Assembly: GCF_011405655.1 (NCBI RefSeq)
Contig: NZ_AP022829.1
Location: 310,001 to 374,000 of the forward strand
Direction of reading: 5' to 3'
Length of the DNA: 64,000 nucleotides
Source of the DNA: Adlercreutzia hattorii
GTDB taxonomy: Bacteria; Actinomycetota; Coriobacteriia; Coriobacteriales; Eggerthellaceae
The notes under the pieces are model-generated. The model saw only the letters and a program-made list of their open reading frames with translations, was not told where the DNA came from and made no database searches. Each line of letters begins with the position of its first letter. Position 1 is the first letter of the stretch. This document shows, piece after piece, positions 1 through 64,000 of the stretch. The position numbers and the translations under genes are program-made.

Positions 1-44
1 AGGCCGAGGCCCTGGGCATCGAAGTTGAAGAATCCGGGCGCTAA
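1..44 (+). CDS. C-terminal end of an unidentified protein (partial)
   Basis: The window opens inside a reading frame that ends with TAA at 42-44; the last residues read AEALGIEVEESGR. The 27-base gap to the following ferredoxin gene suggests the two are cotranscribed. In this kind of genome such a ferredoxin often follows a flavoprotein or oxidoreductase subunit, but the 13 visible residues do not identify the family. Confidence 0.6.
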   Translation, partial: AEALGIEVEESGR

Positions 45-71
45 GCCTGCGACCCGTAGAGAGGAAAGACC

Positions 72-353
72 ATGACTGTTGCAAGGAAGAGCGTCGAGGA
101 ATGCATTGGTTGCGGGAACTGCGCGAACATCTGCCCCATGGATGTGTTCTATTTCGATTACGATGCGAATAAGTCCGTATGCCTTTATCCCGAGAACTGC
201 CAGAGCTGCGGCCAATGCTACCTGGCTTGTCTCGGAGACGTGATCATCATGCTGGACACAGCCTACGAGTTCGCGCCAACGCCGATGAGGGGTTTGCGCA
301 CGTTCTCCCAGTTCATGCCTGAAGAGGAAGAGGAGGACGGTAAAAAGGGTTAG
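72..353 (+). CDS. 2[4Fe-4S] ferredoxin-type electron-transfer protein
   Basis: A 93-residue cytoplasmic iron-sulfur protein with two cysteine clusters: CIGCGNCANICP near residues 11-22 and CQSCGQCYLACL near residues 43-54. The second cluster ends in CLGD rather than CP, as in the ferredoxin-like beta subunits that accompany adenylylsulfate reductase or fumarate reductase-type flavoproteins. The C-terminus is strongly acidic (EEEEED). A GAGGAAAG ribosome binding site precedes the ATG. The truncated gene upstream is its likely redox partner; the exact partner is not visible. The ferredoxin assignment is secure, the specific pathway is not. Confidence 0.88.
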   Translation: MTVARKSVEECIGCGNCANICPMDVFYFDYDANKSVCLYPENCQSCGQCYLACLGDVIIMLDTAYEFAPTPMRGLRTFSQFMPEEEEEDGKKG

Positions 354-411
354 TCGTCCGCCGCCGACATGGCGGAATCAAAGGCTGCGCTCTCTCCGGC
401 ACGCAGCCGCC

Positions 412-447
412 ACGGGCGCGGAGCCGACGGGTTCCGCGCCCGTTTTG
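412..447 (+). terminator. Rho-independent terminator after the ferredoxin gene
   Basis: An ACGGGCGCGGA arm pairs with TCCGCGCCCGT across a short loop and is followed by a TTTT run. It ends the leftmost operon and separates it from the convergent zinc-ribbon gene. Confidence 0.8.
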
Positions 448-536
448 CATCGGGGAAGGACATCCCACTTTGGGGAAGCGGGCCACTCAAACCCAGCCGT
501 TGACGACTCGGACAGCCGCCCGGCCCCGCGCATCTC

Positions 537-1202
537 CTAGCCCGCCCGCAGGATCGCCTGGGCCTCCTCGCACTGGGTCGCGAGGAGGTCGTACAGCTCC
601 TCGATCTTCGGATTCAGACGCGCCGACTCCCGCGCGTACGTCTTGCGGTAGAGGAAGTAGGCGCCGACGCAGCCCGCGATGCCGACGATGCCGACGACCA
701 CGCCGATCGCCATGAGGCCGTCCCAGACCATGCTGCAGCACATCCCCGCGCCCAGGACGAGCGCGGCGGCGATGCCGAGCACGGAGGCGCGCACGGTCGC
801 GGCGCGGGTCTTCTCGCTTCCCAGGCGGGAGATGGACGCGAGGGCGTCGTCCATGACGCGCTGGATCTTCGCGAGCTGCGCCTTCCCGCGCACCTTGCGG
901 CTGCGGCGGAAGGAGAACGTCGTCTGGTTCCCGACAGCGCCCACCTGCTGGCCCGTCAGCTCGTACCCAAGGCTCCCGTAGCAGTCGATCGCAACCTGCG
1001 AGAGATCGCTCTCGACGGTCGTGCGCGCATACTCGTAGGACTGATAGCCGCCACCCGCCCAGGCGCTCTCTGCCTCTGCCGCGCCGCCGGGGCAACCGGC
1101 CGGGATCGCCGCGCGCTCGGCCGCGCCCTCGATGGGCTTCCCGCACTTCTCGCAGAAGGCGGCGTCTTCTTCTAGCCTGTTTCCGCAGTGCCTGCAATAC
1201 AT
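537..1202 (-). CDS. Zinc-ribbon membrane protein of unknown function
   Basis: A 221-residue protein that begins with a compact zinc ribbon: CRHC at residues 3-6 and CEKC at 18-21. A polar middle section follows. Two hydrophobic segments near residues 138-158 and 163-187 should cross the membrane, and a short cytoplasmic or surface tail ends the protein. The start is supported by GGAAGGAGAA eight bases before the ATG. N-terminal zinc ribbons of this type occur in many small actinobacterial membrane proteins, but I do not recognise a specific function. It stands alone, convergent with the ferredoxin operon and divergent from the response regulator. Confidence 0.75.
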   Translation of the reverse strand: MYCRHCGNRLEEDAAFCEKCGKPIEGAAERAAIPAGCPGGAAEAESAWAGGGYQSYEYARTTVESDLSQVAIDCYGSLGYELTGQQVGAVGNQTTFSFRRSRKVRGKAQLAKIQRVMDDALASISRLGSEKTRAATVRASVLGIAAALVLGAGMCCSMVWDGLMAIGVVVGIVGIAGCVGAYFLYRKTYARESARLNPKIEELYDLLATQCEEAQAILRAG

Positions 1203-1277
1203 CTGGTTCTCCTTCCAACGCGATGCCCTAAAATGAGATCAGGGATCCTTCCGAACGTCCCCATCGTGGACCTTCGA

Positions 1278-1341
1278 GATAAACGATCCGTAAACTCCCG
1301 ATAAACTCGGCGATTTACGTCTCGTTTATCTTCCGTTTACC
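1278..1341. promoter_or_regulatory. Array of 11-bp-spaced operator half-sites before the response regulator
   Basis: TAAAC occurs at 1280, 1291 and 1302, exactly 11 bases apart. The inverted form GTTTA occurs at 1324 and 1335, with a near match (ATTTA) at 1313. All six sites therefore lie on one 11-base register. OmpR/PhoB-family regulators bind tandem half-sites with this period, so this is a strong candidate autoregulatory operator for the regulator encoded at 1390. The regulator assignment is an inference. Confidence 0.65.
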
Positions 1342-1389
1342 TTCGTGTGGTTTCATGGCCCGCAGACGAGCAAACCAGAGAGGAGCGTC

Positions 1390-2073
1390 GTGGCACGAAT
1401 ACTGGTGGTCGAAGACGACCGCAACGCGAACAGACTCTTGTGCGCCGTGCTGCGCAAGGACGGCCACGAGGCGCTCTCGGCCGCGGACGGGCGGGAGGCA
1501 CTCGGCATCCTCGACGGGCAGCACGTCGACCTCATAGTGAGCGACCTCATGATGCCGAACCTGAACGGCATGGAGCTGGTCCGTCGGCTGCGCGAGGCCG
1601 GCTGGGACGTCCCCGTGCTGATCCTCACCGCCCGGGAGGAGGCCGAGGTGCTCCACGCGGGCTTTCTGGCGGGAGCAGACGACTACCTGACCAAGCCCGC
1701 CGACCTGAAGGAGCTCGTCTTGCGCGTGCGCGCCCTCCTGCGCCGTGCGGGCGCGACCGGCCCGGACAGGCTCGTCGTGGGAGCGACCGTGCTCGACCCG
1801 GCCCAAATGACCGTTGAGCGGGGAGGGACCAAGACGGTTCTGCCCCCGAAGGAGTTCCAGCTCCTGTTCAAGCTGCTCTCGAACCCCGGGCGCGCCTACA
1901 CGAGGATGCAGCTCCTCGACGAGATATGGGGATGGGACACCGAGAGCGCGGAGGCGACCGTGAACGTGCACGTAAACAGGCTTCGATCGCGGTTCGCGGA
2001 CTGCGACGACTTCGAGATTCGCACGGTGCGCGGCATCGGCTACTGCGCGGAGACCGGCGGCTATGGCAAGTAA
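1390..2073 (+). CDS. OmpR/PhoB-family response regulator
   Basis: A 227-residue DNA-binding response regulator. The receiver domain (residues 1-115) shows the acidic pair in VVEDD, the phosphoacceptor Asp near residue 52 in VSDLMMPN and the conserved Lys in YLTKPAD. A winged-helix output domain follows, with the typical PPKEFQLLFKLLSNPGR stretch and an EATVNVHVNRLR recognition region. I chose the GTG at 1390 because AGAGAGGAG lies just before it; in-frame codons further upstream have no ribosome binding site. It overlaps the histidine kinase gene by 11 bases, so the two form a translationally coupled two-component system. An 11-bp-periodic site array upstream suggests autoregulation. Confidence 0.92.
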   Translation: MARILVVEDDRNANRLLCAVLRKDGHEALSAADGREALGILDGQHVDLIVSDLMMPNLNGMELVRRLREAGWDVPVLILTAREEAEVLHAGFLAGADDYLTKPADLKELVLRVRALLRRAGATGPDRLVVGATVLDPAQMTVERGGTKTVLPPKEFQLLFKLLSNPGRAYTRMQLLDEIWGWDTESAEATVNVHVNRLRSRFADCDDFEIRTVRGIGYCAETGGYGK

Positions 2074-3202
2074 GGGGGCCGAGGGGGATCCTCGGGATGA
2101 GCTGGACGCCCTGCGCTCCATGGCCCTCGGCACGGTGCTCGTCGCCGTTTTCGCCGGCACCCTCGCGCTCATCTGCACCGTCATAGGAGTGCTCGGCTAC
2201 GCCCTCGTGGAGCTCGGGTGCATCACGTTCGAGCAGCTCACCTCGGCTCCCTCCGTCATCCTCACCATGCTCGTCGCCGGGGCCATCCTGGCAGCCATCA
2301 TCTGCTACGCCGTGAACTACTCCCTCGTCCGTCCCCTGCGGAGGATGACGCTGGCGATGGGGCACCTGGCGTCGGGGGACTTCGGCTATCGGCTCGAATC
2401 CCCCGAGCGATTCAAGCTGCGCGAGGCCCGCGAGTTCGAGAGGAGCTTCAACGTGGCCGCGGCCGAGTTGGAGGGGACGGAGATGATGCGCGCCGGGTTC
2501 ATCAGCGATTTCTCGCACGAGTTCCGCACGCCCATCAACTCGCTCTCGGGCTTCGCCCAGCTCCTCCGCGACGACGGCCTCACGGAGAACGAGCGCCGGG
2601 AGTACGCCGGCATCATCGTGGACGAGGCCGCGCGCCTGGCAGGGCTTTCCGAGCGGATCCTGCTCCTCTCGAAGGTCGAGGCCGCGACCATCCTTCCCCA
2701 TGCGGAAGACGTGGACGTGGCCGAGCAGCTGAGGAGGTGCGCGCTCGTCTTGGAGACGAGGCTGGAGGATGCCGGCGTGCGACTCGACCTCAGCCTGGAC
2801 GACGCGCACATCTGCGGCAACGCCGATTACCTCATGCAGGTGTGGATGAACCTGCTCGACAACGCCATCAAGTTCTCGCCGGCGGGGAGCCGTGTGAGCG
2901 TTGCCCTGTACGGCGGCCGCGCCCGAGAGGAGGGGCGGCCGGGCGGCTCGGACTCCATCGCCGTCTGGGTGTCCGACGAGGGCGAAGGCATGGATGCCGA
3001 CACGAAGCGCCATGTGTTCGATCGATTCTACCAGGGCGATTCGTCGCGATCGGCCCAAGGGTCGGGGCTGGGCCTTTCGCTCTGCAAGCGCATCGTCGAG
3101 CTGCACGGCGGCACCATAGAGGCGCAGAGCGCGCCGGGCAAGGGCTCCGTCTTCGAGGTGCGGCTTCCCCGCAACGTCGAAGAAGGCATGGCGCGGCGAT
3201 GA
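2063..3202 (+). CDS. Membrane sensor histidine kinase (HAMP, HisKA, HATPase)
   Basis: A 379-residue sensor kinase. Two transmembrane helices lie near residues 21-50 and 63-88, with only a very short extracytoplasmic loop between them, so it may sense the membrane or an accessory protein rather than a large external ligand. A HAMP-like linker leads to the HisKA domain with the phosphorylated His in SHEFRTPINS (near residue 152). The ATPase domain shows NLLDNAIKFS, DEGEGMD and GSGLGLSLCKR. Its start codon lies inside the end of the regulator gene. The next gene, a membrane protein, overlaps its stop by four bases and could be the missing sensory partner. Confidence 0.92.
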   Translation: MASKGAEGDPRDELDALRSMALGTVLVAVFAGTLALICTVIGVLGYALVELGCITFEQLTSAPSVILTMLVAGAILAAIICYAVNYSLVRPLRRMTLAMGHLASGDFGYRLESPERFKLREAREFERSFNVAAAELEGTEMMRAGFISDFSHEFRTPINSLSGFAQLLRDDGLTENERREYAGIIVDEAARLAGLSERILLLSKVEAATILPHAEDVDVAEQLRRCALVLETRLEDAGVRLDLSLDDAHICGNADYLMQVWMNLLDNAIKFSPAGSRVSVALYGGRAREEGRPGGSDSIAVWVSDEGEGMDADTKRHVFDRFYQGDSSRSAQGSGLGLSLCKRIVELHGGTIEAQSAPGKGSVFEVRLPRNVEEGMARR

Positions 3203-4302
3203 GCGGGAGGGAGGCCGCACAAATGGAAAGGCCCGCCGGGCCTCGTAATTGTCGGCAGCGAATGCGGTATATAGGCTACGTCGTTTCGCTCCTCGGGAGT
3301 GCGACACGCGCGATGCTCATGCCGAGCGGCTACGTGGTCGCCTCGTGCCCTCTCGTCATTGTCGCCCTTATGGCTTGGGCGTTCCTGCTTGACGGCCGCG
3401 AGAGCCCCCTCTCCACTCCCGCCTACCTCGTGTCCGGCTGGGCGCTGCTCGTCACCTCGATCTGGGTGGCCCGGTGCCCTGCCAAGGCTGGGCTGAGGAT
3501 CCTTTGCGAGAAGAGCAGGTTCTTCGACAGGCTGGTGACCGACTCCGACTACCGCCTTCACGCCAGCACGGCCGTCGGCTTCGCCCTCTATTTCGCCTGG
3601 GGCGCCTTCAACCTCGCATCGAGCATCTTCTTCGCGTCGACGTGGCTGCTCGTCCTCGGCGCCTACTTCCTGCTGTTCGGAGGGATGAGGGCCCTCCTCT
3701 TCCTGCAGCTGCTCTCCGGAAGCTACACGATCGAAAAGGGCTGCCGCATCGAGCGTGTTTGCGGGGCGCTCCTCATCGCCTCCGCTCTCGTCCTGTCGGG
3801 CATCGTGACCCATGTGATGGCCGGGTCGGGCGCGTACCGATACGAAGGCGACCTCATATACATGATGGCGCTGTTCGTCTTCTACTCCCTTATCAGCTCC
3901 ATCGTGAGCTACGCGAGGTTGAAGCGGAAGGACCCCGTCATCGCCACCATTCGGCGCATCAACCTTTCCGTGGCGCTCGTCGCGCTCTTCGCCCTCGAGA
4001 CTGCGATGCTCTCGACCTACGGGACGACGCCGGCGGACGAGCAGCTTTCTTTCGTCATGCCGATCATCACGGGAACGGTGATCGCCGTCGTCATAGCGGT
4101 CCTGGGAATCAGGTCGATCATCACGGCGAGCCTGCGATTGAAAGCCGAGAGGATGAAGTGCGCCCCGCAGATCGTACAATTTCAGCGCCTACTCGAATCA
4201 ACTGGGCTCGGCACAATAGAAGATCTAGGCGTCCCGTGTAATGTGCTGCTAGAGATTGCATCCTCTAGCGAACGAAGCAATGAAGAGTCTTCTAGGTTCT
4301 AG
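3199..4302 (+). CDS. Polytopic membrane protein coupled to the two-component system
   Basis: A 367-residue protein with about eight hydrophobic segments and no domain that I recognise. Its ATG overlaps the kinase stop codon (ATGA), so the three genes form one translationally coupled unit. That arrangement suggests it is a signalling partner or the main output of the system, which is inference. Internal Met codons at about residues 9 and 22 are alternative starts, but the four-base overlap favours the first. The end overlaps the convergent AraC-type gene by four bases (CTAG), so the two share their stop region. Confidence 0.75.
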   Translation: MSGREAAQMERPAGPRNCRQRMRYIGYVVSLLGSATRAMLMPSGYVVASCPLVIVALMAWAFLLDGRESPLSTPAYLVSGWALLVTSIWVARCPAKAGLRILCEKSRFFDRLVTDSDYRLHASTAVGFALYFAWGAFNLASSIFFASTWLLVLGAYFLLFGGMRALLFLQLLSGSYTIEKGCRIERVCGALLIASALVLSGIVTHVMAGSGAYRYEGDLIYMMALFVFYSLISSIVSYARLKRKDPVIATIRRINLSVALVALFALETAMLSTYGTTPADEQLSFVMPIITGTVIAVVIAVLGIRSIITASLRLKAERMKCAPQIVQFQRLLESTGLGTIEDLGVPCNVLLEIASSSERSNEESSRF

Positions 4303-5282
4303 GATGAAGCAACCTTGCTCTGAACGTCGTTATCCCTCCACTGTGAGGGCGTTATGCCAAACTGACGCCGGAAAGCATCAGTAAAGCTGCTCTGATGCGC
4401 ATAGCCCACAAGACGACTTATCTCGGCCGCCTTCAAGTCGGTTGTTTCAAGCAGCTTGCGAGCCTCGTCCATCCGGACATCGCGCAGGTATTCTGCAACG
4501 CATAATCCCATTTGCTCTCGGAACACTTCGCACAAGCGTGTTCTGCCGACGAAGAGCTCGTTAGCGATCGATTGCAGCGTGATGTTCTCTGCGTAGCGCG
4601 CGTCGATCATCATCTGTGCTTCGCGCGCAAGCCTCTTCTCTTCGGTCGAGGGCTCCCGAGGATCATCGTTACTCGCTTTAACAGCGTCATCCAGAAGCCG
4701 CGCAACGATCTCCTTCATCCTGCCTTCGCAGAAGCAAGCGCCTCCCGCGCTCATCGCCCAGGAGTGCCCCATGCTCTCCAATGCGTCTCCGATTTCACGG
4801 GAGTGAGTATTGGTGTCGCAGCTGCAAAGGTAGGAGACGAGTGTTTCGCGCTCGCTGTCAGTAAGGCCGGGAAGCTCATCGAAGAAGTTAGGCGTCATGC
4901 ATAGCGTGTACGAGCGGTAGCGCTCGTTTGGCATAAGGTCGAACGACACAGCGCCGCCCTTCTGCCTGAAGGAGAGGATATTGCGCTCCTGGAGATAGCG
5001 AGACTGCGCAGGACACAGCCTTGCCGAGCAAGCGGTCATGGATGTAACGCATACGTAATCGTCGGGAAACTCCACAAGTCGCGTCTGCTCGTTGACATTG
5101 ACTTCATGAAACGTGTACAGGCAGTTCTTGCCTATGCTGTGCGCCCATAGCAACCCGCGACCGAATTCGTCATCGCGCATGCTGAGTGAACCGTGGCGTG
5201 ATGGCTGCTCTTTCATCCCAAGTTGCTCCATCTGCGGCACGAAGAACGTATGCAGATTGGAGGATACATCGCTTATCATCAT
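4299..5282 (-). CDS. AraC-family transcriptional regulator
   Basis: About 327 residues. The C-terminal 100 residues carry the two helix-turn-helix motifs of AraC/XylS regulators: ITLQSIANELFVGRTRLCEV, then a second one ending in the signature GYAHQSSFTDAFRRQFGITP. The N-terminal 200 residues are a poorly conserved ligand or dimerisation domain. I chose the ATG pair at 5282/5279, which follows an ACGGAG ribosome binding site; a longer frame to 5351 has no such site. It is transcribed away from the lipoprotein and the ECF transporter genes, so it probably controls them through the 200-base divergent region. The effector is unknown. Confidence 0.85.
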   Translation of the reverse strand: MMISDVSSNLHTFFVPQMEQLGMKEQPSRHGSLSMRDDEFGRGLLWAHSIGKNCLYTFHEVNVNEQTRLVEFPDDYVCVTSMTACSARLCPAQSRYLQERNILSFRQKGGAVSFDLMPNERYRSYTLCMTPNFFDELPGLTDSERETLVSYLCSCDTNTHSREIGDALESMGHSWAMSAGGACFCEGRMKEIVARLLDDAVKASNDDPREPSTEEKRLAREAQMMIDARYAENITLQSIANELFVGRTRLCEVFREQMGLCVAEYLRDVRMDEARKLLETTDLKAAEISRLVGYAHQSSFTDAFRRQFGITPSQWRDNDVQSKVASS

Positions 5283-5421
5283 GAACTCCGTTTTCTGAAA
5301 GGTCAACCTGCTCGCCGACGCTCGACGCTGCGTTGAGGATTTCGTTCGCATCGCTTAGCGTTACGTTCGCTCTTCGGAAAACCTAGACCTGTGTGAGACT
5401 TTTTCGAGAATAATAATCCAG

Positions 5422-5436
5422 CTATGTTAGACATAG
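5422..5436. promoter_or_regulatory. Short palindrome in the AraC/lipoprotein divergent region
   Basis: CTATGT-TAG-ACATAG is a perfect six-base palindrome with a three-base centre, lying about 50 bases before the lipoprotein start. It is a candidate operator for a dimeric regulator. AraC proteins usually bind direct repeats, so which protein uses it is open. Confidence 0.4.
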
Positions 5437-5486
5437 GTAACTTAGTAGCATGAACGGTCGTTATTGGGAAAGGAATCACGCAAAAC

Positions 5487-6239
5487 ATGAAATCGACGAA
5501 GATAGTATCGCTCCTTCTCGCAGGAGCGCTTGCCGCGGGTGCGTTGGCAGGGTGCAGCCAACCGTCCAACGACGGCGCCGAAGAGCAGAAGAGCAGCGCG
5601 TCTCAAGAGCAGGCCGCCCAGAAAAGCACCGCAGAGCAGGAGGCAGAGCAGCTCTTGTCCGACCTTTCGGGAAGCTACCAAGAGCTGTTCCCGGTTCTCT
5701 TCGATGAGCAGTATGACCAGCTTTGGCTCAATGATTCGGCGGCGATCGTCGGCGAGACCGACGCCGCTGTGAGCGCCGAGATGCTCAAGGGCTCTGTCAA
5801 CGGCAACCTTTGGGGCGAAGAGGCCATAGAGGCTTACGGGGAAGAGGGCGGTCCTTTCTACTGCGGATGGTTAGAGGGTCTAGCGGAGCTGACGATAGAC
5901 GGCAACGCGATGGAGATCAGCGGCAAGGATGCTGCTGGCAAAGAGCTCTTTTCTAGCACTTACCACTACAGCGGAATGGCTGGCGACCTTTATGTGTTCG
6001 AGAGCGATGACGACGAGGCGAGCACCTACAAATACTTCGCCTTCCTGCCGGATACCCCCGAGAGCACCTATCACATCGAGTTCCGCTATGGTTCCGATGA
6101 TGCCGACTTCGGCGAATGGATGGCCGGCGATTACGCTTACTGGATGGCCGCCGGCTTCCCCATGGATCCCACTCAGCAGATGATCGAAGACTGCATCAAG
6201 CTCTTCTGCGACGAGAACTTGGCAGGGGAAGCCGAATAG
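5487..6239 (+). CDS. Secreted lipoprotein of unknown function
   Basis: A 250-residue protein with a lipoprotein signal peptide: MKSTKIV, a hydrophobic stretch, then the lipobox LAGC with the lipidated Cys at residue 23. A low-complexity Ser/Glu/Gln linker (residues 24-55) follows, then an acidic globular domain rich in Tyr and Asp (for example ESDDDEAST). The mature domain does not match a solute-binding family that I recognise. It lies between an AraC regulator and an ECF transporter operon, but has its own terminator, so a role in the same uptake system is only suggested by position. Confidence 0.75.
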   Translation: MKSTKIVSLLLAGALAAGALAGCSQPSNDGAEEQKSSASQEQAAQKSTAEQEAEQLLSDLSGSYQELFPVLFDEQYDQLWLNDSAAIVGETDAAVSAEMLKGSVNGNLWGEEAIEAYGEEGGPFYCGWLEGLAELTIDGNAMEISGKDAAGKELFSSTYHYSGMAGDLYVFESDDDEASTYKYFAFLPDTPESTYHIEFRYGSDDADFGEWMAGDYAYWMAAGFPMDPTQQMIEDCIKLFCDENLAGEAE

Positions 6240-6264
6240 CACCCCCTCCAAACAAGCTTCCTTC

Positions 6265-6298
6265 AAAGGCGACCTAGCGATAGATCGCCTTTCTTTTG
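6265..6298 (+). terminator. Rho-independent terminator after the lipoprotein gene
   Basis: AAAGGCGA pairs with TCGCCTTT and is followed by CTTTTG. It separates the lipoprotein gene from the ECF transporter operon. Confidence 0.75.
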
Positions 6299-6420
6299 TC
6301 CTATCCACTCATGGAAGATAGATACAAATGGAGCTCGAAAATACGAATGGGCTAATGGCAATCGCTCGACATGGCATAAAAATGTTAGCCATCCGCAACT
6401 TGAGAGAAAGGACACTTATT

Positions 6421-7017
6421 TTGAATACTAAAGGAGTAAAGCAGGGACTGAAGCCGAAAGACCTGATAAACGTCGGTATCTTCAGTGCGATCTATATCAT
6501 CATCGTCATGGCGGCAGCTATGCTTGGCTATATACCTATCTTCATTCCTCTACTTGTTGTCATTTGCCCAATAGTTGGCGGCATTCCCTATATGCTCTAT
6601 ATGACCAAAGTTCATTGTTTCGGCATGGTGACGATAATGGGCATTATTATGGGAGTTCTGATGGGCTTGGGCGGAATGGGATTGTATGCGCTTATAACCG
6701 GCCCCCTTTTTGGCTTGCTTGCCGATTTGGTTTTGAAGAGCGGCGGCTACCATAGCCCGAAGAAAGCGGTACTCTCGCATGGCATATTCTCAATGTGGCT
6801 AATCGGTAATTACATTCCGATAGTGATCAATCGCGCTTCTTACTTCGATGGTCTTGTGCAAGGGTACGGACAAGCATACGCCGAAACGCTCATGGGCTAT
6901 ATTCCAGACTGGAGCCTTGTTGTATTGCTAGCGGGAGCGTTCGTGTTCGGTATTGTTGGTGCGTTGCTTGGCAAGGCTATCTTCCATAAGCATTTTGAGC
7001 GTGCAGGAATTGTTTGA
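6421..7017 (+). CDS. ECF transporter substrate-binding S component (MptD/Trep_Strep type)
   Basis: An integral membrane protein of about 198 residues with five to six hydrophobic segments and the glycine-rich GIIMGVLMGLGGMGLYALITG stretch region that I associate with the MptD/Trep_Strep family of energy-coupling-factor S components. These bind the substrate in the membrane and dock on the EcfT-EcfA module. I placed the start at the TTG at 6421, eight to nine bases after AGAGAAAGGA, giving the usual family length; an ATG at 6328 would add 31 residues and has no clear ribosome binding site. The stop overlaps the EcfT start (ATGATGA). The substrate cannot be read from sequence. The gene is AT-richer than its surroundings. 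Confidence 0.8.
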   Translation: MNTKGVKQGLKPKDLINVGIFSAIYIIIVMAAAMLGYIPIFIPLLVVICPIVGGIPYMLYMTKVHCFGMVTIMGIIMGVLMGLGGMGLYALITGPLFGLLADLVLKSGGYHSPKKAVLSHGIFSMWLIGNYIPIVINRASYFDGLVQGYGQAYAETLMGYIPDWSLVVLLAGAFVFGIVGALLGKAIFHKHFERAGIV

Positions 7018-7745
7018 TGACGAGTACCGTTCTTGCTTTGAAGCAACAGCAGCGCGGGATTCTCTTTGACCCCCGCGCAAAGTTCTTGGCACTGATTATT
7101 GTGGCTTCGTTGTTATTAAGCATCGGAAACGAAGGTCTGATGGGCCTGGTTCGAATCGTCTTGGCGTTGGTGCCCTTCGTTCTCTTAGTTCTTTCTCGTA
7201 ATATCAAATCGGGCGTTGCCTATATTTTTATCTATCTCGTCGCTTATGGCCTGTCGGTTGTGTCATCAATGTTCTTGTCGGGACCGCTCTTATTTCTAGC
7301 ACTAGGAGCGACTGGGATAATGAGGCAGTTTCTTCCAGGCGTGATGATGGGTTATTGGTTCGTTAGTACTACGACCGTGAGCGAGTTCATGGCGGCTTGC
7401 GATCGAATTCGGCTAACGCAGTCGATTGAAATTCCCCTCGTCGTTATGATGCGGTATTTTCCAACCATCGCACAGGACTATTCTCAGATTTCTGATGCGG
7501 CCAAGATGAAAGCATTGGGTTTGTCACAGGGGCCGATTACTGCTGTAGAAAACCGCCTCGTCCCCCTTCTCGCAAGCGCCGTTCGAGGTGGCGAGGATCT
7601 TTCGGCAGCTGCTTTGACGCGAGGATTAGGCGCCCCCATCCACCGCACGAATATCTGTGAAATCGGGTTCCATGCTTGCGATATGATGCTGCTCTCAGTA
7701 TGCGCTCTAGGCGCAATCCTCGTATTTTTAATCGGTGTAGCTTAG
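7014..7745 (+). CDS. ECF transporter transmembrane T component
   Basis: A 243-residue EcfT/CbiQ-family membrane protein. The N-terminus FDPRAKFLALI is typical of the family (DPR-K near the first helix). Four to six hydrophobic helices follow. The cytoplasmic coupling region contains the Ala-Arg-Gly type motifs, here ALGLSQG and AAALTRGLGAP, which contact the ATPases. It overlaps the S-component gene by four bases and is followed after eight bases by the double ATPase gene, so the three make a complete dedicated (group I) ECF importer. Confidence 0.88.
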   Translation: MMTSTVLALKQQQRGILFDPRAKFLALIIVASLLLSIGNEGLMGLVRIVLALVPFVLLVLSRNIKSGVAYIFIYLVAYGLSVVSSMFLSGPLLFLALGATGIMRQFLPGVMMGYWFVSTTTVSEFMAACDRIRLTQSIEIPLVVMMRYFPTIAQDYSQISDAAKMKALGLSQGPITAVENRLVPLLASAVRGGEDLSAAALTRGLGAPIHRTNICEIGFHACDMMLLSVCALGAILVFLIGVA

Positions 7746-7753
7746 GACCTCGA

Positions 7754-9244
7754 ATGATAGATTTTCGCAACATTACATATTCATACGGCACCGATATGTC
7801 GCCATCACTCGCAAATGTGACCCTGCACGTAAACCCTGGCGAGGTGGTTCTTCTTACTGGAAGCTCGGGGTCGGGAAAGAGCACCTTGCTTCGTTTAGTG
7901 AACGGGCTGATTCCGCATTATCACGAAGGCGAGATGTCAGGCACTGTAACCGTTGCTGGTATAGAGCCCCGAGATAGAGAGTTATACGAACTCGCAAAGA
8001 TGGTTGGTTCTGTATTTCAGAATCCACAGACTCAGTTCTTCTGCCTAAACACGACCGAAGAGCTCGCTTTTTCCTGTGAGAACTTCGGATTGCCGGTGTC
8101 TGAGATTGCGCATCGCTTGGACACGACAGTTCAACAACTCTGTCTTGAAGAGTTGTTGAATAAAAACCCTTTCTTGCTATCCGGAGGACAAAAGCAACGT
8201 ATCGCTTGCGGATCTGCTCAAATGATGAACCAAGAAATCTTTGTCCTCGATGAGCCGTCTTCAAATCTAGATGGACGTTCGGTACGTCTTCTTGCCGAAG
8301 TGATCGCATATTGGAAAAAGGAAGGAAGGACCGTTTTAGTCGCGGAGCATCGACTTGGTTACTTGAAAGATATCGTAGACAGAGTCGTTGTGCTGAATAA
8401 AGGTTCCCTCATAGAAGATTTCGCCGCCTCTGACTTTTACGCCATGGGTTCAAGTGCCTTTATCAAAAGAGGACTGCGTGATCCTCATACGGAATGCTGC
8501 GTCGCGGTCACCGACCAGATAGATATTGCTGACGCGGGATTTGTTTCCGTCGCAAATCTCCAGTATTCCTACTCGAAAAAGATTAATGGCCTGAGCATTC
8601 CTTTGGCAAAATTTCCAATAGGGAGCATAACGGCTCTAGTAGGCGAGAACGGAGCCGGGAAGTCAACCCTTCTGCGCTGCCTCTGTGGGCTCAATAGAAA
8701 GTGCTATGGCACACTGGAGATCAACGGTGAACTGTTCGGGCTCAACAAACCAACCGGTCGTGCTTACATGGTTATGCAGAACACAGGAAATCAACTGTTT
8801 GCTGAAAGCGTTCGGGCTGAAGTAGAGTCGTCTTGCAGCTCGGCCGAAGAAGTTACCGCCATTCTGGATGCACTTGACCTCGCGGACCTTGCAGCTCGGC
8901 ATCCGCTGTCGCTCTCGGGTGGTCAGCAACAACGTGTTGCCGTTGCTTCCGCTATTGCATCAAATCGGGGCTTGCTCTTACTAGACGAACCGACAAGTGG
9001 CCTGGATTATCAGTCAATGCGCGAAGTGGCTTCGTCTTTGAAGAAGTCGTCTATCATGGGCTGCACGGTGATTGTCGTAACGCATGATAGGGAGTTCATC
9101 ACGAGTTGCTGTACACACTACGCCGTCTTGAAAAACGGTCGCCTCTCGGAAACAAGAGTTCTTGATGAAGATAGCGCCAGCGAGCTCAATGCTGCTCTTG
9201 ATGCTATGCAGAGCAGCGTCACTGATACGGCGTGTATGGTTTAG
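7754..9244 (+). CDS. ECF transporter duplicated ATPase
   Basis: A 496-residue protein with two ABC ATPase domains in one chain. Domain 1 has Walker A GSSGSGKST, signature LSGGQKQR and Walker B FVLDEPSSNLD. Domain 2 has Walker A GENGAGKST, signature LSGGQQQR and Walker B LLLDEPTSGLD. Both therefore look catalytically competent. It powers the membrane components encoded just upstream. I chose the ATG at 7754; a longer in-frame version starts inside the T-component gene and adds unrelated residues. The next gene is a same-strand AraC regulator only 16 bases further on, suggesting that regulator and transporter are coexpressed. Confidence 0.92.
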   Translation: MIDFRNITYSYGTDMSPSLANVTLHVNPGEVVLLTGSSGSGKSTLLRLVNGLIPHYHEGEMSGTVTVAGIEPRDRELYELAKMVGSVFQNPQTQFFCLNTTEELAFSCENFGLPVSEIAHRLDTTVQQLCLEELLNKNPFLLSGGQKQRIACGSAQMMNQEIFVLDEPSSNLDGRSVRLLAEVIAYWKKEGRTVLVAEHRLGYLKDIVDRVVVLNKGSLIEDFAASDFYAMGSSAFIKRGLRDPHTECCVAVTDQIDIADAGFVSVANLQYSYSKKINGLSIPLAKFPIGSITALVGENGAGKSTLLRCLCGLNRKCYGTLEINGELFGLNKPTGRAYMVMQNTGNQLFAESVRAEVESSCSSAEEVTAILDALDLADLAARHPLSLSGGQQQRVAVASAIASNRGLLLLDEPTSGLDYQSMREVASSLKKSSIMGCTVIVVTHDREFITSCCTHYAVLKNGRLSETRVLDEDSASELNAALDAMQSSVTDTACMV

Positions 9245-9260
9245 AAGCAAGAGGAAGTCA

Positions 9261-10241
9261 ATGGAGGGAATAACTAGCTATGCCGCGTTGGGTGATAACG
9301 TTGAGCGTATAAATCACAGCGGCACCATGAACACCTATCGCGTGATGTGCGAAGACGGTCAGGGAATTATGACCATGTACGAACTGTATCCCGGTATGAC
9401 TCTGAGCTTCAACGATTTCGTTGGAATGACGTCAACGAAATCAATGTTCAGGCTTAAAGACAACGCCGAGATGCTGTGCTTGAACTATTGTCGTGAGGGT
9501 CGTATTGAATGGGATGTGGCAAAAGATGAGAGCCTTTTTCTGGGAGCCGGGGATATAGGTATCGACGATCATACAATGCACTCGAGCGATTTCAGTTTTC
9601 CTTTGAAGTACTATCGGGGCGTCACCGCGTCATTTGAAATCGACGTCGCTCAAAAATGCATCAATAAAGGTGTGCTTAGCGGCTTTGCGGTCAACTTGAA
9701 AAACATTCAATCCGCTTTCTGCAACAGCTCTCACCACAAAGTGGTGAAACAGGGCGTGTCGGCGCTTGATCATGTATTCTCCGAAATATATACAGCTCCC
9801 GACTCTCAGCGGGAAACGTATTTGCGCATCAAGTTGTTAGAGCTTTTGTTTTTATTGGATTCGCTCTCATCTTCGAGTGATGCTGGAGAGGATCTATACC
9901 TTCGCAGATCACAAATCGAGAAAGTGCACGCTATCCAAGAAGCGATCACGTGCGACCTTAGCTCAGCCAAGACGCTCAAACAGCTGTCTGACGAATTTGA
10001 TTTTCCATATGTGAGCATGCAGGCTTGCTTCAAGCAGGTTTATGGAATGAGCATACATTCGTATCTCGTCCACTATCGAATCTCTCAAGCATCGCGCATG
10101 CTGCGCGAATCGGATGTACCAATTGGTGAAATTGCCTTATCTGTCGGCTATGTAAATGCATCCAAGTTCTCTTCGGCCTTCAAGGAAGCGACGGGCTTCA
10201 CGCCGAGCGAGTTCCGCGCGAGCGCTTCTTCTGAGATTTAA
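9261..10241 (+). CDS. AraC-family transcriptional regulator
   Basis: A 326-residue regulator. The N-terminal 200 residues resemble the variable sensing domain of AraC proteins associated with iron-siderophore systems (YbtA-like), and the C-terminal domain carries LKQLSDEFDFPYVSMQACFK and the second motif GYVNASKFSSAFKEATGFTP. The ATG at 9261 follows AGAGGAAG; the longer frame overlaps the ATPase gene. It sits between the ECF importer and a pair of fused ABC transporters. AraC regulators sit next to YbtP/YbtQ-type transporters in known siderophore loci, so a metal- or metallophore-responsive role is a reasonable inference, not shown here. Confidence 0.87.
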   Translation: MEGITSYAALGDNVERINHSGTMNTYRVMCEDGQGIMTMYELYPGMTLSFNDFVGMTSTKSMFRLKDNAEMLCLNYCREGRIEWDVAKDESLFLGAGDIGIDDHTMHSSDFSFPLKYYRGVTASFEIDVAQKCINKGVLSGFAVNLKNIQSAFCNSSHHKVVKQGVSALDHVFSEIYTAPDSQRETYLRIKLLELLFLLDSLSSSSDAGEDLYLRRSQIEKVHAIQEAITCDLSSAKTLKQLSDEFDFPYVSMQACFKQVYGMSIHSYLVHYRISQASRMLRESDVPIGEIALSVGYVNASKFSSAFKEATGFTPSEFRASASSEI

Positions 10242-10437
10242 AAGAACATAAAGGTCAATCCAATACGGGCGGGTTACCCCCGATCTCACAAATCACGATA
10301 CCTTACATTACGTCGTTCCTCTTTTTCGGCTTTTGTTCGCAGAGGTTCGGAATCAGTCCGTGCTTTGCTTCTGGTGCCTGAATCTCCGATAGGTTCTAGC
10401 TAAGTGTTTCATAAAGCATTGAAAGGAGTCTGTATAT

Positions 10438-12363
10438 ATGCAACATGATGAATCGTTGTCCGAATCTCCGGCAAAGCCATCCGGTCCCCCCGCTGACGGG
10501 GCAAGCGAATCGTCGCGCAAGCTGGGATTGGGCTATCTTCTCGGTTTTGCAGGTCGAAAGCGCTGGCTACTCTCTGTCGGTTGCGCTCTGTCCGCAATAG
10601 CCATGCTGCTCACATTCGGTCCTTATATCTGCATCTGGCTCGTTGCGCGCGACCTTATCGCGGTCGCCCCTGACTGGACGGCAGCAGAGAACCTGGCGCT
10701 TTACGGGTGGCTTGCGTTCTTCCTGGCCGTTGCGAGCCTCGTGCTGTACTTCTTCGCGCTGCTCTGTACCCACGCATGCGCCTTCCATACGGCGAGCAAC
10801 TTGCGGAAAGCCTGCCTAAGCCATCTCATGAAGGTGCAACTCGGCTACTTCGATACCCATGCGTCGGGCGCGCTCCGGCGCGTCATCGACGGGTGCGCTG
10901 GCTCCACAGAGGGGCTCATAGCGCACAAGACGCCCGATACGGCCGGATCCATCGCTATGGTACTGGGTCTTGTCGTCACGCTGTTCGTCTTCGACTGGCG
11001 CATGGGACTCGCATGTCTGATCGCGGCCGTCCTCGCTATCGCGTGCATGTTCTCCATGATGGGGGGCAAGAACGCGCACTTCATGCAGCGCTACATGCAA
11101 GCGCAGGTGAACATGGCCAAGACCGGAACCGAATACGTGCGCGGCATCCCCGTCGTGAAGGTCTTTCAGCAGACCGTCTTCTCGTTCAAGGCCTTCCACG
11201 ACGCCATAACCGAATACTCCGAAATGGCTGAGAACTATGCAGTGAAGGTATGCGCCAAGCCGCAGGTGACGTCTCTCACGGTCATCACGGGTATCGCCAT
11301 CTTTCTCGTGCCAGTGGTCATCCTCCTCGCCCCTGGTGCCGAGGCGGAGGGCTTCGCCGCGTTCGCGGGCTTTATAGCCGATTTCGCGTTCTATGCGATC
11401 TTCTCCGCCATCATCGCCACTGCCATAACGCGCCTCATGTTCGTGATGGAGGAGTTCGAGATCTCAGCTGATGCTGCGAACAGGACTCATGGCATCTTGA
11501 GCTCGCCTGTCCTCGCAGAGCCCGCGCATCCCGAGACTCCGCGAGCGCACGACATCGCCTTCGACAATGTCTGCTTCCGCTACGAAGACGCAGACCGCGA
11601 TGCCCTGACCGACGTGAGCTTCGAGGTTCCCCAAGGGGCCACGGTCGCCTTGGTCGGACCTAGCGGCGGAGGCAAGACCACGGCGGCGAGCCTGGTCCCG
11701 CGATTCTGGGATGTCAGTGCCGGTTCGGTGCGAATCGGCGGTATCGACGTGCGCGCGATCGACACGGCCGAGCTCATGCAGAGCATCGCCTTCGTGTTCC
11801 AGGACAACCGGCTGTTCAAAAAGTCCATCTACGAGAACGTCGCCGCGGCTCGCCCGGATGCCACGCGCGAAGACGTGATGTCCGCGTTGGCCGCCGCCCA
11901 GTGCGACGACATTCTCGCCAAGCTTCCCGACGGCGTTGACACGGTGGTGGGGACGGCCGGTGTCCACCTTTCGGGCGGTGAGAAGCAGCGCATCGCGCTT
12001 GCCCGCGCTATCTGCAAGCAAGCGCCCATCGTCGTGCTCGACGAGGCAACGGCCTTCGCTGATCCGGAGAACGAGGCGCTTATCCAAAAGGGTTTCGCCG
12101 AGCTGGCTCGGGACCGCACCGTCCTCATGATCGCCCATCGGCTTTCCACGGTCGTGGTGGCCGACAAGATCGTGGTCATCGAGGATGGCCGCGTCGTGGA
12201 ACAGGGAACCCATGACGAGCTGTTAGCTCGTGACGGACTTTATGCCCGTATGTGGGAGGAATATCAGCGTGCGGCTCTTTGGCGAATCAAGTCGGACTCT
12301 TCAATTGAGGACGAGGCCGTGGTCGTGTGCGAATCATCTGCGTCGGAAGGGGGCGTACGATAA
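10438..12363 (+). CDS. ABC transporter permease-ATPase half-molecule, YbtP/IrtA-like
   Basis: A 641-residue exporter-fold half transporter. Six hydrophobic helices lie within residues 35-320, followed by an ATPase domain with Walker A GPSGGGKTT, signature LSGGEKQR and Walker B VVLDEATAFADPENE. The ATAFADPENE variant, in place of the usual ATASLD, is characteristic of the YbtP/IrtA type of siderophore-importing transporters. It overlaps the next gene by one base (TAATG) and will act as a heterodimer with it. The start follows GAAAGGAGTC. These transporters use an exporter fold for import in yersiniabactin and mycobactin systems; the substrate here is unknown. Confidence 0.9.
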   Translation: MQHDESLSESPAKPSGPPADGASESSRKLGLGYLLGFAGRKRWLLSVGCALSAIAMLLTFGPYICIWLVARDLIAVAPDWTAAENLALYGWLAFFLAVASLVLYFFALLCTHACAFHTASNLRKACLSHLMKVQLGYFDTHASGALRRVIDGCAGSTEGLIAHKTPDTAGSIAMVLGLVVTLFVFDWRMGLACLIAAVLAIACMFSMMGGKNAHFMQRYMQAQVNMAKTGTEYVRGIPVVKVFQQTVFSFKAFHDAITEYSEMAENYAVKVCAKPQVTSLTVITGIAIFLVPVVILLAPGAEAEGFAAFAGFIADFAFYAIFSAIIATAITRLMFVMEEFEISADAANRTHGILSSPVLAEPAHPETPRAHDIAFDNVCFRYEDADRDALTDVSFEVPQGATVALVGPSGGGKTTAASLVPRFWDVSAGSVRIGGIDVRAIDTAELMQSIAFVFQDNRLFKKSIYENVAAARPDATREDVMSALAAAQCDDILAKLPDGVDTVVGTAGVHLSGGEKQRIALARAICKQAPIVVLDEATAFADPENEALIQKGFAELARDRTVLMIAHRLSTVVVADKIVVIEDGRVVEQGTHDELLARDGLYARMWEEYQRAALWRIKSDSSIEDEAVVVCESSASEGGVR

Positions 12364-14129
12364 TGGGAATGAGAGAGAAGTACGCGCTCACCGCGGAGGG
12401 TGCGAAGAACATTCGTCTCGGAGCCTTCTGGACCGTGGTCGTGAACCTTGTCGCCATGTTCGGCGTTGGATTCTTCTTCTACCTGATGGAACAGCTCATC
12501 GCATCCTTGACGGAAGGTGTGCCGCTGCCCGACATGGTTCCGTATGCGGTGGGACTCGTCGTTTTCGCAGTCGTGCTCTGGGTGGCGCACTGGTTCCAGT
12601 ACGACTACACCTACGGCAAGACCTACCGCGAGAGCGGCAAACAACGCATCAGCTTGGGCGAGCGCATGCGGGAGCTTCCGCTATCGTTCTTCGGCAAGCG
12701 CGATCTGGCCGACCTGACGGAAACCATCATGACCGATGCCACCACGATGGAACACGTCTACTCTCACGTGCTGCCGTATCTTTACGGCACCTATATCTCG
12801 ACCGCGATCATCGCGGTGTGCCTTCTGGTGTTCAACTGGCAGTTGGCGATAGCGGCCCTTTGGTCGGTTCCGGTCGCCTTCGCTATCCTGTTCTGGTCGC
12901 GTCGCTTCTCTGCGCCGCTCATGCGCAAGACACGCGCTTGCGCGCTCGCCATGACGGAAAACACCCAAGAGATGCTGGAGTGCGTTCGCGAGATTCGCGC
13001 CACCAATCAAGTCGCATCTTATCTCAAGCAAGCCGACGGTTACATAGATCGACTTGAGAAGACGATGTTCAAATCAGAAGTCGGAGCCGGAATCCCCGTT
13101 CAGTCCACCCAGGCAATCATGCGTTTCGGTATCGCCACAACTATCCTTGCTGGTTCGCTCATGCTCGCCGACGGCTCCATCGGGTTCATGGTCATGTTCG
13201 GCTTCTTGCTCGTGGTCTCGCGCATCTACGCCCCCTTCGATCAGTCGATGCTCATGCTCGCCGAGCTGTTCATGGCCACCGAGGTTGCGGCTCCTCGCAT
13301 GAAAGCGCTCTACGATGAGGTTGCTGCCACAGGAAGCGAGGACTTCTCGCCCCAGGGCCACGATGTGACGTTCGAGGACGTTACTTTCTCTTACGGTGAA
13401 GGCGACGAACCCGTCGTCAGCAATGTATCCTTTGTCGCAAAGGAAGGCGATGTGACCGCATTGGTCGGTCCCTCCGGGTCGGGCAAATCGACCCTCACCA
13501 AGCTGGCGGCGCGCTTCTGGGATGCCGACGGCGGTCGCGTTCTCGTGGGAGGCGTTGATGCGTCCACTATCGATCCAGAAGCGCTCCTAAAGGATTATTC
13601 CGTGGTCTTCCAAGACGTGCTGCTCTTCGATGACACGGTGATGGGCAATATCCGTCTCGGTCGCCGCGACGCGACGGACGAAGAAGTGCTGGCAGCCGCC
13701 AAGGCTGCCATGTGCGACGATTTCGTGCGCAAGCTGCCGCAGGGCTATGACACTATGATCGGGGAAAATGGCAGCAAGCTTTCGGGCGGTGAGCGCCAAC
13801 GTATATCGATCGCCCGCGCGCTTTTGAAGAACTCGCCCATCGTCCTGCTGGATGAGGCGACCGCATCTCTTGATGTAGAGAACGAATCTCAGGTACAGGA
13901 AGCGCTTTCCAATCTGCTCGCAGGAAAGACCGTCATCGTTATCGCGCACCGTATGCGCACGGTGATGAACGCCGACAAGATCGTGGTGCTCGATGAAGGG
14001 CGTGTCGTAGAGCAGGGATCCCCGGCTGAACTATTAGAGCAGAACGGTCTGTTCTCTCGCATGGTGAAGCTTCAATCTGAGAGCTCCGGATGGTCTTTGG
14101 TTGGCACAAAAGCATCAGGAGAGGACTAA
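12363..14129 (+). CDS. ABC transporter permease-ATPase half-molecule, YbtQ/IrtB-like
   Basis: A 588-residue partner of the preceding transporter. Six transmembrane helices in residues 25-300 precede an ATPase domain with Walker A GPSGSGKST, signature LSGGERQR and Walker B VLLDEATASLDVENE. Start codons at 12363 and 12369 are both possible; the first overlaps the upstream stop by one base, which implies translational coupling. Together the pair forms a heterodimeric transporter. Beside an AraC regulator and an ECF importer, a two-step uptake system for a metallophore, metal or cofactor is plausible, but no siderophore synthesis genes are visible in the window. Confidence 0.9.
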   Translation: MGMREKYALTAEGAKNIRLGAFWTVVVNLVAMFGVGFFFYLMEQLIASLTEGVPLPDMVPYAVGLVVFAVVLWVAHWFQYDYTYGKTYRESGKQRISLGERMRELPLSFFGKRDLADLTETIMTDATTMEHVYSHVLPYLYGTYISTAIIAVCLLVFNWQLAIAALWSVPVAFAILFWSRRFSAPLMRKTRACALAMTENTQEMLECVREIRATNQVASYLKQADGYIDRLEKTMFKSEVGAGIPVQSTQAIMRFGIATTILAGSLMLADGSIGFMVMFGFLLVVSRIYAPFDQSMLMLAELFMATEVAAPRMKALYDEVAATGSEDFSPQGHDVTFEDVTFSYGEGDEPVVSNVSFVAKEGDVTALVGPSGSGKSTLTKLAARFWDADGGRVLVGGVDASTIDPEALLKDYSVVFQDVLLFDDTVMGNIRLGRRDATDEEVLAAAKAAMCDDFVRKLPQGYDTMIGENGSKLSGGERQRISIARALLKNSPIVLLDEATASLDVENESQVQEALSNLLAGKTVIVIAHRMRTVMNADKIVVLDEGRVVEQGSPAELLEQNGLFSRMVKLQSESSGWSLVGTKASGED

Positions 14130-14188
14130 CTTGAAAGTTCAAAAGTGCGATGATCAATCTTATGTAGAGTTTTGTCAGGCCATTTTGC

Positions 14189-14467
14189 TTGCTAGATAGT
14201 CAATGTTCGATCAGCGAAACAATGTCGGCTCTTCGTCTCATGCGAGGTTTGAGCGTGGCAGAGCTTGCTCGAAGGACGAATATTGAGAAGAAACGGCTCT
14301 GGTATATTCTCGATGGTCAACGCGAAATGCGCGTGGAGGAGTTCCTTAAGCTTTGCGTTGCTTTAGGAGTTGACCCACGAAAGTTCGTCACTCGCGAGAT
14401 TGTCGACGAAGTGGCCTCGGCCACTAAGCGCAGCATCGAGAATCACGGTCGCTGGAATGTTCGTTAA
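14189..14467 (+). CDS. Small XRE-type helix-turn-helix protein
   Basis: A 92-residue protein. Residues 12-65 form a Cro/C1-type helix-turn-helix: LRLMRGLSVAELARRTNIE, then KRLWYILDGQREMRVEEFLK. The rest is short and charged. The frame begins with TTG at 14189; an ATG at 14222 is an alternative start and neither has a strong ribosome binding site. It lies 60 bases after the transporter pair and beside decayed gene fragments and a tRNA, a typical setting for remnants of mobile DNA. It could regulate the transporter genes or be a leftover regulator. Confidence 0.6.
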   Translation: MLDSQCSISETMSALRLMRGLSVAELARRTNIEKKRLWYILDGQREMRVEEFLKLCVALGVDPRKFVTREIVDEVASATKRSIENHGRWNVR

Positions 14468-14533
14468 ACTGCCGAGCGCCCTGCATCTGCAGGGCGCTCG
14501 CTTTGGGTGGGACTTCTACTCGCTATCGCAGGC

Positions 14534-14722
14534 TCATTCGTCTTTGCTATCCTCCTCTTCCGAATCCTCCTCCTTCTCTTCGCTTTCGGTTTCATCGTCG
14601 GCGCGATTGCAGCGCTTCTCACGCAGCACGGCCAGCGTTGCTGCCAATGCGGCCAATGCCGCAAGGCACACGAACGGGAGGATCTTGTTCGTGTCGCCGG
14701 TCTGCGCGAGGCCGGTCTTGGC
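14534..14722 (-). pseudogene. Orphan sortase-anchor tail (LAQTGD, membrane segment, acidic end)
   Basis: Reading the minus strand from 14722 gives a typical cell-wall sorting region: KTGLAQTGDTNK, a hydrophobic stretch of about 20 residues (LPFVCLAALAALAATLAV), a basic patch REKRC and an unusual acidic Glu/Asp/Ser end, with a stop at 14534-14536. No start codon or extracellular domain precedes it; upstream the frame belongs to a different fragment. This is the severed C-terminus of a surface protein. The charged acidic tail after the basic patch is longer than in most sortase substrates. Confidence 0.6.
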
Positions 14723-14874
14723 GCTTGTTCGCGAATCAGGATGCCTTCATCACGAAGACCTGCCATCACTCTCTCGATATGTCGCTTGCTCATTCCTAAG
14801 CCAACCGCGATACTCTGTGCACTAATTTTCGGATTGCCTGCGACAAGGTGCAGCACTCGCTCTGCGGTCGTCAC
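14713..14874 (-). pseudogene. Orphan winged-helix fragment of an AAA_4-type regulator
   Basis: In another minus-strand frame the stretch ERVLHLVAGNPKISAQ, SIAVGLGMSKRHIERVM and LRDEGILIRE matches the shape of the C-terminal helix-turn-helix of the intact regulator at 28870-30318 (EKVLAMLDIDGRLTAP, IAKNLNISESTVRRSF, LRDLGLIARI). After IREQ the frame runs out into a low-complexity Arg-rich translation that is just the antisense of the neighbouring sorting tail. I read this as a decayed fragment fused out of frame to the surface-protein tail, not as a real gene of 213 codons. Confidence 0.55.
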
Positions 14875-15089
14875 GGCCTTGCTGTTGGCATTACCGACAT
14901 CACTACTGACCGGCTCTTTGACTAGGGGCAAAGGATCGTAGACCGCTCCGGGTTCATCCGATCTCTGAGCACCGGCCTCCCGTAACCGGCGGACATCAAG
15001 GCGGCCACGGGTTTGCACGGCTGCGGGCGGCGTGACGTTCCGAGATTGTGGATTTACCTTTTGGGTGGAACGAATGGGAGCCAATAGCG

Positions 15090-15095
15090 TATAAT
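15090..15095 (+). promoter_or_regulatory. Minus-10 box of the tRNA-Gly promoter
   Basis: A perfect TATAAT ends 10 bases before the mature tRNA start. No good minus-35 match is visible at the usual distance; the nearest candidate, TTGGGT at 15061, is too far. Confidence 0.55.
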
Positions 15096-15105
15096 TCAAC
15101 AGCAC

Positions 15106-15180
15106 GCGGGCGTCGCCAAGTGGTAAGGCCCAAGCTTCCCAAGCTTGTATTCGCGGGTTCGAGTCCCGTCGCCCGCTCCA
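15106..15180 (+). tRNA. tRNA-Gly, anticodon CCC
   Basis: The sequence folds as a tRNA: acceptor arms GCGGGCG and CGCCCGC, anticodon stem CAAGC/GCTTG with loop TTCCCAA (anticodon CCC, reading GGG), T arm with GGTTCGAGTCC, discriminator T and an encoded CCA at 15178-15180. It lies between decayed gene fragments and a nitroreductase gene, so its flank may be an old integration site. Confidence 0.95.
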
Positions 15181-15190
15181 TGAACTTCCC

Positions 15191-15222
15191 GACCCTGCCT
15201 TCCGGCGGGGTCGTTCTTTTTT
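15191..15222 (+). terminator. Terminator of tRNA-Gly
   Basis: GACCCTGCC pairs with GGCGGGGTC over a TTCC loop and is followed by a T-rich run (TTCTTTTTT). Confidence 0.85.
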
Positions 15223-15387
15223 GGGCGGGGATAGGGTTAAGTTTCAAAAAGTGTGTCCGATCGGATTATTCAACGTCGGTAATTCGTGAGCATGTGGAAT
15301 TCGGATATTCGGGACGAGGGCAATCGCTACTCGAGCGCATCTTGCTTGTGCTATGCTGGGCGTGGCAACTTCGCTGAAAGGACTTCC

Positions 15388-16125
15388 ATGGCCGCTCTGC
15401 AACCTGATCCCTGTGCGCTCCTTCCCTTTTCCGCCGGACAGCTCACGCCGATGCAGGCGATTGAGGCGCGCCATGCCGTGCGCAGCTACACCGACGAGCC
15501 TCTCGCGCCCGAGGCGGTGGAGGTGCTGCGGGAGGCCATTGCCCGGGTGAACGAGGAAGCGAACCTGAACATTCAGCTTGTGCTTGATGAGCCGCGGGCT
15601 TTTACCGGCTTTAAGGCGCGGCTTGTGAACTTCACAAATGTGCGCAACTACCTGGCGCTCGTGGGGCCTGAGTGCAAGGAGCTCGACGGCATTCTGGGTT
15701 ACTACGGCGAGCAGCTGGTGCTGCTGGCCCAGTCGCTCGGGCTGAACAGCTGTTGGGTCGGCGGCACCTACAAGGTGGTGAACCGCGCCTACAACGTGGA
15801 CCTGGGCCAGAAGCTGACGGCCGTGGTGGCCCTCGGGTACGGGGCCACGCAGGGCACGCCGCACCGGTCGAAGGCGCCTCAGGAGGTGGCGCCGGGCTAC
15901 GCCGACGCTCCGGAGTGGTTCCAGCGCGGAGTGGATGCGGCCCTGCTCGCGCCCACGGCCCTGAACCAGCAGAAGTTCTCCTTTGCGCTGGGCGTCGAAG
16001 AGGACGGCGCGCCGGTGGTGCGGGCGACCACCAAGCGCGGAGCCTTCACCCAGATGGATCTCGGCATCGCCCAATGCCACTTCGAGATCGGTGCCGGCCC
16101 AGTCCTCTACCGCTGGGCGGAATAA
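15388..16125 (+). CDS. Nitroreductase-family FMN enzyme
   Basis: A 245-residue protein of the compact nitroreductase type (TM1586-like). The N-terminal motif AIEARHAVRSYTDEPL contains the basic residues that bind FMN. A central SLGLNSCWVGGTYK and a second half ending in CHFEIGAG follow the two-lobe pattern of this subgroup, in which the two halves of the fold are fused. It probably reduces nitro or quinone compounds with NAD(P)H; the substrate is unknown. GAAAGGA eight bases before the ATG at 15388 fixes the start; a longer frame to 15286 lacks one. Confidence 0.85.
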   Translation: MAALQPDPCALLPFSAGQLTPMQAIEARHAVRSYTDEPLAPEAVEVLREAIARVNEEANLNIQLVLDEPRAFTGFKARLVNFTNVRNYLALVGPECKELDGILGYYGEQLVLLAQSLGLNSCWVGGTYKVVNRAYNVDLGQKLTAVVALGYGATQGTPHRSKAPQEVAPGYADAPEWFQRGVDAALLAPTALNQQKFSFALGVEEDGAPVVRATTKRGAFTQMDLGIAQCHFEIGAGPVLYRWAE

Positions 16126-16137
16126 CCGACTTGAAGA

Positions 16138-16160
16138 GCCAAGAGAACCGCTCTCTTGGC
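16138..16160. repeat. Small hairpin after the nitroreductase gene
   Basis: GCCAAGAG pairs with CTCTTGGC over a short loop, just after the stop codon. No T-run follows, so it may act as an RNA 3' end stabiliser or part of the larger palindromic element next to it. Confidence 0.5.
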
Positions 16161-16172
16161 TCCCGCTCAGAT

Positions 16173-16260
16173 CCCCGTAGGGGGCGACCTTGGTCAGCCC
16201 TGTTTTGTCGTGAGCGGTTGTCCCGCTCGCGAGGGCTGACCAAGGTCAGCCCCTACGGGG
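16173..16260. repeat. Large nested palindromic element between convergent genes
   Basis: The left arm 16173-16201 and right arm 16232-16260 are 29 bases each and match as inverted copies at all but two positions. Each arm is itself palindromic (GGGCTGACC-AA-GGTCAGCCC then CTACGG in the right arm). The 30-base centre contains another hairpin (GAGCGG/CCGCTC). A related unit lies inside the NapH-like gene at 55874-55899. It may serve as a bidirectional terminator between the nitroreductase and aldehyde dehydrogenase genes. Confidence 0.75.
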
Positions 16261-16291
16261 AGGTGCGGCGGGAAGAAGGGCGCAGCGCTCG

Positions 16292-17749
16292 CTACTTCCC
16301 CGGCATGACCAGCTTCAGCAGGCGCATTTTCCTTTCGTTGAAGGGCGGGTTGCGGATGCCGGTCTCGATGAGGGTCGACTTCTTCATGGTGGACTTGTAG
16401 TGAGTGAAGGCGTCGAAGCCCACTTTGCCGTGGTAGGCGCCGATGCCGGAGTTCTGCACGCCGCCGAAGCCCATCCGATTGCTGCTCGCGTGAATGACCA
16501 CGTCGTTGATGGTGGCGCCGCCGCAGCGCACCGCATCCAGGATGTGCTGCTGGAACGGACGGCTCTCCGAGAAGATATAGCAGGCCAGCGGATGCTTGAT
16601 CGACCGCACAATGTCCAGCGCCTCGTCCACGTCGCGCCAGGTGATGACGGGCAGCACCGGGCCGAAGATCTCCTGGCTCATGAGCGGGTCATCGATGCGC
16701 ACGCCCGTCACCACGGTCGGTTCAATCTGCAGCATCGTGGGGTTGCGCCGGCCGCCGAAGGCGATACGGGTGCCCTGGGGGCGATCGTCGATGAGCTGGC
16801 ACACCATGTCGAAGTGCTTCTGGTTGATCATGTGCGGGTAGTCGGGGCTGGCCAGCACGTCCTCGCCGTAGTACTCGTGAATCCACCGCTGCAATTCTTC
16901 CACGAACTCGTCGGTCACATCCTCGTGCACAAGCGCGTAGTCGGGCCCCACGCAGGTCTGGCCCGAGTTCAGGCACTTGCCCCAGGCGATGCGCTGGGCG
17001 GCGCGACGGATGTCGGCATCGGTGGCGATGAACACAGGGCTCTTGCCGCCGAGCTCCAGGGTGACGCTCGTCAGGTTCTGGGCCGCGGCCGTCATGATCT
17101 CGCGCCCCACACGCGGGCTGCCGGTGAACATGATTTTGTCGAATTCCACCTGCAAGAGCCAGTCGTTCATCTCGTTTGAACCGTGCCAGCAGTACACGTA
17201 GCGCGGATCGAACAGCTCGCGGCACATGTCACGCAGAAACTGCGACGTGTGCGGCGAGGTCTTCGACGGCTTCATAGCTACGCAGTTGCCCGCACCGATG
17301 GCGTCCACCAGCGGAATGAGCGTCAGCTGCAGCGGGTAGTTCCACGGTGACAGCACGGCCGCCACGCCGAAGGGGTAGGGGTACACCGTGGACGAAGAAG
17401 GGAAGTGCGCAAGTGGTGTAGGCACGTGCCGCGGCCGCGCCCATTGGCGCAGCTTCTTCAGGTAAAGGCGGATCTCGTCGTAAACGAGCCCCAACTCGGT
17501 GGCGTACGACTCGAAGGCGGACTTTCCCAAGTCAGCATGAAGGGCGTCCAGGGCCTCCCGCTCGTGGGCAAGCAAGTAGGCTTGCAGCCGGCGCAGCTGG
17601 CGCAGGCGGAAGTCCACGGGCAGGGTGGCGCCGGTTTCGAAGAAGGCCTCCATCTCGTTGATCTGGTTCTGCACGTCGGCCATGGAGGTGGCAACGCCGT
17701 AGTTGTTGGGGATGGGGGTCGTGGAAGGCGTGGAAGAGGTATCGTTCAT
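16292..17749 (-). CDS. NAD(P)-dependent aldehyde dehydrogenase (ALDH3-like)
   Basis: A 485-residue aldehyde dehydrogenase. The catalytic Cys is residue 266 in NSGQTCVGPD, the general base Glu is residue 232 in LELGGKSPVF, and the cofactor region FTGSPRVG is at 208-215. The sequence AVLSPWNYPL and the basic C-terminal tail resemble the class 3 (fatty or aromatic aldehyde) enzymes. The first 28 residues are a Thr/Ser-rich extension. The ATG at 17749 follows GAAAGGA. The SDR gene lies 24 bases upstream on the same strand, so both may process the same alcohol-aldehyde-acid chain; that is inference. Confidence 0.93.
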   Translation of the reverse strand: MNDTSSTPSTTPIPNNYGVATSMADVQNQINEMEAFFETGATLPVDFRLRQLRRLQAYLLAHEREALDALHADLGKSAFESYATELGLVYDEIRLYLKKLRQWARPRHVPTPLAHFPSSSTVYPYPFGVAAVLSPWNYPLQLTLIPLVDAIGAGNCVAMKPSKTSPHTSQFLRDMCRELFDPRYVYCWHGSNEMNDWLLQVEFDKIMFTGSPRVGREIMTAAAQNLTSVTLELGGKSPVFIATDADIRRAAQRIAWGKCLNSGQTCVGPDYALVHEDVTDEFVEELQRWIHEYYGEDVLASPDYPHMINQKHFDMVCQLIDDRPQGTRIAFGGRRNPTMLQIEPTVVTGVRIDDPLMSQEIFGPVLPVITWRDVDEALDIVRSIKHPLACYIFSESRPFQQHILDAVRCGGATINDVVIHASSNRMGFGGVQNSGIGAYHGKVGFDAFTHYKSTMKKSTLIETGIRNPPFNERKMRLLKLVMPGK

Positions 17750-17773
17750 GAGGGGGTTCCTTTCGAGGGAAAG

Positions 17774-18553
17774 TTACAACCGACGCAGCACGTCCCAGCC
17801 GGCCATGGTGATGCAAGAGGGAACGACCTTGCCGATGAGGCGCAGCGCCGCCGACTGAGGGCTCGCGCAGGCCACAGCGAAATGGGCCTTGTTCGCGCAA
17901 AGCGCTCGGTGCACCACGTCCTGCGGCGTTTGCTCGCCGAGGAGGTGCCCCACGTCGTGGCCGCCGCCGGAGGTGCGCGCCACCTTCTCGAAGCCGGTCT
18001 TCACCCAGGTCGGGCAGAGCGCCGTGGCGGTGATGCCAGTTCCGTGCAGCTCCCAGCGCAGGGCGCGCGTGTAGTGCAGCACGAACGACTTGGTGGCGGC
18101 GTACACATTCATATGGGGCAAGGGCGTGAAAGCAGCGGCGGAGGCCACCTGGATGATGCGGCTGCCCCGTTCCATATAGGGCAGCGTCGCACGAGTCATA
18201 TCCACCAGCCCGCGGCAGTTCAGGTCGATCATGGAATCCACCGCGGCATCGGAGATGGTCTGCCAATCGCCGAACTTGCCGAAGCCGGCCGCGTTCACCA
18301 AGAACGTGACGCGGGGGTCTTCCGCGGAAAGCGTTGCGCGAATGTTCGCGATGTCGGCCTCGCTGGTGAGGTCGGCGGCTACCGCGCGGGAGGGCGTGTC
18401 CAGCTCGCCGGCCACGTCTGTCAGGGCCTTCTCGTTGCGCGCAACAAGCCACAGCTCGTCGGCCACCTGCTGCGCATCTAGCTGCCGCGCGAACTCGCGC
18501 CCCAGCCCGGAGGACGCGCCCGTGATGATGGCTACTCGTTTCGAAGGATTCAT
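17774..18553 (-). CDS. Short-chain dehydrogenase/reductase
   Basis: A 259-residue Rossmann-fold oxidoreductase. It shows the cofactor motif TGASSGLG (residues 11-18), the structural NAAG (87-90), and the catalytic Ser 138, Tyr 151 and Lys 155 in VYAATK. The ARN at residues 38-40 after the second strand fits NADP preference. It belongs to the DltE/YqjQ-like branch of classical SDRs that act on unknown carbonyl substrates. It is the first gene of a two-gene unit with the aldehyde dehydrogenase. Confidence 0.9.
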   Translation of the reverse strand: MNPSKRVAIITGASSGLGREFARQLDAQQVADELWLVARNEKALTDVAGELDTPSRAVAADLTSEADIANIRATLSAEDPRVTFLVNAAGFGKFGDWQTISDAAVDSMIDLNCRGLVDMTRATLPYMERGSRIIQVASAAAFTPLPHMNVYAATKSFVLHYTRALRWELHGTGITATALCPTWVKTGFEKVARTSGGGHDVGHLLGEQTPQDVVHRALCANKAHFAVACASPQSAALRLIGKVVPSCITMAGWDVLRRL

Positions 18554-18676
18554 GGAAAGTCTCTTTTCTGAACAACCGTGGGTTTAACCTAACAGTCAGA
18601 AGGCTGTTTCCGCATTGGAAGCGGGCAACCGTTACAATGATGTGGCTCTATAAAAGCTTGAAAGGACCAAAGCCTC

Positions 18677-19363
18677 ATGGCTGCTGAAAAACCAACGCCG
18701 CCCTTCGATACGTTTGTGTTCGATGTGGACGGCACGCTGCTCGACACGCTTGACGACCTCGTCGTGCTCACTAACGATGCGCTCGCCGAATTCAACCTGC
18801 TCCCGCGCACCCGCGAGGAGATCAACTCCTATGTGGGCAACGGCGTGAAGGCGCTCATGTACCAGGCAGTGCCCGAGGGCACGCCCCAGGACGTGGCCGA
18901 CGCCTGCCTCGCCCGCTGGAAGGAGAACTACGGCACCTATCCCAACGACCTGACGAAGCCCTATCCGGGCATCCCCGCCCTGCTTGCCGAGCTGCGTCGG
19001 CGCGGTTGCAAGCTGGGCGTGCTGTCGAACAAGTTCGATGGAGGCGTGCAGTTCATCATGAACAAGTGTCTCCCCGACGCTGTGGATGTGCAGCATGGGG
19101 AAGGCGGCCCGCAGAACTTCCCACGCAAGCCCGACCCCACAGGGCTGCTCACCACCATTGAAGAGCTGGGAAGCGCGCCGGCGCGCACGGTGTACATCGG
19201 CGACTCCCCGGGCGACATCCACGTGGCCCGCAATGCCGGCTGCTATGCGGTCGGTGTGGACTGGGGCTACCATGACCCGGCCGATTTCGCCGCCGAAGGC
19301 TGGGAACCCGACCTGCTCGTGAGCGATCCGAAGCAGATTCTCGTTCTTGCTCCGGAAGTCTAG
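18677..19363 (+). CDS. HAD-family phosphatase (phosphoglycolate phosphatase-like)
   Basis: A 228-residue haloacid dehalogenase-type hydrolase. Motif I FDVDGTLLDT holds the nucleophile Asp 16 and acid Asp 18; motif II is LSNKFDGG, motif III a Lys in FPRKPDP and motif IV GDSPGDI. An alpha-helical cap lies between motifs I and II. This is the Gph/PhnX-like subgroup that clears phosphoglycolate and similar small phosphoesters. GAAAGGA precedes the start. It is followed after five bases by a VanZ-like gene on the same strand. Confidence 0.9.
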   Translation: MAAEKPTPPFDTFVFDVDGTLLDTLDDLVVLTNDALAEFNLLPRTREEINSYVGNGVKALMYQAVPEGTPQDVADACLARWKENYGTYPNDLTKPYPGIPALLAELRRRGCKLGVLSNKFDGGVQFIMNKCLPDAVDVQHGEGGPQNFPRKPDPTGLLTTIEELGSAPARTVYIGDSPGDIHVARNAGCYAVGVDWGYHDPADFAAEGWEPDLLVSDPKQILVLAPEV

Positions 19364-19368
19364 CGCCT

Positions 19369-19827
19369 GTGTCGCAGCGAGCCCACCTCATACTCTCCTG
19401 GGTTATCGTCGCCCTGTGGACGGGCGTGATCTTCTTCATGTCCGCCCACACCGGCAGCGATTTCGACGGCACCGGCCCGCTGGCCGCGATCAAGCGTTGG
19501 CTCGTGGGCCTTGCTGCCCCCGTTTTCGGCCCCGATACCGACATCGTGAATGTGGCAGCTCATTTTACCGAGTACCTGATATTCGGTGTGCTGCTCGTTG
19601 TGGCCGCGCGGCGCACCTGGCCCGCGCTGGGATGGGGAAAGCTCGCGCTCGTCGCCGTCGCCCTCGCCAGTCTTTACGCCGTGACCGATGAGTTCCACCA
19701 GTCCTTCGTCCCCGGCCGCATGTGCGACCCCGCCGACTGGCTCACCGATACGCTGGGGGCTGCATTAGGAGCTGGCACTGCTGTTCTTGCGCTTGAAAAG
19801 ATGTTGGCAAAGAGGCAAATGGGTTGA
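19369..19827 (+). CDS. VanZ-like membrane protein
   Basis: A 152-residue protein with four hydrophobic segments and the VanZ-family signatures: FFMSAHTGSDF after helix 1, AAHFTEYLIFGVLL, and SLYAVTDEFHQSFVPGR with DWLTDTLGA before the last helix. The family is named after a teicoplanin resistance protein, but most members have no known role. The start is a GTG five bases after the phosphatase stop. Confidence 0.9.
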   Translation: MSQRAHLILSWVIVALWTGVIFFMSAHTGSDFDGTGPLAAIKRWLVGLAAPVFGPDTDIVNVAAHFTEYLIFGVLLVVAARRTWPALGWGKLALVAVALASLYAVTDEFHQSFVPGRMCDPADWLTDTLGAALGAGTAVLALEKMLAKRQMG

Positions 19828-19897
19828 TCGGGCGAGGCAAGCGGCGGGATCAGAGAGCGAAAGTCTCCGGCAGATCTGGAGGGCGATTTCGGGCGGA

Positions 19898-20045
19898 AAT
19901 TTCGACTTGTTAGGCATGTGCATAGGTTCAAGTACGCACCGAATTGCTATGTATAATGTAATTCATGTATTAATATGCGAATCGAATACGATCATCTAAT
20001 TCGCACTATTATTGAGCGCCTGGCAAACTCTAACAAGTCGAAATT
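19898..20045. repeat. AT-rich 148-bp element with perfect 16-bp terminal inverted repeats
   Basis: AATTTCGACTTGTTAG at 19898-19913 recurs as a perfect inverted copy at 20030-20045. The interval is visibly AT-richer than the surrounding DNA and contains TATAAT at 19952 and an inner GCGAAT/ATTCGC pair. It lies between the convergent VanZ-like and galE genes. It could be a miniature inverted-repeat element or an RNA-coding or terminating structure. No transposase is visible. Confidence 0.45.
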
Positions 20046-20100
20046 ATTGTCCTCGCAAAGCGCTAGTTCTGCGAGAAATGGGCACGAGAAGCTCCTGCGC

Positions 20101-21318
20101 CTATTCCGCGTCCCCGTAGCCGTCGGGGTTCTGGGACTGCCAGCGCCAGCCGTCTTCGCACATGCGGGCCATGTCGTATTCGGCCGTCCAGCCCAGCTCG
20201 TCGCGGGCCTTCGTGGCGTCGGCGTAGCACTCCGCGATGTCGCCGGGGCGCCGGGCCATGATGCGGTAGGGAATCTCGTGACCGCACGCAGCCTCGAAGG
20301 CGTGAATCACGTCGAGTACCGACGAGCCCTTCCCCGTGCCCAGGTTGAAGATGCCCACGCCCCGGCGCGTTCCGTCTTCCGCCGGCTCGCCGGCCACCGA
20401 GCCCACGCCGATCGGCGCGCCGGTACCCACGCGCCCGGCCATCCAATCGAGCGCCGCCACATGGCCGCGGGCCAAGTCCACCACGTGAATGTAGTCGCGC
20501 ACGCCGGTGCCGTCAGGGGTGGGGTAGTCGTCGCCGAACACACCGACCTGCTCCAGCTTGCCTACGGCCACCTGAGCCACATAGGGCAGCAGGTTGTTCG
20601 GAATGCCCTTGGGATCCTCGCCGATGCGACCGGATTCGTGGGCGCCGATGGGATTGAAATAGCGCAGCAGCACGACGTTCCACTCGTTATCGCCCGTGTA
20701 CAGGTCGGAAAGGATCTGCTCGAGCATCGATTTGGTCCAGCCATAGGGGTTGGTGGCGTCGTGCTTCGGGCAACTCTCAGTGATGGGCACGAACTCCGGC
20801 TCGCCGTACACGGTGGCGCTCGACGAGAACACGATGTTCTTGCAGCCGTGCTCGCGAGCAACTTCGCACAGAACCAGGGTGCCGGCGATGTTGTTCCAGT
20901 AGTACTCAAGCGGCTTGGCCACCGACTCGCCTACGGCTTTGAAGCCGGCGAAGTGGATAATGACGTCCACGGCGTGCATGGTGAAAATGGTCTCCAGGGC
21001 CGCGCGGTCCAGAATGTTCGCCTCGTAGAAGGTGAGAGAGGGCCCCGGCGCAACCTTGCGTACCGCAGCGCCGGCCACAGCCGCGACGGCCTCGGCCTCT
21101 TCCTCGTTGGGCAGATCGGCAAACACGGGCGCCACGCCGGTGATTTCGCCCACGCGCCGCACGGCCTCGCGACTGGAATTGCTCAGGTCGTCCACGATGA
21201 CGACCTGGTAGTTACGCTCGAGCAGTTCCACCACGGTGTGGCTACCGATGAACCCGGCACCCCCCGTCACCAGTACGCAGGTTTCGGCGGGATCTTTCGC
21301 AAGCAGGGCGTTCGCCAT
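20101..21318 (-). CDS. galE: UDP-glucose 4-epimerase
   Basis: Interconverts UDP-glucose and UDP-galactose (Leloir pathway and surface polysaccharide precursors). The N-terminal GGAGFIGSH binds NAD; SSSATVYGEPEF and NPYGWTK hold the catalytic Ser/Thr and Tyr-Lys pair. At 405 residues it is longer than the usual 330-340: Ala/Glu-rich insertions lie after the second beta-alpha unit (around LPNEEEAEAVAAVAG) and near SVAGEPAEDGTRRG. The ATG at 21318 follows AGAAGG; a longer frame to 21372 does not. The downstream-divergent phosphohexomutase supplies the same sugar nucleotide pool. Confidence 0.93.
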   Translation of the reverse strand: MANALLAKDPAETCVLVTGGAGFIGSHTVVELLERNYQVVIVDDLSNSSREAVRRVGEITGVAPVFADLPNEEEAEAVAAVAGAAVRKVAPGPSLTFYEANILDRAALETIFTMHAVDVIIHFAGFKAVGESVAKPLEYYWNNIAGTLVLCEVAREHGCKNIVFSSSATVYGEPEFVPITESCPKHDATNPYGWTKSMLEQILSDLYTGDNEWNVVLLRYFNPIGAHESGRIGEDPKGIPNNLLPYVAQVAVGKLEQVGVFGDDYPTPDGTGVRDYIHVVDLARGHVAALDWMAGRVGTGAPIGVGSVAGEPAEDGTRRGVGIFNLGTGKGSSVLDVIHAFEAACGHEIPYRIMARRPGDIAECYADATKARDELGWTAEYDMARMCEDGWRWQSQNPDGYGDAE

Positions 21319-21452
21319 GGGAGCCTTCTTTCTTGGAAACGACGACGCAGGTTTTGCGCTCTTGAATCGCATGACGCTATGGTATCAGGTTGGGATGGCT
21401 TGCCGCTATATTTGATGGAAAGCGCATGGTCAGGGCGGCCAGCGAGTTAGGG

Positions 21453-21498
21453 GGTTCTCCTGACTCGCTTAGGGCAAGTCAGGAGTCGAGAGAACCGT
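21453..21498. repeat. Nested inverted repeat in the galE-phosphomutase intergenic region
   Basis: GGTTCTC and GAGAACC form an outer pair, and CCTGACT with AGTCAGG an inner pair. The 314-base gap between galE and the next gene also has a CGCCTT/AAGGCG hairpin at 21541-21559 and TATAAT at 21581; no gene is visible in it. Confidence 0.5.
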
Positions 21499-21580
21499 CC
21501 TCCGACTCGCGCCCCCGCCTCACCCGCGCCCAAAGAAAGCCGCCTTCAACGAAAAGGCGACTTCTATGGCTCGCATCCTC

Positions 21581-21586
21581 TATAAT
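21581..21586 (+). promoter_or_regulatory. Candidate minus-10 box before the phosphohexomutase gene
   Basis: A perfect TATAAT lies 46 bases before the ATG at 21633. No clear minus-35 box is present at the normal distance, so this is only a candidate. Confidence 0.4.
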
Positions 21587-21632
21587 CGTTCTCGCAACAA
21601 AACTCGCAGAAAAGGCCCAGGAGGCATTGCTC

Positions 21633-23045
21633 ATGGCTGACATTCATTTTGGAACCGACGGCTGGCGCGCCATCATCGGCGAAGATTTCACGCCCGACAA
21701 TCTGAACCGCGTCGTCGCGGCGGCGGCCCGCATCTTCAAGGAGGAGGCCGTGGCCGCTGGCCGCGATCCGCAAGCCCCGGGTACGCTCATCGTCGGCCAT
21801 GATTGCCGCCAGGACGCCCACGCCTATGCCGAGCTGGCCGCGCAGGTGGCCGCAGGCGAGGGCTTCAACGTGCTGCTCACCGAGGACTATTGCCCCACGC
21901 CCACGCTGTGCTGGTCGGTGGCCCATAACGACGACGCGGTGGGCGGCATCATGCTCACGAGCTCCCATAACCCCGCCGAGTATCTGGGCGTGAAGCTGCG
22001 CATGGCCGACGGCGGCGCGAGCCCCGCCGAGTTCACCGACCGCGTCGAAGCCGTGCTGCCGCCCGAGCCGACGGACATTCTCGGCCCCTTCCAAACGGCC
22101 GACCTCATGACCGACTACCTGGCCGCCCTGCGCGAGCTGGTCGACGTCGAGGCCATCCGCGGCGCCAACCTGCGCGTGGTGTGCGATCCGCTTTACGGCG
22201 CCGGCCGCCACTATCTGGCTGGCCTTCTGCGCGACATGGGCGTGGAGGTCGTGGAAATCCACAACACGGAGGACCCCACCTTTGCCGGGCTGCATCCCGA
22301 GCCCATTCAGCCTTGGGTCGATGAAGGCCTCGCGAAAGTGGGCGAGCTGGGCTACGATGCCCTGTTCATCAACGATGGCGACGCCGACCGCATTGCCGCT
22401 GGCGACTCGCGCGGCAACTACGTGAACGCTCACCGCATCATCACGCTGCTCACGAAGCACATGGTCGACCGCGGCGAGACGGGCCGCGTGGTGTCCACGG
22501 TGACGGCGTCGGCCATGCTCGACCGCATGTGCCGCAAGCTGGGGCTGGAGCTCGTCAGTACGCCCGTCGGCTTCAAGTGGATCTACGGCGAGATGGAAAA
22601 GGGCGGCGTCATGATCGGCGGCGAGGAGTCCGGCGGCATCGGGCTTCCCGATCACGTGAAGGAACGCGACGGCCTGCTCATGGCGCTTTTGCTCACGGAA
22701 TGCATGGCCCAGTCGGGGAAGGACTTGGGCACGATCATCGACGAGATGCTCGCCGATATCGGCCGCTTGGAGTTCGCTCGCCGCGGCCTTTCTGTCACCG
22801 ACGATCAGATGGCCCGCTTCCGCGCCGAAACCGTGCCCACGTACACGGCCGACGAGATTGCCGGCAAGCGCGTGCTGGACGTGGATCGTCGCGATGGCGT
22901 GAAGCTGCTTTTGGAAGGCGACGCCTGGGTGATGATGCGCCCCTCCGGCACCGAGCCGCTCGTGCGGATCTACGCCGAGGCGGCCACCACCGACGAGGTA
23001 AACGAGCTTCTGGACGCTGCCGAAACGGTGGTCACGAGCCTGTAG
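21633..23045 (+). CDS. Alpha-D-phosphohexomutase (phosphoglucomutase/phosphomannomutase)
   Basis: A 470-residue enzyme that moves phosphate between C1 and C6 of hexose phosphates, feeding glycogen and sugar-nucleotide synthesis. All family motifs are present: FGTDGWRAIIGEDF at the start, the phosphoserine loop LTSSHNPAEYLG, the metal site NDGDADR, the sugar loop GGEESGGIG and the phosphate-binding RPSGTEPLVRIY near the end. The ATG at 21633 follows CCAGGAGG; the open frame extends upstream without a ribosome binding site. Whether glucose or mannose is preferred cannot be read here. Confidence 0.93.
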   Translation: MADIHFGTDGWRAIIGEDFTPDNLNRVVAAAARIFKEEAVAAGRDPQAPGTLIVGHDCRQDAHAYAELAAQVAAGEGFNVLLTEDYCPTPTLCWSVAHNDDAVGGIMLTSSHNPAEYLGVKLRMADGGASPAEFTDRVEAVLPPEPTDILGPFQTADLMTDYLAALRELVDVEAIRGANLRVVCDPLYGAGRHYLAGLLRDMGVEVVEIHNTEDPTFAGLHPEPIQPWVDEGLAKVGELGYDALFINDGDADRIAAGDSRGNYVNAHRIITLLTKHMVDRGETGRVVSTVTASAMLDRMCRKLGLELVSTPVGFKWIYGEMEKGGVMIGGEESGGIGLPDHVKERDGLLMALLLTECMAQSGKDLGTIIDEMLADIGRLEFARRGLSVTDDQMARFRAETVPTYTADEIAGKRVLDVDRRDGVKLLLEGDAWVMMRPSGTEPLVRIYAEAATTDEVNELLDAAETVVTSL

Positions 23046-23071
23046 GCCGTCTCGGCACAACGCGCCCGAAA

Positions 23072-23112
23072 GGCCGCCAGAGCCACTGTGCCCTGGCGGC
23101 CGCCCGACTTTT
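23072..23112 (+). terminator. Terminator-like hairpin after the phosphohexomutase gene
   Basis: GGCCGCCAG pairs perfectly with CTGGCGGCC; a weak T-run (ACTTTTG) follows after nine bases. Confidence 0.5.
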
Positions 23113-23186
23113 GAAGCACTGTTTGTAAAACAACCAAAATAGCGAAAAAATAGTGAAATTGGAGTTTCGCTATTCAGAAGGTCTCT

Positions 23187-23630
23187 CTACCGCAGCTTCT
23201 TCAGGAGCGCCCAGGCGCGTTGTTTGTCGGCGGGGGTGTTCATCATGCCTTCGAAGTCTTGGAAGATGGCGGCGGTGCGGCCCATCAGGCGATTGTCGGC
23301 ATCCAGGGTCACCGGTGTGCGGTAGGCGGCCGAAAGCGCCTCGGCGGCGAAGGCGTCGCAGGCCACAAGCGCCACGGGGTCGAGGCCTTCCACGATGGTT
23401 CGCACGTCTTCCGCGCCCAGCTTGCCCTCGGCGGTTTCCACGACCACCTGCGCCAGAGGGGCAGTGCCGAACTCCAAGCTCACCGCCGATTTCTCTAGGG
23501 CCTCCAAGGCTGCGTCGCCCAAAGGGGTCTCGCTCAGCACGAGCAGCGTGGAGGTTGGCGCGCCGGTCAGGTGGCTGCCGTACAGCATGAGCACCGATTC
23601 GCCCGTTACCTCAAAAATGTTACTTTTCAC
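23187..23630 (-). CDS. Hypothetical protein divergent from the nikR operon
   Basis: About 147 residues from the GTG at 23630, or fewer from an ATG at 23591; neither start has an ideal ribosome binding site. The product is an alpha/beta-looking soluble protein (ALVACDAFAAEALSAAYR, LGDAALEALEKSAVSLEFG) without a motif that I recognise. Codon use is like that of its neighbours and it faces away from a small gene and nikR. A role tied to nickel or hydrogenase metabolism is possible from position only. Confidence 0.55.
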   Translation of the reverse strand: MKSNIFEVTGESVLMLYGSHLTGAPTSTLLVLSETPLGDAALEALEKSAVSLEFGTAPLAQVVVETAEGKLGAEDVRTIVEGLDPVALVACDAFAAEALSAAYRTPVTLDADNRLMGRTAAIFQDFEGMMNTPADKQRAWALLKKLR

Positions 23631-23716
23631 GGAAGAAATCACACTCCCTCTTGCGCTGCGCTCGCACTCGCGATAAAACATTCCTGTATATAGTAGCAAA
23701 TTCCAAGGAGGCGCCC

Positions 23717-23971
23717 ATGTGCACCAATGGAGTCAACACCGGCCAGCTGGAAATGATGATCGACCAGATCGACGACCACATTAAGCTCGAGCGCCGCCAT
23801 GCGCACGATCTGGGGCATTTGGCCTCCGACGCCGGGTTTGCCACGGTGGGGGAAAAGCTGCATGACGTGATGCGCCTGCTCGACGAGGTGCGCGCCGCAC
23901 TTGACGAGGCCAAAGAGGCCATGGAAGATGACGCGAAGGATGCCGCCGGCTTCACCGTCGCCCGCGTCTAG
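23717..23971 (+). CDS. Small helical protein preceding nikR
   Basis: An 84-residue acidic protein, almost entirely helical with heptad-like patterns (DQIDDHIKLERRHAHDLGH, LLDEVRAALDEAKEAMEDD). It carries several His residues and one Cys near the start (MCTNG), which could bind metal. AAGGAGG six bases before the ATG makes it a well-supported gene. It is followed after 12 bases by nikR and then hypE, so it is likely part of a nickel-linked operon. I do not recognise the family. Confidence 0.7.
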   Translation: MCTNGVNTGQLEMMIDQIDDHIKLERRHAHDLGHLASDAGFATVGEKLHDVMRLLDEVRAALDEAKEAMEDDAKDAAGFTVARV

Positions 23972-23983
23972 GCGGCGCGACCG

Positions 23984-24406
23984 ATGAGCAACGACCTTGT
24001 TCGTTTCTCCGTGGCCATGCCCGAGGGGCTGCTCATGGAGTTCGACCAGCTGGTGGCTCGCCGCGGCCTGGCGAAGAACCGCAGCGAAGTGGTGCGCGAT
24101 TTGGTGCGCGACGCCCTCGTGGAAGAAGAGTGCGCAACGCCTGGGGGCCTTGTCATGGGCACGCTCACCATTATTTACGACCACCACTCCAACGATCTGC
24201 AGGAGAAGCTGCACACCATTCAGCACGACTACTTCGACACCATCATCTCCACGATGCACGTACATGTGGACGAGCATATGTGCTTGGAGGTTATCGTCAT
24301 GCGCGGTGAAACGGGCCTCGTGCAAAGCGTGGCCAACCTCATTTTGGGCACCAAGGGCGTGAAGAACGGCAAGCTGGTGCTTACCACCACGGGAAGGTTT
24401 ATGTAA
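23984..24406 (+). CDS. nikR: Nickel-responsive ribbon-helix-helix regulator NikR
   Basis: A 140-residue nickel-responsive repressor. The N-terminal ribbon-helix-helix (residues 1-48, VRFSVAMPEGLLMEFDQLV) binds DNA and the C-terminal ACT-like domain binds nickel. The four expected ligands are in place: His 81, His 92, His 94 and Cys 100, with the same spacing as the E. coli ligands His 76, His 87, His 89 and Cys 95. It overlaps hypE by one base (TAATG), so nickel sensing is directly coupled to a hydrogenase maturation gene. Confidence 0.95.
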   Translation: MSNDLVRFSVAMPEGLLMEFDQLVARRGLAKNRSEVVRDLVRDALVEEECATPGGLVMGTLTIIYDHHSNDLQEKLHTIQHDYFDTIISTMHVHVDEHMCLEVIVMRGETGLVQSVANLILGTKGVKNGKLVLTTTGRFM

Positions 24407-25431
24407 TGGCAGACGAGAAGGTAATGCTGGGGCATGGTTCCGGCGGTTCCATGATGAAGCGCATCATCGACGAGGTGTTCTTCGAGGCCTACGGCACCGA
24501 CGAGCTTCTGCGCGGCGATGACGCGGCGGTGCTGCCGGCCCTCGCGCCGGGTGAGCGCATCGCCTACTCCACGGACAGCTTCGTGGTGACGCCGCATTTC
24601 TTTCCCGGCGGCGACATCGGCCGTTTGGCGGTGTGCGGCACCGTGAACGACGTGGCCACCTCCGGCGCCCGCCCGCTGTATCTCTCCTGCGCCTTCATTC
24701 TGGAAGAGGGCTTTCCCATGGATGACCTGCGCCGCATCTGCGCTTCCATGGCCGAGGCGGCGCGCGAGGCCGGCGTACGGTTCGTCACCGGCGACACCAA
24801 GGTGGTGAACCGGGGCCATGGCGACGGCATCTATATTAATACGAGTGGCGTGGGCGCTCTCGCCGAGGGCGTGAACTTGGGCGGCGCGCAAATTCGTCCC
24901 GGTGATGCAGTGCTGGTGAGCGGCACCCTGGGCGACCATGGCATCACCATCATGAGCTGCCGGGAGGGCTTGAATTTCTCCGCGAACATCGAAAGCGATG
25001 CGGCACCGCTGAACCACCTCATCGCCGATGTGCTGGCCGCGGCGCCGCACACCCGTTGCTTCCGCGATCCCACGCGCGGCGGCATTGCCTCGACGCTGAA
25101 CGAGCTGGCCGAGCAGTCCGGCACCGACATCACCGTGGACGAGGATGCCATTCCCGTGAAGGACGCCGTGCTGGGCGCCTGCGAGATGCTCGGCTACGAC
25201 GTGATGCAGGTGGCCAACGAGGGCAAGATGGTCTGTGTGGTGGCCGCCGATGAGGCTGAGGCGGCGTTGGCCGCCATGCGGAAGAGTCCCTATGGTGACG
25301 ACGCCGCCATTATCGGGCGCGTGACCGAGGCCGACCCGGCCCGCGGCCCCAAGGTGTTCCTGCGCACCGCTTTCGGTAGCACCCGCATCTTGGACATGCT
25401 CGTCGGCGAGCAGCTTCCCCGTATTTGCTAG
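24406..25431 (+). CDS. hypE: Hydrogenase maturation protein HypE
   Basis: A 341-residue PurM-like ATPase that dehydrates the carbamoyl group on its C-terminal Cys to make the cyanide ligand of [NiFe]-hydrogenase. It begins with the family motif LGHGSGG, contains RGDDAAVL, VNDVATSGARP and FVTGDTKVV, and ends with PRIC, the modified Cys. It is separated by about 22.5 kb from hypF, hypC and hypD in this window, instead of standing in one hyp operon. Confidence 0.96.
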   Translation: MADEKVMLGHGSGGSMMKRIIDEVFFEAYGTDELLRGDDAAVLPALAPGERIAYSTDSFVVTPHFFPGGDIGRLAVCGTVNDVATSGARPLYLSCAFILEEGFPMDDLRRICASMAEAAREAGVRFVTGDTKVVNRGHGDGIYINTSGVGALAEGVNLGGAQIRPGDAVLVSGTLGDHGITIMSCREGLNFSANIESDAAPLNHLIADVLAAAPHTRCFRDPTRGGIASTLNELAEQSGTDITVDEDAIPVKDAVLGACEMLGYDVMQVANEGKMVCVVAADEAEAALAAMRKSPYGDDAAIIGRVTEADPARGPKVFLRTAFGSTRILDMLVGEQLPRIC

Positions 25432-25479
25432 TTCGTTACGCACTCCTTAGCCGCCCCCTGAAAAGTTTTCTATTTCTAC

Positions 25480-25507
25480 TTGCGCTTTGGCTCTTTCATG
25501 GTATCTT
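25480..25507 (+). promoter_or_regulatory. Candidate promoter of the ferredoxin gene
   Basis: TTGCGC at 25480-25485 and TATCTT at 25502-25507 are separated by 16 bases, about 78 bases before the ferredoxin start. A moderate match to the housekeeping consensus. Confidence 0.4.
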
Positions 25508-25584
25508 GCGCAGTGAAGTAACGGGGGGCGGAAAGCCCCTGCTTCATAGACGAGGATTATCACCCGAGAACGAAGGAGCTTCCC

Positions 25585-25773
25585 ATGTCTCATCCCGTAA
25601 TTGAAGCTGACGAGTGCATCGGCTGCGGCATCTGCGTTGACGCGTGCCCCCAGGAAGTGCTCGAGGTCGTCAATGGCGTTGCCGACGCCGTGAACGAGGA
25701 AGCTTGCATCGCTTGTGGCGACTGCGTCGAGGAGTGCCCCATGGGTGCTATCCCGGAGATCGTCGAGGACTAA
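25585..25773 (+). CDS. 2[4Fe-4S] bacterial-type ferredoxin
   Basis: A 62-residue clostridial-type ferredoxin with two classical clusters: CIGCGICVDACP near residues 11-22 and CIACGDCVEECP near 41-52. It is a soluble low-potential electron carrier in the cytoplasm, usable by ferredoxin-dependent hydrogenases and oxidoreductases. GAAGGAG precedes the start. It is monocistronic, with its own candidate promoter and terminator. Confidence 0.95.
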   Translation: MSHPVIEADECIGCGICVDACPQEVLEVVNGVADAVNEEACIACGDCVEECPMGAIPEIVED

Positions 25774-25839
25774 CTCTCAATTTTCGGTAAGTGCGATTGA
25801 ACGCGGAGTCTTCCGGAGTCTCTTTTATCGAAATCCATT

Positions 25840-25873
25840 GAAAGCCCGTTGCTGCTGCAGCGGGCTTTCTTGC
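25840..25873 (+). terminator. Terminator of the ferredoxin gene
   Basis: GAAAGCCCG pairs with CGGGCTTTC around a GCTGCTGCAG-containing loop, followed by TT. Confidence 0.75.
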
Positions 25874-25987
25874 GAATTGAGTAAATGAACACGCAAAATG
25901 AGGTAGCCTGTCGTACCTTAAAGGGGTAAAATTGGCGAAATGAAAATGAGTTGCCCCACGAGAAGCAACATTCAGGAGTCACGTCGT

Positions 25988-26485
25988 ATGCGAAAGAGCA
26001 ACTGGATCATAGCCGCTGTGCTTCTGCTGGCTTCCGTTGCCTTCCTCTGGATTTGGCATGCGTTGCAGTTCGATCTCGTGGACAACCCTCTCGATATCGT
26101 GGTGACGGTTGTCTGGTGGGTCGTTATTGTCGCTGCCTGCGTTGCCATTCACTGGGCCGAAAAGAAGCGTCAGGAACGGATCCGCACAATCTTCGTTGCG
26201 CCGGGGCTGCTCTACAACAGCGAGATGGGAGTGGTGCGTCTGAGCCCCGATGATGAGGTGGTCGACGCGTTGCAGGCGATTCTCTCGAACCTTACCTATG
26301 GGTTCGAATTAGCCGAGCTGCCTGCCAACTCACGAGTGCGCTTCCAGCGCATCGTGCATTCCTCGAAGTTCGGCGATGCGGGAGCCACCTGGGAGGGCGA
26401 TGTCGTGGAGGTTTCACGCCCCGATCGCCCCAGGGAGTTCCATGATCGCAATGAATTGGCCTCTCTGGTTCGCGGCGCCGTTTAG
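25988..26485 (+). CDS. Membrane protein of unknown function
   Basis: A 165-residue protein with two hydrophobic helices near residues 6-24 and 34-52, then a soluble domain of about 110 residues ending in a basic and acidic mix (VSRPDRPREFHDRNEL). The ATG at 25988 follows CAGGAG; an earlier in-frame ATG at 25940 has no ribosome binding site. I do not recognise a family. It stands alone between two terminators. Confidence 0.65.
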   Translation: MRKSNWIIAAVLLLASVAFLWIWHALQFDLVDNPLDIVVTVVWWVVIVAACVAIHWAEKKRQERIRTIFVAPGLLYNSEMGVVRLSPDDEVVDALQAILSNLTYGFELAELPANSRVRFQRIVHSSKFGDAGATWEGDVVEVSRPDRPREFHDRNELASLVRGAV

Positions 26486-26512
26486 CAAATTTCTCTGAAG
26501 GACTTTCCTTAT

Positions 26513-26535
26513 GGCGGCTTCGGCCGCTTTTTCTT
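26513..26535 (+). terminator. Rho-independent terminator
   Basis: GCGGC-TTCG-GCCGC followed by TTTTTCTT. The remaining 250 bases to the next gene are AT-rich, with a short repeated CCTATCAA and no gene that I can support. Confidence 0.75.
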
Positions 26536-26779
26536 GCCTGTCATTTCCATTTCAGAACAGAAGAATGACAAATTCATATCAAATGCAATGTCATTACCCT
26601 ATCAATATCCTATCAACTTACCGCAAAAGCGACTTCCTCTTTAAAGCTGCGTAGAATTCTCATCGATATTGAAATCACTCTGCATTATGCGTATCGCCGG
26701 TGTTTTCGGTATCGCACTCACAGCCTGAAATGTGAGGATGCAAGGCGGCGAAAAAGCCGCCGGGGTTAAGGAGAAGTTG

Positions 26780-28720
26780 GTGGAAATGAACACAATACAG
26801 CGATTCGCCGACGCGCGTAACTGCCTCGAGGGAAAGATCGTGGCGGTCGCGCTCTCTCTGCTTATGGCGCTCTCGTTCCTGAACGTCTCGGTGTTTGCCG
26901 ATGCTGCGCTGGCCGTCGAAGGCTTCGATGGTGAAGTGGGCGAGAAGACGACGGAGCCAACGCCGCCTGAAAATGCTCCGGAGAAGGCGTCCGAGAGCGT
27001 TTCGACGCCGACGAATGATGGCGCCAGCGAGACGCCCGCCCAGAAAGACGACGGCCCCCTCGATGCTCCGACGTCCGATGGCCTGCAAAACAATGCGGCC
27101 GTCCTGACCGTCGACACCGATGATGTGACGGTGGAGCTGACCGCTGCGGGTGCGCTTCCCGAAGGAGCGCGGCTGACGGTTGATGTGGCGGTAAACGACG
27201 AAGGCAAGACCGCCATGGAGAAGGCTCTGGAAGAGGGATACGGGCTGTACCGCATCTACCGCCTCGGCCTTGTTGACGAGGCAGGCGATCCGCTCACGCT
27301 TTCTGACATGGGCTACCGCGTTACCGTGACGTGGAATGGCATGTTTGCGGGCGAAATGAAGGCGTATCGCATTGATGGCCCCGACACGGTCACTGAAATA
27401 ACGCTGGAAAAGCCCCTTACGACTCAGGGCGATATCAATCCCAACGCTCTCACGTTCTCCACTGATGTGCTCAATGCTCCCTTTGCGTTCGCCATGCCGA
27501 CGCCCAGTGACGATGAGGGCGACAAGCCGAACGGGCCTGCCGACCCGACCAATCCTGAGCAGTCCGTAATTCCGGGTGATGAGAACGTCGGTGAAGGTGA
27601 TGGCGACAACGCCGAAAATGACAACGGTTTCGGCAAAGAAGGCGACGTGCCCGGCACCGATAACGGCGATACCGGTACAGGCGCTGACGCTGACGTGGAC
27701 GCTCCCGAGCAGCCTGCGCTGTCCGAGCCCGCCGCGAACAAGCCCGTCGATGACTCGGACAACGAGCATCAGCTCACCCTGTATGTGGGCGAGGTTCGCG
27801 ATCTGCACCGTTTTGCCGCTTCTGGCGGCACGTGGGCTTCCGAAAACCCGGCTGTGGCCGAGGTTGCCACCACGGGCAAGGTGACAGCGGTCGCTCCGGG
27901 AGACGCGGTGGTGCGCTGCGGCGAGGTTACGATCAACGTCACGGTGCGTCCGGCTCTGACCGAAGACGCCGAAGGCCCCCAGCTTGCCTACTTCTACTTC
28001 CTGCCGCCCTCCGAGAATGGTTTGAACGGCGGTGCCGCGGTGGCGGCTGGCAGCGACATGAGCGGCGCTACGTTCCTCGGGTCGGGCGCCGCGCAACTGC
28101 CCTCGGGCTATGACGGACACAGCGCCCTGCTCAATGGCACGGTGCTGCCTCTCAGCAAGGATGCCAACGGCAACGAGATCCGCAACAATTACGACGTGCA
28201 GGTTGTTCCCGGTACCTTCACCATCGGCCCGGCCGGCTCTACGGTGGTGCCGCCGCGCAACCCGCTTCTGCCGCCGCGTTCGAGCCTGGGCGCGGGCATG
28301 CCGGCGGGGGCCACGACTCCGGCTGATGCCATTGCCGGCGTGGTGACGACGATGGTCGGAAGCCAGCGCGCTGCTACCGTGGCCGAGCAGTTCGGGGCTG
28401 TGGCGGGCATCATTCTCGACGAGGACGTCCCCATGGCCGCAAGCGTCTCCTTCGATAACGAGGAGCCCACGGTGACGCGTGTCGGCGGCGAGGTCATCGA
28501 GGACGACGCCACGGCTCTGGGCGCCTTCGACGAGCCCCACTGCTGGGTGCACTGGGTGATGCTCATTGGCGTTCTGCTCACGGTGGGCTACGCTGCCGTG
28601 GTAGTGGCGAACCGCCTCGGTTACGCCCGCAGGATTGACGACTTCAACAACTCGCTTACCAGCACGGTTACGACGGGAACCGAAGATACTCGCGCGGCCC
28701 GAGTCGCCCATAAGGCCTAA
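26780..28720 (+). CDS. Large secreted surface protein with Ig-like (Big_2) domain and C-terminal anchor helix
   Basis: About 646 residues from a GTG at 26780, six bases after AAGGAG; ATG at 26786 is the alternative. A signal peptide (KIVAVALSLLMALSFLNVSVF, ending near AALA) is followed by a low-complexity Pro/Glu/Thr region, a folded domain (residues 90-240), a second acidic linker rich in Asp/Gly/Pro, and a Big_2-type domain (YVGEVRDLHRFAASGGTW, VATTGKVTAVAPGDAVV). The C-terminus has a membrane helix (VMLIGVLLTVGYAAVVVANR) and a short cytoplasmic tail, with no LPXTG motif. It is probably an adhesin-like or envelope protein. Confidence 0.75.
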   Translation: MEMNTIQRFADARNCLEGKIVAVALSLLMALSFLNVSVFADAALAVEGFDGEVGEKTTEPTPPENAPEKASESVSTPTNDGASETPAQKDDGPLDAPTSDGLQNNAAVLTVDTDDVTVELTAAGALPEGARLTVDVAVNDEGKTAMEKALEEGYGLYRIYRLGLVDEAGDPLTLSDMGYRVTVTWNGMFAGEMKAYRIDGPDTVTEITLEKPLTTQGDINPNALTFSTDVLNAPFAFAMPTPSDDEGDKPNGPADPTNPEQSVIPGDENVGEGDGDNAENDNGFGKEGDVPGTDNGDTGTGADADVDAPEQPALSEPAANKPVDDSDNEHQLTLYVGEVRDLHRFAASGGTWASENPAVAEVATTGKVTAVAPGDAVVRCGEVTINVTVRPALTEDAEGPQLAYFYFLPPSENGLNGGAAVAAGSDMSGATFLGSGAAQLPSGYDGHSALLNGTVLPLSKDANGNEIRNNYDVQVVPGTFTIGPAGSTVVPPRNPLLPPRSSLGAGMPAGATTPADAIAGVVTTMVGSQRAATVAEQFGAVAGIILDEDVPMAASVSFDNEEPTVTRVGGEVIEDDATALGAFDEPHCWVHWVMLIGVLLTVGYAAVVVANRLGYARRIDDFNNSLTSTVTTGTEDTRAARVAHKA

Positions 28721-28789
28721 GGGCGCAAGCGGCCGCAGAGGCCGACGAGTCGCACGGATCAGGACGCGCGACCGGCGGCCAACTCCATG

Positions 28790-28830
28790 GACTGCCCGCA
28801 CGGATCAGGACGTGCGGGCAGTCTTGTTTT
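28790..28830 (+). terminator. Strong terminator after the surface protein gene
   Basis: GACTGCCCGCAC pairs perfectly with GTGCGGGCAGTC over a GGATCAGGAC loop, followed by TTGTTTT. A shorter hairpin at 28749-28772 carries the same CACGGATCAGGACG core, so the loop sequence is duplicated. Confidence 0.88.
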
Positions 28831-28869
28831 CAGATCTGGTTGAGCAAGTTCGAAGAAGGGTGCGACGGG

Positions 28870-30318
28870 CTACTGAACCTGCCAGAACCCCGACTTGTCC
28901 GAGCCGATGCGGGCAATGAGCCCCAAATCGCGCAACCGGCGGAAGCTGCGGCGCACGGTGCTCTCGCTGATGTTGAGGTTCTTGGCGATGCGCGGCGCGG
29001 TGAGGCGCCCGTCGATGTCGAGCATGGCGAGCACTTTCTCGTCATTCAGCGTGAGGCTCGTGTCCTGCTGGGTCGCCCGGGCTCGTGCCGTCTGCTGCAC
29101 TTCGGGCAGGTCAGCTCGGGCCACTGGTGCGGCGCTGATGGCGTTCGCGTGCGTTATCGAGGCGGTCAAAAGGCTGTCTGAATCCATGGGAAAGCACACC
29201 ATAGTCTCGTCGTCGCGTAGTTCGAAGATGGGCTCGGGCGTGCCGGCTTCCATGCAGCTCATGCGGATGCGCGAGACCCCGTTGCTCCAGCCGTCGATGA
29301 TGCCGAGCGAGCGCAGGGCCGCCACGAGATTGGGGTTGTTGGGCCGCGATGTGTGGCGTCCGAGGAGCGCGCCCACGGTCCAGGTGCGGGGCGGTCGGCC
29401 CACGTTGTCGATGCAGAGGCGGTCGGTGAACACGCTCACCTGCACGGGGGCGCCGCTGTCGTAGTTCTTATGGGCGAGCGCGTTGAGCACGGCTTCGTGC
29501 ACCGCATCCCGAGGCGGTCGACCATGGCCACCGGCGGTGCCGAGACGGTAGGTGCCGTGCGGGGCCGGCTCCTCTTCCGGTAGGTACTTCTCAAAGAGCA
29601 GCTCGACGGTTGAGTGCACTTGCTCGATGAGGGAACCGAAGACCTCGTCCTCGTAGATGGGCGTGCCGCCGTGGCTTCCGAAAAACCCGATGCGCACCGT
29701 GGCGCCGGGAATGTACTGGTGCGGTCGGTTGTGCAGCAAAAGGATGCCGGCATTGGTGGGAGTGCCGACGCCGGTCATGAGGCCCGCATGGCGTAGCGTC
29801 TGCTCGATGGCCGAGGCTTCGTCGAGGTCGACGGTGAGGTCGGTATCACGAGCCGCGCCGGTGAAGCGCGTGACGAGGCCCATGTTCAAATCGTCCAGAC
29901 TGGCCTGCACCACAGGACGCTGCTCCCATTTGACGTCGACTTCCATGTCGCGCTGCATGAGCCGATCGAGCGCCTCGTCGTCAAGGATGTGGTTCTCGCC
30001 ATCTTTATAGAAGAAGAAAATACCGCGGAAGCTGATAGGGTCATTGGCCGGCGGAATAACCACCTCCAAACAGAAACGACCGCTATCGAGCACCAATTCC
30101 ACCGCGCAGGTGAGGTTGAGCGATTGCGCGATAAGCCCGGGAATGGTTTTCATGAGGCGGCTTGTGCGTCGCTTCACGGCGCCGCGGCTGTCTACGTCGG
30201 CATCCAGAATGAGGCGACCTCCACCGGCGTTGGCGATGCCGCAGACCAGCTCGAGGCATTCCGTGTCACGCCAAGTGGCCCGGCGCGCGATAGGAAGCGA
30301 AGATTCGGATGGGAGCAT
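28870..30318 (-). CDS. AlbA/AAA_4-type ATP-binding protein with C-terminal winged helix
   Basis: A 482-residue protein of the family annotated as divergent AAA_4/AlbA_2 DNA-binding regulators. The N-terminal domain starts with EFK-like material (residues 12-120), the middle has a GHKL-like section with RDAVHEAVLNALAHKNY and DNVGRPP, and the end carries a winged helix (EKVLAMLDIDGRLTAPRIAK, ISESTVRRSFRRLRDLGLI). Such proteins are probable transcription regulators. It is divergent from dnaK across a 400-base region. A decayed copy of its C-terminal domain seems to lie at 14713-14874. Confidence 0.82.
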   Translation of the reverse strand: MLPSESSLPIARRATWRDTECLELVCGIANAGGGRLILDADVDSRGAVKRRTSRLMKTIPGLIAQSLNLTCAVELVLDSGRFCLEVVIPPANDPISFRGIFFFYKDGENHILDDEALDRLMQRDMEVDVKWEQRPVVQASLDDLNMGLVTRFTGAARDTDLTVDLDEASAIEQTLRHAGLMTGVGTPTNAGILLLHNRPHQYIPGATVRIGFFGSHGGTPIYEDEVFGSLIEQVHSTVELLFEKYLPEEEPAPHGTYRLGTAGGHGRPPRDAVHEAVLNALAHKNYDSGAPVQVSVFTDRLCIDNVGRPPRTWTVGALLGRHTSRPNNPNLVAALRSLGIIDGWSNGVSRIRMSCMEAGTPEPIFELRDDETMVCFPMDSDSLLTASITHANAISAAPVARADLPEVQQTARARATQQDTSLTLNDEKVLAMLDIDGRLTAPRIAKNLNISESTVRRSFRRLRDLGLIARIGSDKSGFWQVQ

Positions 30319-30355
30319 AATGGCCTCTCTTACCCTGGCAGTACCGTCGCATTAC

Positions 30356-30361
30356 ATTATA
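30356..30361 (-). promoter_or_regulatory. Candidate minus-10 box of the AAA_4-type regulator
   Basis: Read on the minus strand, TATAAT lies 38 bases before the start at 30318, in a TATATAT-rich stretch. No good minus-35 box accompanies it. Confidence 0.4.
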
Positions 30362-30623
30362 TATAAACAGCAGCTCTCTGTTCGACGACGAGAAGAAGGG
30401 AATGCCGGGCTCGTTTTGCAATGAGCGATCGACTCATAGACATAAATCATTCATATATCGCTTCACGAGAAGCGCTTAGGAAAGTGAAGAGGCACGCACT
30501 CAATTTCTTTGAATTCCCCCTGATAACAGCATTGTTTTAGTTTGGCAACAGAAGCTTCGTGTCGTGTCTGCACCATATTTCGGCGCGTATTGTGCTGGGA
30601 AGTGAGCTTGTCTCACTGAATGT

Positions 30624-30675
30624 TGTTGAGAAAACTTGACAGCACCAGACTAAGGTTTTATAGTGCATCTCAACA
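30624..30675 (+). promoter_or_regulatory. dnaK operon promoter flanked by an inverted repeat
   Basis: TTGACA at 30636-30641 and TATAGT at 30659-30664 are exactly 17 bases apart, a near-consensus housekeeping promoter. It is flanked by TGTTGAGA (30624-30631) and its inverted copy TCTCAACA (30668-30675). A further GTGAG-CTTGT-CTCAC palindrome lies at 30602-30616. The usual HspR site (CTTGAG, seven-base gap region, CTCAAG) and the CIRCE element are not seen. The flanking repeat is a candidate for stress control. Confidence 0.7.
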
Positions 30676-30718
30676 TCATTCATCTATACGTGAAACTGTG
30701 AAAGCGAGGCAGTACACA

Positions 30719-32623
30719 ATGGCTAAGATTCTTGGCATCGACTTGGGCACGACGAACTCCGCCATGGCCGTCATGGAGGGCTCCGAGCCCGAAATTCTGG
30801 TGAACGCCGAGGGCGATCGCACCACCCCGTCTGTGGAGGGCTTCCGCAAGGACGGCGAGCGCGTCGTCGGCAAGGCCGCGAAGAACCAGGCGGTCACCAA
30901 TCCTGAGAACACCGTCTCTTCCGTGAAGCGCTTCATCGGCCGCTCCTACGACGAGACTCCCGAAGAGCAGAAGACCGTCAGCTACAAGGTCCAGAAGGGC
31001 AAGGACGGCCGTGCGGTCATCGATATCGACGGCAAGGACTACACCCCCGAGGAGATTTCCGCCATGGTGCTTCAGAAGCTGAAGACCGATGCGGAGAAGC
31101 AGGTGGGCCAGCCCATCACCCAGGCCGTCATCACCGTGCCGGCTTACTTCAACGACGCTCAGCGTCAGGCCACCAAGGACGCCGGTAAGATCGCCGGTCT
31201 GGAGGTCCTGCGCATCATCAACGAGCCGACCGCTGCGGCGCTCGCTTACGGCCTCGACAAGGTCGACCATGACGAGAAGATCCTCGTCTTCGACCTGGGC
31301 GGCGGCACCTTCGACGTGTCCGTGCTCGAGCTTGGCGATGGCGTGTTCGAGGTAGCCTCCACCGCTGGCGACAACCACCTGGGCGGCGACGACTGGGATC
31401 AGCGCATCATCGACTGGATGGCCGACAAGTTCCAGGCCGAGAACGGCATCGATTTGCGTAAGGACCCCATGGCCCTGCAGCGTCTGAAGGAAGCGGCTGA
31501 GAAGGCGAAGATGGAGCTGTCCTCCACCACGCAGACCAACATCAATCTGCCCTTCATCACCGCCGACGCCTCCGGCCCGAAGCATCTTGACTACACGCTG
31601 ACCCGCGCCGAGTTCGAGCGCATCACCAAGGATCTGCTCGACCGCTGCAAGAAGCCGGTGGAGCAGGCGCTGAAGGACGCCGGCCTGAAGATGGGCGAAG
31701 TTGACGAGGTCATTCTCGTCGGCGGCTCCACCCGTATGCCGGCCGTGCAGGAGCTCGTGAAGCAGCTGACCGGCAAGGCCCCGAACATGTCCGTGAACCC
31801 GGACGAGGTCGTGGCCATGGGCGCCGCTGTTCAGGGCGGCGTGCTCGCCGGCGACGTGCAGGGCATCCTGCTGCTCGACGTCACCCCGCTGTCCCTCGGC
31901 GTTGAAACCATGGGCGGCGTGATGACCAAGATGATCGAGCGCAACACCACCATCCCGACCCGCAAGACCGAAATCTACTCCACAGCGGCCGACAACCAGA
32001 CCTCCGTCGAGGTGCACGTCCTGCAGGGCGAGCGCGAGATGGCCGCGGGCAACAAGACCTTGGGCCGCTTCCAGCTGACCGGCATTCCGGCTGCCCGTCG
32101 TGGCGTGCCGCAGATCGAGGTTACCTTCGACATCGACGCCAACGGCATCGTGAACGTGTCCGCTAAGGATCTCGGCACCGGCAAGCAGCAGCAGATCACC
32201 ATCTCCGGCTCCACGGCCCTGTCCGACGACGAAGTGGACCGCATGGTGAAGGACGCCGAGCAGCACGCCGAAGAGGACGCCGCTCGCAAGGAAGAGGCCG
32301 AGGTGCGCAACAACGCCGACGCTCTGGTGAACGCCACCCAGCAGACGCTGGACGAGCTGGGCGACAAGGTTCCGGCCGACGCCAAGACCCAGGCCGAGGA
32401 GGCCATCGCCGAAACCAAGAGCGCTCTTGAGGGCACCGACGTCGACGCTATCAAGGCGGCGACCGAGAAGATCCAGCAGGCCGGCTACAAGCTCGCCGAG
32501 GTCGTGTACTCCACCGAGGGTGCAGCCGCCGGCGCCCAGGCAGCCGCTGCCGAGACGGCTCCGGCCGATGACACCATCGAGGCCGACTACGAGGTCGTCG
32601 ATGACGAGAACGAAGGGAAGTAA
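30719..32623 (+). CDS. dnaK: Molecular chaperone DnaK (Hsp70)
   Basis: A 634-residue Hsp70. The N-terminal ATPase starts [16 protein letters not shown], with the phosphate motif [16 protein letters not shown] and the adenosine motif [15 protein letters not shown]. The peptide-binding domain and helical lid follow, ending in an acidic tail close to [10 protein letters not shown]. It refolds denatured proteins together with GrpE and the J-domain protein encoded just downstream. The ATG at 30719 is chosen from the fixed family N-terminus; the upstream frame reads through the promoter. Confidence 0.98.
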
Positions 32624-32628
32624 GAACG

Positions 32629-33312
32629 ATGACTGAGCCCGAGAAGGACCAGGTCACCTCTTCTACCCAACAGGACGTGGCCGCCGATGTGGCGGCCACC
32701 GCCTCCGCCGACGACGCCCGCGCGGCCGAGGTGGTTGCCGACGCCGAGGTGATCGAGGCCAACGAGGCCGGCGAGCTGGATGCCGAGCTCGAGCAGGCCG
32801 CCGCTGAAGCGGTGGCGAGCGCGATCGAGGAATCCGAGGAGCTGGCTGCTGCCAAGGCCGAGGCCGCCGATTGGCAGGACAAGTACGTGCGCCTGCACGC
32901 CGAGTGGGATACCTACCGTCGGCGCATGGCCGAGCAGCGCGAGGCCGAGAAGGTGCGTGCCACGGAGAAGCTCATGGAGAGCCTTATCCCGGTGCTCGAC
33001 GACTTCGCCCGCACGGTGGACTACGCCGAGACCAACGGCGAGACCGGCTTGCTCGGCGGCGTGAAGGCCGTGCAGACCAAGCTGTCCGATACGCTGGCCA
33101 AGGGAGGCCTGGTCTTGATCAGCCCCGCCGGTGAGGCATTCGACGCCCTTGAGTGCCAGGCCGTGGGTACGGTGGACGATCCGAGCGTTCCCGATGAAAC
33201 GGTCGCGCAGGTTTACCAACCCGGATACAAAATGGGTACCAAGGTCATCAGGCCTGCCATGGTGACGATCACCACGGGCGGCCCCAAGAGGGAAAAGCCC
33301 GAAGAAGAGTAA
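32629..33312 (+). CDS. grpE: Nucleotide exchange factor GrpE
   Basis: A 227-residue DnaK cochaperone that releases ADP. The first 80 residues are a low-complexity Ala/Glu/Asp extension. The long helix region (WQDKYVRLHAEWDTYRRRMAEQ) and the C-terminal beta domain (GYKMGTKVIRPAMVTI) are typical of GrpE. It begins five bases after dnaK, in the actinobacterial order dnaK-grpE-dnaJ-hspR. Confidence 0.96.
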   Translation: MTEPEKDQVTSSTQQDVAADVAATASADDARAAEVVADAEVIEANEAGELDAELEQAAAEAVASAIEESEELAAAKAEAADWQDKYVRLHAEWDTYRRRMAEQREAEKVRATEKLMESLIPVLDDFARTVDYAETNGETGLLGGVKAVQTKLSDTLAKGGLVLISPAGEAFDALECQAVGTVDDPSVPDETVAQVYQPGYKMGTKVIRPAMVTITTGGPKREKPEEE

Positions 33313-33399
33313 GACGAACGAGGGCGGCCGCAGCTTGGCCGCCTTCGTGCTTGAAAGAGCAATTCTAAGTAACTAACTAAGGTAATGGAGGTGGAACGA

Positions 33400-34350
33400 A
33401 TGGCGTCTACGCCCGATTATTACAAAACGCTAGGCGTTCCGCGCACCGCCACGGCCGATGAGATAAAGAAGGCGTTTCGCAAGCTCGCTCGCAAGCATCA
33501 TCCCGATGCCGGCGGCGACGAGGCCAAGTTCAAAGAGCTGAACGAGGCCTACGAAGTCTTAAGCGACGAGAAGAAGCGCGCGCTTTACGACCAGTACGGC
33601 ACGGCGAACGAGAACCAGATCCCCCAGGGATGGGGCGGTGGCCAAGGCTTTAACGTCGAGGATATCTTCGGTGGCGGTGGGGCCGGCGGCTTCGGCGGCA
33701 GTTGGGCCGACATTCTGGAGAGCATTCGCCACGGTGAAGGTGCGTTTGGGGGCAACTGGGACTTCGGCGGCGGTTTTGGCGGCCAGCCTCAGCCCCGTCG
33801 CGGCCAGGATATGAACGTGACGTTGAACGTGACGTTCGACGAAGCGTTCAACGGCACGGAGAAGCGCATCACCGTGCGCATTCCCGGCAAGAGCGAGTCC
33901 GACACCCACACGGTGAAGGTGCCCGCCGGTGCTGTCGATGGCGGCCGCGTGCGCCTGAAGGGCCAGGGAGCTCCTGGCGAAAACGGTGGTGCGGCGGGCG
34001 ACTTGCTCATCACCACTAAGATTGACGCGCATCCCTACTTCGGTCGCGATAAGGCCGACGTGACGGTTGATTTGCCGATCAATGTGGCGGAGGCAGCGCT
34101 CGGTGCTTCCATCGTGGTGCCCACGCCCGACGGCAAAAAGATCAAGGTGAAGGTGCCCGCTGGCACGCAAGACGGCAAGGTGCTCACCATTAAAGGCAAA
34201 GGAGCGCCCGATCTGAAGAACAAGGGGCAGTTCGGCAACTTGAAGATTCAGATTCACGTTGAAGTGCCCACGGACATGAACGACGAGCAGAAAAAGGCCA
34301 TGGAGGACTTCCTCGCCGCGACGGGAGAGGAGAAGCGCCCATGGGCCTAG
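33400..34350 (+). CDS. J-domain cochaperone without zinc finger (DnaJ/CbpA type)
   Basis: A 316-residue J-protein. The J domain (residues 5-70) contains the HPD motif in [11 protein letters not shown] Gly/Phe-rich linker (about 80-140) and the two-part C-terminal substrate domain follow ([18 protein letters not shown] and [18 protein letters not shown]). The CxxCxGxG zinc repeats of true DnaJ are absent, so it is a type II, CbpA-like protein. Start ATG 33400 follows GGAGGT; ATG 33385 is the alternative. It overlaps hspR by 10 bases. Confidence 0.93.
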
Positions 34351-34718
34351 ATGACAAGAACCGGCCGCTGTACATGATCAGCATTGCCGCGGAACTGGCG
34401 GGCGTGCACCCGCAGACCCTGCGCTCCTACGAGCAGAAGGGTCTGGTCACGCCGCGACGCACCAGTGGCAACACGCGCATGTACTCCCAGGCCGATATCG
34501 ATCGGCTCAACCTGATCAACGAGCTGACGAGCGAGGGCATCAACCTCGCCGGTGTCACGCGCATCCTTGATCTGCAGAGCCGGCTGGATGAGCGCGAGGA
34601 AGAAGTGGAAGACCTGCACGCGCGGGTGCGCCGCCTCGCCGATCGCGTTCGCGAATTGGAAACCCGCACCCCCGTCGGCGCCATCGTCCGCGTAACGCCG
34701 ACGAGGCGTTTACCATAA
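34341..34718 (+). CDS. hspR: MerR-type heat-shock repressor HspR
   Basis: A 125-residue MerR-family regulator. The N-terminal helix-turn-helix and wing ([23 protein letters not shown] then [14 protein letters not shown]) are close to HspR, which represses dnaK operons in actinobacteria and uses DnaK as corepressor. A coiled coil ([21 protein letters not shown]) follows. Its place between the J-protein and clpB genes supports the call. The canonical HspR operator is not apparent before dnaK. Confidence 0.9.
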
Positions 34719-34730
34719 AGGAGAACGTAT

Positions 34731-37544
<2,814 letters not shown>

Positions 37545-37549
37545 TAAAA

Positions 37550-37572
37550 GGAGGGGCGACCTCGCCCCTCCG
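37550..37572 (+). terminator. Hairpin just after clpB
   Basis: GGAGGGGCGA pairs with TCGCCCCTCC over two bases. No T-run follows; it may stabilise the operon transcript end. Confidence 0.5.
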
Positions 37573-37749
37573 CGCACCGGTTTCCGGCATTATCGCCCGA
37601 ACCCCCGCTCCGCTGTTCTCCTTCGGCTCAGGCGCCGCTCCTTCATGCTTTCATGGAGCGACTTGGGGTCGCGGATGGACAGCGTTCAGAGGTCTCGGTC
37701 AGCGACACCGGAAGCTGGCGCGCTACTCAACCGCATACCTCTTTCACAG

Positions 37750-37786
37750 CAAGCGCCCCGGGCAGCCAAGACCCGGGGCGCTTTTT
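37750..37786 (+). terminator. Terminator of the chaperone operon
   Basis: AAGCGCCCCGGG pairs with CCCGGGGCGCTT and continues into TTTTT. The 333 bases between clpB and the LuxR gene hold this, the hairpin above and a GCTCC/GGAGC pair, but no gene. Confidence 0.85.
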
Positions 37787-37877
37787 GGTCACGAAGGTCC
37801 TTCCGTCCGTGTGGATAGCGACATCGTGACCGCGGTGACGATGAAAGCCTCCGTGCTGCGAAGCTGGGGGTTGGCGC

Positions 37878-39269
37878 TTACGACAGCGATTCGAGCATAT
37901 CCAGGAGCTCCTCGCGTGAATGGACGCCCAGCTTCAGATAAATACTGCGCACTTGGGAGCGTACGGTGTGGAAGGAGACGGTGAATTGTTCTGCGATGGA
38001 CTTTACCGTGTGCCCCTTGGCCAAGGGGACGAGAACGGCCGCTTCGCGCTCGGTGAGGTCGTGCTTCTTTGCGAGGTGAGCGCATTTGTCCTCAAGCGGC
38101 GAGGCGCTGGCGGCCGGCGATCGATGGGGGAGGCCAGTGTAGAAGAACCCGAATATCAGCACGAGCAGGGAGATCACGAGAAAGATCAGGGCGAGCACCA
38201 AAGCCGAGGGAGGGTCGAGGGCAAAGACCGTAACCAGAATCTCGCTTGCGAGGCGCGATGCGAAGAACAGGAATGCCGCCAGGCGAAAGCCGAGACAGGC
38301 AGGCTTTCCGACAGCGCTCGCCAACGTGCCCGGCAGGAAGAACATGAGTCCTCCCAAGAGGAACGCCGCCGTGTTGAGAAGAAAGGCGATGAGGTGTAAG
38401 CCGCTTTCGGGAAAAAGGATGACAAGCAGAGCGCTCAAGCAAATAAGGAGCACAAAGCCCGAGGCAAGCCAGAGGCCCGTGCGTAGCACAAAGGGCCTTC
38501 TCTGGAAGTAGAGCGCGAAAGCCCCCGTGACTACGACGCCCGCAAACGATGTAGTGGCAATCGAAATACCCGCCGAAGGTGTGAACACGGTGCGGAAGGC
38601 GAAGCTGAGCAAGCTGTAGGCGCAGATAGCTAGAGGCACGAGCGCCGAGAATTCGGATCGATCTTCCGGCGACGCCGGAGCCTCCTCTTCTGGAGGCAAT
38701 GGAGCAAGGAGAACGTCAAGGGCGACGGCGACGAGCATCAGCACGAGAAGCCCGAAGCGCGCGGGGACGGTCAGCGCCATGTAGAAGGTGAGCGCAAGCA
38801 CGGCCACTATTCCCGCGCAAAGCATTTGGAAGGATCCGCGCCGGGCCGAAAGGGGTCGGGCCATGCGCGACCAGAGGCAGAGGAGTGAGGCGCAGGTCGC
38901 GCCCATGAGCACTTGGCGAAGAACAAGGTATTGGAGGAGCTCGCCGGAAGGAACGAGAGGCTGGGCAACCAAGAGCGTCGCAGTTGCAAGGCCGAACGCG
39001 AGGGATGCGAACAGCGAGGGCGCGGGGCGGCCTTTTTTGGCGAGAGGGAGAGAGATGGCGAGCAGAGCGATAAAAGCTATCTGCCACGAGAAGGAAAGCA
39101 TTGCCGGCGAAGCGTCCGAGCCGGCCCCCGCGATCGCCGTCTGCCCCATGGATATGAGCAGCCAGCCCCAAATGAGGCCGGGCAGCAAGGCGAGCCGAAC
39201 CGTAGCGGGCAAGATCGACTCCTTCGGAGAATCCTGTTCGCACAAGTGGCCTTTTTCGCGTCGCGTCAT
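37878..39269 (-). CDS. Membrane-anchored LuxR-family transcriptional regulator
   Basis: A 463-residue protein with about 12 hydrophobic helices over residues 20-385 and a C-terminal LuxR/NarL helix-turn-helix (LTEREAAVLVPLAKGHTVKS, FHTVRSQVRSIYLKLGVHSR). This architecture is abundant in Eggerthellaceae, where such regulators stand beside reductase genes. It is divergent from the flavoprotein reductase at 39436, its probable target, 166 bases away. The ATG at 39269 is chosen; a GTG at 39287 would add six residues. The ligand is presumably membrane-soluble or bound by the membrane domain. Confidence 0.9.
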   Translation of the reverse strand: MTRREKGHLCEQDSPKESILPATVRLALLPGLIWGWLLISMGQTAIAGAGSDASPAMLSFSWQIAFIALLAISLPLAKKGRPAPSLFASLAFGLATATLLVAQPLVPSGELLQYLVLRQVLMGATCASLLCLWSRMARPLSARRGSFQMLCAGIVAVLALTFYMALTVPARFGLLVLMLVAVALDVLLAPLPPEEEAPASPEDRSEFSALVPLAICAYSLLSFAFRTVFTPSAGISIATTSFAGVVVTGAFALYFQRRPFVLRTGLWLASGFVLLICLSALLVILFPESGLHLIAFLLNTAAFLLGGLMFFLPGTLASAVGKPACLGFRLAAFLFFASRLASEILVTVFALDPPSALVLALIFLVISLLVLIFGFFYTGLPHRSPAASASPLEDKCAHLAKKHDLTEREAAVLVPLAKGHTVKSIAEQFTVSFHTVRSQVRSIYLKLGVHSREELLDMLESLS

Positions 39270-39435
39270 CAAATAACCTGTCCCCACCTGCCATTTAGCA
39301 CAAAATGAACGTGTGAATCGCGGGCATTTAGCTCATCGGGGGCGATGAACTGCCGCCCCTTTTCCCCGATTCTCTTCACGGCGGAATTATACCGCTGCGT
39401 AAAGGAAAAGGAAGTATGGATCGAGGAGGATAAGA

Positions 39436-41406
39436 ATGAAGGAAATTAACACTGCCGAGGTTTTCCCCACGCTGCGCAACATCTCGCTTTCGCGCAGGAC
39501 GTTTGTCGCCTGCGCGGCCATTGCGGCCGCCCAGGCTGCTCTCGTGTCTGCGGGGTGCGCTCCTGAGGTGCAACCATCGGGGGAGGGACTTGCCTCGACC
39601 GCGGCGTTTGTCCCGGGGACGTATACGGCGTCCGCGCCCGGCAAGAAGGGCCCGGTGACTGTCGAGGTGCGCATGTCCGAAAGCGCCATCGAGAGCGTCG
39701 AGATCGTGGAGTTCGAAGACACCGAGCGCATCAGCGCCCCGGCTCGCGAGCGGGTGCCGCAGCAGATTGTGGAGCTGCAGAGCTTGAACGTAGACACCGT
39801 GACGGGCGCCACGCTGACGAGTATGGCCATCATCGAGAGCGTGGCTGATTGCGTCAACCAGGCGAACGGAGACGCTTCGGCGCTGAAGAAGGCCGCATCG
39901 CCGGAGAAGTCGGATGAGACCAAGGAGATCCAGGCAGATCTCGTGGTGTGCGGCGCCGGCGGTGCCGGCATGGCCGCCGCCGTCGCCGCGGCCCAGCAGG
40001 GCTTGGATGTGGTGGTGTTCGAGAAAACCGCCTATGCTGGCGGCAACGCGCTGGTCAGCGGTGGCTGGCTCGAGGTGTTCGAAGGCGTCGACGACATGAA
40101 GCCCGATATGACGGACGGCAACCGCGACATGTTCCACGCGACGCTCCAGAAGAGTCTGGACAATGGCGTTCCCAAGGACTTCGTTGATGCCGTGCAGGCC
40201 GACTTCGATGCGTATTTCGCCGCGGGCAACACGAAGGTGTACGACTCCATGGAGTACTACGCCCTGGACTACGCCTCGCGCAATGGCGGCCCGGCGAAGG
40301 AGTACTGGCTCCCCTATGCCCACAAGGTGAACGATCTGAACAACTGGCTCTTCGATCAGGGCTACACCGTGAGTGGCACGCTGGTCGGCATCGTCGGGTT
40401 CCCGTGGCCGCGCAAGGCCCATGCGGTGGACAAGGAGAACGGCGAGGGCTTCTTCAGCGTGTTCGACAACACGGTGGAGACCCAGAACCTCCCGATCACC
40501 TTCCTCTTCGAGACGCCCGTTTCCGAGCTGATCGTGGACGGCAAGGCTGTGGTGGGAGCCTCTGGCCAGTGCGCTGACGGCACCACTTATCGTGTTATGG
40601 CGGATCGCGGCGTCATTCTGGCTACTGGCGGTTATTCCGGCAATCCCGATCTGCTGAAGAAGTACAACGAGATGTGGCCCTGGGATGAGTCCACGGTTAT
40701 TCCGACGACCAACAGCTACGGCCACACGGGCGATGGTCACGTGCTTGCCGAGGGCCTGGGAGCCGAGCTGAAGAACATGGGGCGTCAGATGGTGTTCCCC
40801 ATTGCTGACTCCATCGACTATTCGACGGAGACTATCGTCGGCAATACCGGTCTGGGGCTCTTCGTCAACGTGAACGGCGAGCGCTTCATCAACGAGTCGC
40901 TCGATCGCTTCGCCCTGTCCGCCGCCGTAATGAAGCAGCCCGAGGAGAAGCTGTTCATCATCAGCGATGCGCTCAACTCCGGTCTTGTGAACGGCTACAA
41001 CGAGCAGGGCTACAGTGCGGACAAGCTCATCGAGGAGAGCAAGCTCTTCCGGGCGGACAGCATTGAGGAGCTGGCCCAGATGATCGGCGCCGATCCCTCG
41101 GTGCTTGCGAAGGCGGTTGACGATTACAACGCCATTGCACGTGGAGACGTGGCGGACACGGTGTTCGGTCGCGAGAACATGAGCGAGAAAGACGCTATCG
41201 TCGAGGCTCCCTTCTACGCCTCCCCGCGTACCTGGGCCGCCCATGTGACCATCGGTGGCGTTTCCGTCGGTCCCGATTACCAGGCCCTCACGGCCGACGG
41301 TGCGGGTATTGAGGGCCTCTATGTCGTGGGCGAATGCTCCGACGGCAACAGCGGTGTCTCCAGCATGAGCACAGGCCTTTCCTGCGTCAACCAGATGCTC
41401 GCCTAA
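39436..41406 (+). CDS. Exported fumarate reductase-like flavoprotein with FMN-binding domain
   Basis: A 656-residue extracytoplasmic reductase. The leader has a Tat-type SRRTFVA (residues 19-25) and ends at a lipobox-like SAGC (Cys 41), so it may be a Tat-exported lipoprotein. An FMN-binding domain (55-145) has DTVTGATLTS, the site at which ApbE attaches FMN to Thr. The FAD domain starts with VVCGAGGAGMA and runs to the end (GECSDGNSGVSS). Family members reduce fumarate, urocanate or other unsaturated acids; the substrate is not readable. The ribosome binding site GAGGAGGATAA is strong. A LuxR regulator is divergent from it. Confidence 0.92.
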   Translation: MKEINTAEVFPTLRNISLSRRTFVACAAIAAAQAALVSAGCAPEVQPSGEGLASTAAFVPGTYTASAPGKKGPVTVEVRMSESAIESVEIVEFEDTERISAPARERVPQQIVELQSLNVDTVTGATLTSMAIIESVADCVNQANGDASALKKAASPEKSDETKEIQADLVVCGAGGAGMAAAVAAAQQGLDVVVFEKTAYAGGNALVSGGWLEVFEGVDDMKPDMTDGNRDMFHATLQKSLDNGVPKDFVDAVQADFDAYFAAGNTKVYDSMEYYALDYASRNGGPAKEYWLPYAHKVNDLNNWLFDQGYTVSGTLVGIVGFPWPRKAHAVDKENGEGFFSVFDNTVETQNLPITFLFETPVSELIVDGKAVVGASGQCADGTTYRVMADRGVILATGGYSGNPDLLKKYNEMWPWDESTVIPTTNSYGHTGDGHVLAEGLGAELKNMGRQMVFPIADSIDYSTETIVGNTGLGLFVNVNGERFINESLDRFALSAAVMKQPEEKLFIISDALNSGLVNGYNEQGYSADKLIEESKLFRADSIEELAQMIGADPSVLAKAVDDYNAIARGDVADTVFGRENMSEKDAIVEAPFYASPRTWAAHVTIGGVSVGPDYQALTADGAGIEGLYVVGECSDGNSGVSSMSTGLSCVNQMLA

Positions 41407-41423
41407 TCAGCCCCTCCCCATGG

Positions 41424-41457
41424 ACGAGGCCCTCGCCGAACGGTCGGGGGCCTCGTT
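41424..41457 (+). terminator. Terminator of the flavoprotein gene
   Basis: ACGAGGCCC and GGGCCTCGT form the stem, followed by a TTTG tract. Confidence 0.7.
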
Positions 41458-41549
41458 TGTGCTTGGTGGCCCTATGCCGGTTACGCAGCCACCTTCTCGG
41501 CGTTGCGACCTTGATCCAGTCCGCCGAAACGACTTTGGAGCTGTGCCGG

Positions 41550-42897
41550 CTATGCCGCGGCCTTCTCGGCTTTGCGAGCCTTGCGGGCGGCGGCGCGCTT
41601 CTGCATGGCGTCGACGCAGGTGGCCACGGCCGCGTCGCCGGTGACGTTCACCGTGGTGCGCATCATGTCCAGGATGCGGTCCACGCCGGCCACCAGTGCC
41701 ACGCCCTCCACCGGTAGGCCCACCGACTGCAGCACCATGGCCAGCATGATCATGCCGCTTCCGGGCACGCCGGCGGTGCCGATGGAGGCCAGCACGGCGG
41801 TCATCACGATGGTCAGCTGCTGGCCGATAGAAAGGTCGATGCCGAACACCTGCGCAATGAAGATAGCGCATACGCCTTGGTAGATGGCGGTGCCGTCCAT
41901 GTTGATGGTGGCGCCGAGCGGCAGCACGAACGAGGTGACTTCCTTCGACACACCCATCTTCTCGGTGCACTCCATATTAATGGGGTAGCGTGCCCATAGA
42001 TGATGCCGAGGCGAAGGCGAAGCCCATCACCGGCATTTCGCCGCGTAAGAACTTCAGCGGGTTCATGCGGGCGAAGATTTTGATGATGCCCGAGTACACC
42101 AGGATGATCTGCACGATCATGGCCACGTAGGCCACCACGATGAGCCACAAAAGCGGCCGCAGCACATCGATGCCGTTGTTGGCGATGACGGGGCAGATGA
42201 GCCCGAACACGCCGAAGGGCGCCACCAGAATGATGCCGCGCATGATGGCGATGCACACGTCCGACATGGCGTTGCAGATCTTGATGACCGGCTCGGCCTT
42301 CTTCCCCGCGGCGATCATGCCGAAGCCGAATACCACGGCGATGACGATGACCTGCAACATGGTGGCGTCGGCCATGGGCTGGAAGAAGTTCGACGGGAAC
42401 ATGTTCACGATGGTGTCGATGAGCGACGGCGGCTCAGTGGCCTCATAAGAAAGCTCGCCCGAGGGCATGGTGTAGCCCGCGCCCACGTTCATCACGTTCG
42501 CGAAGATAAGGCCCAGCGTGACGGCACAGGCCGTGGTGGCCAGGTAGAACAGCACCGTCTTGCCGCCGATGGCGCCGACTTTCTTCACGTCGTCCAGCGA
42601 CACGACGCCGGCGATGATGGAGAACAGCACCAATGGCACGACGATCATCTTGATGAGGTTCAAGAAGATGGTGCCGAAGGGCTTGATGTAAGTGTCGGCG
42701 ATCTCGGGCGCCCCCTGCAGAGCCATGCCGGCCAGCACGCCCAGAATGAGCGCGATGAAAATCCAGGTCGTCAGCGACAGGCGCTTGAACCAGGGCTTTG
42801 GCTTGCCGTGGCCGTTCCCGTTGTCGCCGCTGTCGGGCGTTGGTGCGACCGTCTCGGTAGCGTCAGCAGGTGCCGAAATGATGGAATCGTCGGCCAT
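41550..42897 (-). pseudogene. Dicarboxylate/amino acid:cation symporter (DAACS family), frameshifted
   Basis: Two minus-strand frames join to give one DctA/GltP-like symporter. The N-terminal part (42897 to 41977) holds the first transmembrane helices up to [11 protein letters not shown]; the C-terminal part (41975 to 41550) continues with [31 protein letters not shown] and [17 protein letters not shown] run (GGGG at 41982-41985 on the plus strand) is one base too long, so the frame ends in a premature TAA. With one C removed, the protein would be about 448 residues and intact. It is either a recent loss, a phase-variable tract or a sequencing error. Start ATG 42897 follows AAAGGA. Confidence 0.85.
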
Positions 42898-42935
42898 GGC
42901 GGTGCGTCCTTTCCCTTTGTGCATAAACCGACCCC

Positions 42936-42941
42936 ATTATA
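42936..42941 (-). promoter_or_regulatory. Candidate minus-10 box of the symporter gene
   Basis: TATAAT on the minus strand, 39 bases before the start at 42897; the minus-35 region is weak. Confidence 0.4.
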
Positions 42942-43169
42942 AGCATATCTACAGGGAAAATAAGGCACGTGGCCAAGCGATCTAACGGCCCCGCAACAAA
43001 TGGAGAAATGCCCCGTGCTGCTTTTTGGGAAAGGCCATAATGGCATTGAGAGCTGCCGGGGACGCGCCGGTGCGAGATGTGTGGAATAACGTTTCTGCCT
43101 GAAGAGGGCGGAAGTGCCATGATATGGTGTGCCGCACTTCAGGGGACGATATGCTTGAAAGGAACGTCT

Positions 43170-44579
43170 ATGGACCGCAAGGAAATAGTTGCCGCCGCCG
43201 AGGCATACTGGGATGCTCATCGCGATGCTATTGTGGCTGACATCGCCAAGCTCGTGGAAATTCCCTCGACCGAGGACTTGGCCGCTGCTGCACCGGGTGC
43301 ACCCTATGGCCCGGGCCCCGCTGCCGCCCTGGAAGCGGCGCTCGAGATCGCCGAGGGTATGGGCATGGCCGCCACCAACTGCGAGGGCCACATCGGCTTT
43401 GCGGATCTGCCCGGCGAGACCGAGACGCAGCTTGGCATCATCGGGCACATGGACGTCGTGCCCGCCGGCCCGGGTTGGACTTTCGAGCCCTTCAAGGTGA
43501 CGGAAAAGGATGGCTACCTCATGGGCCGTGGTTGCCTGGACGACAAGGGCCCGTCGGTGGTTGCCCTTCATGCGGTGAAGTGCCTGAGCGGGCTCGACGT
43601 GCCACGCCCCTACACCATCCGCTTCCTGTTCGGCGCAAATGAGGAAACCTCCATGGCCGATGTGACCTGGTACCTCGAGAATTACGAGAGCCCGGCGTTC
43701 CTGTTCACGCCCGATGCCGACTTCCCCGTGTGCTACGGTGAGAAGGGCGGCTACGACGGGTGCATCACGAGCGCGCCCATCGCCGACCCGGTGATTCTGG
43801 ACATCTCTGGCGGCGTGGTGACCAACGCGGTGCCCGGCGAGGCCTGGGCCGTCGTGCGCGCCGATGCCGCCGCGCTGCCCGCGGCCGAGCGCATTACCGT
43901 GGAAGACGCCGGCGACGGCACGGCGCGCATCGATGCTACGGGTGTGAATGCCCATGCCGCCTGGCCCGAGCGTGGCATCTCCGCCATCATGCTGTTGGCG
44001 AACTACCTGCTGGAGAACGGCCTGTGCAACCAGCAAGAACGCGAGTTCTTGGAACTCGTGCAAAGCCTCGTGTCCGACACCACCGGCGCCGGCGTGGGCA
44101 TCGCCACGGCCGACGAGTACTTCGGACCGCTCACGGTAGTGGGCGGCACCATCCGCAAAGAGGGCGACCGCCTCGTGCAGACCATGGATAGCCGCTGGCC
44201 CACGTCCATCACGGCCGAGGAAATCACGGCCGCACTGACGAAGCTCACGGACAATATCGGTGCCACCTTCGAGAATACCCTGCTCATGGTGCCCTTCCTC
44301 GTGAAGCCCGACGATTCGGAGATTCAGGTGCTGCAGGACGCCTTCCAGTTCGTGACCGGCGACACCGAGCACAAGCCCTTCACCATCGGCGGCGGCACCT
44401 ACGCCCGCGAGTTCAAGAAGGGCGCGTCTTTCGGCGTGAACATGCCCTGGATCGAGAACCCCGATTGGGTCGGTGGCGAGCACGGCCCCGACGAGGGCGT
44501 CTCCGAGGACCTGCTGAAGACTTCCTTCAAGATCTACGTGCTGGCTCTCGCCGAGCTGCAGGGGTTGAAGATCGTGTAG
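43170..44579 (+). CDS. M20-family dipeptidase (PepV/Sapep-like)
   Basis: A 469-residue metallopeptidase that cleaves dipeptides in the cytoplasm. The metal motifs are present: GIIGHMDVVPAGPGW, GRGCLDDKGPSVV and LFGANEETSM, with a dimerisation or lid domain in the middle (about 180-380) and a final metal ligand region GGGTYAREF. Length and motif order match the PepV/Sapep group, which uses zinc or manganese. GAAAGGA precedes the ATG at 43170; longer frames upstream lack one. It is monocistronic. Confidence 0.92.
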   Translation: MDRKEIVAAAEAYWDAHRDAIVADIAKLVEIPSTEDLAAAAPGAPYGPGPAAALEAALEIAEGMGMAATNCEGHIGFADLPGETETQLGIIGHMDVVPAGPGWTFEPFKVTEKDGYLMGRGCLDDKGPSVVALHAVKCLSGLDVPRPYTIRFLFGANEETSMADVTWYLENYESPAFLFTPDADFPVCYGEKGGYDGCITSAPIADPVILDISGGVVTNAVPGEAWAVVRADAAALPAAERITVEDAGDGTARIDATGVNAHAAWPERGISAIMLLANYLLENGLCNQQEREFLELVQSLVSDTTGAGVGIATADEYFGPLTVVGGTIRKEGDRLVQTMDSRWPTSITAEEITAALTKLTDNIGATFENTLLMVPFLVKPDDSEIQVLQDAFQFVTGDTEHKPFTIGGGTYAREFKKGASFGVNMPWIENPDWVGGEHGPDEGVSEDLLKTSFKIYVLALAELQGLKIV

Positions 44580-44608
44580 AGGCGCTTCTCCCTCGACCTT
44601 GTTTCCCG

Positions 44609-44637
44609 GGCCCTGCATTCGCTGCAGGGCCTTTTTT
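44609..44637 (+). terminator. Terminator of the dipeptidase gene
   Basis: GGCCCTGC pairs with GCAGGGCC and is followed by TTTTTT. Confidence 0.9.
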
Positions 44638-44789
44638 GCGATTGGGCGTCGGGAGGCGCGGGCATAGGCATTTTCGATGCTCTCATCTGGAATTAACCCG
44701 TGATTTCCTGATGATCGGACATGACGGCCCGTCAGCTGTGCTATAGAATAGATTAAATGCAATCAGAGGTTTACTTTTTGGAGGACGAC

Positions 44790-45503
44790 GTGCTTAACGC
44801 AATCATCGTTGACGACGAGGCTCCTGCCCGTTCTGAACTGCGCTTTCTTCTCGACGAAGTTGGCGGGGTTGAAGTGACAGCCGAAGCTGCCAACGTGCGC
44901 GAGGCTATCGAGAAGCTGAAAGAGTATCCCTGCGACGTCATGTTCATGGACGTGAACATGCCCGAGGCCACCGGCCTTCAGCTGGCCGAGGCCCTGCAGC
45001 ACCTCAAGTTCCCCCCGGCGGTGGTGTTTGTGACGGCTTATTCCGAGCACGCGCTGGACGCCTTCAAGGTCAGCGCCATCGACTACTTGGTCAAGCCGGT
45101 GGAGACCGAGCGCTTGGCCCAGGCCATCGCCCGCGTGCGCGAGCAGGTGGCCCTGCACCTGCAGGCTCACAAGTCCGAGCGCATCCCCGTGGAAAAGGGC
45201 GGCAAGAAGATCCTCATCGGCATCGACAAGATCCGCTTCGTCATGGCCCGCGACGACTACGCCTACCTGCAGACCGATACCGACCGCTACTTCTCCACGG
45301 TGAGCCTCGCCCAGTTGGAGAAGCGCCTCGACGGCCACGGATTCTTCCGCGTGCACCGCGGCTATCTGGTGAACCTGTCTATGGTGGAGGAGATTGAGTC
45401 CGTCTCCGGCGGCACGCTGCTGCTTACGCTGAACGGCGTGGAGGAGAAGATCCCCGTGTCCCGCCGCCGCGTGTCTTCGCTGAAGAAGGCGCTGAATCTG
45501 TAG
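44790..45503 (+). CDS. LytTR-family response regulator
   Basis: A 237-residue regulator with a receiver domain (acidic pair in IIVDDE, phosphoacceptor Asp 54 in MFMDVNMPE, Lys in YLVKPVE) and a LytTR DNA-binding domain (residues 135-237, ARDDYAYLQTDTDRYF and FFRVHRGYLVNLSMVEEIE). I chose the GTG at 44790, five bases after TTTTTGGAGG, over an ATG at 44757. No histidine kinase lies next to it, so it is an orphan regulator here. Confidence 0.92.
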   Translation: MLNAIIVDDEAPARSELRFLLDEVGGVEVTAEAANVREAIEKLKEYPCDVMFMDVNMPEATGLQLAEALQHLKFPPAVVFVTAYSEHALDAFKVSAIDYLVKPVETERLAQAIARVREQVALHLQAHKSERIPVEKGGKKILIGIDKIRFVMARDDYAYLQTDTDRYFSTVSLAQLEKRLDGHGFFRVHRGYLVNLSMVEEIESVSGGTLLLTLNGVEEKIPVSRRRVSSLKKALNL

Positions 45504-45530
45504 AACGTCTTGCGCCAAATGATGCACTGA

Positions 45531-45560
45531 CGAGCCCCGCACCGGGGCTCGTTTCGTTCA
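45531..45560 (+). terminator. Terminator of the LytTR gene
   Basis: CGAGCCCCG-CAC-CGGGGCTCG followed by TTTCGTT. Confidence 0.8.
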
Positions 45561-45719
45561 CAGAACCGCCATAGGGTTGTGGGGATGTGGGCGCGCTTCG
45601 GCGGCCTTTGCTAGAATATTTCCACTAGATTAACGAGGAGGGGCCCCGGTGCCAGGCGCAAGGGGCCCGTTTGCAATTCTGCTGGCTGGCGGAAATTGCC
45701 CAGAGAGAAGAGGAGCGCC

Positions 45720-47621
45720 ATGCTCTCCGTTGACGTTGAGAAGCTGTATCCGGCGGCAAAGACCCTGGTGAAAGCTCGTGCGGCAAGCCGCATTCATGCC
45801 AAGGACGCCACGCTGTACGATTTCTCCCCCGAGGCGCAAGCGTGCGCGAGCGACTACATGGGATGGGTCGATCTGGCCACCAGCCCCTTGTGCGATATGG
45901 ACGCTATCCAGGCTTTCGCCGACGAGGTGGTGGAAGCGGGCCTCGACACCATTCTGCTCATCGGTCAGGGCGGTTCCACTCAGGCGCCCATGACCATCAC
46001 GAAATACAACAAACACGATTCCACTCGGGTGAAGTTCCGCACGCTGGATTCCGACTCGCCCGTGCGCGTGCGCGAGATGCTCACCATCTGCGATCCTCAT
46101 CGCACGCTGGTCATCATCTCCTCGAAGAGCGGCGGTACCATCGAGCCGCGCATGCTGCTGGAGGCCGTGCGCGCCTCCTTCGAGAAGGAGCTCGGCGAAC
46201 ATGTGGTGAAGCACCTGGTCGCCATCACCGACCCGGGTAGCGATCTCGATCGCCAAGCCCGCGAGGAGGGCTGGCGTGCCGTGTTCTCTGGCGAGCCCAC
46301 GGTGGGCGGCCGTTTCTCGGCGCTCTCCGTGTTCGGCCTGGTGCCGGCGGCGCTCACGGGCATCGATATGGAGGCCTTCATGGCCCACGCCCGCGAGGCC
46401 GAGGAGGCCTGTTCGGAAGACGCCATCGACAACCCGGCCATCAACCTTGCGGCGTTCCTCTACGACAACTACCTGAAGGGCCGCAACAAGTTCTCATTCC
46501 TTACCCCCAAGCGCGGGCGCGTGCTGGGTCTGTGGATCGAGCAGCTGGTGGCCGAGTCGCTGGGCAAGAACGGCGAGGGCATTCTGCCGAACATCGAGAT
46601 CGACTCGCTGCTGCTCACGGAAGACCCGGGCGATCGGTCCATCATCATGTACCAGACCCAGACCGACCTGTGGGACGAGCGCCGCAACTTCGAGATGAGC
46701 CTCGCTTACATCGACCCGGCCATCCCGCGGCTGAACTACCGCATCGACACCGTGGAGGAGCTGGCCGAGCACTTCGTCATGTGGGAGTACGCCATCGCTA
46801 TGTGCGGCTACCTCATGGGCGTGTGCCCCTTCGACCAGCCCGACGTGGCCTCCGCGAAGGCCGAGGTGCTCGACATCCTGAAGAACGGCCAGCCCGAACC
46901 CGACTTCACCGAGGTGTTCACGACCGATGTGGACATGGGTCGCGTGGAAGTGTCCTTCGCGCCCATGTTCGAGGGCTGCGAGGATTTGCACGAGGCGCTC
47001 TACGCGCTGCTGTCCTCCATCCAGCCCGGCGATTTCTTCGCGTTGAACGCCTTCCTGCCGTTCACGGGCGAGGGCCGGCGCGAGGCTATCGAGCAGATTC
47101 GCCACGGAGTGGCCGAATCCTTCGGCTGCGTGTCCTGCCTGGAAGTGGGGCCGCGCTACCTGCATTCCACGGGCCAGCTGCAGAAGGGCGGCCCGAACAT
47201 GGGCGTCTTCCTCATCCTGTCGGCCGACGAGTTGAAGGACATCTCGCTGCCCGAGGGGGCCTCGGCGCCCAGTCTCGGCGAGCTGGCGAAAGCCCAGGCC
47301 GCGGGCGACTTGGTGACGTTGGTCAAGCGCGGACGTCGCTGCGTGCACCTGCATCTGCCGGACAACTCCGGCGTGACGCTGCGCCAGCTGGCCCAGGTGA
47401 TCGACGACGTGATTGCCGACATCCTGACCGATCGCGCTTTGGCCGAAGCCGCTGCCATGGCCGAGGACGAAGAGCTGGCCGAGGCTACCGTGGTCGTGGA
47501 GGCCGCCGAAGCGAGTGAAACTGCCGTGGAAGCCGAGTTCGCCGAAGCGTCCCAGGACGCCGATGCTGAGGCCGTGGCCGCAGAAGTTGCCGCCACCGAG
47601 GGCGAGGCCAGCGAAGCGTAG
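45720..47621 (+). CDS. Phosphoglucose isomerase-like protein with acidic tail
   Basis: A 633-residue protein. The SIS-fold sugar isomerase core shows LLIGQGGSTQAPM, IISSKSGGTIEP and ITDPGSDLDRQAREEGW with FSGEPTVGGRFSALS, most like the isomerase half of transaldolase-PGI fusion enzymes, but no transaldolase domain is attached. It should interconvert glucose-6-P and fructose-6-P. The last 60 residues are a repetitive Ala/Glu extension similar in composition to the GrpE N-terminus. AAGAGGAG precedes the ATG at 45720. Confidence 0.85.
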   Translation: MLSVDVEKLYPAAKTLVKARAASRIHAKDATLYDFSPEAQACASDYMGWVDLATSPLCDMDAIQAFADEVVEAGLDTILLIGQGGSTQAPMTITKYNKHDSTRVKFRTLDSDSPVRVREMLTICDPHRTLVIISSKSGGTIEPRMLLEAVRASFEKELGEHVVKHLVAITDPGSDLDRQAREEGWRAVFSGEPTVGGRFSALSVFGLVPAALTGIDMEAFMAHAREAEEACSEDAIDNPAINLAAFLYDNYLKGRNKFSFLTPKRGRVLGLWIEQLVAESLGKNGEGILPNIEIDSLLLTEDPGDRSIIMYQTQTDLWDERRNFEMSLAYIDPAIPRLNYRIDTVEELAEHFVMWEYAIAMCGYLMGVCPFDQPDVASAKAEVLDILKNGQPEPDFTEVFTTDVDMGRVEVSFAPMFEGCEDLHEALYALLSSIQPGDFFALNAFLPFTGEGRREAIEQIRHGVAESFGCVSCLEVGPRYLHSTGQLQKGGPNMGVFLILSADELKDISLPEGASAPSLGELAKAQAAGDLVTLVKRGRRCVHLHLPDNSGVTLRQLAQVIDDVIADILTDRALAEAAAMAEDEELAEATVVVEAAEASETAVEAEFAEASQDADAEAVAAEVAATEGEASEA

Positions 47622-47680
47622 GCGTTCCCCGCATCCTCTCAAATGGGCAATTCATCCTGATGAAGTGAGGTTGATTCCCG

Positions 47681-47709
47681 TTGAAAGTCGCGTTGTATTA
47701 CACTACACT
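47681..47709 (+). promoter_or_regulatory. Promoter of toxin copy A
   Basis: TTGAAA at 47681-47686 and TACACT at 47704-47709, separated by exactly 17 bases, 47 bases before the small toxin-like reading frame. Copy B has the same arrangement. Confidence 0.6.
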
Positions 47710-47756
47710 TGCGCGCACGGACGAGCGGACTGCTTCTTTCGTCGAAGGGAGCAGCT

Positions 47757-47840
47757 ATGTACGTAAGCTGGATGGAACTCCTCACGTTTTGTTTGGTGAT
47801 CGTAGCGGTGATCGATTTGACCGCGCGCTTGCGGCAGTAG
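47757..47840 (+). CDS. 27-residue hydrophobic peptide, putative type I (holin-like) toxin, copy A
   Basis: MYVSWMELLTF, a hydrophobic core CLVIVAVIDL and a basic end TARLRQ make a single-helix membrane peptide like the putative holin-like toxins (TxpA/BsrG/Fst-like) of type I systems. GAAGGGAG lies eight bases before the ATG, and a promoter with 17-base spacing precedes it. The identical peptide is encoded in copy B at 50922, with one synonymous change, so purifying selection or recent duplication has kept it. A convergent antisense RNA overlaps the 3' part of the transcript. Such peptides depolarise the membrane when not silenced. Toxicity here is inference. Confidence 0.7.
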   Translation: MYVSWMELLTFCLVIVAVIDLTARLRQ

Positions 47841-47856
47841 CCGCGCGGGCGACAAT

Positions 47857-47951
47857 GAAAAAGCCGCCCCTCGCATAGGAAGAACGGCTCTTCATCACAT
47901 TAGAACAGGTAATGTGAAGCAGTCGTGCCCGAATGCAGCGGGCCTCCGCTT
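47857..47951 (-). ncRNA. Antisense antitoxin RNA, copy A
   Basis: On the minus strand, TTGCCT (47981-47986) and TATACT (47958-47963) are 17 bases apart; transcription would start near 47951 and run towards the toxin gene. Hairpins: GCCCG/CGGGC (47927-47943, seven-base loop), TCACATTA/TAATGTGA (47895-47917, loop GAACAGG on the plus strand), then a terminator at 47857-47889 with eight base pairs including two G-U pairs and a T-run. The G-U pairs exist only on this strand, which fixes the terminator direction. Confidence 0.6.
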
Positions 47952-47997
47952 GTCCGTAGTATATCGCGCTAAAGGGCCCAAGGCAAGGGAGCGGTTT

Positions 47998-50490
47998 ATG
48001 ATTGATGCGGTCGATATTCATGTGAAGGGCATTGTGCAAGGAGTGGGGTTTCGCCCCTTCGTTTACCGGATGGCGAAGAAGTACCTCATCAACGGCTGGG
48101 TGCTGAACGCTGCCGATGGCGTGTACATTCATGCCGAGGGCGAGAGCAAGCTGGTGGACGAGTTCATCATGGAGCTCTCGGACAATCCTCCGGCCGCGTC
48201 CCGCGTAGAGGAGATTGACATCAAGGAAGTGCCCCTGGAGGACTTCGACAGCTTCGAGATCCGCTTTTCCGACGATGATGCCGTAGAAGAGACGACGCTC
48301 GTCTCGCCCGAGCTTGCCACGTGCGAGGACTGCGTGCGCGAGCTGTTCAACCCCAACGATCGCCGCTACCGGTATCCGTTCATCAACTGCACGAACTGCG
48401 GGCCGCGCTTCACCATCATCGACCACTTGCCCTATGATCGGGTGGCGACGTCCATGGCGGCCTTCCCCATGTGCGAGAAGTGCGCCGCCGAGTACGCCGA
48501 TCCGCTCGACCGCCGCTTCCACGCCCAGCCCGATGCCTGCTTCGAATGCGGCCCTTCGGTGACGTGGAGCGTTGGGACTGACGATGATAAGCTCGTCGGT
48601 AAGACGCGCGAGGAGTCGGATGCCATTTTCGCGGCGGCGGTGGAGATGCTCATGGAAGGGAAGATTTTGGCCGTGAAGGGGCTGGGAGGCTTTCATCTCG
48701 TGTGCGATGCGAACAATGCCGATGCTGTGGCCGAGTTGCGCCGGCGCAAGCGACGCGACGGGAAGGCCCTGGCGGTCATGGCGCCGACGGTGGCTGCAGT
48801 CCGGGCGCTGTGCTTCGTGAGCGAGGAGGAGGAAGCGGTGCTCACCGGGGCGTCGCGGCCCATCGTGCTCTTGCGCAAGCGCCCCGACGGGGCCATCGGG
48901 GCCGGCGTGGCCGACAGGCTTTCCGAGCTGGGTGTCATGGTTCCCTACACGCCGGTGCAGCATCTGCTTATGCACGATTTCGCGGAGGCTTGGGAGGCGG
49001 CGCATCCTGAAGAGGCGGCCGCGGCCTGCGCCCCCGGCACGCCTGTGCCGCTTTTGGTGATGACCTCGGGTAACGTGCATGACGAGCCCATCTGCATCGC
49101 CGACGAGGAGGCCCGCGAGAAGCTGGCCAGCATCGCCGATGCCTTTTTGGGGAACAATCGCCCCATCCTCACGCGCTTCGACGATTCGGTCGTGCGGCTG
49201 ATCCAGGTGGATGAGGTCGACGAGAAGCCCGGGTACGCCATCCAGTTCCTGCGCCGGGCGCGGGGTTATGCGCCCGTGCCCGTGTCGGTGGCGGCCGAGG
49301 GCGCTGCGCCTGCCGAGGGCGTCATTTTCGCCGCCGGCCCTGAACAGAAGAACACCTTCACGCTGCTGCGCGGCACCGACGGCTTCGTATCCCAGCACAT
49401 CGGAGACGTGGAAAACGCCGAGACCTACGACGCGTGGTTGGCCACGAAGGATCGCTTCGAGAGCCTCTTCGAAATGGAGCCTGCGGCGGTGGCATGCGAC
49501 TTGCACCCCGAGTACCTGACGAGCAAATGGGCCCACCATCAGGGGCTTCCCGTAACTGAAGTGCAGCATCACCACGCCCATATTGTGTCGGTCATGGCCG
49601 AGCACGGGCTGACCGACGCAGTCTGCGGCATCGCCTTCGACGGCACGGGCTATGGCGTGGATGGGGCCATCTGGGGAGGCGAGGTGCTGCTGGCCAACCG
49701 CTCCAATTTCGAGCGCTTCGCCAACTTCGCCTACGTGCCCATGCCTGGAGGAGCTGCGGCCATCAAGCATCCGCTGCGCATGGCCTATGGCGTGCTGTGG
49801 GCCTACGACCTGCTGGAACATCCAGCTGCCGCGGTGGCTTTGGCGCCTCTGGGCGATGAGGCCGAGGTGTGCGACACCATGATCGAGCGCGGGCTGAACA
49901 CGCCCATGACGTCCTCGGTCGGGCGCCTGTTCGACGCGGCCAGCGCTCTGCTGGGCATTTGCACGGAGCCGAGCTACGAGGGCGAGGGTGCCATCCTTTT
50001 GGAGGCAGCCATGGAAACGGCGGGGGCCGATGAGCCCGGCGCCGCTGCCGCCGAGGGAGCGGCCGGTGTGGTGCCCGATGACGATCTGGCGGCCCGCGAG
50101 CGCTATGCCGTGACGGCCGAGAAGAACACCGCCACCGAAACGAGCACGGCCGAGGACACGTCGGTTATTCTGTTGGATGCCGAAGCCACCTTCCACGCGC
50201 TTTTAGACGATCTGGAAGCGGGCGTGCCCGTGTCGGTCATCGGGCGGCGTTTCCACGACGCTATGGTGAGCGCCATTGTGATGAGCGCCGAGCTGGTGCG
50301 GGCGCTGTACGGCATCGCTACCGTGGCGCTGTCGGGTGGCGTGTTCATGAACCGGTACCTGACCGAGCACGTGCTGGCCGATTTGGCCGCTGCCGGCTTT
50401 ACGGCCGCCATCAACCGCGACCTGCCCCCCAACGACGGTTGCATCAGCCTGGGCCAAGCCGTGGTGGCTTCCGCTCGTTCGGGCGAGTAG
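47998..50490 (+). CDS. hypF: Carbamoyltransferase HypF
   Basis: An 830-residue protein that starts cyanide ligand synthesis for [NiFe]-hydrogenase from carbamoyl phosphate. Order: acylphosphatase domain (1-90, VKGIVQGVGFRPFVYRMA), two zinc fingers (CEDC...CTNCGPRF and CEKC...CFECGP), a YrdC-like domain (LAVKGLGGFHLVCDA, VMTSGNVHDEP) and a Kae1-like transferase domain (VQHHHAHIVSVMAEHG, FDGTGYGVDG, LSGGVFMNRYL). It carries Ala/Glu-rich insertions before FHALLDDL. The ATG at 47998 follows AAGGGAG. The antitoxin promoter of repeat A lies in its leader. Confidence 0.96.
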   Translation: MIDAVDIHVKGIVQGVGFRPFVYRMAKKYLINGWVLNAADGVYIHAEGESKLVDEFIMELSDNPPAASRVEEIDIKEVPLEDFDSFEIRFSDDDAVEETTLVSPELATCEDCVRELFNPNDRRYRYPFINCTNCGPRFTIIDHLPYDRVATSMAAFPMCEKCAAEYADPLDRRFHAQPDACFECGPSVTWSVGTDDDKLVGKTREESDAIFAAAVEMLMEGKILAVKGLGGFHLVCDANNADAVAELRRRKRRDGKALAVMAPTVAAVRALCFVSEEEEAVLTGASRPIVLLRKRPDGAIGAGVADRLSELGVMVPYTPVQHLLMHDFAEAWEAAHPEEAAAACAPGTPVPLLVMTSGNVHDEPICIADEEAREKLASIADAFLGNNRPILTRFDDSVVRLIQVDEVDEKPGYAIQFLRRARGYAPVPVSVAAEGAAPAEGVIFAAGPEQKNTFTLLRGTDGFVSQHIGDVENAETYDAWLATKDRFESLFEMEPAAVACDLHPEYLTSKWAHHQGLPVTEVQHHHAHIVSVMAEHGLTDAVCGIAFDGTGYGVDGAIWGGEVLLANRSNFERFANFAYVPMPGGAAAIKHPLRMAYGVLWAYDLLEHPAAAVALAPLGDEAEVCDTMIERGLNTPMTSSVGRLFDAASALLGICTEPSYEGEGAILLEAAMETAGADEPGAAAAEGAAGVVPDDDLAARERYAVTAEKNTATETSTAEDTSVILLDAEATFHALLDDLEAGVPVSVIGRRFHDAMVSAIVMSAELVRALYGIATVALSGGVFMNRYLTEHVLADLAAAGFTAAINRDLPPNDGCISLGQAVVASARSGE

Positions 50491-50571
50491 GGCGCCTCTC
50501 GAAACCTCGCCGACTTCCTTGGGCGAACCTGCGACAATGGAGCATTGAGAGACGAATCGAAGGAGCAGCGT

Positions 50572-50820
50572 ATGTGCTTGGCAATTCCGGCGAAGGTGGC
50601 GGCCCTGGAAGAGGGGAACTTGGCCACCGTTGACATTTTGGGTGTGACCCGCGAGATTTCCGTCGACCTGACGCCCCAGGCGCAGGTGGGCGACTACGTG
50701 CTCGTGCACGCCGGCTTCGCCATCGAGGTGGTGGACGAGCAGTTCGCCCTAGAGACCATCGAGCTGGTGAAGCAATTCCCCGAACTGGCCGATTTGAACG
50801 AGGCTCCCACGCCGGCCTAA
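50572..50820 (+). CDS. hypC: Hydrogenase maturation chaperone HypC
   Basis: An 82-residue HypC/HupF protein. The N-terminus MCLAIPAKV holds the essential Cys 2, which with HypD carries the Fe(CN)2CO unit to the hydrogenase large subunit. The beta-barrel core follows (VDILGVTREISVDLTPQAQVGDYVLVHAGFA in pieces). AAGGAG precedes the ATG at 50572. It is 81 bases after hypF. Repeat B separates it from hypD, which normally follows directly. Confidence 0.96.
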   Translation: MCLAIPAKVAALEEGNLATVDILGVTREISVDLTPQAQVGDYVLVHAGFAIEVVDEQFALETIELVKQFPELADLNEAPTPA

Positions 50821-50846
50821 GGAGCGAAAACAGTGCATTTTGCCTG

Positions 50847-50875
50847 TTGAATCCGCCCGTGTATTACACTAGACT
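50847..50875 (+). promoter_or_regulatory. Promoter of toxin copy B
   Basis: TTGAAT at 50847-50852 and TAGACT at 50870-50875, separated by 17 bases, at the same distance from the peptide start as in copy A. The minus-35 box lies just outside the repeat, yet its position is kept. Confidence 0.6.
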
Positions 50876-50921
50876 GACCGCACGGACGAGCGGACTGCTT
50901 CTTTCGTCGAAGGGAGCAGCT

Positions 50922-51005
50922 ATGTACGTAAGCTGGATGGAACTCCTCACGTTTTGTTTGGTGATCGTAGCGGTGATCGATTTGACCGCGCGTTTGCGGC
51001 AGTAG
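50922..51005 (+). CDS. 27-residue hydrophobic peptide, putative type I (holin-like) toxin, copy B
   Basis: Encodes the same peptide as copy A (MYVSWMELLTF start, TARLRQ end), differing by one synonymous base. GAAGGGAG lies eight bases before the ATG. The frame is too short for standard gene calling. Its transcript would overlap the convergent RNA at 51022-51116. Confidence 0.7.
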   Translation: MYVSWMELLTFCLVIVAVIDLTARLRQ

Positions 51006-51021
51006 CCGCGCGGGCGGCAAT

Positions 51022-51116
51022 GAAAAAGCCGCCCCTCGCATAGGAAGAACGGCTCTTCATCACATTAATAGGAGTAATGTGAAGCAGTCGTGCCCGGTGC
51101 CACGGGCATTCCGCTT
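51022..51116 (-). ncRNA. Antisense antitoxin RNA, copy B
   Basis: Minus-strand promoter TTGCAA (51146-51151), 17-base spacer, TAGAAT (51123-51128); start expected near 51116. Stems match copy A (GCCCG/CGGGC and TCACATTA/TAATGTGA), but the loops differ (GTGCCA instead of AATGCAG, ATAGGAG instead of GAACAGG). The terminator with the AGCCG/CGGCT stem and T-run is the same. The minus-35 box lies within the hypD leader, three bases before its start codon. Confidence 0.6.
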
Positions 51117-51153
51117 GTCCGTATTCTACACCCTTGAAGGAGTGGTTGCAAGA

Positions 51154-52245
51154 ATGGACGCCATGCAGCAAGAACTGAAGGCATTCAAGGATCCGGCGTT
51201 GGCGCGGGGGCTCATTGAGTCCATTCAAGCGCTGGCCCCGGAGTCTGCTACGCTGATGGAAGTGTGCGGCACCCACACCGTGGCCATTGCGCGCAACGGC
51301 ATTCGCGGTCTTATGCCCGAGGGGGTTCGTCTGGCGTCGGGCCCTGGATGTCCGGTGTGCGTGACGAGCAACCACGACATCGACAAGGTAATCGCGCTGG
51401 CCCGCGTGCCGGAAGTGACCATCGCAACCTTCGGCGACATGACCCGCGTGCCCGGCTCCACGTCCAGCCTGCTGGCCGAGCAGGCGGCGGGACGCGCGGT
51501 GGAAATCGTTTACTCGCCGCTGGATGCCCTGCGCCTGGCGCAGGAGAACCCCACGCGGCAGATCGTCTTCGTCGGTGTGGGCTTCGAAACCACCACGCCG
51601 CTGGTGGCTATGGCCATCAAGCGGGCGCGCGCCATGGGGCTCACAAACTTCACCGTGTACGGCGCCCACAAGAACATGCCCGGGGCGCTGGAAGTCATCA
51701 TCAACGACCCGGCGCTGAAGCTGGATGCGCTCATTCTGCCGGGGCACGTGTCCACTATCATCGGCGCGGAGCCCTATCGCTTCCTGGCCGAGAAGTACGG
51801 CATCCCCGGCGTTATCACCGGGTTCGAGCCGGTGGACGTGCTGCAGGGCATCGCCATGATCATGCGCCAGCTGCACGAGGGTCGCGCCGACATCGAGATC
51901 GCCTATGCCCGCGGCGTGATGCCCGAGGGCAACCCGGTGGCGCTCGCCGCCATCGACGAGGTGTTCGAGACCTGCGCGGCCACCTGGCGCGGCTTGGGCG
52001 AGATTCCTGGCAGCGGCTACCGCATTCGCGACGAGTTCGCCGAGTTCGACGCCATGCGCCGTTTTCAGCCCGACGTGGAAGAGGTGCGCGAGCACAAAGG
52101 CTGCCGCTGCGGGGACGTGCTCCGCGGCATCATGGCGCCGAGCGAGTGCCCGCTGTTCCGGAAGGTTTGCACGCCGGAGAACCCCGTGGGCCCCTGTATG
52201 GTCTCCAGTGAGGGCAGCTGCGCGGCATATTATCGGTATTACTAG
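51154..52245 (+). CDS. hypD: Hydrogenase maturation protein HypD
   Basis: A 363-residue iron-sulfur scaffold on which, with HypC, the Fe(CN)2CO group is assembled. It shows MEVCGTHTVAIARNGIR, SGPGCPVCVT, FVGVGFETTTP, TGFEPVDVLQGI and the C-terminal [4Fe-4S] cysteines in CRCGDVLRGIMAPSECPLF and PVGPCMVSSEGSCAAYY. AAGGAG lies 11 bases before the ATG at 51154, a longer spacing than normal; M at 51163 is an alternative. The antitoxin promoter of repeat B overlaps the leader. Confidence 0.95.
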   Translation: MDAMQQELKAFKDPALARGLIESIQALAPESATLMEVCGTHTVAIARNGIRGLMPEGVRLASGPGCPVCVTSNHDIDKVIALARVPEVTIATFGDMTRVPGSTSSLLAEQAAGRAVEIVYSPLDALRLAQENPTRQIVFVGVGFETTTPLVAMAIKRARAMGLTNFTVYGAHKNMPGALEVIINDPALKLDALILPGHVSTIIGAEPYRFLAEKYGIPGVITGFEPVDVLQGIAMIMRQLHEGRADIEIAYARGVMPEGNPVALAAIDEVFETCAATWRGLGEIPGSGYRIRDEFAEFDAMRRFQPDVEEVREHKGCRCGDVLRGIMAPSECPLFRKVCTPENPVGPCMVSSEGSCAAYYRYY

Positions 52246-52356
52246 ATAGAGGTTCCGTTCGCCCTGGCGGGACGAGCGGACGAGCCGATGCTGCAGGTGC
52301 GATTGCGATTGCACAGTCGCAACCTCGCTGATTTTCTTGGGCGAACCCGGGATGAG

Positions 52357-52659
52357 ATGAAGATGGAACAGAAAAGTCACTACATGTACGTGTTGGAATG
52401 CGCCGACGGCTCGCTGTACACGGGCTATGCCGTGGATGTGCAGGCACGGCTGGCGGCGCACAACGCTGGCAAGGGAGCGAAGTACACTCGCGCCCGGCTG
52501 CCGGTGAGCTTGCTTGCCTATGCCGAGTTTGCCAGCAAACATGATGCCATGCATGCGGAATACGTCTTCAAGCAGCTTTCCCGCAACGAGAAGGATGCCC
52601 TGCTCGCCTCCGCCTCGCATTCCAGTTTCGAAGAGGCCTTGAAAAACATACTCACCTGA
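52357..52659 (+). CDS. GIY-YIG nuclease-domain protein (YhbQ-like)
   Basis: A 100-residue single-domain protein of the UPF0213/YhbQ type. The GIY-YIG core is [20 protein letters not shown] with the usual spacing, followed by [17 protein letters not shown] and a helical end. Members are structure-specific nucleases or DNA repair factors with unclear roles. The start is either ATG 52357 or ATG 52363; the open frame reaches further upstream without support. Confidence 0.87.
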
Positions 52660-52724
52660 CATCGCTTAACGGGCGCGACCTAGAAGAAGCAGCAAGTCGC
52701 ATCGCTTTCGAATCTGGTGGCAAA

Positions 52725-52844
52725 TGCCAGTTCGACCCCGAAATGGTAAGAGGGGGGAGACCATTTCGGCTATGAAGTGGCACTTTCTGGCCATTTCGGC
52801 CTTCAACTGGCAGGGCGGTACGCCATTTCGGGGTCGAAGTGGCA
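52725..52844. repeat. Cluster of four related 22-bp palindromic repeat units
   Basis: Units starting CCATTTCGG and ending TGGCA lie at 52761, 52791 and 52823 in one orientation, and one at 52725 in the opposite one. The outer two (52725-52746 and 52823-52844) are inverted copies with one mismatch. Spacers are 8-14 bases. The cluster sits between the convergent GIY-YIG and helicase-like genes. Confidence 0.75.
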
Positions 52845-52869
52845 TCTGCCCCTTGAATTTTGAAGATAC

Positions 52870-54870
52870 CTAAGCTGACGGGTGGCTTTGATCGGTCGGC
52901 CCGGAGGTTTGCCTGATGCCCAGGTTCAATTCCTGCAGGTAGTTGCTGGGCTCGATGTCGCAGGTGCGGACGCCGTTGCGCAAGCGGATGCGGGGGATAT
53001 GAAGACGCAGGCGCTCGGCGGTTTCCAAATCGCAGCTTTCGAAGCTGGTGAAGAGAAGCCGTCGGGTGGCGCGCTGCTCGGCCAGCGCAATGGTGTCCCG
53101 GTCGGTCGCTTCCTGGCGGACACGGGCGCCGCCGACGATGACGCCGGGGTCGCACATATCGCGCGAGGGGATGAAGCCGTTCACGAAGCCGCCGAAGATG
53201 ACCACCTCGAAAGTATGGCCGAAGAGGTCTTCGGGGGCGGCGATGGCGACGGCCGGTGCGGGAGACGTTGGAGTCGCCGCTGCATCGTTTTCACGCGTTT
53301 CAGTAAGGTTGGCGAGGGAGAGGGCCGTGTCGGCTTTGGACGAAGAAGAGCTCTCACGTGCTCGATTGGCTGCGGCCGCCGGCGAGGTGACGATTGTCGG
53401 CTGGTCGTTCCCGCTGCGCTTTGCAAGCAGTCTTTGCGCCTCGCGATAGGGGGTGAGCAGGCTTTGGGTGAAGGGACTTGTTGCGGGAAGGCCGGGCAGG
53501 GCGTCGGCGTCCAGTGCGGCGAGAGCTTCGGCAAGATTGAGGCCCTGGGGTTGCGCGATGCGCCGCAGCTCTGAGACAGCGGCGGATCGTCCGAGGGCGT
53601 CGTCGAAGCTGAGCCATTGGCGCCAGGCGATAGAGTCGCCCGCGCAGGGGGAAGCCGGCGGGTTGTTCCGAGTTGCAGCATCGTTGATGCCGGCACGAGT
53701 GCAGGCACGGGACCCGTGCGAATCGTCCGGTCGCGTGATGCTGTCGCGAAGCTGCCTCAGAACGTGCTCGCGCTCGTTGTCGCTGGCGGGGGCGAGGTCG
53801 CCCTTGGGAGCCTTGAAGGCCGGATGGCGCATCGGTGCTGCCGGAATGTCCACGGAGGTGAGGGCCCGCTGCAGGTTGGCGCGCCAGGTGCGGTTGGTGC
53901 CCACGACGGCGATGGCGTCGGGACTTGTGCCGCCGGCCAGCTCCTCGGCAATGGTGCGAGCGATAAGGGCCATCTCGCCAGCCAGGTCGGGAGCCGCTTC
54001 CCATGCGCGTTCAAGGGAGCGGAAGGGCGCTTCCAGCGTCACGCGCTGCAGGGGCGCGTGGGCCGTTTCGAATTCCGCGAAGCCGGTGGCACAGGGGTAG
54101 GGCTCGAAGGCGGGCAGGGCGGTCTTCTCGCTTCCGGCCACGGCGATCTTGCCCGTAGCCAGCAAGTTTACGAGTCGCTGGGAAGCGCGACTCATGAGCA
54201 GGTAATCGTCGGCCAGCACGACGGGCGAGCCGAAGCGCTGGCGCAGCGCCGGTTCGGCTTCCAAAGCGCGCACGGCCAGGTTCACGGCTTCGCCCGGTAA
54301 GACGGCCTCTTCGAAAATGAGGATGCTGCGGGCCAGATCGAGAACGGCCTGTTCTTCGGTGGTCTGAATCCAGTCGGGGTCGCTGTCGCTCAGGTTCACA
54401 AGGCCGCATTGCAGAAAGGCCCACAGCTCGCGCAGGCGTCGGCGCTTCAGGCCGCACGTTTTCAGATCCTCGTAGAAAACGGCCTCCTCGGCTTGGCTGA
54501 GCACGCGGCCGCCTCGGCCCGTGGCCCGCTGAGCGAGAGGATCGGCCAGAATGCGGCAGGCGTAATCGAAGGGTGTGGTTACCAGGCCCGTGCACAGGCT
54601 CGTGCGTGGGCCGTGCTGACAGGCGGCGGATTCGGCAGGCCCTGCGGCCTCTGCGGGCGCGTCCGCCAGTCCGCGCTGCGAAAGGCGAGATGTGGTGTCA
54701 TCTATTGTCACGGGCGACGCGCAGAAGAACAAAAACGGCGGCTGGGCGACGGGGTCTGCGGGGATCGCTTCGGCCCAAGCAGCGGCACGTTCGACGAGCG
54801 CTCCGGTTTTGCCTGAGCGCGGACCGCCCGTGATGCAGAGCGCTTCGGTTACTGTTGGCGAAGGGATCAT
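52870..54870 (-). CDS. UvrD/AddB-like SF1 helicase-domain protein
   Basis: A 666-residue protein with Walker A GGPRSGKTGALV at residues 12-24, a Walker B-like VVLADDYLLMSRASQRL, and a C-terminal section with EVVIFGGFVNGFIPSRD and RRLLFTSFE resembling motifs V and VI of UvrD/AddB helicases. Ser/Ala-rich insertions break the C-terminal half. A nuclease domain is not visible. It is likely a DNA repair or recombination protein of an odd subgroup. Start ATG 54870 follows GGAAGG; the frame stays open far upstream but reads low-complexity antisense sequence. Confidence 0.75.
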   Translation of the reverse strand: MIPSPTVTEALCITGGPRSGKTGALVERAAAWAEAIPADPVAQPPFLFFCASPVTIDDTTSRLSQRGLADAPAEAAGPAESAACQHGPRTSLCTGLVTTPFDYACRILADPLAQRATGRGGRVLSQAEEAVFYEDLKTCGLKRRRLRELWAFLQCGLVNLSDSDPDWIQTTEEQAVLDLARSILIFEEAVLPGEAVNLAVRALEAEPALRQRFGSPVVLADDYLLMSRASQRLVNLLATGKIAVAGSEKTALPAFEPYPCATGFAEFETAHAPLQRVTLEAPFRSLERAWEAAPDLAGEMALIARTIAEELAGGTSPDAIAVVGTNRTWRANLQRALTSVDIPAAPMRHPAFKAPKGDLAPASDNEREHVLRQLRDSITRPDDSHGSRACTRAGINDAATRNNPPASPCAGDSIAWRQWLSFDDALGRSAAVSELRRIAQPQGLNLAEALAALDADALPGLPATSPFTQSLLTPYREAQRLLAKRSGNDQPTIVTSPAAAANRARESSSSSKADTALSLANLTETRENDAAATPTSPAPAVAIAAPEDLFGHTFEVVIFGGFVNGFIPSRDMCDPGVIVGGARVRQEATDRDTIALAEQRATRRLLFTSFESCDLETAERLRLHIPRIRLRNGVRTCDIEPSNYLQELNLGIRQTSGPTDQSHPSA

Positions 54871-54899
54871 AGGTGGCCTTCCGTTTGGAATGAGGAAAG

Positions 54900-54948
54900 G
54901 GAAGCCCAGCAGTTCGAGGACATTGGGGAATCGAGACTGCCGGGCTCC
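54900..54948 (-). terminator. Imperfect hairpin after the NapH-like gene
   Basis: GGAAGCCCAGCAGT and ACTGCCGGGCTCC pair imperfectly across 22 bases. On the minus strand CTTT follows, so it may end the NapH operon transcript or lead into the helicase gene. The rest of the 307-base gap (54871-55177) shows nothing else. Confidence 0.4.
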
Positions 54949-55177
54949 CCCTGAACGGCCTTTCGCGGGGCGCAGGAAGGGGAGGCGTCCGATGCGGCGG
55001 GATCCGAAGCGCAGGGAGGGAGAGGAAAAGCTTCGGGAAAGGAGGAGTGCCGCATCGAAGGAGGAGGGGAAAGGCCGGTCAGGGAGAGACTGGGCTGCGG
55101 TGCGATGGTCGTGCAGGTAGAAGGGCTTGCCTGCACGGGCGCCGCGCCCAGCTTCTTCCCAAGGAGAGGAGGCGGGG

Positions 55178-56260
55178 TTACGAGAGAGTCTCGGACGGCT
55201 CGTCAAGGTCGAGCTCGGGCTCGATGGCCGAGGTGCCGGATGCGCCCGCAGTTGTTGGCTCCAGCGCTGGGGCGCCGGCCGTCTTGCGGGCGATGAGCGG
55301 GAAGCTGATGGCGTGCCCCGGGCACACATCGGCGCAGGCGTGGCAGCGGGTGCACTCGTTGAAGGTGGTACCCAGCTCCGGGTGGCGAGGATTGATGCCC
55401 ACCTCGCACGCCTCGGCGCAGCGTCCACAGGTGGCGTTGTGGGCGGTCTCCAGGCACTTCGCATCGTCGATGGCCGGCTGGAACGTGCGGTTGGCGCGAC
55501 CGATGAGGCTCATGAACGACGAGATGGGGCACAGGTGCGAGCACCATTTACGGAAGAAGATCACCTCGACGGCTATCAGCGCCGGGATGATGAGCACCGA
55601 CCAGGTGACATCGCCGCCGCCGAACAGCGCGATAAGCAGAAACACCATGGCGAACGACAGACCCACGGGGCATACCAGGCAGAATACCGGGAATCCGAAG
55701 ATGGCGGCGGAAAGCAGGGTGCCGCCCAGGATAATGTGGCGGGAATCGGCCGGCTTTCGGTCGGCGCAGGAGGAGCATCCGCCCGCGCACGAGGTTTTCA
55801 GGGCGCGCTTCTCGGCGGCGGAAAGGGGCGTGGCCTTCGTTGCTGGCGCCGCTGAGGTAGCTTCGGTTGCGGAGGGGCGACCGAGGTCGCCCCCTACGGA
55901 GGAGATCCCAGGGGCAGCGTCGGGCGCGGAGGAGATCCCGGAGGCAGCCCCTGCCGTAGAGGTGCCGCCCTTCTTGAAGATGCCGCGCAGCTTGCTCCAT
56001 ACGGGCACGGGGCAGAGCCACCCGCAGAAGGCGCGCCCCAAAAGCAGGATGGCGGCCACGGCCAGCACGATGGAGATGACCGCCCGCGGCACGAGCATCT
56101 TGCTGGCGAGCATGGTGCCCAAGGCTCCAATCGGACAGATAAGTGAAATGGATTCCCAGCCGAAGGCCGACAGGGTGCCCGCGCTGACGTGAGCGGCGTA
56201 GGCCACGCCGGCGGCGCCCAGCAGGGCCAGGGGAATGATGATGCGAAGTTTCTGACTCAT
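55178..56260 (-). CDS. NapH-like polyferredoxin membrane protein
   Basis: A 360-residue quinol-oxidising type membrane protein. Four or more helices carry the two CxxxCP motifs (CGWLCPVPVWSK and CLVCPVGLS) plus CSHLCPISSF, and the C-terminal part has two [4Fe-4S] clusters (CGRCAEACEVG and CTRCHACADVCPG). It should pass electrons from the quinone pool to the NapG-like protein encoded just upstream. The loop around residues 105-140 is low complexity (GISSAPDAAPGISSVGG) and is encoded partly by a palindromic repeat unit. Last gene of a six-gene operon. Confidence 0.9.
   Translation of the reverse strand: MSQKLRIIIPLALLGAAGVAYAAHVSAGTLSAFGWESISLICPIGALGTMLASKMLVPRAVISIVLAVAAILLLGRAFCGWLCPVPVWSKLRGIFKKGGTSTAGAASGISSAPDAAPGISSVGGDLGRPSATEATSAAPATKATPLSAAEKRALKTSCAGGCSSCADRKPADSRHIILGGTLLSAAIFGFPVFCLVCPVGLSFAMVFLLIALFGGGDVTWSVLIIPALIAVEVIFFRKWCSHLCPISSFMSLIGRANRTFQPAIDDAKCLETAHNATCGRCAEACEVGINPRHPELGTTFNECTRCHACADVCPGHAISFPLIARKTAGAPALEPTTAGASGTSAIEPELDLDEPSETLS
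55874..55899. repeat. Palindromic repeat unit inside the NapH-like gene
   Basis: GGGGCGACC-GA-GGTCGCCCC followed by CTACGG, closely related to the arms of the intergenic element at 16173-16260. It codes for the variable GGDLGRPS loop. Confidence 0.6.
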
Positions 56261-56269
56261 GACGACTCC

Positions 56270-56908
56270 TTAGGCCTCGCTCTCGGGAACGACGATGATG
56301 GCGCGCGAGGTGGCGCCGGTGGTGTAGGAGCCCTCTTTCTGGGACACGCACACGCTTTGGCAGGCACCGCACCCGTTGCAGTTGTCGGGCACGACGACGG
56401 GGCGGCCGTTCTCGTCCAGCTCGATGGCCTCGTAAGGGCACGCGTCGTAGCAGAACCGGCAGCCGTTGTTCTTGTCCCAGGCCAGGCACCATTCGCGAAT
56501 GAGCACGGCCTTGCCGATGATGGTGGTTTCGGCGGTCGCGTCGGCGGGCAGCGCCAGCGCCTCGGTGGGGCAGGCCGCCACACACAGCGGAACCCCGTCG
56601 TTCTCATCGGCGCAGAAGTCGCACCAGCCGTCGTTGAAGTTCGTCGTGGGAGTGCGCACGGAGACGATGCCGTCTTCAATGTGGGCCGGACGCAGCGCGC
56701 CGCGCGGGCAGGCTTCCACGCAGCGCTCGCAGCGAATGCACGATGCCACAAGCCGGCTCTCGTCCTGGCCTCCGGGTGGCCGCACCTGGGCCTCCGCGGG
56801 CACCAGCTTCAAGCCGCCCATGGCCAGAAGCACGCCGGCTCCTCCCACGCCCAAGGCGAAGGTGCGCCGGGACATGCCCGCGCCTTCTCGTTTCTTCTCG
56901 TCTCCCAT
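56270..56908 (-). CDS. NapG-like Tat-exported 4Fe-4S protein
   Basis: A 212-residue periplasm-side electron carrier. A twin-arginine leader (MSRRTFALGVGGAG, from residue 12) is followed by four cysteine clusters (CIRCERCVEACP, CDFCADEND...CVAACP, CRFCYDACP, CNGCGACQSVC). It matches NapG/MauM-type ferredoxins that bridge NapH and a molybdoenzyme. It is nine bases upstream of the NapH-like gene. Confidence 0.92.
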   Translation of the reverse strand: MGDEKKREGAGMSRRTFALGVGGAGVLLAMGGLKLVPAEAQVRPPGGQDESRLVASCIRCERCVEACPRGALRPAHIEDGIVSVRTPTTNFNDGWCDFCADENDGVPLCVAACPTEALALPADATAETTIIGKAVLIREWCLAWDKNNGCRFCYDACPYEAIELDENGRPVVVPDNCNGCGACQSVCVSQKEGSYTTGATSRAIIVVPESEA

Positions 56909-56960
56909 GTCTTCTCCTCTACTTAGAGGGCCGGCGCGACGGACGCGATCGGCCCGAACG

Positions 56961-57656
56961 CTAGTCCTCCGCGAGCAGCTCTTCCAGCACCTCGCGGTCG
57001 GTCTCTAGAAAGCCCTCCGTGAGGAAGGCGAGTCCCCGGTAGAAATCGGTCTTGGCGAACTTCTTCACCTCGGCGGTGAGCAGCGGCGCCCAGCTGTCCA
57101 GGTGCACGTCGAGGAAGTTGTACTGCGCGCGCACCCACGACGTTGCTGTGTCGGTATCGCCCTTGCAGAGCGCTTCTGCGGTGCGGTCGGAGAGAATTTG
57201 CAGGTACTCCAGCTCCAGCGCAATGTGATCCTCGCCCTCCTTCCAACTCTCCTGCTTGGAAAGCCCGGCGGCACGGTACAGCGCGAGCACCTCGTCGCGG
57301 GCGCTCTGCATGAGCAGGCGCTTCTCGCTGGAGTACACGCTTTCGAAGGGATAGGCCGCCGCATGGCCCGAATAGCCGTGGCCGAAGAAGGTGCGCATGT
57401 AATCGGCGGCCAGCTCGGTTAACGTGTTCTCCCAAATGCCGGAGAGGTAGGTGGCGATGAGGCGGTTGCCCGTATCGCCGGCGTCGGTGCCGGTCTCGAT
57501 GGGCCACAGCGTGTCGTGCAGCTCGTCGAGTAGCTCGGCGTCCACTTCCTTGGCGTACAGGCGCGACAGCAGCCCGTAGGTGGCACTGCGGTGCTTGAAC
57601 AGCTCGATCAGCTCGGACGGCGCGAGAGCCGTCTCTTCCAGAACTTCCTCAGTCAT
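56961..57656 (-). CDS. TorD-family molybdoenzyme chaperone
   Basis: A 231-residue helical cytoplasmic chaperone that loads cofactor into, and proofreads Tat export of, molybdopterin enzymes. The family features are an N-terminal helix bundle (RSATYGLLSRLYAKEVD) and the central YMRTFFGHGYSG...AYPFESVYSSEKRLLMQ stretch region. Its presence implies a Tat-exported molybdoenzyme client; none is encoded in this operon, but one starts at 63704. Confidence 0.9.
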   Translation of the reverse strand: MTEEVLEETALAPSELIELFKHRSATYGLLSRLYAKEVDAELLDELHDTLWPIETGTDAGDTGNRLIATYLSGIWENTLTELAADYMRTFFGHGYSGHAAAYPFESVYSSEKRLLMQSARDEVLALYRAAGLSKQESWKEGEDHIALELEYLQILSDRTAEALCKGDTDTATSWVRAQYNFLDVHLDSWAPLLTAEVKKFAKTDFYRGLAFLTEGFLETDREVLEELLAED

Positions 57657-57665
57657 GGCTCCTCC

Positions 57666-58586
57666 TTACCAGTTCACGCCATCGGTGAGGGTGGGTACAT
57701 TGGCGCACGTCACGTCGTCAACGGCGGGCACTTCGTAGTCGTCGACCACCTTGGCCAGCGCGCCGGCCAGCGCCGCACGGCCCGCATCGGTGGCGTGCCA
57801 GGCGCCGTCGGCCCAAACGAAGGCGCCGGCGCGCTCCAGGCTTTCCACGAAATGCTGCACGTAGAAGCGACGGTTCTCGGCGATGGCCGGATCGGTGTCG
57901 ACGGCCACGGACATGAGTCCCATGCTGGTGCCCTCTTCGGTGTCGGCCATGAGCAGAATGCGCTTGTACACGGGGAGGAACTCGGGCTCCTTGGCGAAGA
58001 GGCGCTCGATGCGCGCGGCGGGGTCGTCCTCGGCGAGCACCGTGGCGCCCGCTTCGGTGGTCTGCCAGTACACCGGTGGCGGGGTGGTGGGGCGCCAGAA
58101 GGCACGGCCGTCCACTTCCACCATCTCGGGCGCGCGCACCTCGTCGGTGTAGGGCTCGCCGGCATCGGTTACGCGCGCAAGGCCGCCGGCCACTTCCAGC
58201 ATGGTGCAGAAGTTAGAAGGCGTGTACACGGAGAACTTCCGGCCGCTGATGCGCTCGACGGCTTCCTTCATGGCGCTGGTTGCCATCGGCGCCTCGCAGG
58301 CGGCCAGGATGCCCAGCAGCGTGGCGCGGTGCGGGCGCATCTGGGACAGAAGCTCGCGGGTGCGCTCGTCGGCGGGGCGGGCGGCATAGGCCGGGTCATC
58401 GGTGCGCACCGAGTTCTCGATGACGGGCACGCGATCGGGGTCGGGGGGCAGAAACTCCGTGCGTCCTTCCACGTTGGGCAGGAAGATCTCGGAGGAGTCC
58501 AGCTCGGCGGGCTCATCGCTGACGGCCCAGGTGTCCAAGGTCGGGTCGAAGCTGAAGTTGAACGCGGACAAATCCGGTGTGCTCAC
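57666..58586 (-). CDS. Unrecognised protein in the NapGH/TorD operon
   Basis: A 306-residue soluble protein without a known motif. The first 65 residues are acidic and probably flexible. The middle (residues 80-150) looks like a winged-helix fold (RPHRATLLGILAACEAP, ATSAMKEAVERISGRKF, SNFCTMLEVAGGLARV), and a second similar unit may follow (FYVQHFVESLERAGAFV, HATDAGRAAL). It starts 12 bases after the upstream gene and ends nine bases before the torD-like gene, so it is part of that operon. Confidence 0.75.
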   Translation of the reverse strand: MSTPDLSAFNFSFDPTLDTWAVSDEPAELDSSEIFLPNVEGRTEFLPPDPDRVPVIENSVRTDDPAYAARPADERTRELLSQMRPHRATLLGILAACEAPMATSAMKEAVERISGRKFSVYTPSNFCTMLEVAGGLARVTDAGEPYTDEVRAPEMVEVDGRAFWRPTTPPPVYWQTTEAGATVLAEDDPAARIERLFAKEPEFLPVYKRILLMADTEEGTSMGLMSVAVDTDPAIAENRRFYVQHFVESLERAGAFVWADGAWHATDAGRAALAGALAKVVDDYEVPAVDDVTCANVPTLTDGVNW

Positions 58587-58598
58587 GGGAGCTCCTTT

Positions 58599-59273
58599 CT
58601 AGTTCAGGCCGGCATCGCGCAGAAAGCGCTGGCTGCCGACGGTGGTCGGCCGTGCCGCTCCCATCTCGCTGATGAAGTGCGTGGGAGTCAGACAGGCAAG
58701 GGAGACACCGTCGCGGGTGATCGTGCGGCGGTAGGGAAGGCGAATCTGATCGGCCAGGGCAACGTCCGCCTGAGCGAAATAGGAGAGCACCACATGGGGC
58801 CGATCGCCGGCGACAAGGCGGGCGAAGGCGGCGCGCTGCTCCTCTTGGGCCGCCCGGCTCGCTTTGTCGTCGCCTGTGGCCGCCGCCGTGGGCATAAGGC
58901 CCTCAGTGCAGCCGACAACGAACAGCCACTCGACGTTTCTCTTCGGGGCGCGGAAGTCGAAGATGACAGCGGCGCTACCGCTCGGCACTTCGCCGGCCTC
59001 TGCGATGCTGGCGCGCACGCCCATGACCTTGCAGGCCTGGGCCAGCTGTACGGCCCAGGTGCGGTTCGGCACGGAGAAGCCGATCTGATGGGGCAGCACG
59101 GCGTGATCGCGCAGCAGCACGGCGGCCCCTGCGGCAATGCCGCGCACCTCATCGGCGGGGCTTTCCCACTTCACGAGGGCGTGCACGCCACGCATCTCTT
59201 GGGGCTGCTGGGCCGCTGCGGACGCGTCGTTGCGCGAGACGGGCGAGTTGGCGGAAGCGTTCTCGGGTGCCAT
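58599..59273 (-). CDS. Unrecognised protein resembling a UvrD C-terminal domain, without Walker A
   Basis: A 224-residue protein. The pattern LLRDHAVLPHQIGFSVPNR, AVIFDFRAPKRNVEWLFVVGCTEGLMP and QRAAFARLVAGDRPHVVLSYF resembles the second helicase lobe of UvrD-type proteins (motifs IV-VI), yet there is no ATP-binding loop. It may be a domesticated helicase lobe. The ATG at 59273 is the first plausible start; the open frame continues upstream only as antisense of the next gene. Located inside the NapGH operon. Confidence 0.65.
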   Translation of the reverse strand: MAPENASANSPVSRNDASAAAQQPQEMRGVHALVKWESPADEVRGIAAGAAVLLRDHAVLPHQIGFSVPNRTWAVQLAQACKVMGVRASIAEAGEVPSGSAAVIFDFRAPKRNVEWLFVVGCTEGLMPTAAATGDDKASRAAQEEQRAAFARLVAGDRPHVVLSYFAQADVALADQIRLPYRRTITRDGVSLACLTPTHFISEMGAARPTTVGSQRFLRDAGLN

Positions 59274-59284
59274 GGGTATCTCCG

Positions 59285-60154
59285 CTAGCCGACGAAAGCC
59301 GCTGCGACGGAATCGTAGGTGCGTGTTGCGCCATCGGCCCCGATGACGGCCCACAGGGTGTAATCGACGGGGAAGTCGAAGGGGTCTTCCTCTTCTTCCT
59401 CTTCGCGCTGGGGACGCGGCAGTGCCTCGGAGTCGGTGGGAGGCACGGCGGTGTTTTCGTAGCTCTTGGCGATGACGTCCTCGGCGAGAAGTTCCTCGCG
59501 GGTCTTCTCCGGCGCGGGTTCGGCTGCCTCGTCGGCAACGTCGCCGCTCGGCGCCTCCTCGTCGGTGTCGGGCTCTTCCAAAACCTCGGGATGCTCGGTT
59601 GCCCAGGCCTCCCAGGCGGCGTCGCGCTGAGCGTTCCATGATTCGGCGCAAGGCAGCTCCACGCGCACGGCCTCGGCGAAGGTGCCGTCGTTGCGCAGAT
59701 TGCGAGCGGCGGTGACCCGTTCGGCTACGGCTTCGTCGACGGCGCCTGCGCCCTGGGGCCGCACCGCGACGGTGAAAGCTCCGGCGCCCAGTTCGATATC
59801 CAAGGTATCGAAGTGCACTTCCGGATAGCCGATCTTGCGCTGGCGATCGTTGAACACCTTCATGTTGTTGCCGATCTTGCGCAGCATGTTGCCGATCCAA
59901 GGCCCCACGATGGTTTCCCACCGCTCGTCGGCGCCTTCGTCGGCAGAGTTAAGATAAGAGTAGGTGCCCATGTTCACGATGAGACGCGCCGTGTTGCGCA
60001 CGGGGGCGTCCTCCGCGCTTTCACACGCATGGGTGCGAATAACGGGCGTGCCGATGTGGGCGTAGCTCCGATTGATTTCGAGGATGGTCTGCTCGGCGGC
60101 GACGCGCTCATCCAAATCGAGCACGAGCGTCAGCGACGGTCTTAGCAGTGCCAT
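59285..60154 (-). CDS. Unrecognised first gene of the NapGH/TorD operon
   Basis: A 289-residue protein. The N-terminal 160 residues are a folded domain with an alternating strand-helix pattern (LTLVLDLDERVAAEQTI, WIGNMLRKIGNNMKVF, HFDTLDIELGAGAFTVAV). The C-terminal 100 residues are strongly acidic. AAGGAGGGAAC precedes the ATG at 60154. No homologue comes to mind. It is transcribed from a promoter sharing motifs with that of the nearby LuxR gene. Confidence 0.72.
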   Translation of the reverse strand: MALLRPSLTLVLDLDERVAAEQTILEINRSYAHIGTPVIRTHACESAEDAPVRNTARLIVNMGTYSYLNSADEGADERWETIVGPWIGNMLRKIGNNMKVFNDRQRKIGYPEVHFDTLDIELGAGAFTVAVRPQGAGAVDEAVAERVTAARNLRNDGTFAEAVRVELPCAESWNAQRDAAWEAWATEHPEVLEEPDTDEEAPSGDVADEAAEPAPEKTREELLAEDVIAKSYENTAVPPTDSEALPRPQREEEEEEDPFDFPVDYTLWAVIGADGATRTYDSVAAAFVG

Positions 60155-60214
60155 GTTCCCTCCTTTTCTCTCGATTCCCCAATACGCCGAGAAGTTTAGG
60201 AGGGCTTTCATAGC

Positions 60215-60250
60215 CAGAATAATATGGTTCCTATGATTTCGCCTATGAAA
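60215..60250 (-). promoter_or_regulatory. Activator-type promoter of the NapGH/TorD operon
   Basis: On the minus strand, TTCATAGG (60249-60242) is followed after 17 bases by TATTATTCTG (60224-60215). CATAGG takes the place of the minus-35 box. TTTCATAG at 60207 and CTATGAAA at 60243 form an inverted pair, and another CATAGG lies in the spacer. The same pair of motifs precedes the LuxR gene at 63471-63506. Confidence 0.55.
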
Positions 60251-60284
60251 TGGCCTTTATGATGACGAAAACGCCAAGGGGGCT

Positions 60285-60335
60285 GCGCCCCGCGGCCTTT
60301 GTTCCGCAGCGGCTGGGACAAAGGCCGCGGGGCGC
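60285..60335. repeat. Perfect 18-bp inverted repeat in the leader of the ferredoxin gene
   Basis: GCGCCCCGCGGCCTTTGT (60285-60302) and its exact inverted copy (60318-60335) enclose 15 bases, 40 bases before the start at 60375. A transcript would form a very stable hairpin with no T-run. Confidence 0.7.
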
Positions 60336-60374
60336 GGTTCCGGTCGATACGCAGAGAGGACGCAAGGGGGAATC

Positions 60375-61589
60375 ATGGCGAGCATCGATACCATGCTGGG
60401 GCTCATCGGGAAGCTGGAAAGCCCGTACATCACCGTGCACCAGGAGCGGTGCGCGCTTGTTCGCAACCGTCACGCCGACTGCCTGCGCTGCGCTGAGTCC
60501 TGCGCGTCGGGCTGCATCTCCTACGACGGCGAGGTGCTCACCGTGTCGCCGGAGAAGTGCATCGGCTGCGGCACCTGCGCCACGGTGTGCCCCACCTGCG
60601 CCTTGGAGGCCCACCACCCGAGCGATGCGGCCCTCACGGCGGCGGCCCGCGCATCGCTTGCGGCCAACGAGGGCGCGGCCTATCTCGGTTGCGGCGAGCT
60701 TTTGGAGCGGGCGCGCGGCCGCTACGATGAAGAAAAGATCGCGCGTGTGGAATGCCTTGGCCGCGTGGACGAGTCCCTCCTGGCCGATCTTGCCGTGGAA
60801 GGCGCCCGAGAGGTGGTGCTCATTCACGGCGACTGCGAGCGCTGCGATCACGGGCGGGGTCGCGCCTGCGCCGAGGCGGTGGTGGAAACCGCCGAGAAGC
60901 TGCTGGAAATTTGGGGCGCGCCCATGACCGTGCGCTTCTCGGGAAAGCTGCCGGCCTCGGCCAAGAGGGCCGCCGACTACGACAGCGGGCGCCGCGCCGT
61001 GCTCGCGGAAGGCGCCGCGCTGGCCGCCCGTGCCGGGGTAGTCGTAGCGGAAACGGCGGTGACCGAGGCGCTGGGTGACGCCAGCAACGCGGATGCCGAG
61101 GGCGCGTTGGTCGTCGATGCCCGCGACGTGGGTCGCTATCTCAAAGTGATGGACGACGGTACGCTGCCCCATTTTATTCCCGACCGTCGCGAGCGTTTGC
61201 TCGACAGCCTGGCGGCCTTGGGCGAGCCGGAGGACGTCATGGTGGACACGCGCCTGTGGGGTCACGTCGTCATCGACACCGATGCGTGCGCCTCCTGCCA
61301 GATGTGCGCCGTGTTCTGCCCCACCGGCGCTTTGGCGAAGTTCACCGACGCCGACGGCACCTTCGGCGTGGAGCACCGTCCGAGCGACTGCGTGAAATGC
61401 CGCAGCTGCGAGGCCATCTGCCCCGAGCACGCCATCGAAATCTCCGAGGAGGTCTTCGCCGTGGATCTCCTGGGCGGCGTCACCGACCGCTACGTCATGC
61501 GCCCCCGCGCCGTGCAGCACGACACCCCCCATACCATCTGGCACAAAGCCCAAACCATGATGAAAACCGACCAAGTCTACGAGCGCTAA
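60375..61589 (+). CDS. Multi-cluster 4Fe-4S protein
   Basis: A 404-residue soluble protein with ferredoxin clusters at both ends: CLRCAESCASGC and CIGCGTCATVCPTC near residues 36-75, CASCQMCAVFCP and CVKCRSCEAICP near residues 305-360. The middle 200 residues bind no obvious cofactor (GDCERCDHGRGRACAEAVVE contains more cysteines). It is probably a cytoplasmic electron-distributing protein. Divergent from the NapGH operon and convergent, with a four-base overlap, with the LuxR gene. Confidence 0.85.
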   Translation: MASIDTMLGLIGKLESPYITVHQERCALVRNRHADCLRCAESCASGCISYDGEVLTVSPEKCIGCGTCATVCPTCALEAHHPSDAALTAAARASLAANEGAAYLGCGELLERARGRYDEEKIARVECLGRVDESLLADLAVEGAREVVLIHGDCERCDHGRGRACAEAVVETAEKLLEIWGAPMTVRFSGKLPASAKRAADYDSGRRAVLAEGAALAARAGVVVAETAVTEALGDASNADAEGALVVDARDVGRYLKVMDDGTLPHFIPDRRERLLDSLAALGEPEDVMVDTRLWGHVVIDTDACASCQMCAVFCPTGALAKFTDADGTFGVEHRPSDCVKCRSCEAICPEHAIEISEEVFAVDLLGGVTDRYVMRPRAVQHDTPHTIWHKAQTMMKTDQVYER

Positions 61590-63262
61590 TCCACCACCAT
61601 GGATTCCACCAGATCGATGAGCTCGTGCTGGGAGTGGACGTCCAGCTTGCGGTAGATGTGACGCATGTGGGTGTTGGCCGTGCCCGCGGAAATGTAGAGA
61701 GCCTCCTGGATGGCGGCGGAATTGCGGCCCTTCGCCAAAAGGAGCAGCACCTCGGTTTTCTTGCGCGACAGCAAAAAGGTATCGGCCACGGCGGCGCACT
61801 TCCGTTTGAAGCGTCCGGCGCGCTGCTCGGGAGATTCTTGGACGGCGGGAGTGGCTGGCTCCGGAATATCGCCCGGTGCAGAAGAGACGGCTCCCGGCGT
61901 ATCAGATGGCATCGGCACCACGGCTTCTTCGACGGAAGGTTCGCTTGCGGCAACTTCCCCGCCCATCAGCTCTTCCAAGTCGGTCTGGTCGTCCAGCAGA
62001 GGGCAGAGGCGACCGCGTATGAGCGTGCTGCGCATCTCGGCGCCGTTGGGCAGCGTCGCAACGCCGAGGGTCAGCGCGATGAGCCCGACCAAAGCCAGCA
62101 TCATCGGTTCGGTCGACGCCGCTTCCAAAAGACCGCCTGGCTGCAGCATGAGAAAACCGGCGAGGGAGCCGGCGGACAGAAGGCCGTGACCGAAGCCGAA
62201 GGTGGTAAAGGCGCTCACACGGTAGCTCTGGGCGATGTCGGCGTACATGACCCACAGGCACGCTTCCAGCATGAAGTAGGAGCCGAACAGGGCGAAGCAG
62301 CGGAAGGTGCCGTCGGTGCCATAGGGGGTGCACAGCGTCACGAGCAGTACGGCGATGAGGGGCACGAGCACGCGGAAGGCGAAGTTGCGCGACTTGCGCA
62401 GCGTGAGCATGGCCATGATGAGGGCTGCGCAAGCGAACAGGCTCGCCGCGAACACCGAGAAGGAGAAGGCGCTTTCCGCACCGCCCGCGGCCAGAAGCAG
62501 GTCCAGCAAAGGCCCGGTGAGCGCGCAGCAGCGTAGGATGCCCAGAAGCACGCCGAAAACGACCGAGGGAACACCGAGGTGCCCTACGAAGGAGGCGGTG
62601 CGCACGGGCATGGTCATGAACGAGAACTCCAGCTTGTCCACCAGATCGGCGGAGCATTTGTTCAGGCAGAGCAACTCGAGGAATGGCAGAGCCAGACATA
62701 GAAGGGCGCCGGCCGGCACAAAAGCCGCGCTCACGACGAGGGTGAGGGCGAACGCCAGCGCGCTCACCACCATGGAAAGCGCCGCGCACAGCGCAATGGT
62801 GGGCAGGTCGCACACGCTGAAGGAGACACCGAAGCTCATGAGCAGCATGGCCGATCCCACGCCGCTCGCCACGCCGGCAAGCACGAAGAGCGCGGCAGCC
62901 AAGGGCCCTACCGAGACCATGTTCCCCGCCATGCATAGAAGCGTCGCGCAGGCCACCAAAAACGCCGCGATCGCACGGTTGCGGCGGATGTGCGCCGGCG
63001 TGTCGAAGAGTTGGCGGGCCTGTTTCAGAAACACGGCGTACAGCAGCAACGCCACGGCGTGGAAGACGCCGGAGGTGGCGGAAAGCAGCAGCTGCATTGA
63101 ATCCGCTTCGGGAAAGAGGATGTACTGCCCGTTGAACATGAAGAGATAGACCCAGGCCCAGTGCAGCCCGAATCCCACGATAAGCGCCGGCGATACTTTC
63201 CCGGGCGCCCCGGTCTCCTCCTCGCGGTATTCCACTTCAACTTTGATATACGGCAGCTTCAT
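61586..63262 (-). CDS. Membrane-anchored LuxR-family transcriptional regulator
   Basis: A 558-residue regulator with about 12 hydrophobic helices (residues 25-430), an acidic Pro/Ser linker and a C-terminal LuxR helix-turn-helix (LSRKKTEVLLLLAKGRNSAA, SAGTANTHMRHIYRKLDVHS). The ATG at 63262 follows AGGGGAACT; the frame extends upstream without support. It is divergent from a molybdopterin oxidoreductase gene and near the NapGH operon; both its own promoter and the operon promoter carry the same motif, so it may control them. Confidence 0.9.
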   Translation of the reverse strand: MKLPYIKVEVEYREEETGAPGKVSPALIVGFGLHWAWVYLFMFNGQYILFPEADSMQLLLSATSGVFHAVALLLYAVFLKQARQLFDTPAHIRRNRAIAAFLVACATLLCMAGNMVSVGPLAAALFVLAGVASGVGSAMLLMSFGVSFSVCDLPTIALCAALSMVVSALAFALTLVVSAAFVPAGALLCLALPFLELLCLNKCSADLVDKLEFSFMTMPVRTASFVGHLGVPSVVFGVLLGILRCCALTGPLLDLLLAAGGAESAFSFSVFAASLFACAALIMAMLTLRKSRNFAFRVLVPLIAVLLVTLCTPYGTDGTFRCFALFGSYFMLEACLWVMYADIAQSYRVSAFTTFGFGHGLLSAGSLAGFLMLQPGGLLEAASTEPMMLALVGLIALTLGVATLPNGAEMRSTLIRGRLCPLLDDQTDLEELMGGEVAASEPSVEEAVVPMPSDTPGAVSSAPGDIPEPATPAVQESPEQRAGRFKRKCAAVADTFLLSRKKTEVLLLLAKGRNSAAIQEALYISAGTANTHMRHIYRKLDVHSQHELIDLVESMVVD

Positions 63263-63470
63263 AGTTCCCCTGTTCCAGCGCATCATGCAACAAGGTGCCC
63301 GGTATGGCGGCCCCTTGCCTTTCGTCCATGCAGCTGCTCCCCCGTATGTCCGCAGCAGAATTATGTCCTGCGATGATAACACAGAGTCAGCAGCCGGCGC
63401 GAAAAATCGTGCGGATGCGGGCCGTTTAGAGAATCCGCAGATCAAAACGGCTCATATGATCCTCTCCCCT

Positions 63471-63506
63471 CAGAATAATAGTCCCAAATCATAAGCCTCC
63501 TATGAA
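63471..63506 (-). promoter_or_regulatory. Activator-type promoter of the LuxR gene
   Basis: Minus strand: TTCATAGG (63506-63499), 18 bases, TATTATTCTG (63480-63471), as at 60215-60249. The leader to the start codon would be about 205 bases. A TCATATGA palindrome lies at 63452-63459. The rest of the 441-base divergent region shows no gene. Confidence 0.55.
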
Positions 63507-63703
63507 GGGGGACGATGCGCGCCTCCGTAGAATGGCGGCCGTAAGGCACCGTCCTGTCAGCGTCCCGGGGAAACCGGCGAGGGCGCGGAGGTAGCGGGCG
63601 CAACGCACAGCGCCAGCCTTCCGCCGAGTCGGGGGACAAGCCGCTCCATTTCGGTGCAGGAGAGAAACGGCAAAGGAAAAGGAAAGAGAGAGGTGGGGAT
63701 TTT

Positions 63704-64000
63704 ATGGCACAGCTAACCATGTCGCGTCGCAACTTCATGAAGACGATGGCTATCACCGGTGCGGCTGCAGCAGTAAGTTCCTCGGCGGTCGCGCCCATGC
63801 GAGCTCTCGCCGAAGATGCCGACGCTACCGCTGGCGAGCTGAAGCACGTGCGCACGTGCTGCCGTGCTTGCGGCAAGGTGGAGTGCGGCGTCTGGGTGAC
63901 GGTGCAGGACGGCAAGGCCATCAAGGTCGAAGGCGACGAATCGGCACCCCAAAGCCGCGGCCATTGCTGCGCGAAGTCGCAGTCGTCCATGCATGCGGCC
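63704..64000 (+). CDS. Tat-exported molybdopterin oxidoreductase, catalytic subunit (partial)
   Basis: The first 99 residues are present; the gene runs off the window. A twin-arginine leader (MSRRNFMKTMAITGA, from residue 6) with cleavage expected near ALAEDA is followed by the N-terminal [4Fe-4S] motif of DMSO reductase-family enzymes: CCRACGKVECG at 52-62 and the last Cys in GHCCAK near 88. VTVQDGKAIKVEGDE is also typical. GAGAGGTGGGG precedes the ATG. The nearby TorD and NapGH proteins could serve it. The substrate is unknown. Confidence 0.9.
   Translation, partial: MAQLTMSRRNFMKTMAITGAAAAVSSSAVAPMRALAEDADATAGELKHVRTCCRACGKVECGVWVTVQDGKAIKVEGDESAPQSRGHCCAKSQSSMHAA

Follow-up and report, generated by a model that had tools for sequence, protein, structure and literature searches.

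Two intergenic sites in the window (the whole 64,000-nucleotide stretch of Adlercreutzia hattorii DNA that was analysed) are very probably operators of the adjacent 12-transmembrane (TM) LuxR regulator. Its most likely role is that of a dedicated class II activator with local targets. The element that defines both sites is a 17-bp dyad, TCATAG-N5-CTATGA, found by comparing both intergenic regions with the orthologous loci of 17 genomes. It extends to approximately AATCATAG-N5-CTATGATT. Three promoters are predicted around the two dyads, for the molybdopterin-enzyme operon, a 4Fe-4S gene and the TorD/NapGH operon (Table 1).

The locus and its paired motif

Across the 17 loci read, synteny extends to a large part of the genes. 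Homologs of luxR and of the molybdopterin enzyme are present in all 17 loci and the two genes are directly adjacent in 16 of them. The closest orthologs of the molybdopterin enzyme share 75-96% identity with it, and the enzyme's best sequence match among solved structures is acetylene hydratase. Downstream of its gene are a 220-aa Fe-S subunit and then a 292-aa protein.

Table 1. Genes, operators and predicted promoter elements of the locus, in window coordinates
Feature	Position	Strand	Remarks
Target operon, six genes	55178..60154	-	From U289 to the NapH-type gene
NapH-type protein	55178-56260	-	
4Fe-4S protein	56270-56908	-	NapG of the earlier note; 4Fe-4S domains only in Pfam
TorD-type chaperone	56961-57656	-	
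U306	57666-58586	-	No Pfam or NCBIfam match
U224	58599-59273	-	
U289	59285-60154	-	No Pfam or NCBIfam match
Predicted -10 TAAACT, U289-U224-U306-TorD-NapG-NapH operon	60193..60198	-	Leftward; start ~60186; TANNNT in 7/7 genomes
Outer half-site TCATAG	60208..60213	+	12 bp from inner left half-site; TTTCATA in 5/7 genomes
Operator A, inner 17-bp dyad TAATAT-N5-CTATGA	60220..60236	.	Centre 60228; two divergent promoters
Outer half-site CTATGA	60243..60248	+	TTCATAGG read on the - strand; TATGAA in 5/7 genomes
Predicted -10 TATGAT, 4Fe-4S gene	60258..60263	+	Rightward; start ~60270; 7/7 genomes
Target gene, 404-aa protein (4Fe-4S gene)	60375..61589	+	Several 4Fe-4S sites; weak FlpD match
12-TM LuxR regulator, 558 aa	61586..63262	-	GerE helix-turn-helix 498-551; N-terminal MFS-like domain
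Extra half-site TAATAG	63476..63481	+	TATTATT of the earlier note; 13 bp from the dyad's left half-site
Operator B, 17-bp dyad TCATAA-N5-CTATGA	63489..63505	.	Centre 63497
Predicted -10 TAGAAT, molybdopterin-enzyme operon	63528..63533	+	Rightward; start ~63540; 16/16 scored
Target operon start, 1172-aa molybdopterin oxidoreductase with TAT signal	63704..64000	+	Extends beyond the window

The sequence pair that an earlier note described as a shared promoter is real. TTCATAGG-N17-TATTATTCTG is found at 60249-60215 and TTCATAGG-N18-TATTATTCTG at 63506-63471, both leftward on the minus strand and without mismatch. The pair exceeds chance, since its mean is 0.00 in 100 dinucleotide shuffles of the window and the 2,908,404-bp genome contains TTCATAGG-N15..20-TATTAT just twice, as the two window copies. 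The motif is therefore not scattered at random across the genome, and the same two matches rule it out as a general promoter. Among 138 family genomes, the exact motif is present at the orthologous locus in two, the window's genome and G005, with one stray match each in four others.

The two copies divide the dyad differently. In the copy before the operon, the dyad's inner half-site is TATTATT, with TTCATAGG as an outer half-site. In the copy between luxR and the molybdopterin gene the roles are exchanged: TTCATAGG is inner and TATTATT is outer. The 18 identical positions are half-sites that stand in different registers and do not represent one promoter repeated. The proposed shared promoter architecture is thus retained as a shared activator-type site, which ties the LuxR neighbourhood to the TorD/NapGH operon, and is given up as a single repeated promoter.

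Conservation of the dyad and spacing to -10-like boxes

Within the dyad 21-mer, six positions (A0, A1, T2, A4, T14 and A18, counted from 0) are invariant in 34 sites with 33 distinct 27-mers. Dyads were scored at 16 positions in 299,273 bp of the loci read, with expectations taken from mononucleotide shuffles. There are 37 dyads with a score of at least 12, of which 36 are outside gene hits (2.15 expected), 25 with at least 13 (0.15 expected) and 17 with at least 14 (0.0 expected). A dyad scoring at least 12 precedes the molybdopterin gene in 16 of 17 loci, and the seventeenth, in G077, scores 11. In six genomes (G019, G021 and G051-G054) tandem dyads exactly 45 bp apart precede this gene, and a second dyad lies 35 bp off in G050 and 67 bp off in G096. 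The consensus was derived from the same loci that were later scored, so further checks matter, namely a scan of 138 genomes and the spacing to -10 boxes.

In the 138 genomes, ATCATAG-N5-CTATGAT with at most one mismatch has 18 sites. Ten are at this locus; among them are sites that precede the U306-TorD operon in G077, G078 and G079 and that were not used for the consensus. A reversed control pattern totals 14; what is informative in this sequence scan is the clustering of sites at a single locus, and not their number (18 versus 14). Eight of the 18 sites lie away from the locus; among seven of these compared by blast, one has a LuxR-domain match (35% identity) nearby and another a molybdopterin-enzyme match. 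Both dyads of the window's own genome deviate from the full consensus, and this genome contributes no site to the 18. The pattern WTMATA-N7-TATKAW without mismatch has only two matches in the own genome, both of them these operators, so the regulon looks local. Allowing one mismatch adds 12, the same number as for the control; among them, one overlaps operator A and one (2508238) adjoins another luxR gene (L115).

A TANNNT box lies 19-20 bp past the dyad 21-mer in 33 of 33 scored target-facing promoters (molybdopterin 16/16, 4Fe-4S 7/7, U289 operon 7/7, U306 operon 3/3), against shuffle means of 0.04-0.27 for a box at that offset. The two sets of seven are opposite sides of the same dyads, operator A being counted only in the seven genomes with U289 beside the 4Fe-4S gene. 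The molybdopterin promoter of G077 (11/16) is outside the 33, and G020 (L087) is too short for promoter counts. Towards luxR, a box at that distance is present in 0 of 11 cases; of the 14 divergent loci, all but G077, G078 and G079 were counted, each with the dyad closest to luxR.

Because the distance to the -10-like box is fixed, the dyad centre falls about 42 bp before the inferred start. Class II activator promoters of the lux-box type have their dyad near -42. The predicted geometry here is of this class, with a centre at about -42, within -41 to -43 of the inferred start sites, where the dyad would likewise abut RNA polymerase. By eye, none of the three window promoters has a TTGACA-like -35 at 17 bp. 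Unlike lux-box-type promoters, the present ones have a 17-bp core with a 5-bp spacer and extra half-sites 12-13 bp out, a single dyad appears to be used bidirectionally and the regulator is predicted to be membrane-embedded.

The sequence AATAATA...TATGATT of operator A is present in all seven genomes with U289 beside the 4Fe-4S gene. The operon -10 is TAAACT here and TATACT in six relatives. Since operator A is symmetric and has a -10-like box on each side at approximately equal distance, it can serve the operon and the 4Fe-4S gene together. Control of the TorD/NapGH operon by this LuxR, as suggested in the earlier note, is well supported by these features but unproven. In G051-G054, where U289 was not found, no dyad adjoins the 4Fe-4S gene and, among the regions read, only the molybdopterin gene was found to be preceded by the operator; the best dyad score in the operon region of G052 is 8/16. 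Such control of the TorD/NapGH side is therefore not general.

The luxR gene diverges from the molybdopterin gene in 14 of 17 loci; G005 and G007 have it inverted and G047 relocated. In all three of these genomes the dyad remains beside the molybdopterin gene. No dyad was found in the luxR upstream regions of G005 and G047, which reach 9/16 at best; the G007 sequence extends about 125 bp upstream of luxR. The G005 inversion amounts to a natural experiment, in which luxR turned, the dyad stayed and the new luxR upstream region is without a dyad. Operator B is found neither placed for a luxR promoter nor kept with luxR. With 0 of 11 boxes towards luxR and a dyad that stays with the molybdopterin gene, autoregulation through operator B is unsupported; the operator is adjacent to luxR and could still affect it in this species. 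Rfam has no match on the 20-kb locus or on 63400-63720, so no known RNA family explains the leaders.

The regulator and the readings of the two sites

The C-terminal part of the regulator matches GerE (PF00196) at residues 498-551 with 44.5 bits (cut-off 23.5), which places a helix-turn-helix at this end. In an AlphaFold2 model (21 homologs, mean pLDDT 80.8) there are 12 predicted long helices in residues 25-402, within the 10-12 TM helices of related regulators. The sensor half of the model matches MFS transporters in Foldseek, with OxlT (8hpk, 6g9x) as the best match (E 2e-6, probability 1.00) and 15% identity to 8hpk. The modelled sensor half resembles OxlT in its MFS fold and differs from it in being fused to a DNA-binding domain; transport is not implied.

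The regulator belongs with the known 12-TM LuxR activators (PMC9734109). According to that paper, DadR, HcdR and CadR are 10-12-TM LuxR regulators of Coriobacteriia, and such regulators are proven activators of neighbouring molybdopterin enzymes. In the same text, membrane LuxR regulators decide which catechol-metabolising enzymes Eggerthella lenta turns on, and dozens more await assignment. The available part of the paper describes no operator for this kind, a word search of the main text for MFS, major facilitator and transporter has no match, and no DNA target of any membrane LuxR regulator of this kind was found in the open-licence literature searched. Compared with DadR, HcdR and CadR as described there, the present regulator likewise combines 12 predicted TM helices with a C-terminal GerE domain, is encoded beside a molybdopterin enzyme and presumably gives substrate-responsive local activation. 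Unlike them, it seems to control three transcription units, among whose genes are those for the chaperone and the NapGH-type proteins.

In the proposed mechanism, the MFS-like membrane half would sense a ligand, by analogy with DadR, HcdR and CadR probably the substrate of the molybdopterin enzyme. Ligand on the transporter-like half would activate the DNA-binding half, and the C-terminal helix-turn-helix would bind the extended dyad as a dimer, centred at about -42 beside RNA polymerase. Docking on operators A and B would recruit RNA polymerase at three promoters. Operator B would turn on the rightward molybdopterin-enzyme operon, and operator A both the 4Fe-4S gene and the TorD/NapGH operon. 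With three promoters driven by the two operators, the catalytic, electron-transfer and maturation genes would be induced together. The sequences themselves show the dyad, how far it is conserved, its constant distance to -10-like boxes and its clustering at this locus; binding and activation by this LuxR, and the ligand, are inferred.

The earlier note read the sites otherwise, with TTCATAGG as an activator site in place of the -35, TATTAT as the -10 and a LuxR that regulates its own gene and the operon. The exact double occurrence, unique in the genome, and the promoter-like spacing of 17/18 speak for this account, as does the rise of DadR protein after dopamine, which the authors of PMC9734109 regard as potential autoregulation. 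It is nevertheless very unlikely. TATTAT belongs to AATAATA, half of the conserved dyad, which is invariant in 7/7 genomes that all have a TANNNT box further downstream. CATAGG, which was taken to replace the operon -35, belongs to the outer half-site that is missing in 2/7 genomes, the inner dyad being intact in 7/7. The boxes at the fixed offset accompany every scored target direction, and the supposed luxR promoter is placed instead for the divergent molybdopterin gene, in keeping with the absence of a dyad upstream of luxR in G005 and G047. A/T-rich half-sites of this kind may be mistaken for -10 boxes.

It is also quite unlikely that the dyads repress, or that the LuxR does both, activating its targets and repressing luxR through an overlapping operator B, an arrangement that fits the position of operator B between divergent genes in 14 of 17 loci. 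A dyad centred at about -42 is typical of activation. The known members of the group are activators (PMC9734109). A different protein, such as a global redox or molybdate regulator, might bind the dyads while the LuxR acts elsewhere; LuxR-type operators are diverse, and the case for LuxR binding here is drawn from sequence. This reading is unlikely, because the only two zero-mismatch matches of the own genome are both at this luxR, a poor fit to a global regulator, and a luxR homolog accompanies the target genes in 17/17 loci. A sister LuxR subfamily, whose recognition helix differs, carries a separate dyad with this geometry at 10 of 11 loci, which counts for this LuxR as the probable binder and favours the local activator.

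Dyads of related LuxR regulators

The sister subfamily (26-31% identity for the homologs in the alignment) carries TCAACC-N5-GGTTGA and has the recognition helix S(K/R)STAKTHI(N/S), compared with mostly SAGTANTHMR or SEGTARTHMR. At these 10 loci the sister dyad matches at least 11 of 12 positions, eight being perfect (0.2 expected), plus L021. L023 has a dyad of 10/12 only, far from luxR, and L025 and L026 are close relatives of each other. Two further dyads are kept between the own genome and G052, each with TANNNT at 22 bp: TCACAC/TCACAT-N5-GTGTGA (L107/L183, regulators 71% identical) and TCATCA-N5-TGATGA (L141/L158, 48%).

The tests across LuxR genes draw on part of the 68 GerE matches of the own genome and the 90 of G052. 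In the strict test (perfect dyad, outer TCA, 5-bp spacer), 40 LuxR-gene regions of the own genome contain five dyads versus 0.28 expected, one of the five inside the end of a luxR reading frame; a spacer of 10 gives four versus 0.45. Repeated in 40 regions of G052 (317,640 bases), the test gives two versus 0.78, and spacers of 6 and 15 give five and six. The strict form of the family-wide test therefore failed. A looser test (5/6 pairs with TANNNT at 21 or 22 bp) covered 45 luxR upstream regions of the own genome and 58 of G052. The 5-bp spacer is the top one in both, with 6 and 10 matches (other spacers 0-5 and 2-9), and it ties with spacer 7 in G052 when pairing is perfect. This preference for a 5-bp spacer is suggestive only. 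When the best dyad score was taken upstream of each of 46 luxR genes in the own genome, four reached at least 13 versus 0.1 expected, and the other 42 were lower.

It is possible, if somewhat doubtful, that the MFS-fold LuxR regulators of this bacterial family, of which there are dozens per genome, obey a common operator grammar. The dyad would have the form 6-N5-6, often TCAxyz-N5-z'y'x'TGA, and lie about 21-22 bp before the -10, and the recognition helix would set its inner triplet. The present dyad has TAG as its inner triplet and the sister subfamily ACC; CAC/CAT and TCA occur in the dyads kept between related regulators of two genera. Since the strict test failed in G052 and the looser one is only suggestive, a family code is a possibility and not a result. 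If the grammar is true, the targets of each regulator would be predictable from sequence. For the present regulator, a defined operator and promoter geometry would provide a regulon and a binding site open to testing, and would help to assign inducers.

Leaders of the 4Fe-4S and molybdopterin genes

The leader of the 4Fe-4S gene contains a long palindrome, GCGCCCCGCGGCCTTTGT...ACAAAGGCCGCGGGGCGC, which could form a hairpin. This palindrome is missing in the corresponding leader of G005, a genome of the same genus. In a scan of the Adlercreutzia hattorii genome, its sole second match is its own reverse complement.

The molybdopterin-gene leader shares the blocks GTAAGGCACCG, CCCGGGGAAACCG, and CGGGGGACAAGCCGC with G005 and, in part, with G007, a second same-genus genome. 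A structured leader before the molybdopterin gene is possible. Rfam searches of the 20-kb locus and of window positions 63400-63720 returned no match.

Positions of features in the window and of inverted luxR genes in related genomes
Feature	Position	Strand	Remark
Second gene with a LuxR-type domain	window, about 37896-39400	-	484-aa frame
Palindrome in 4Fe-4S gene leader	window 60285-60335
Molybdopterin-gene leader	window 63540-63700
Inverted luxR, G005	L071 9077-10810
Inverted luxR, G007	L072 126-1871

Other LuxR-type genes and G052 palindromes

Upstream of the second LuxR-type gene in the window, a high-scoring TCA-type dyad is absent (best 10/14). In a sister subfamily of LuxR regulators, a distinct dyad, TCAACC-N5-GGTTGA, lies upstream of luxR (loci L021 and L024-L034). 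At three of these loci (L025, L026, and L034), a degenerate second copy lies closer to luxR.

The 318 kb sampled from genome G052 contain eight TGTTTCACGTGAAACA palindromes (regions L148, L150, L153, L162, and L183), two of which are separated by 35 bp. We take this palindrome to be a parS-type ParB site.

The luxR locus in other family genomes

In G046, the molybdopterin enzyme appears as two overlapping pieces and luxR contains one internal TAG (L073 5040-8625 and L008). Decay or an assembly error is possible. In G005 and G007, luxR is inverted relative to the window order. Part of the luxR leader, CTGCGGACATA-GGGGGAGCAGC, has relocated together with the inverted gene in G005.
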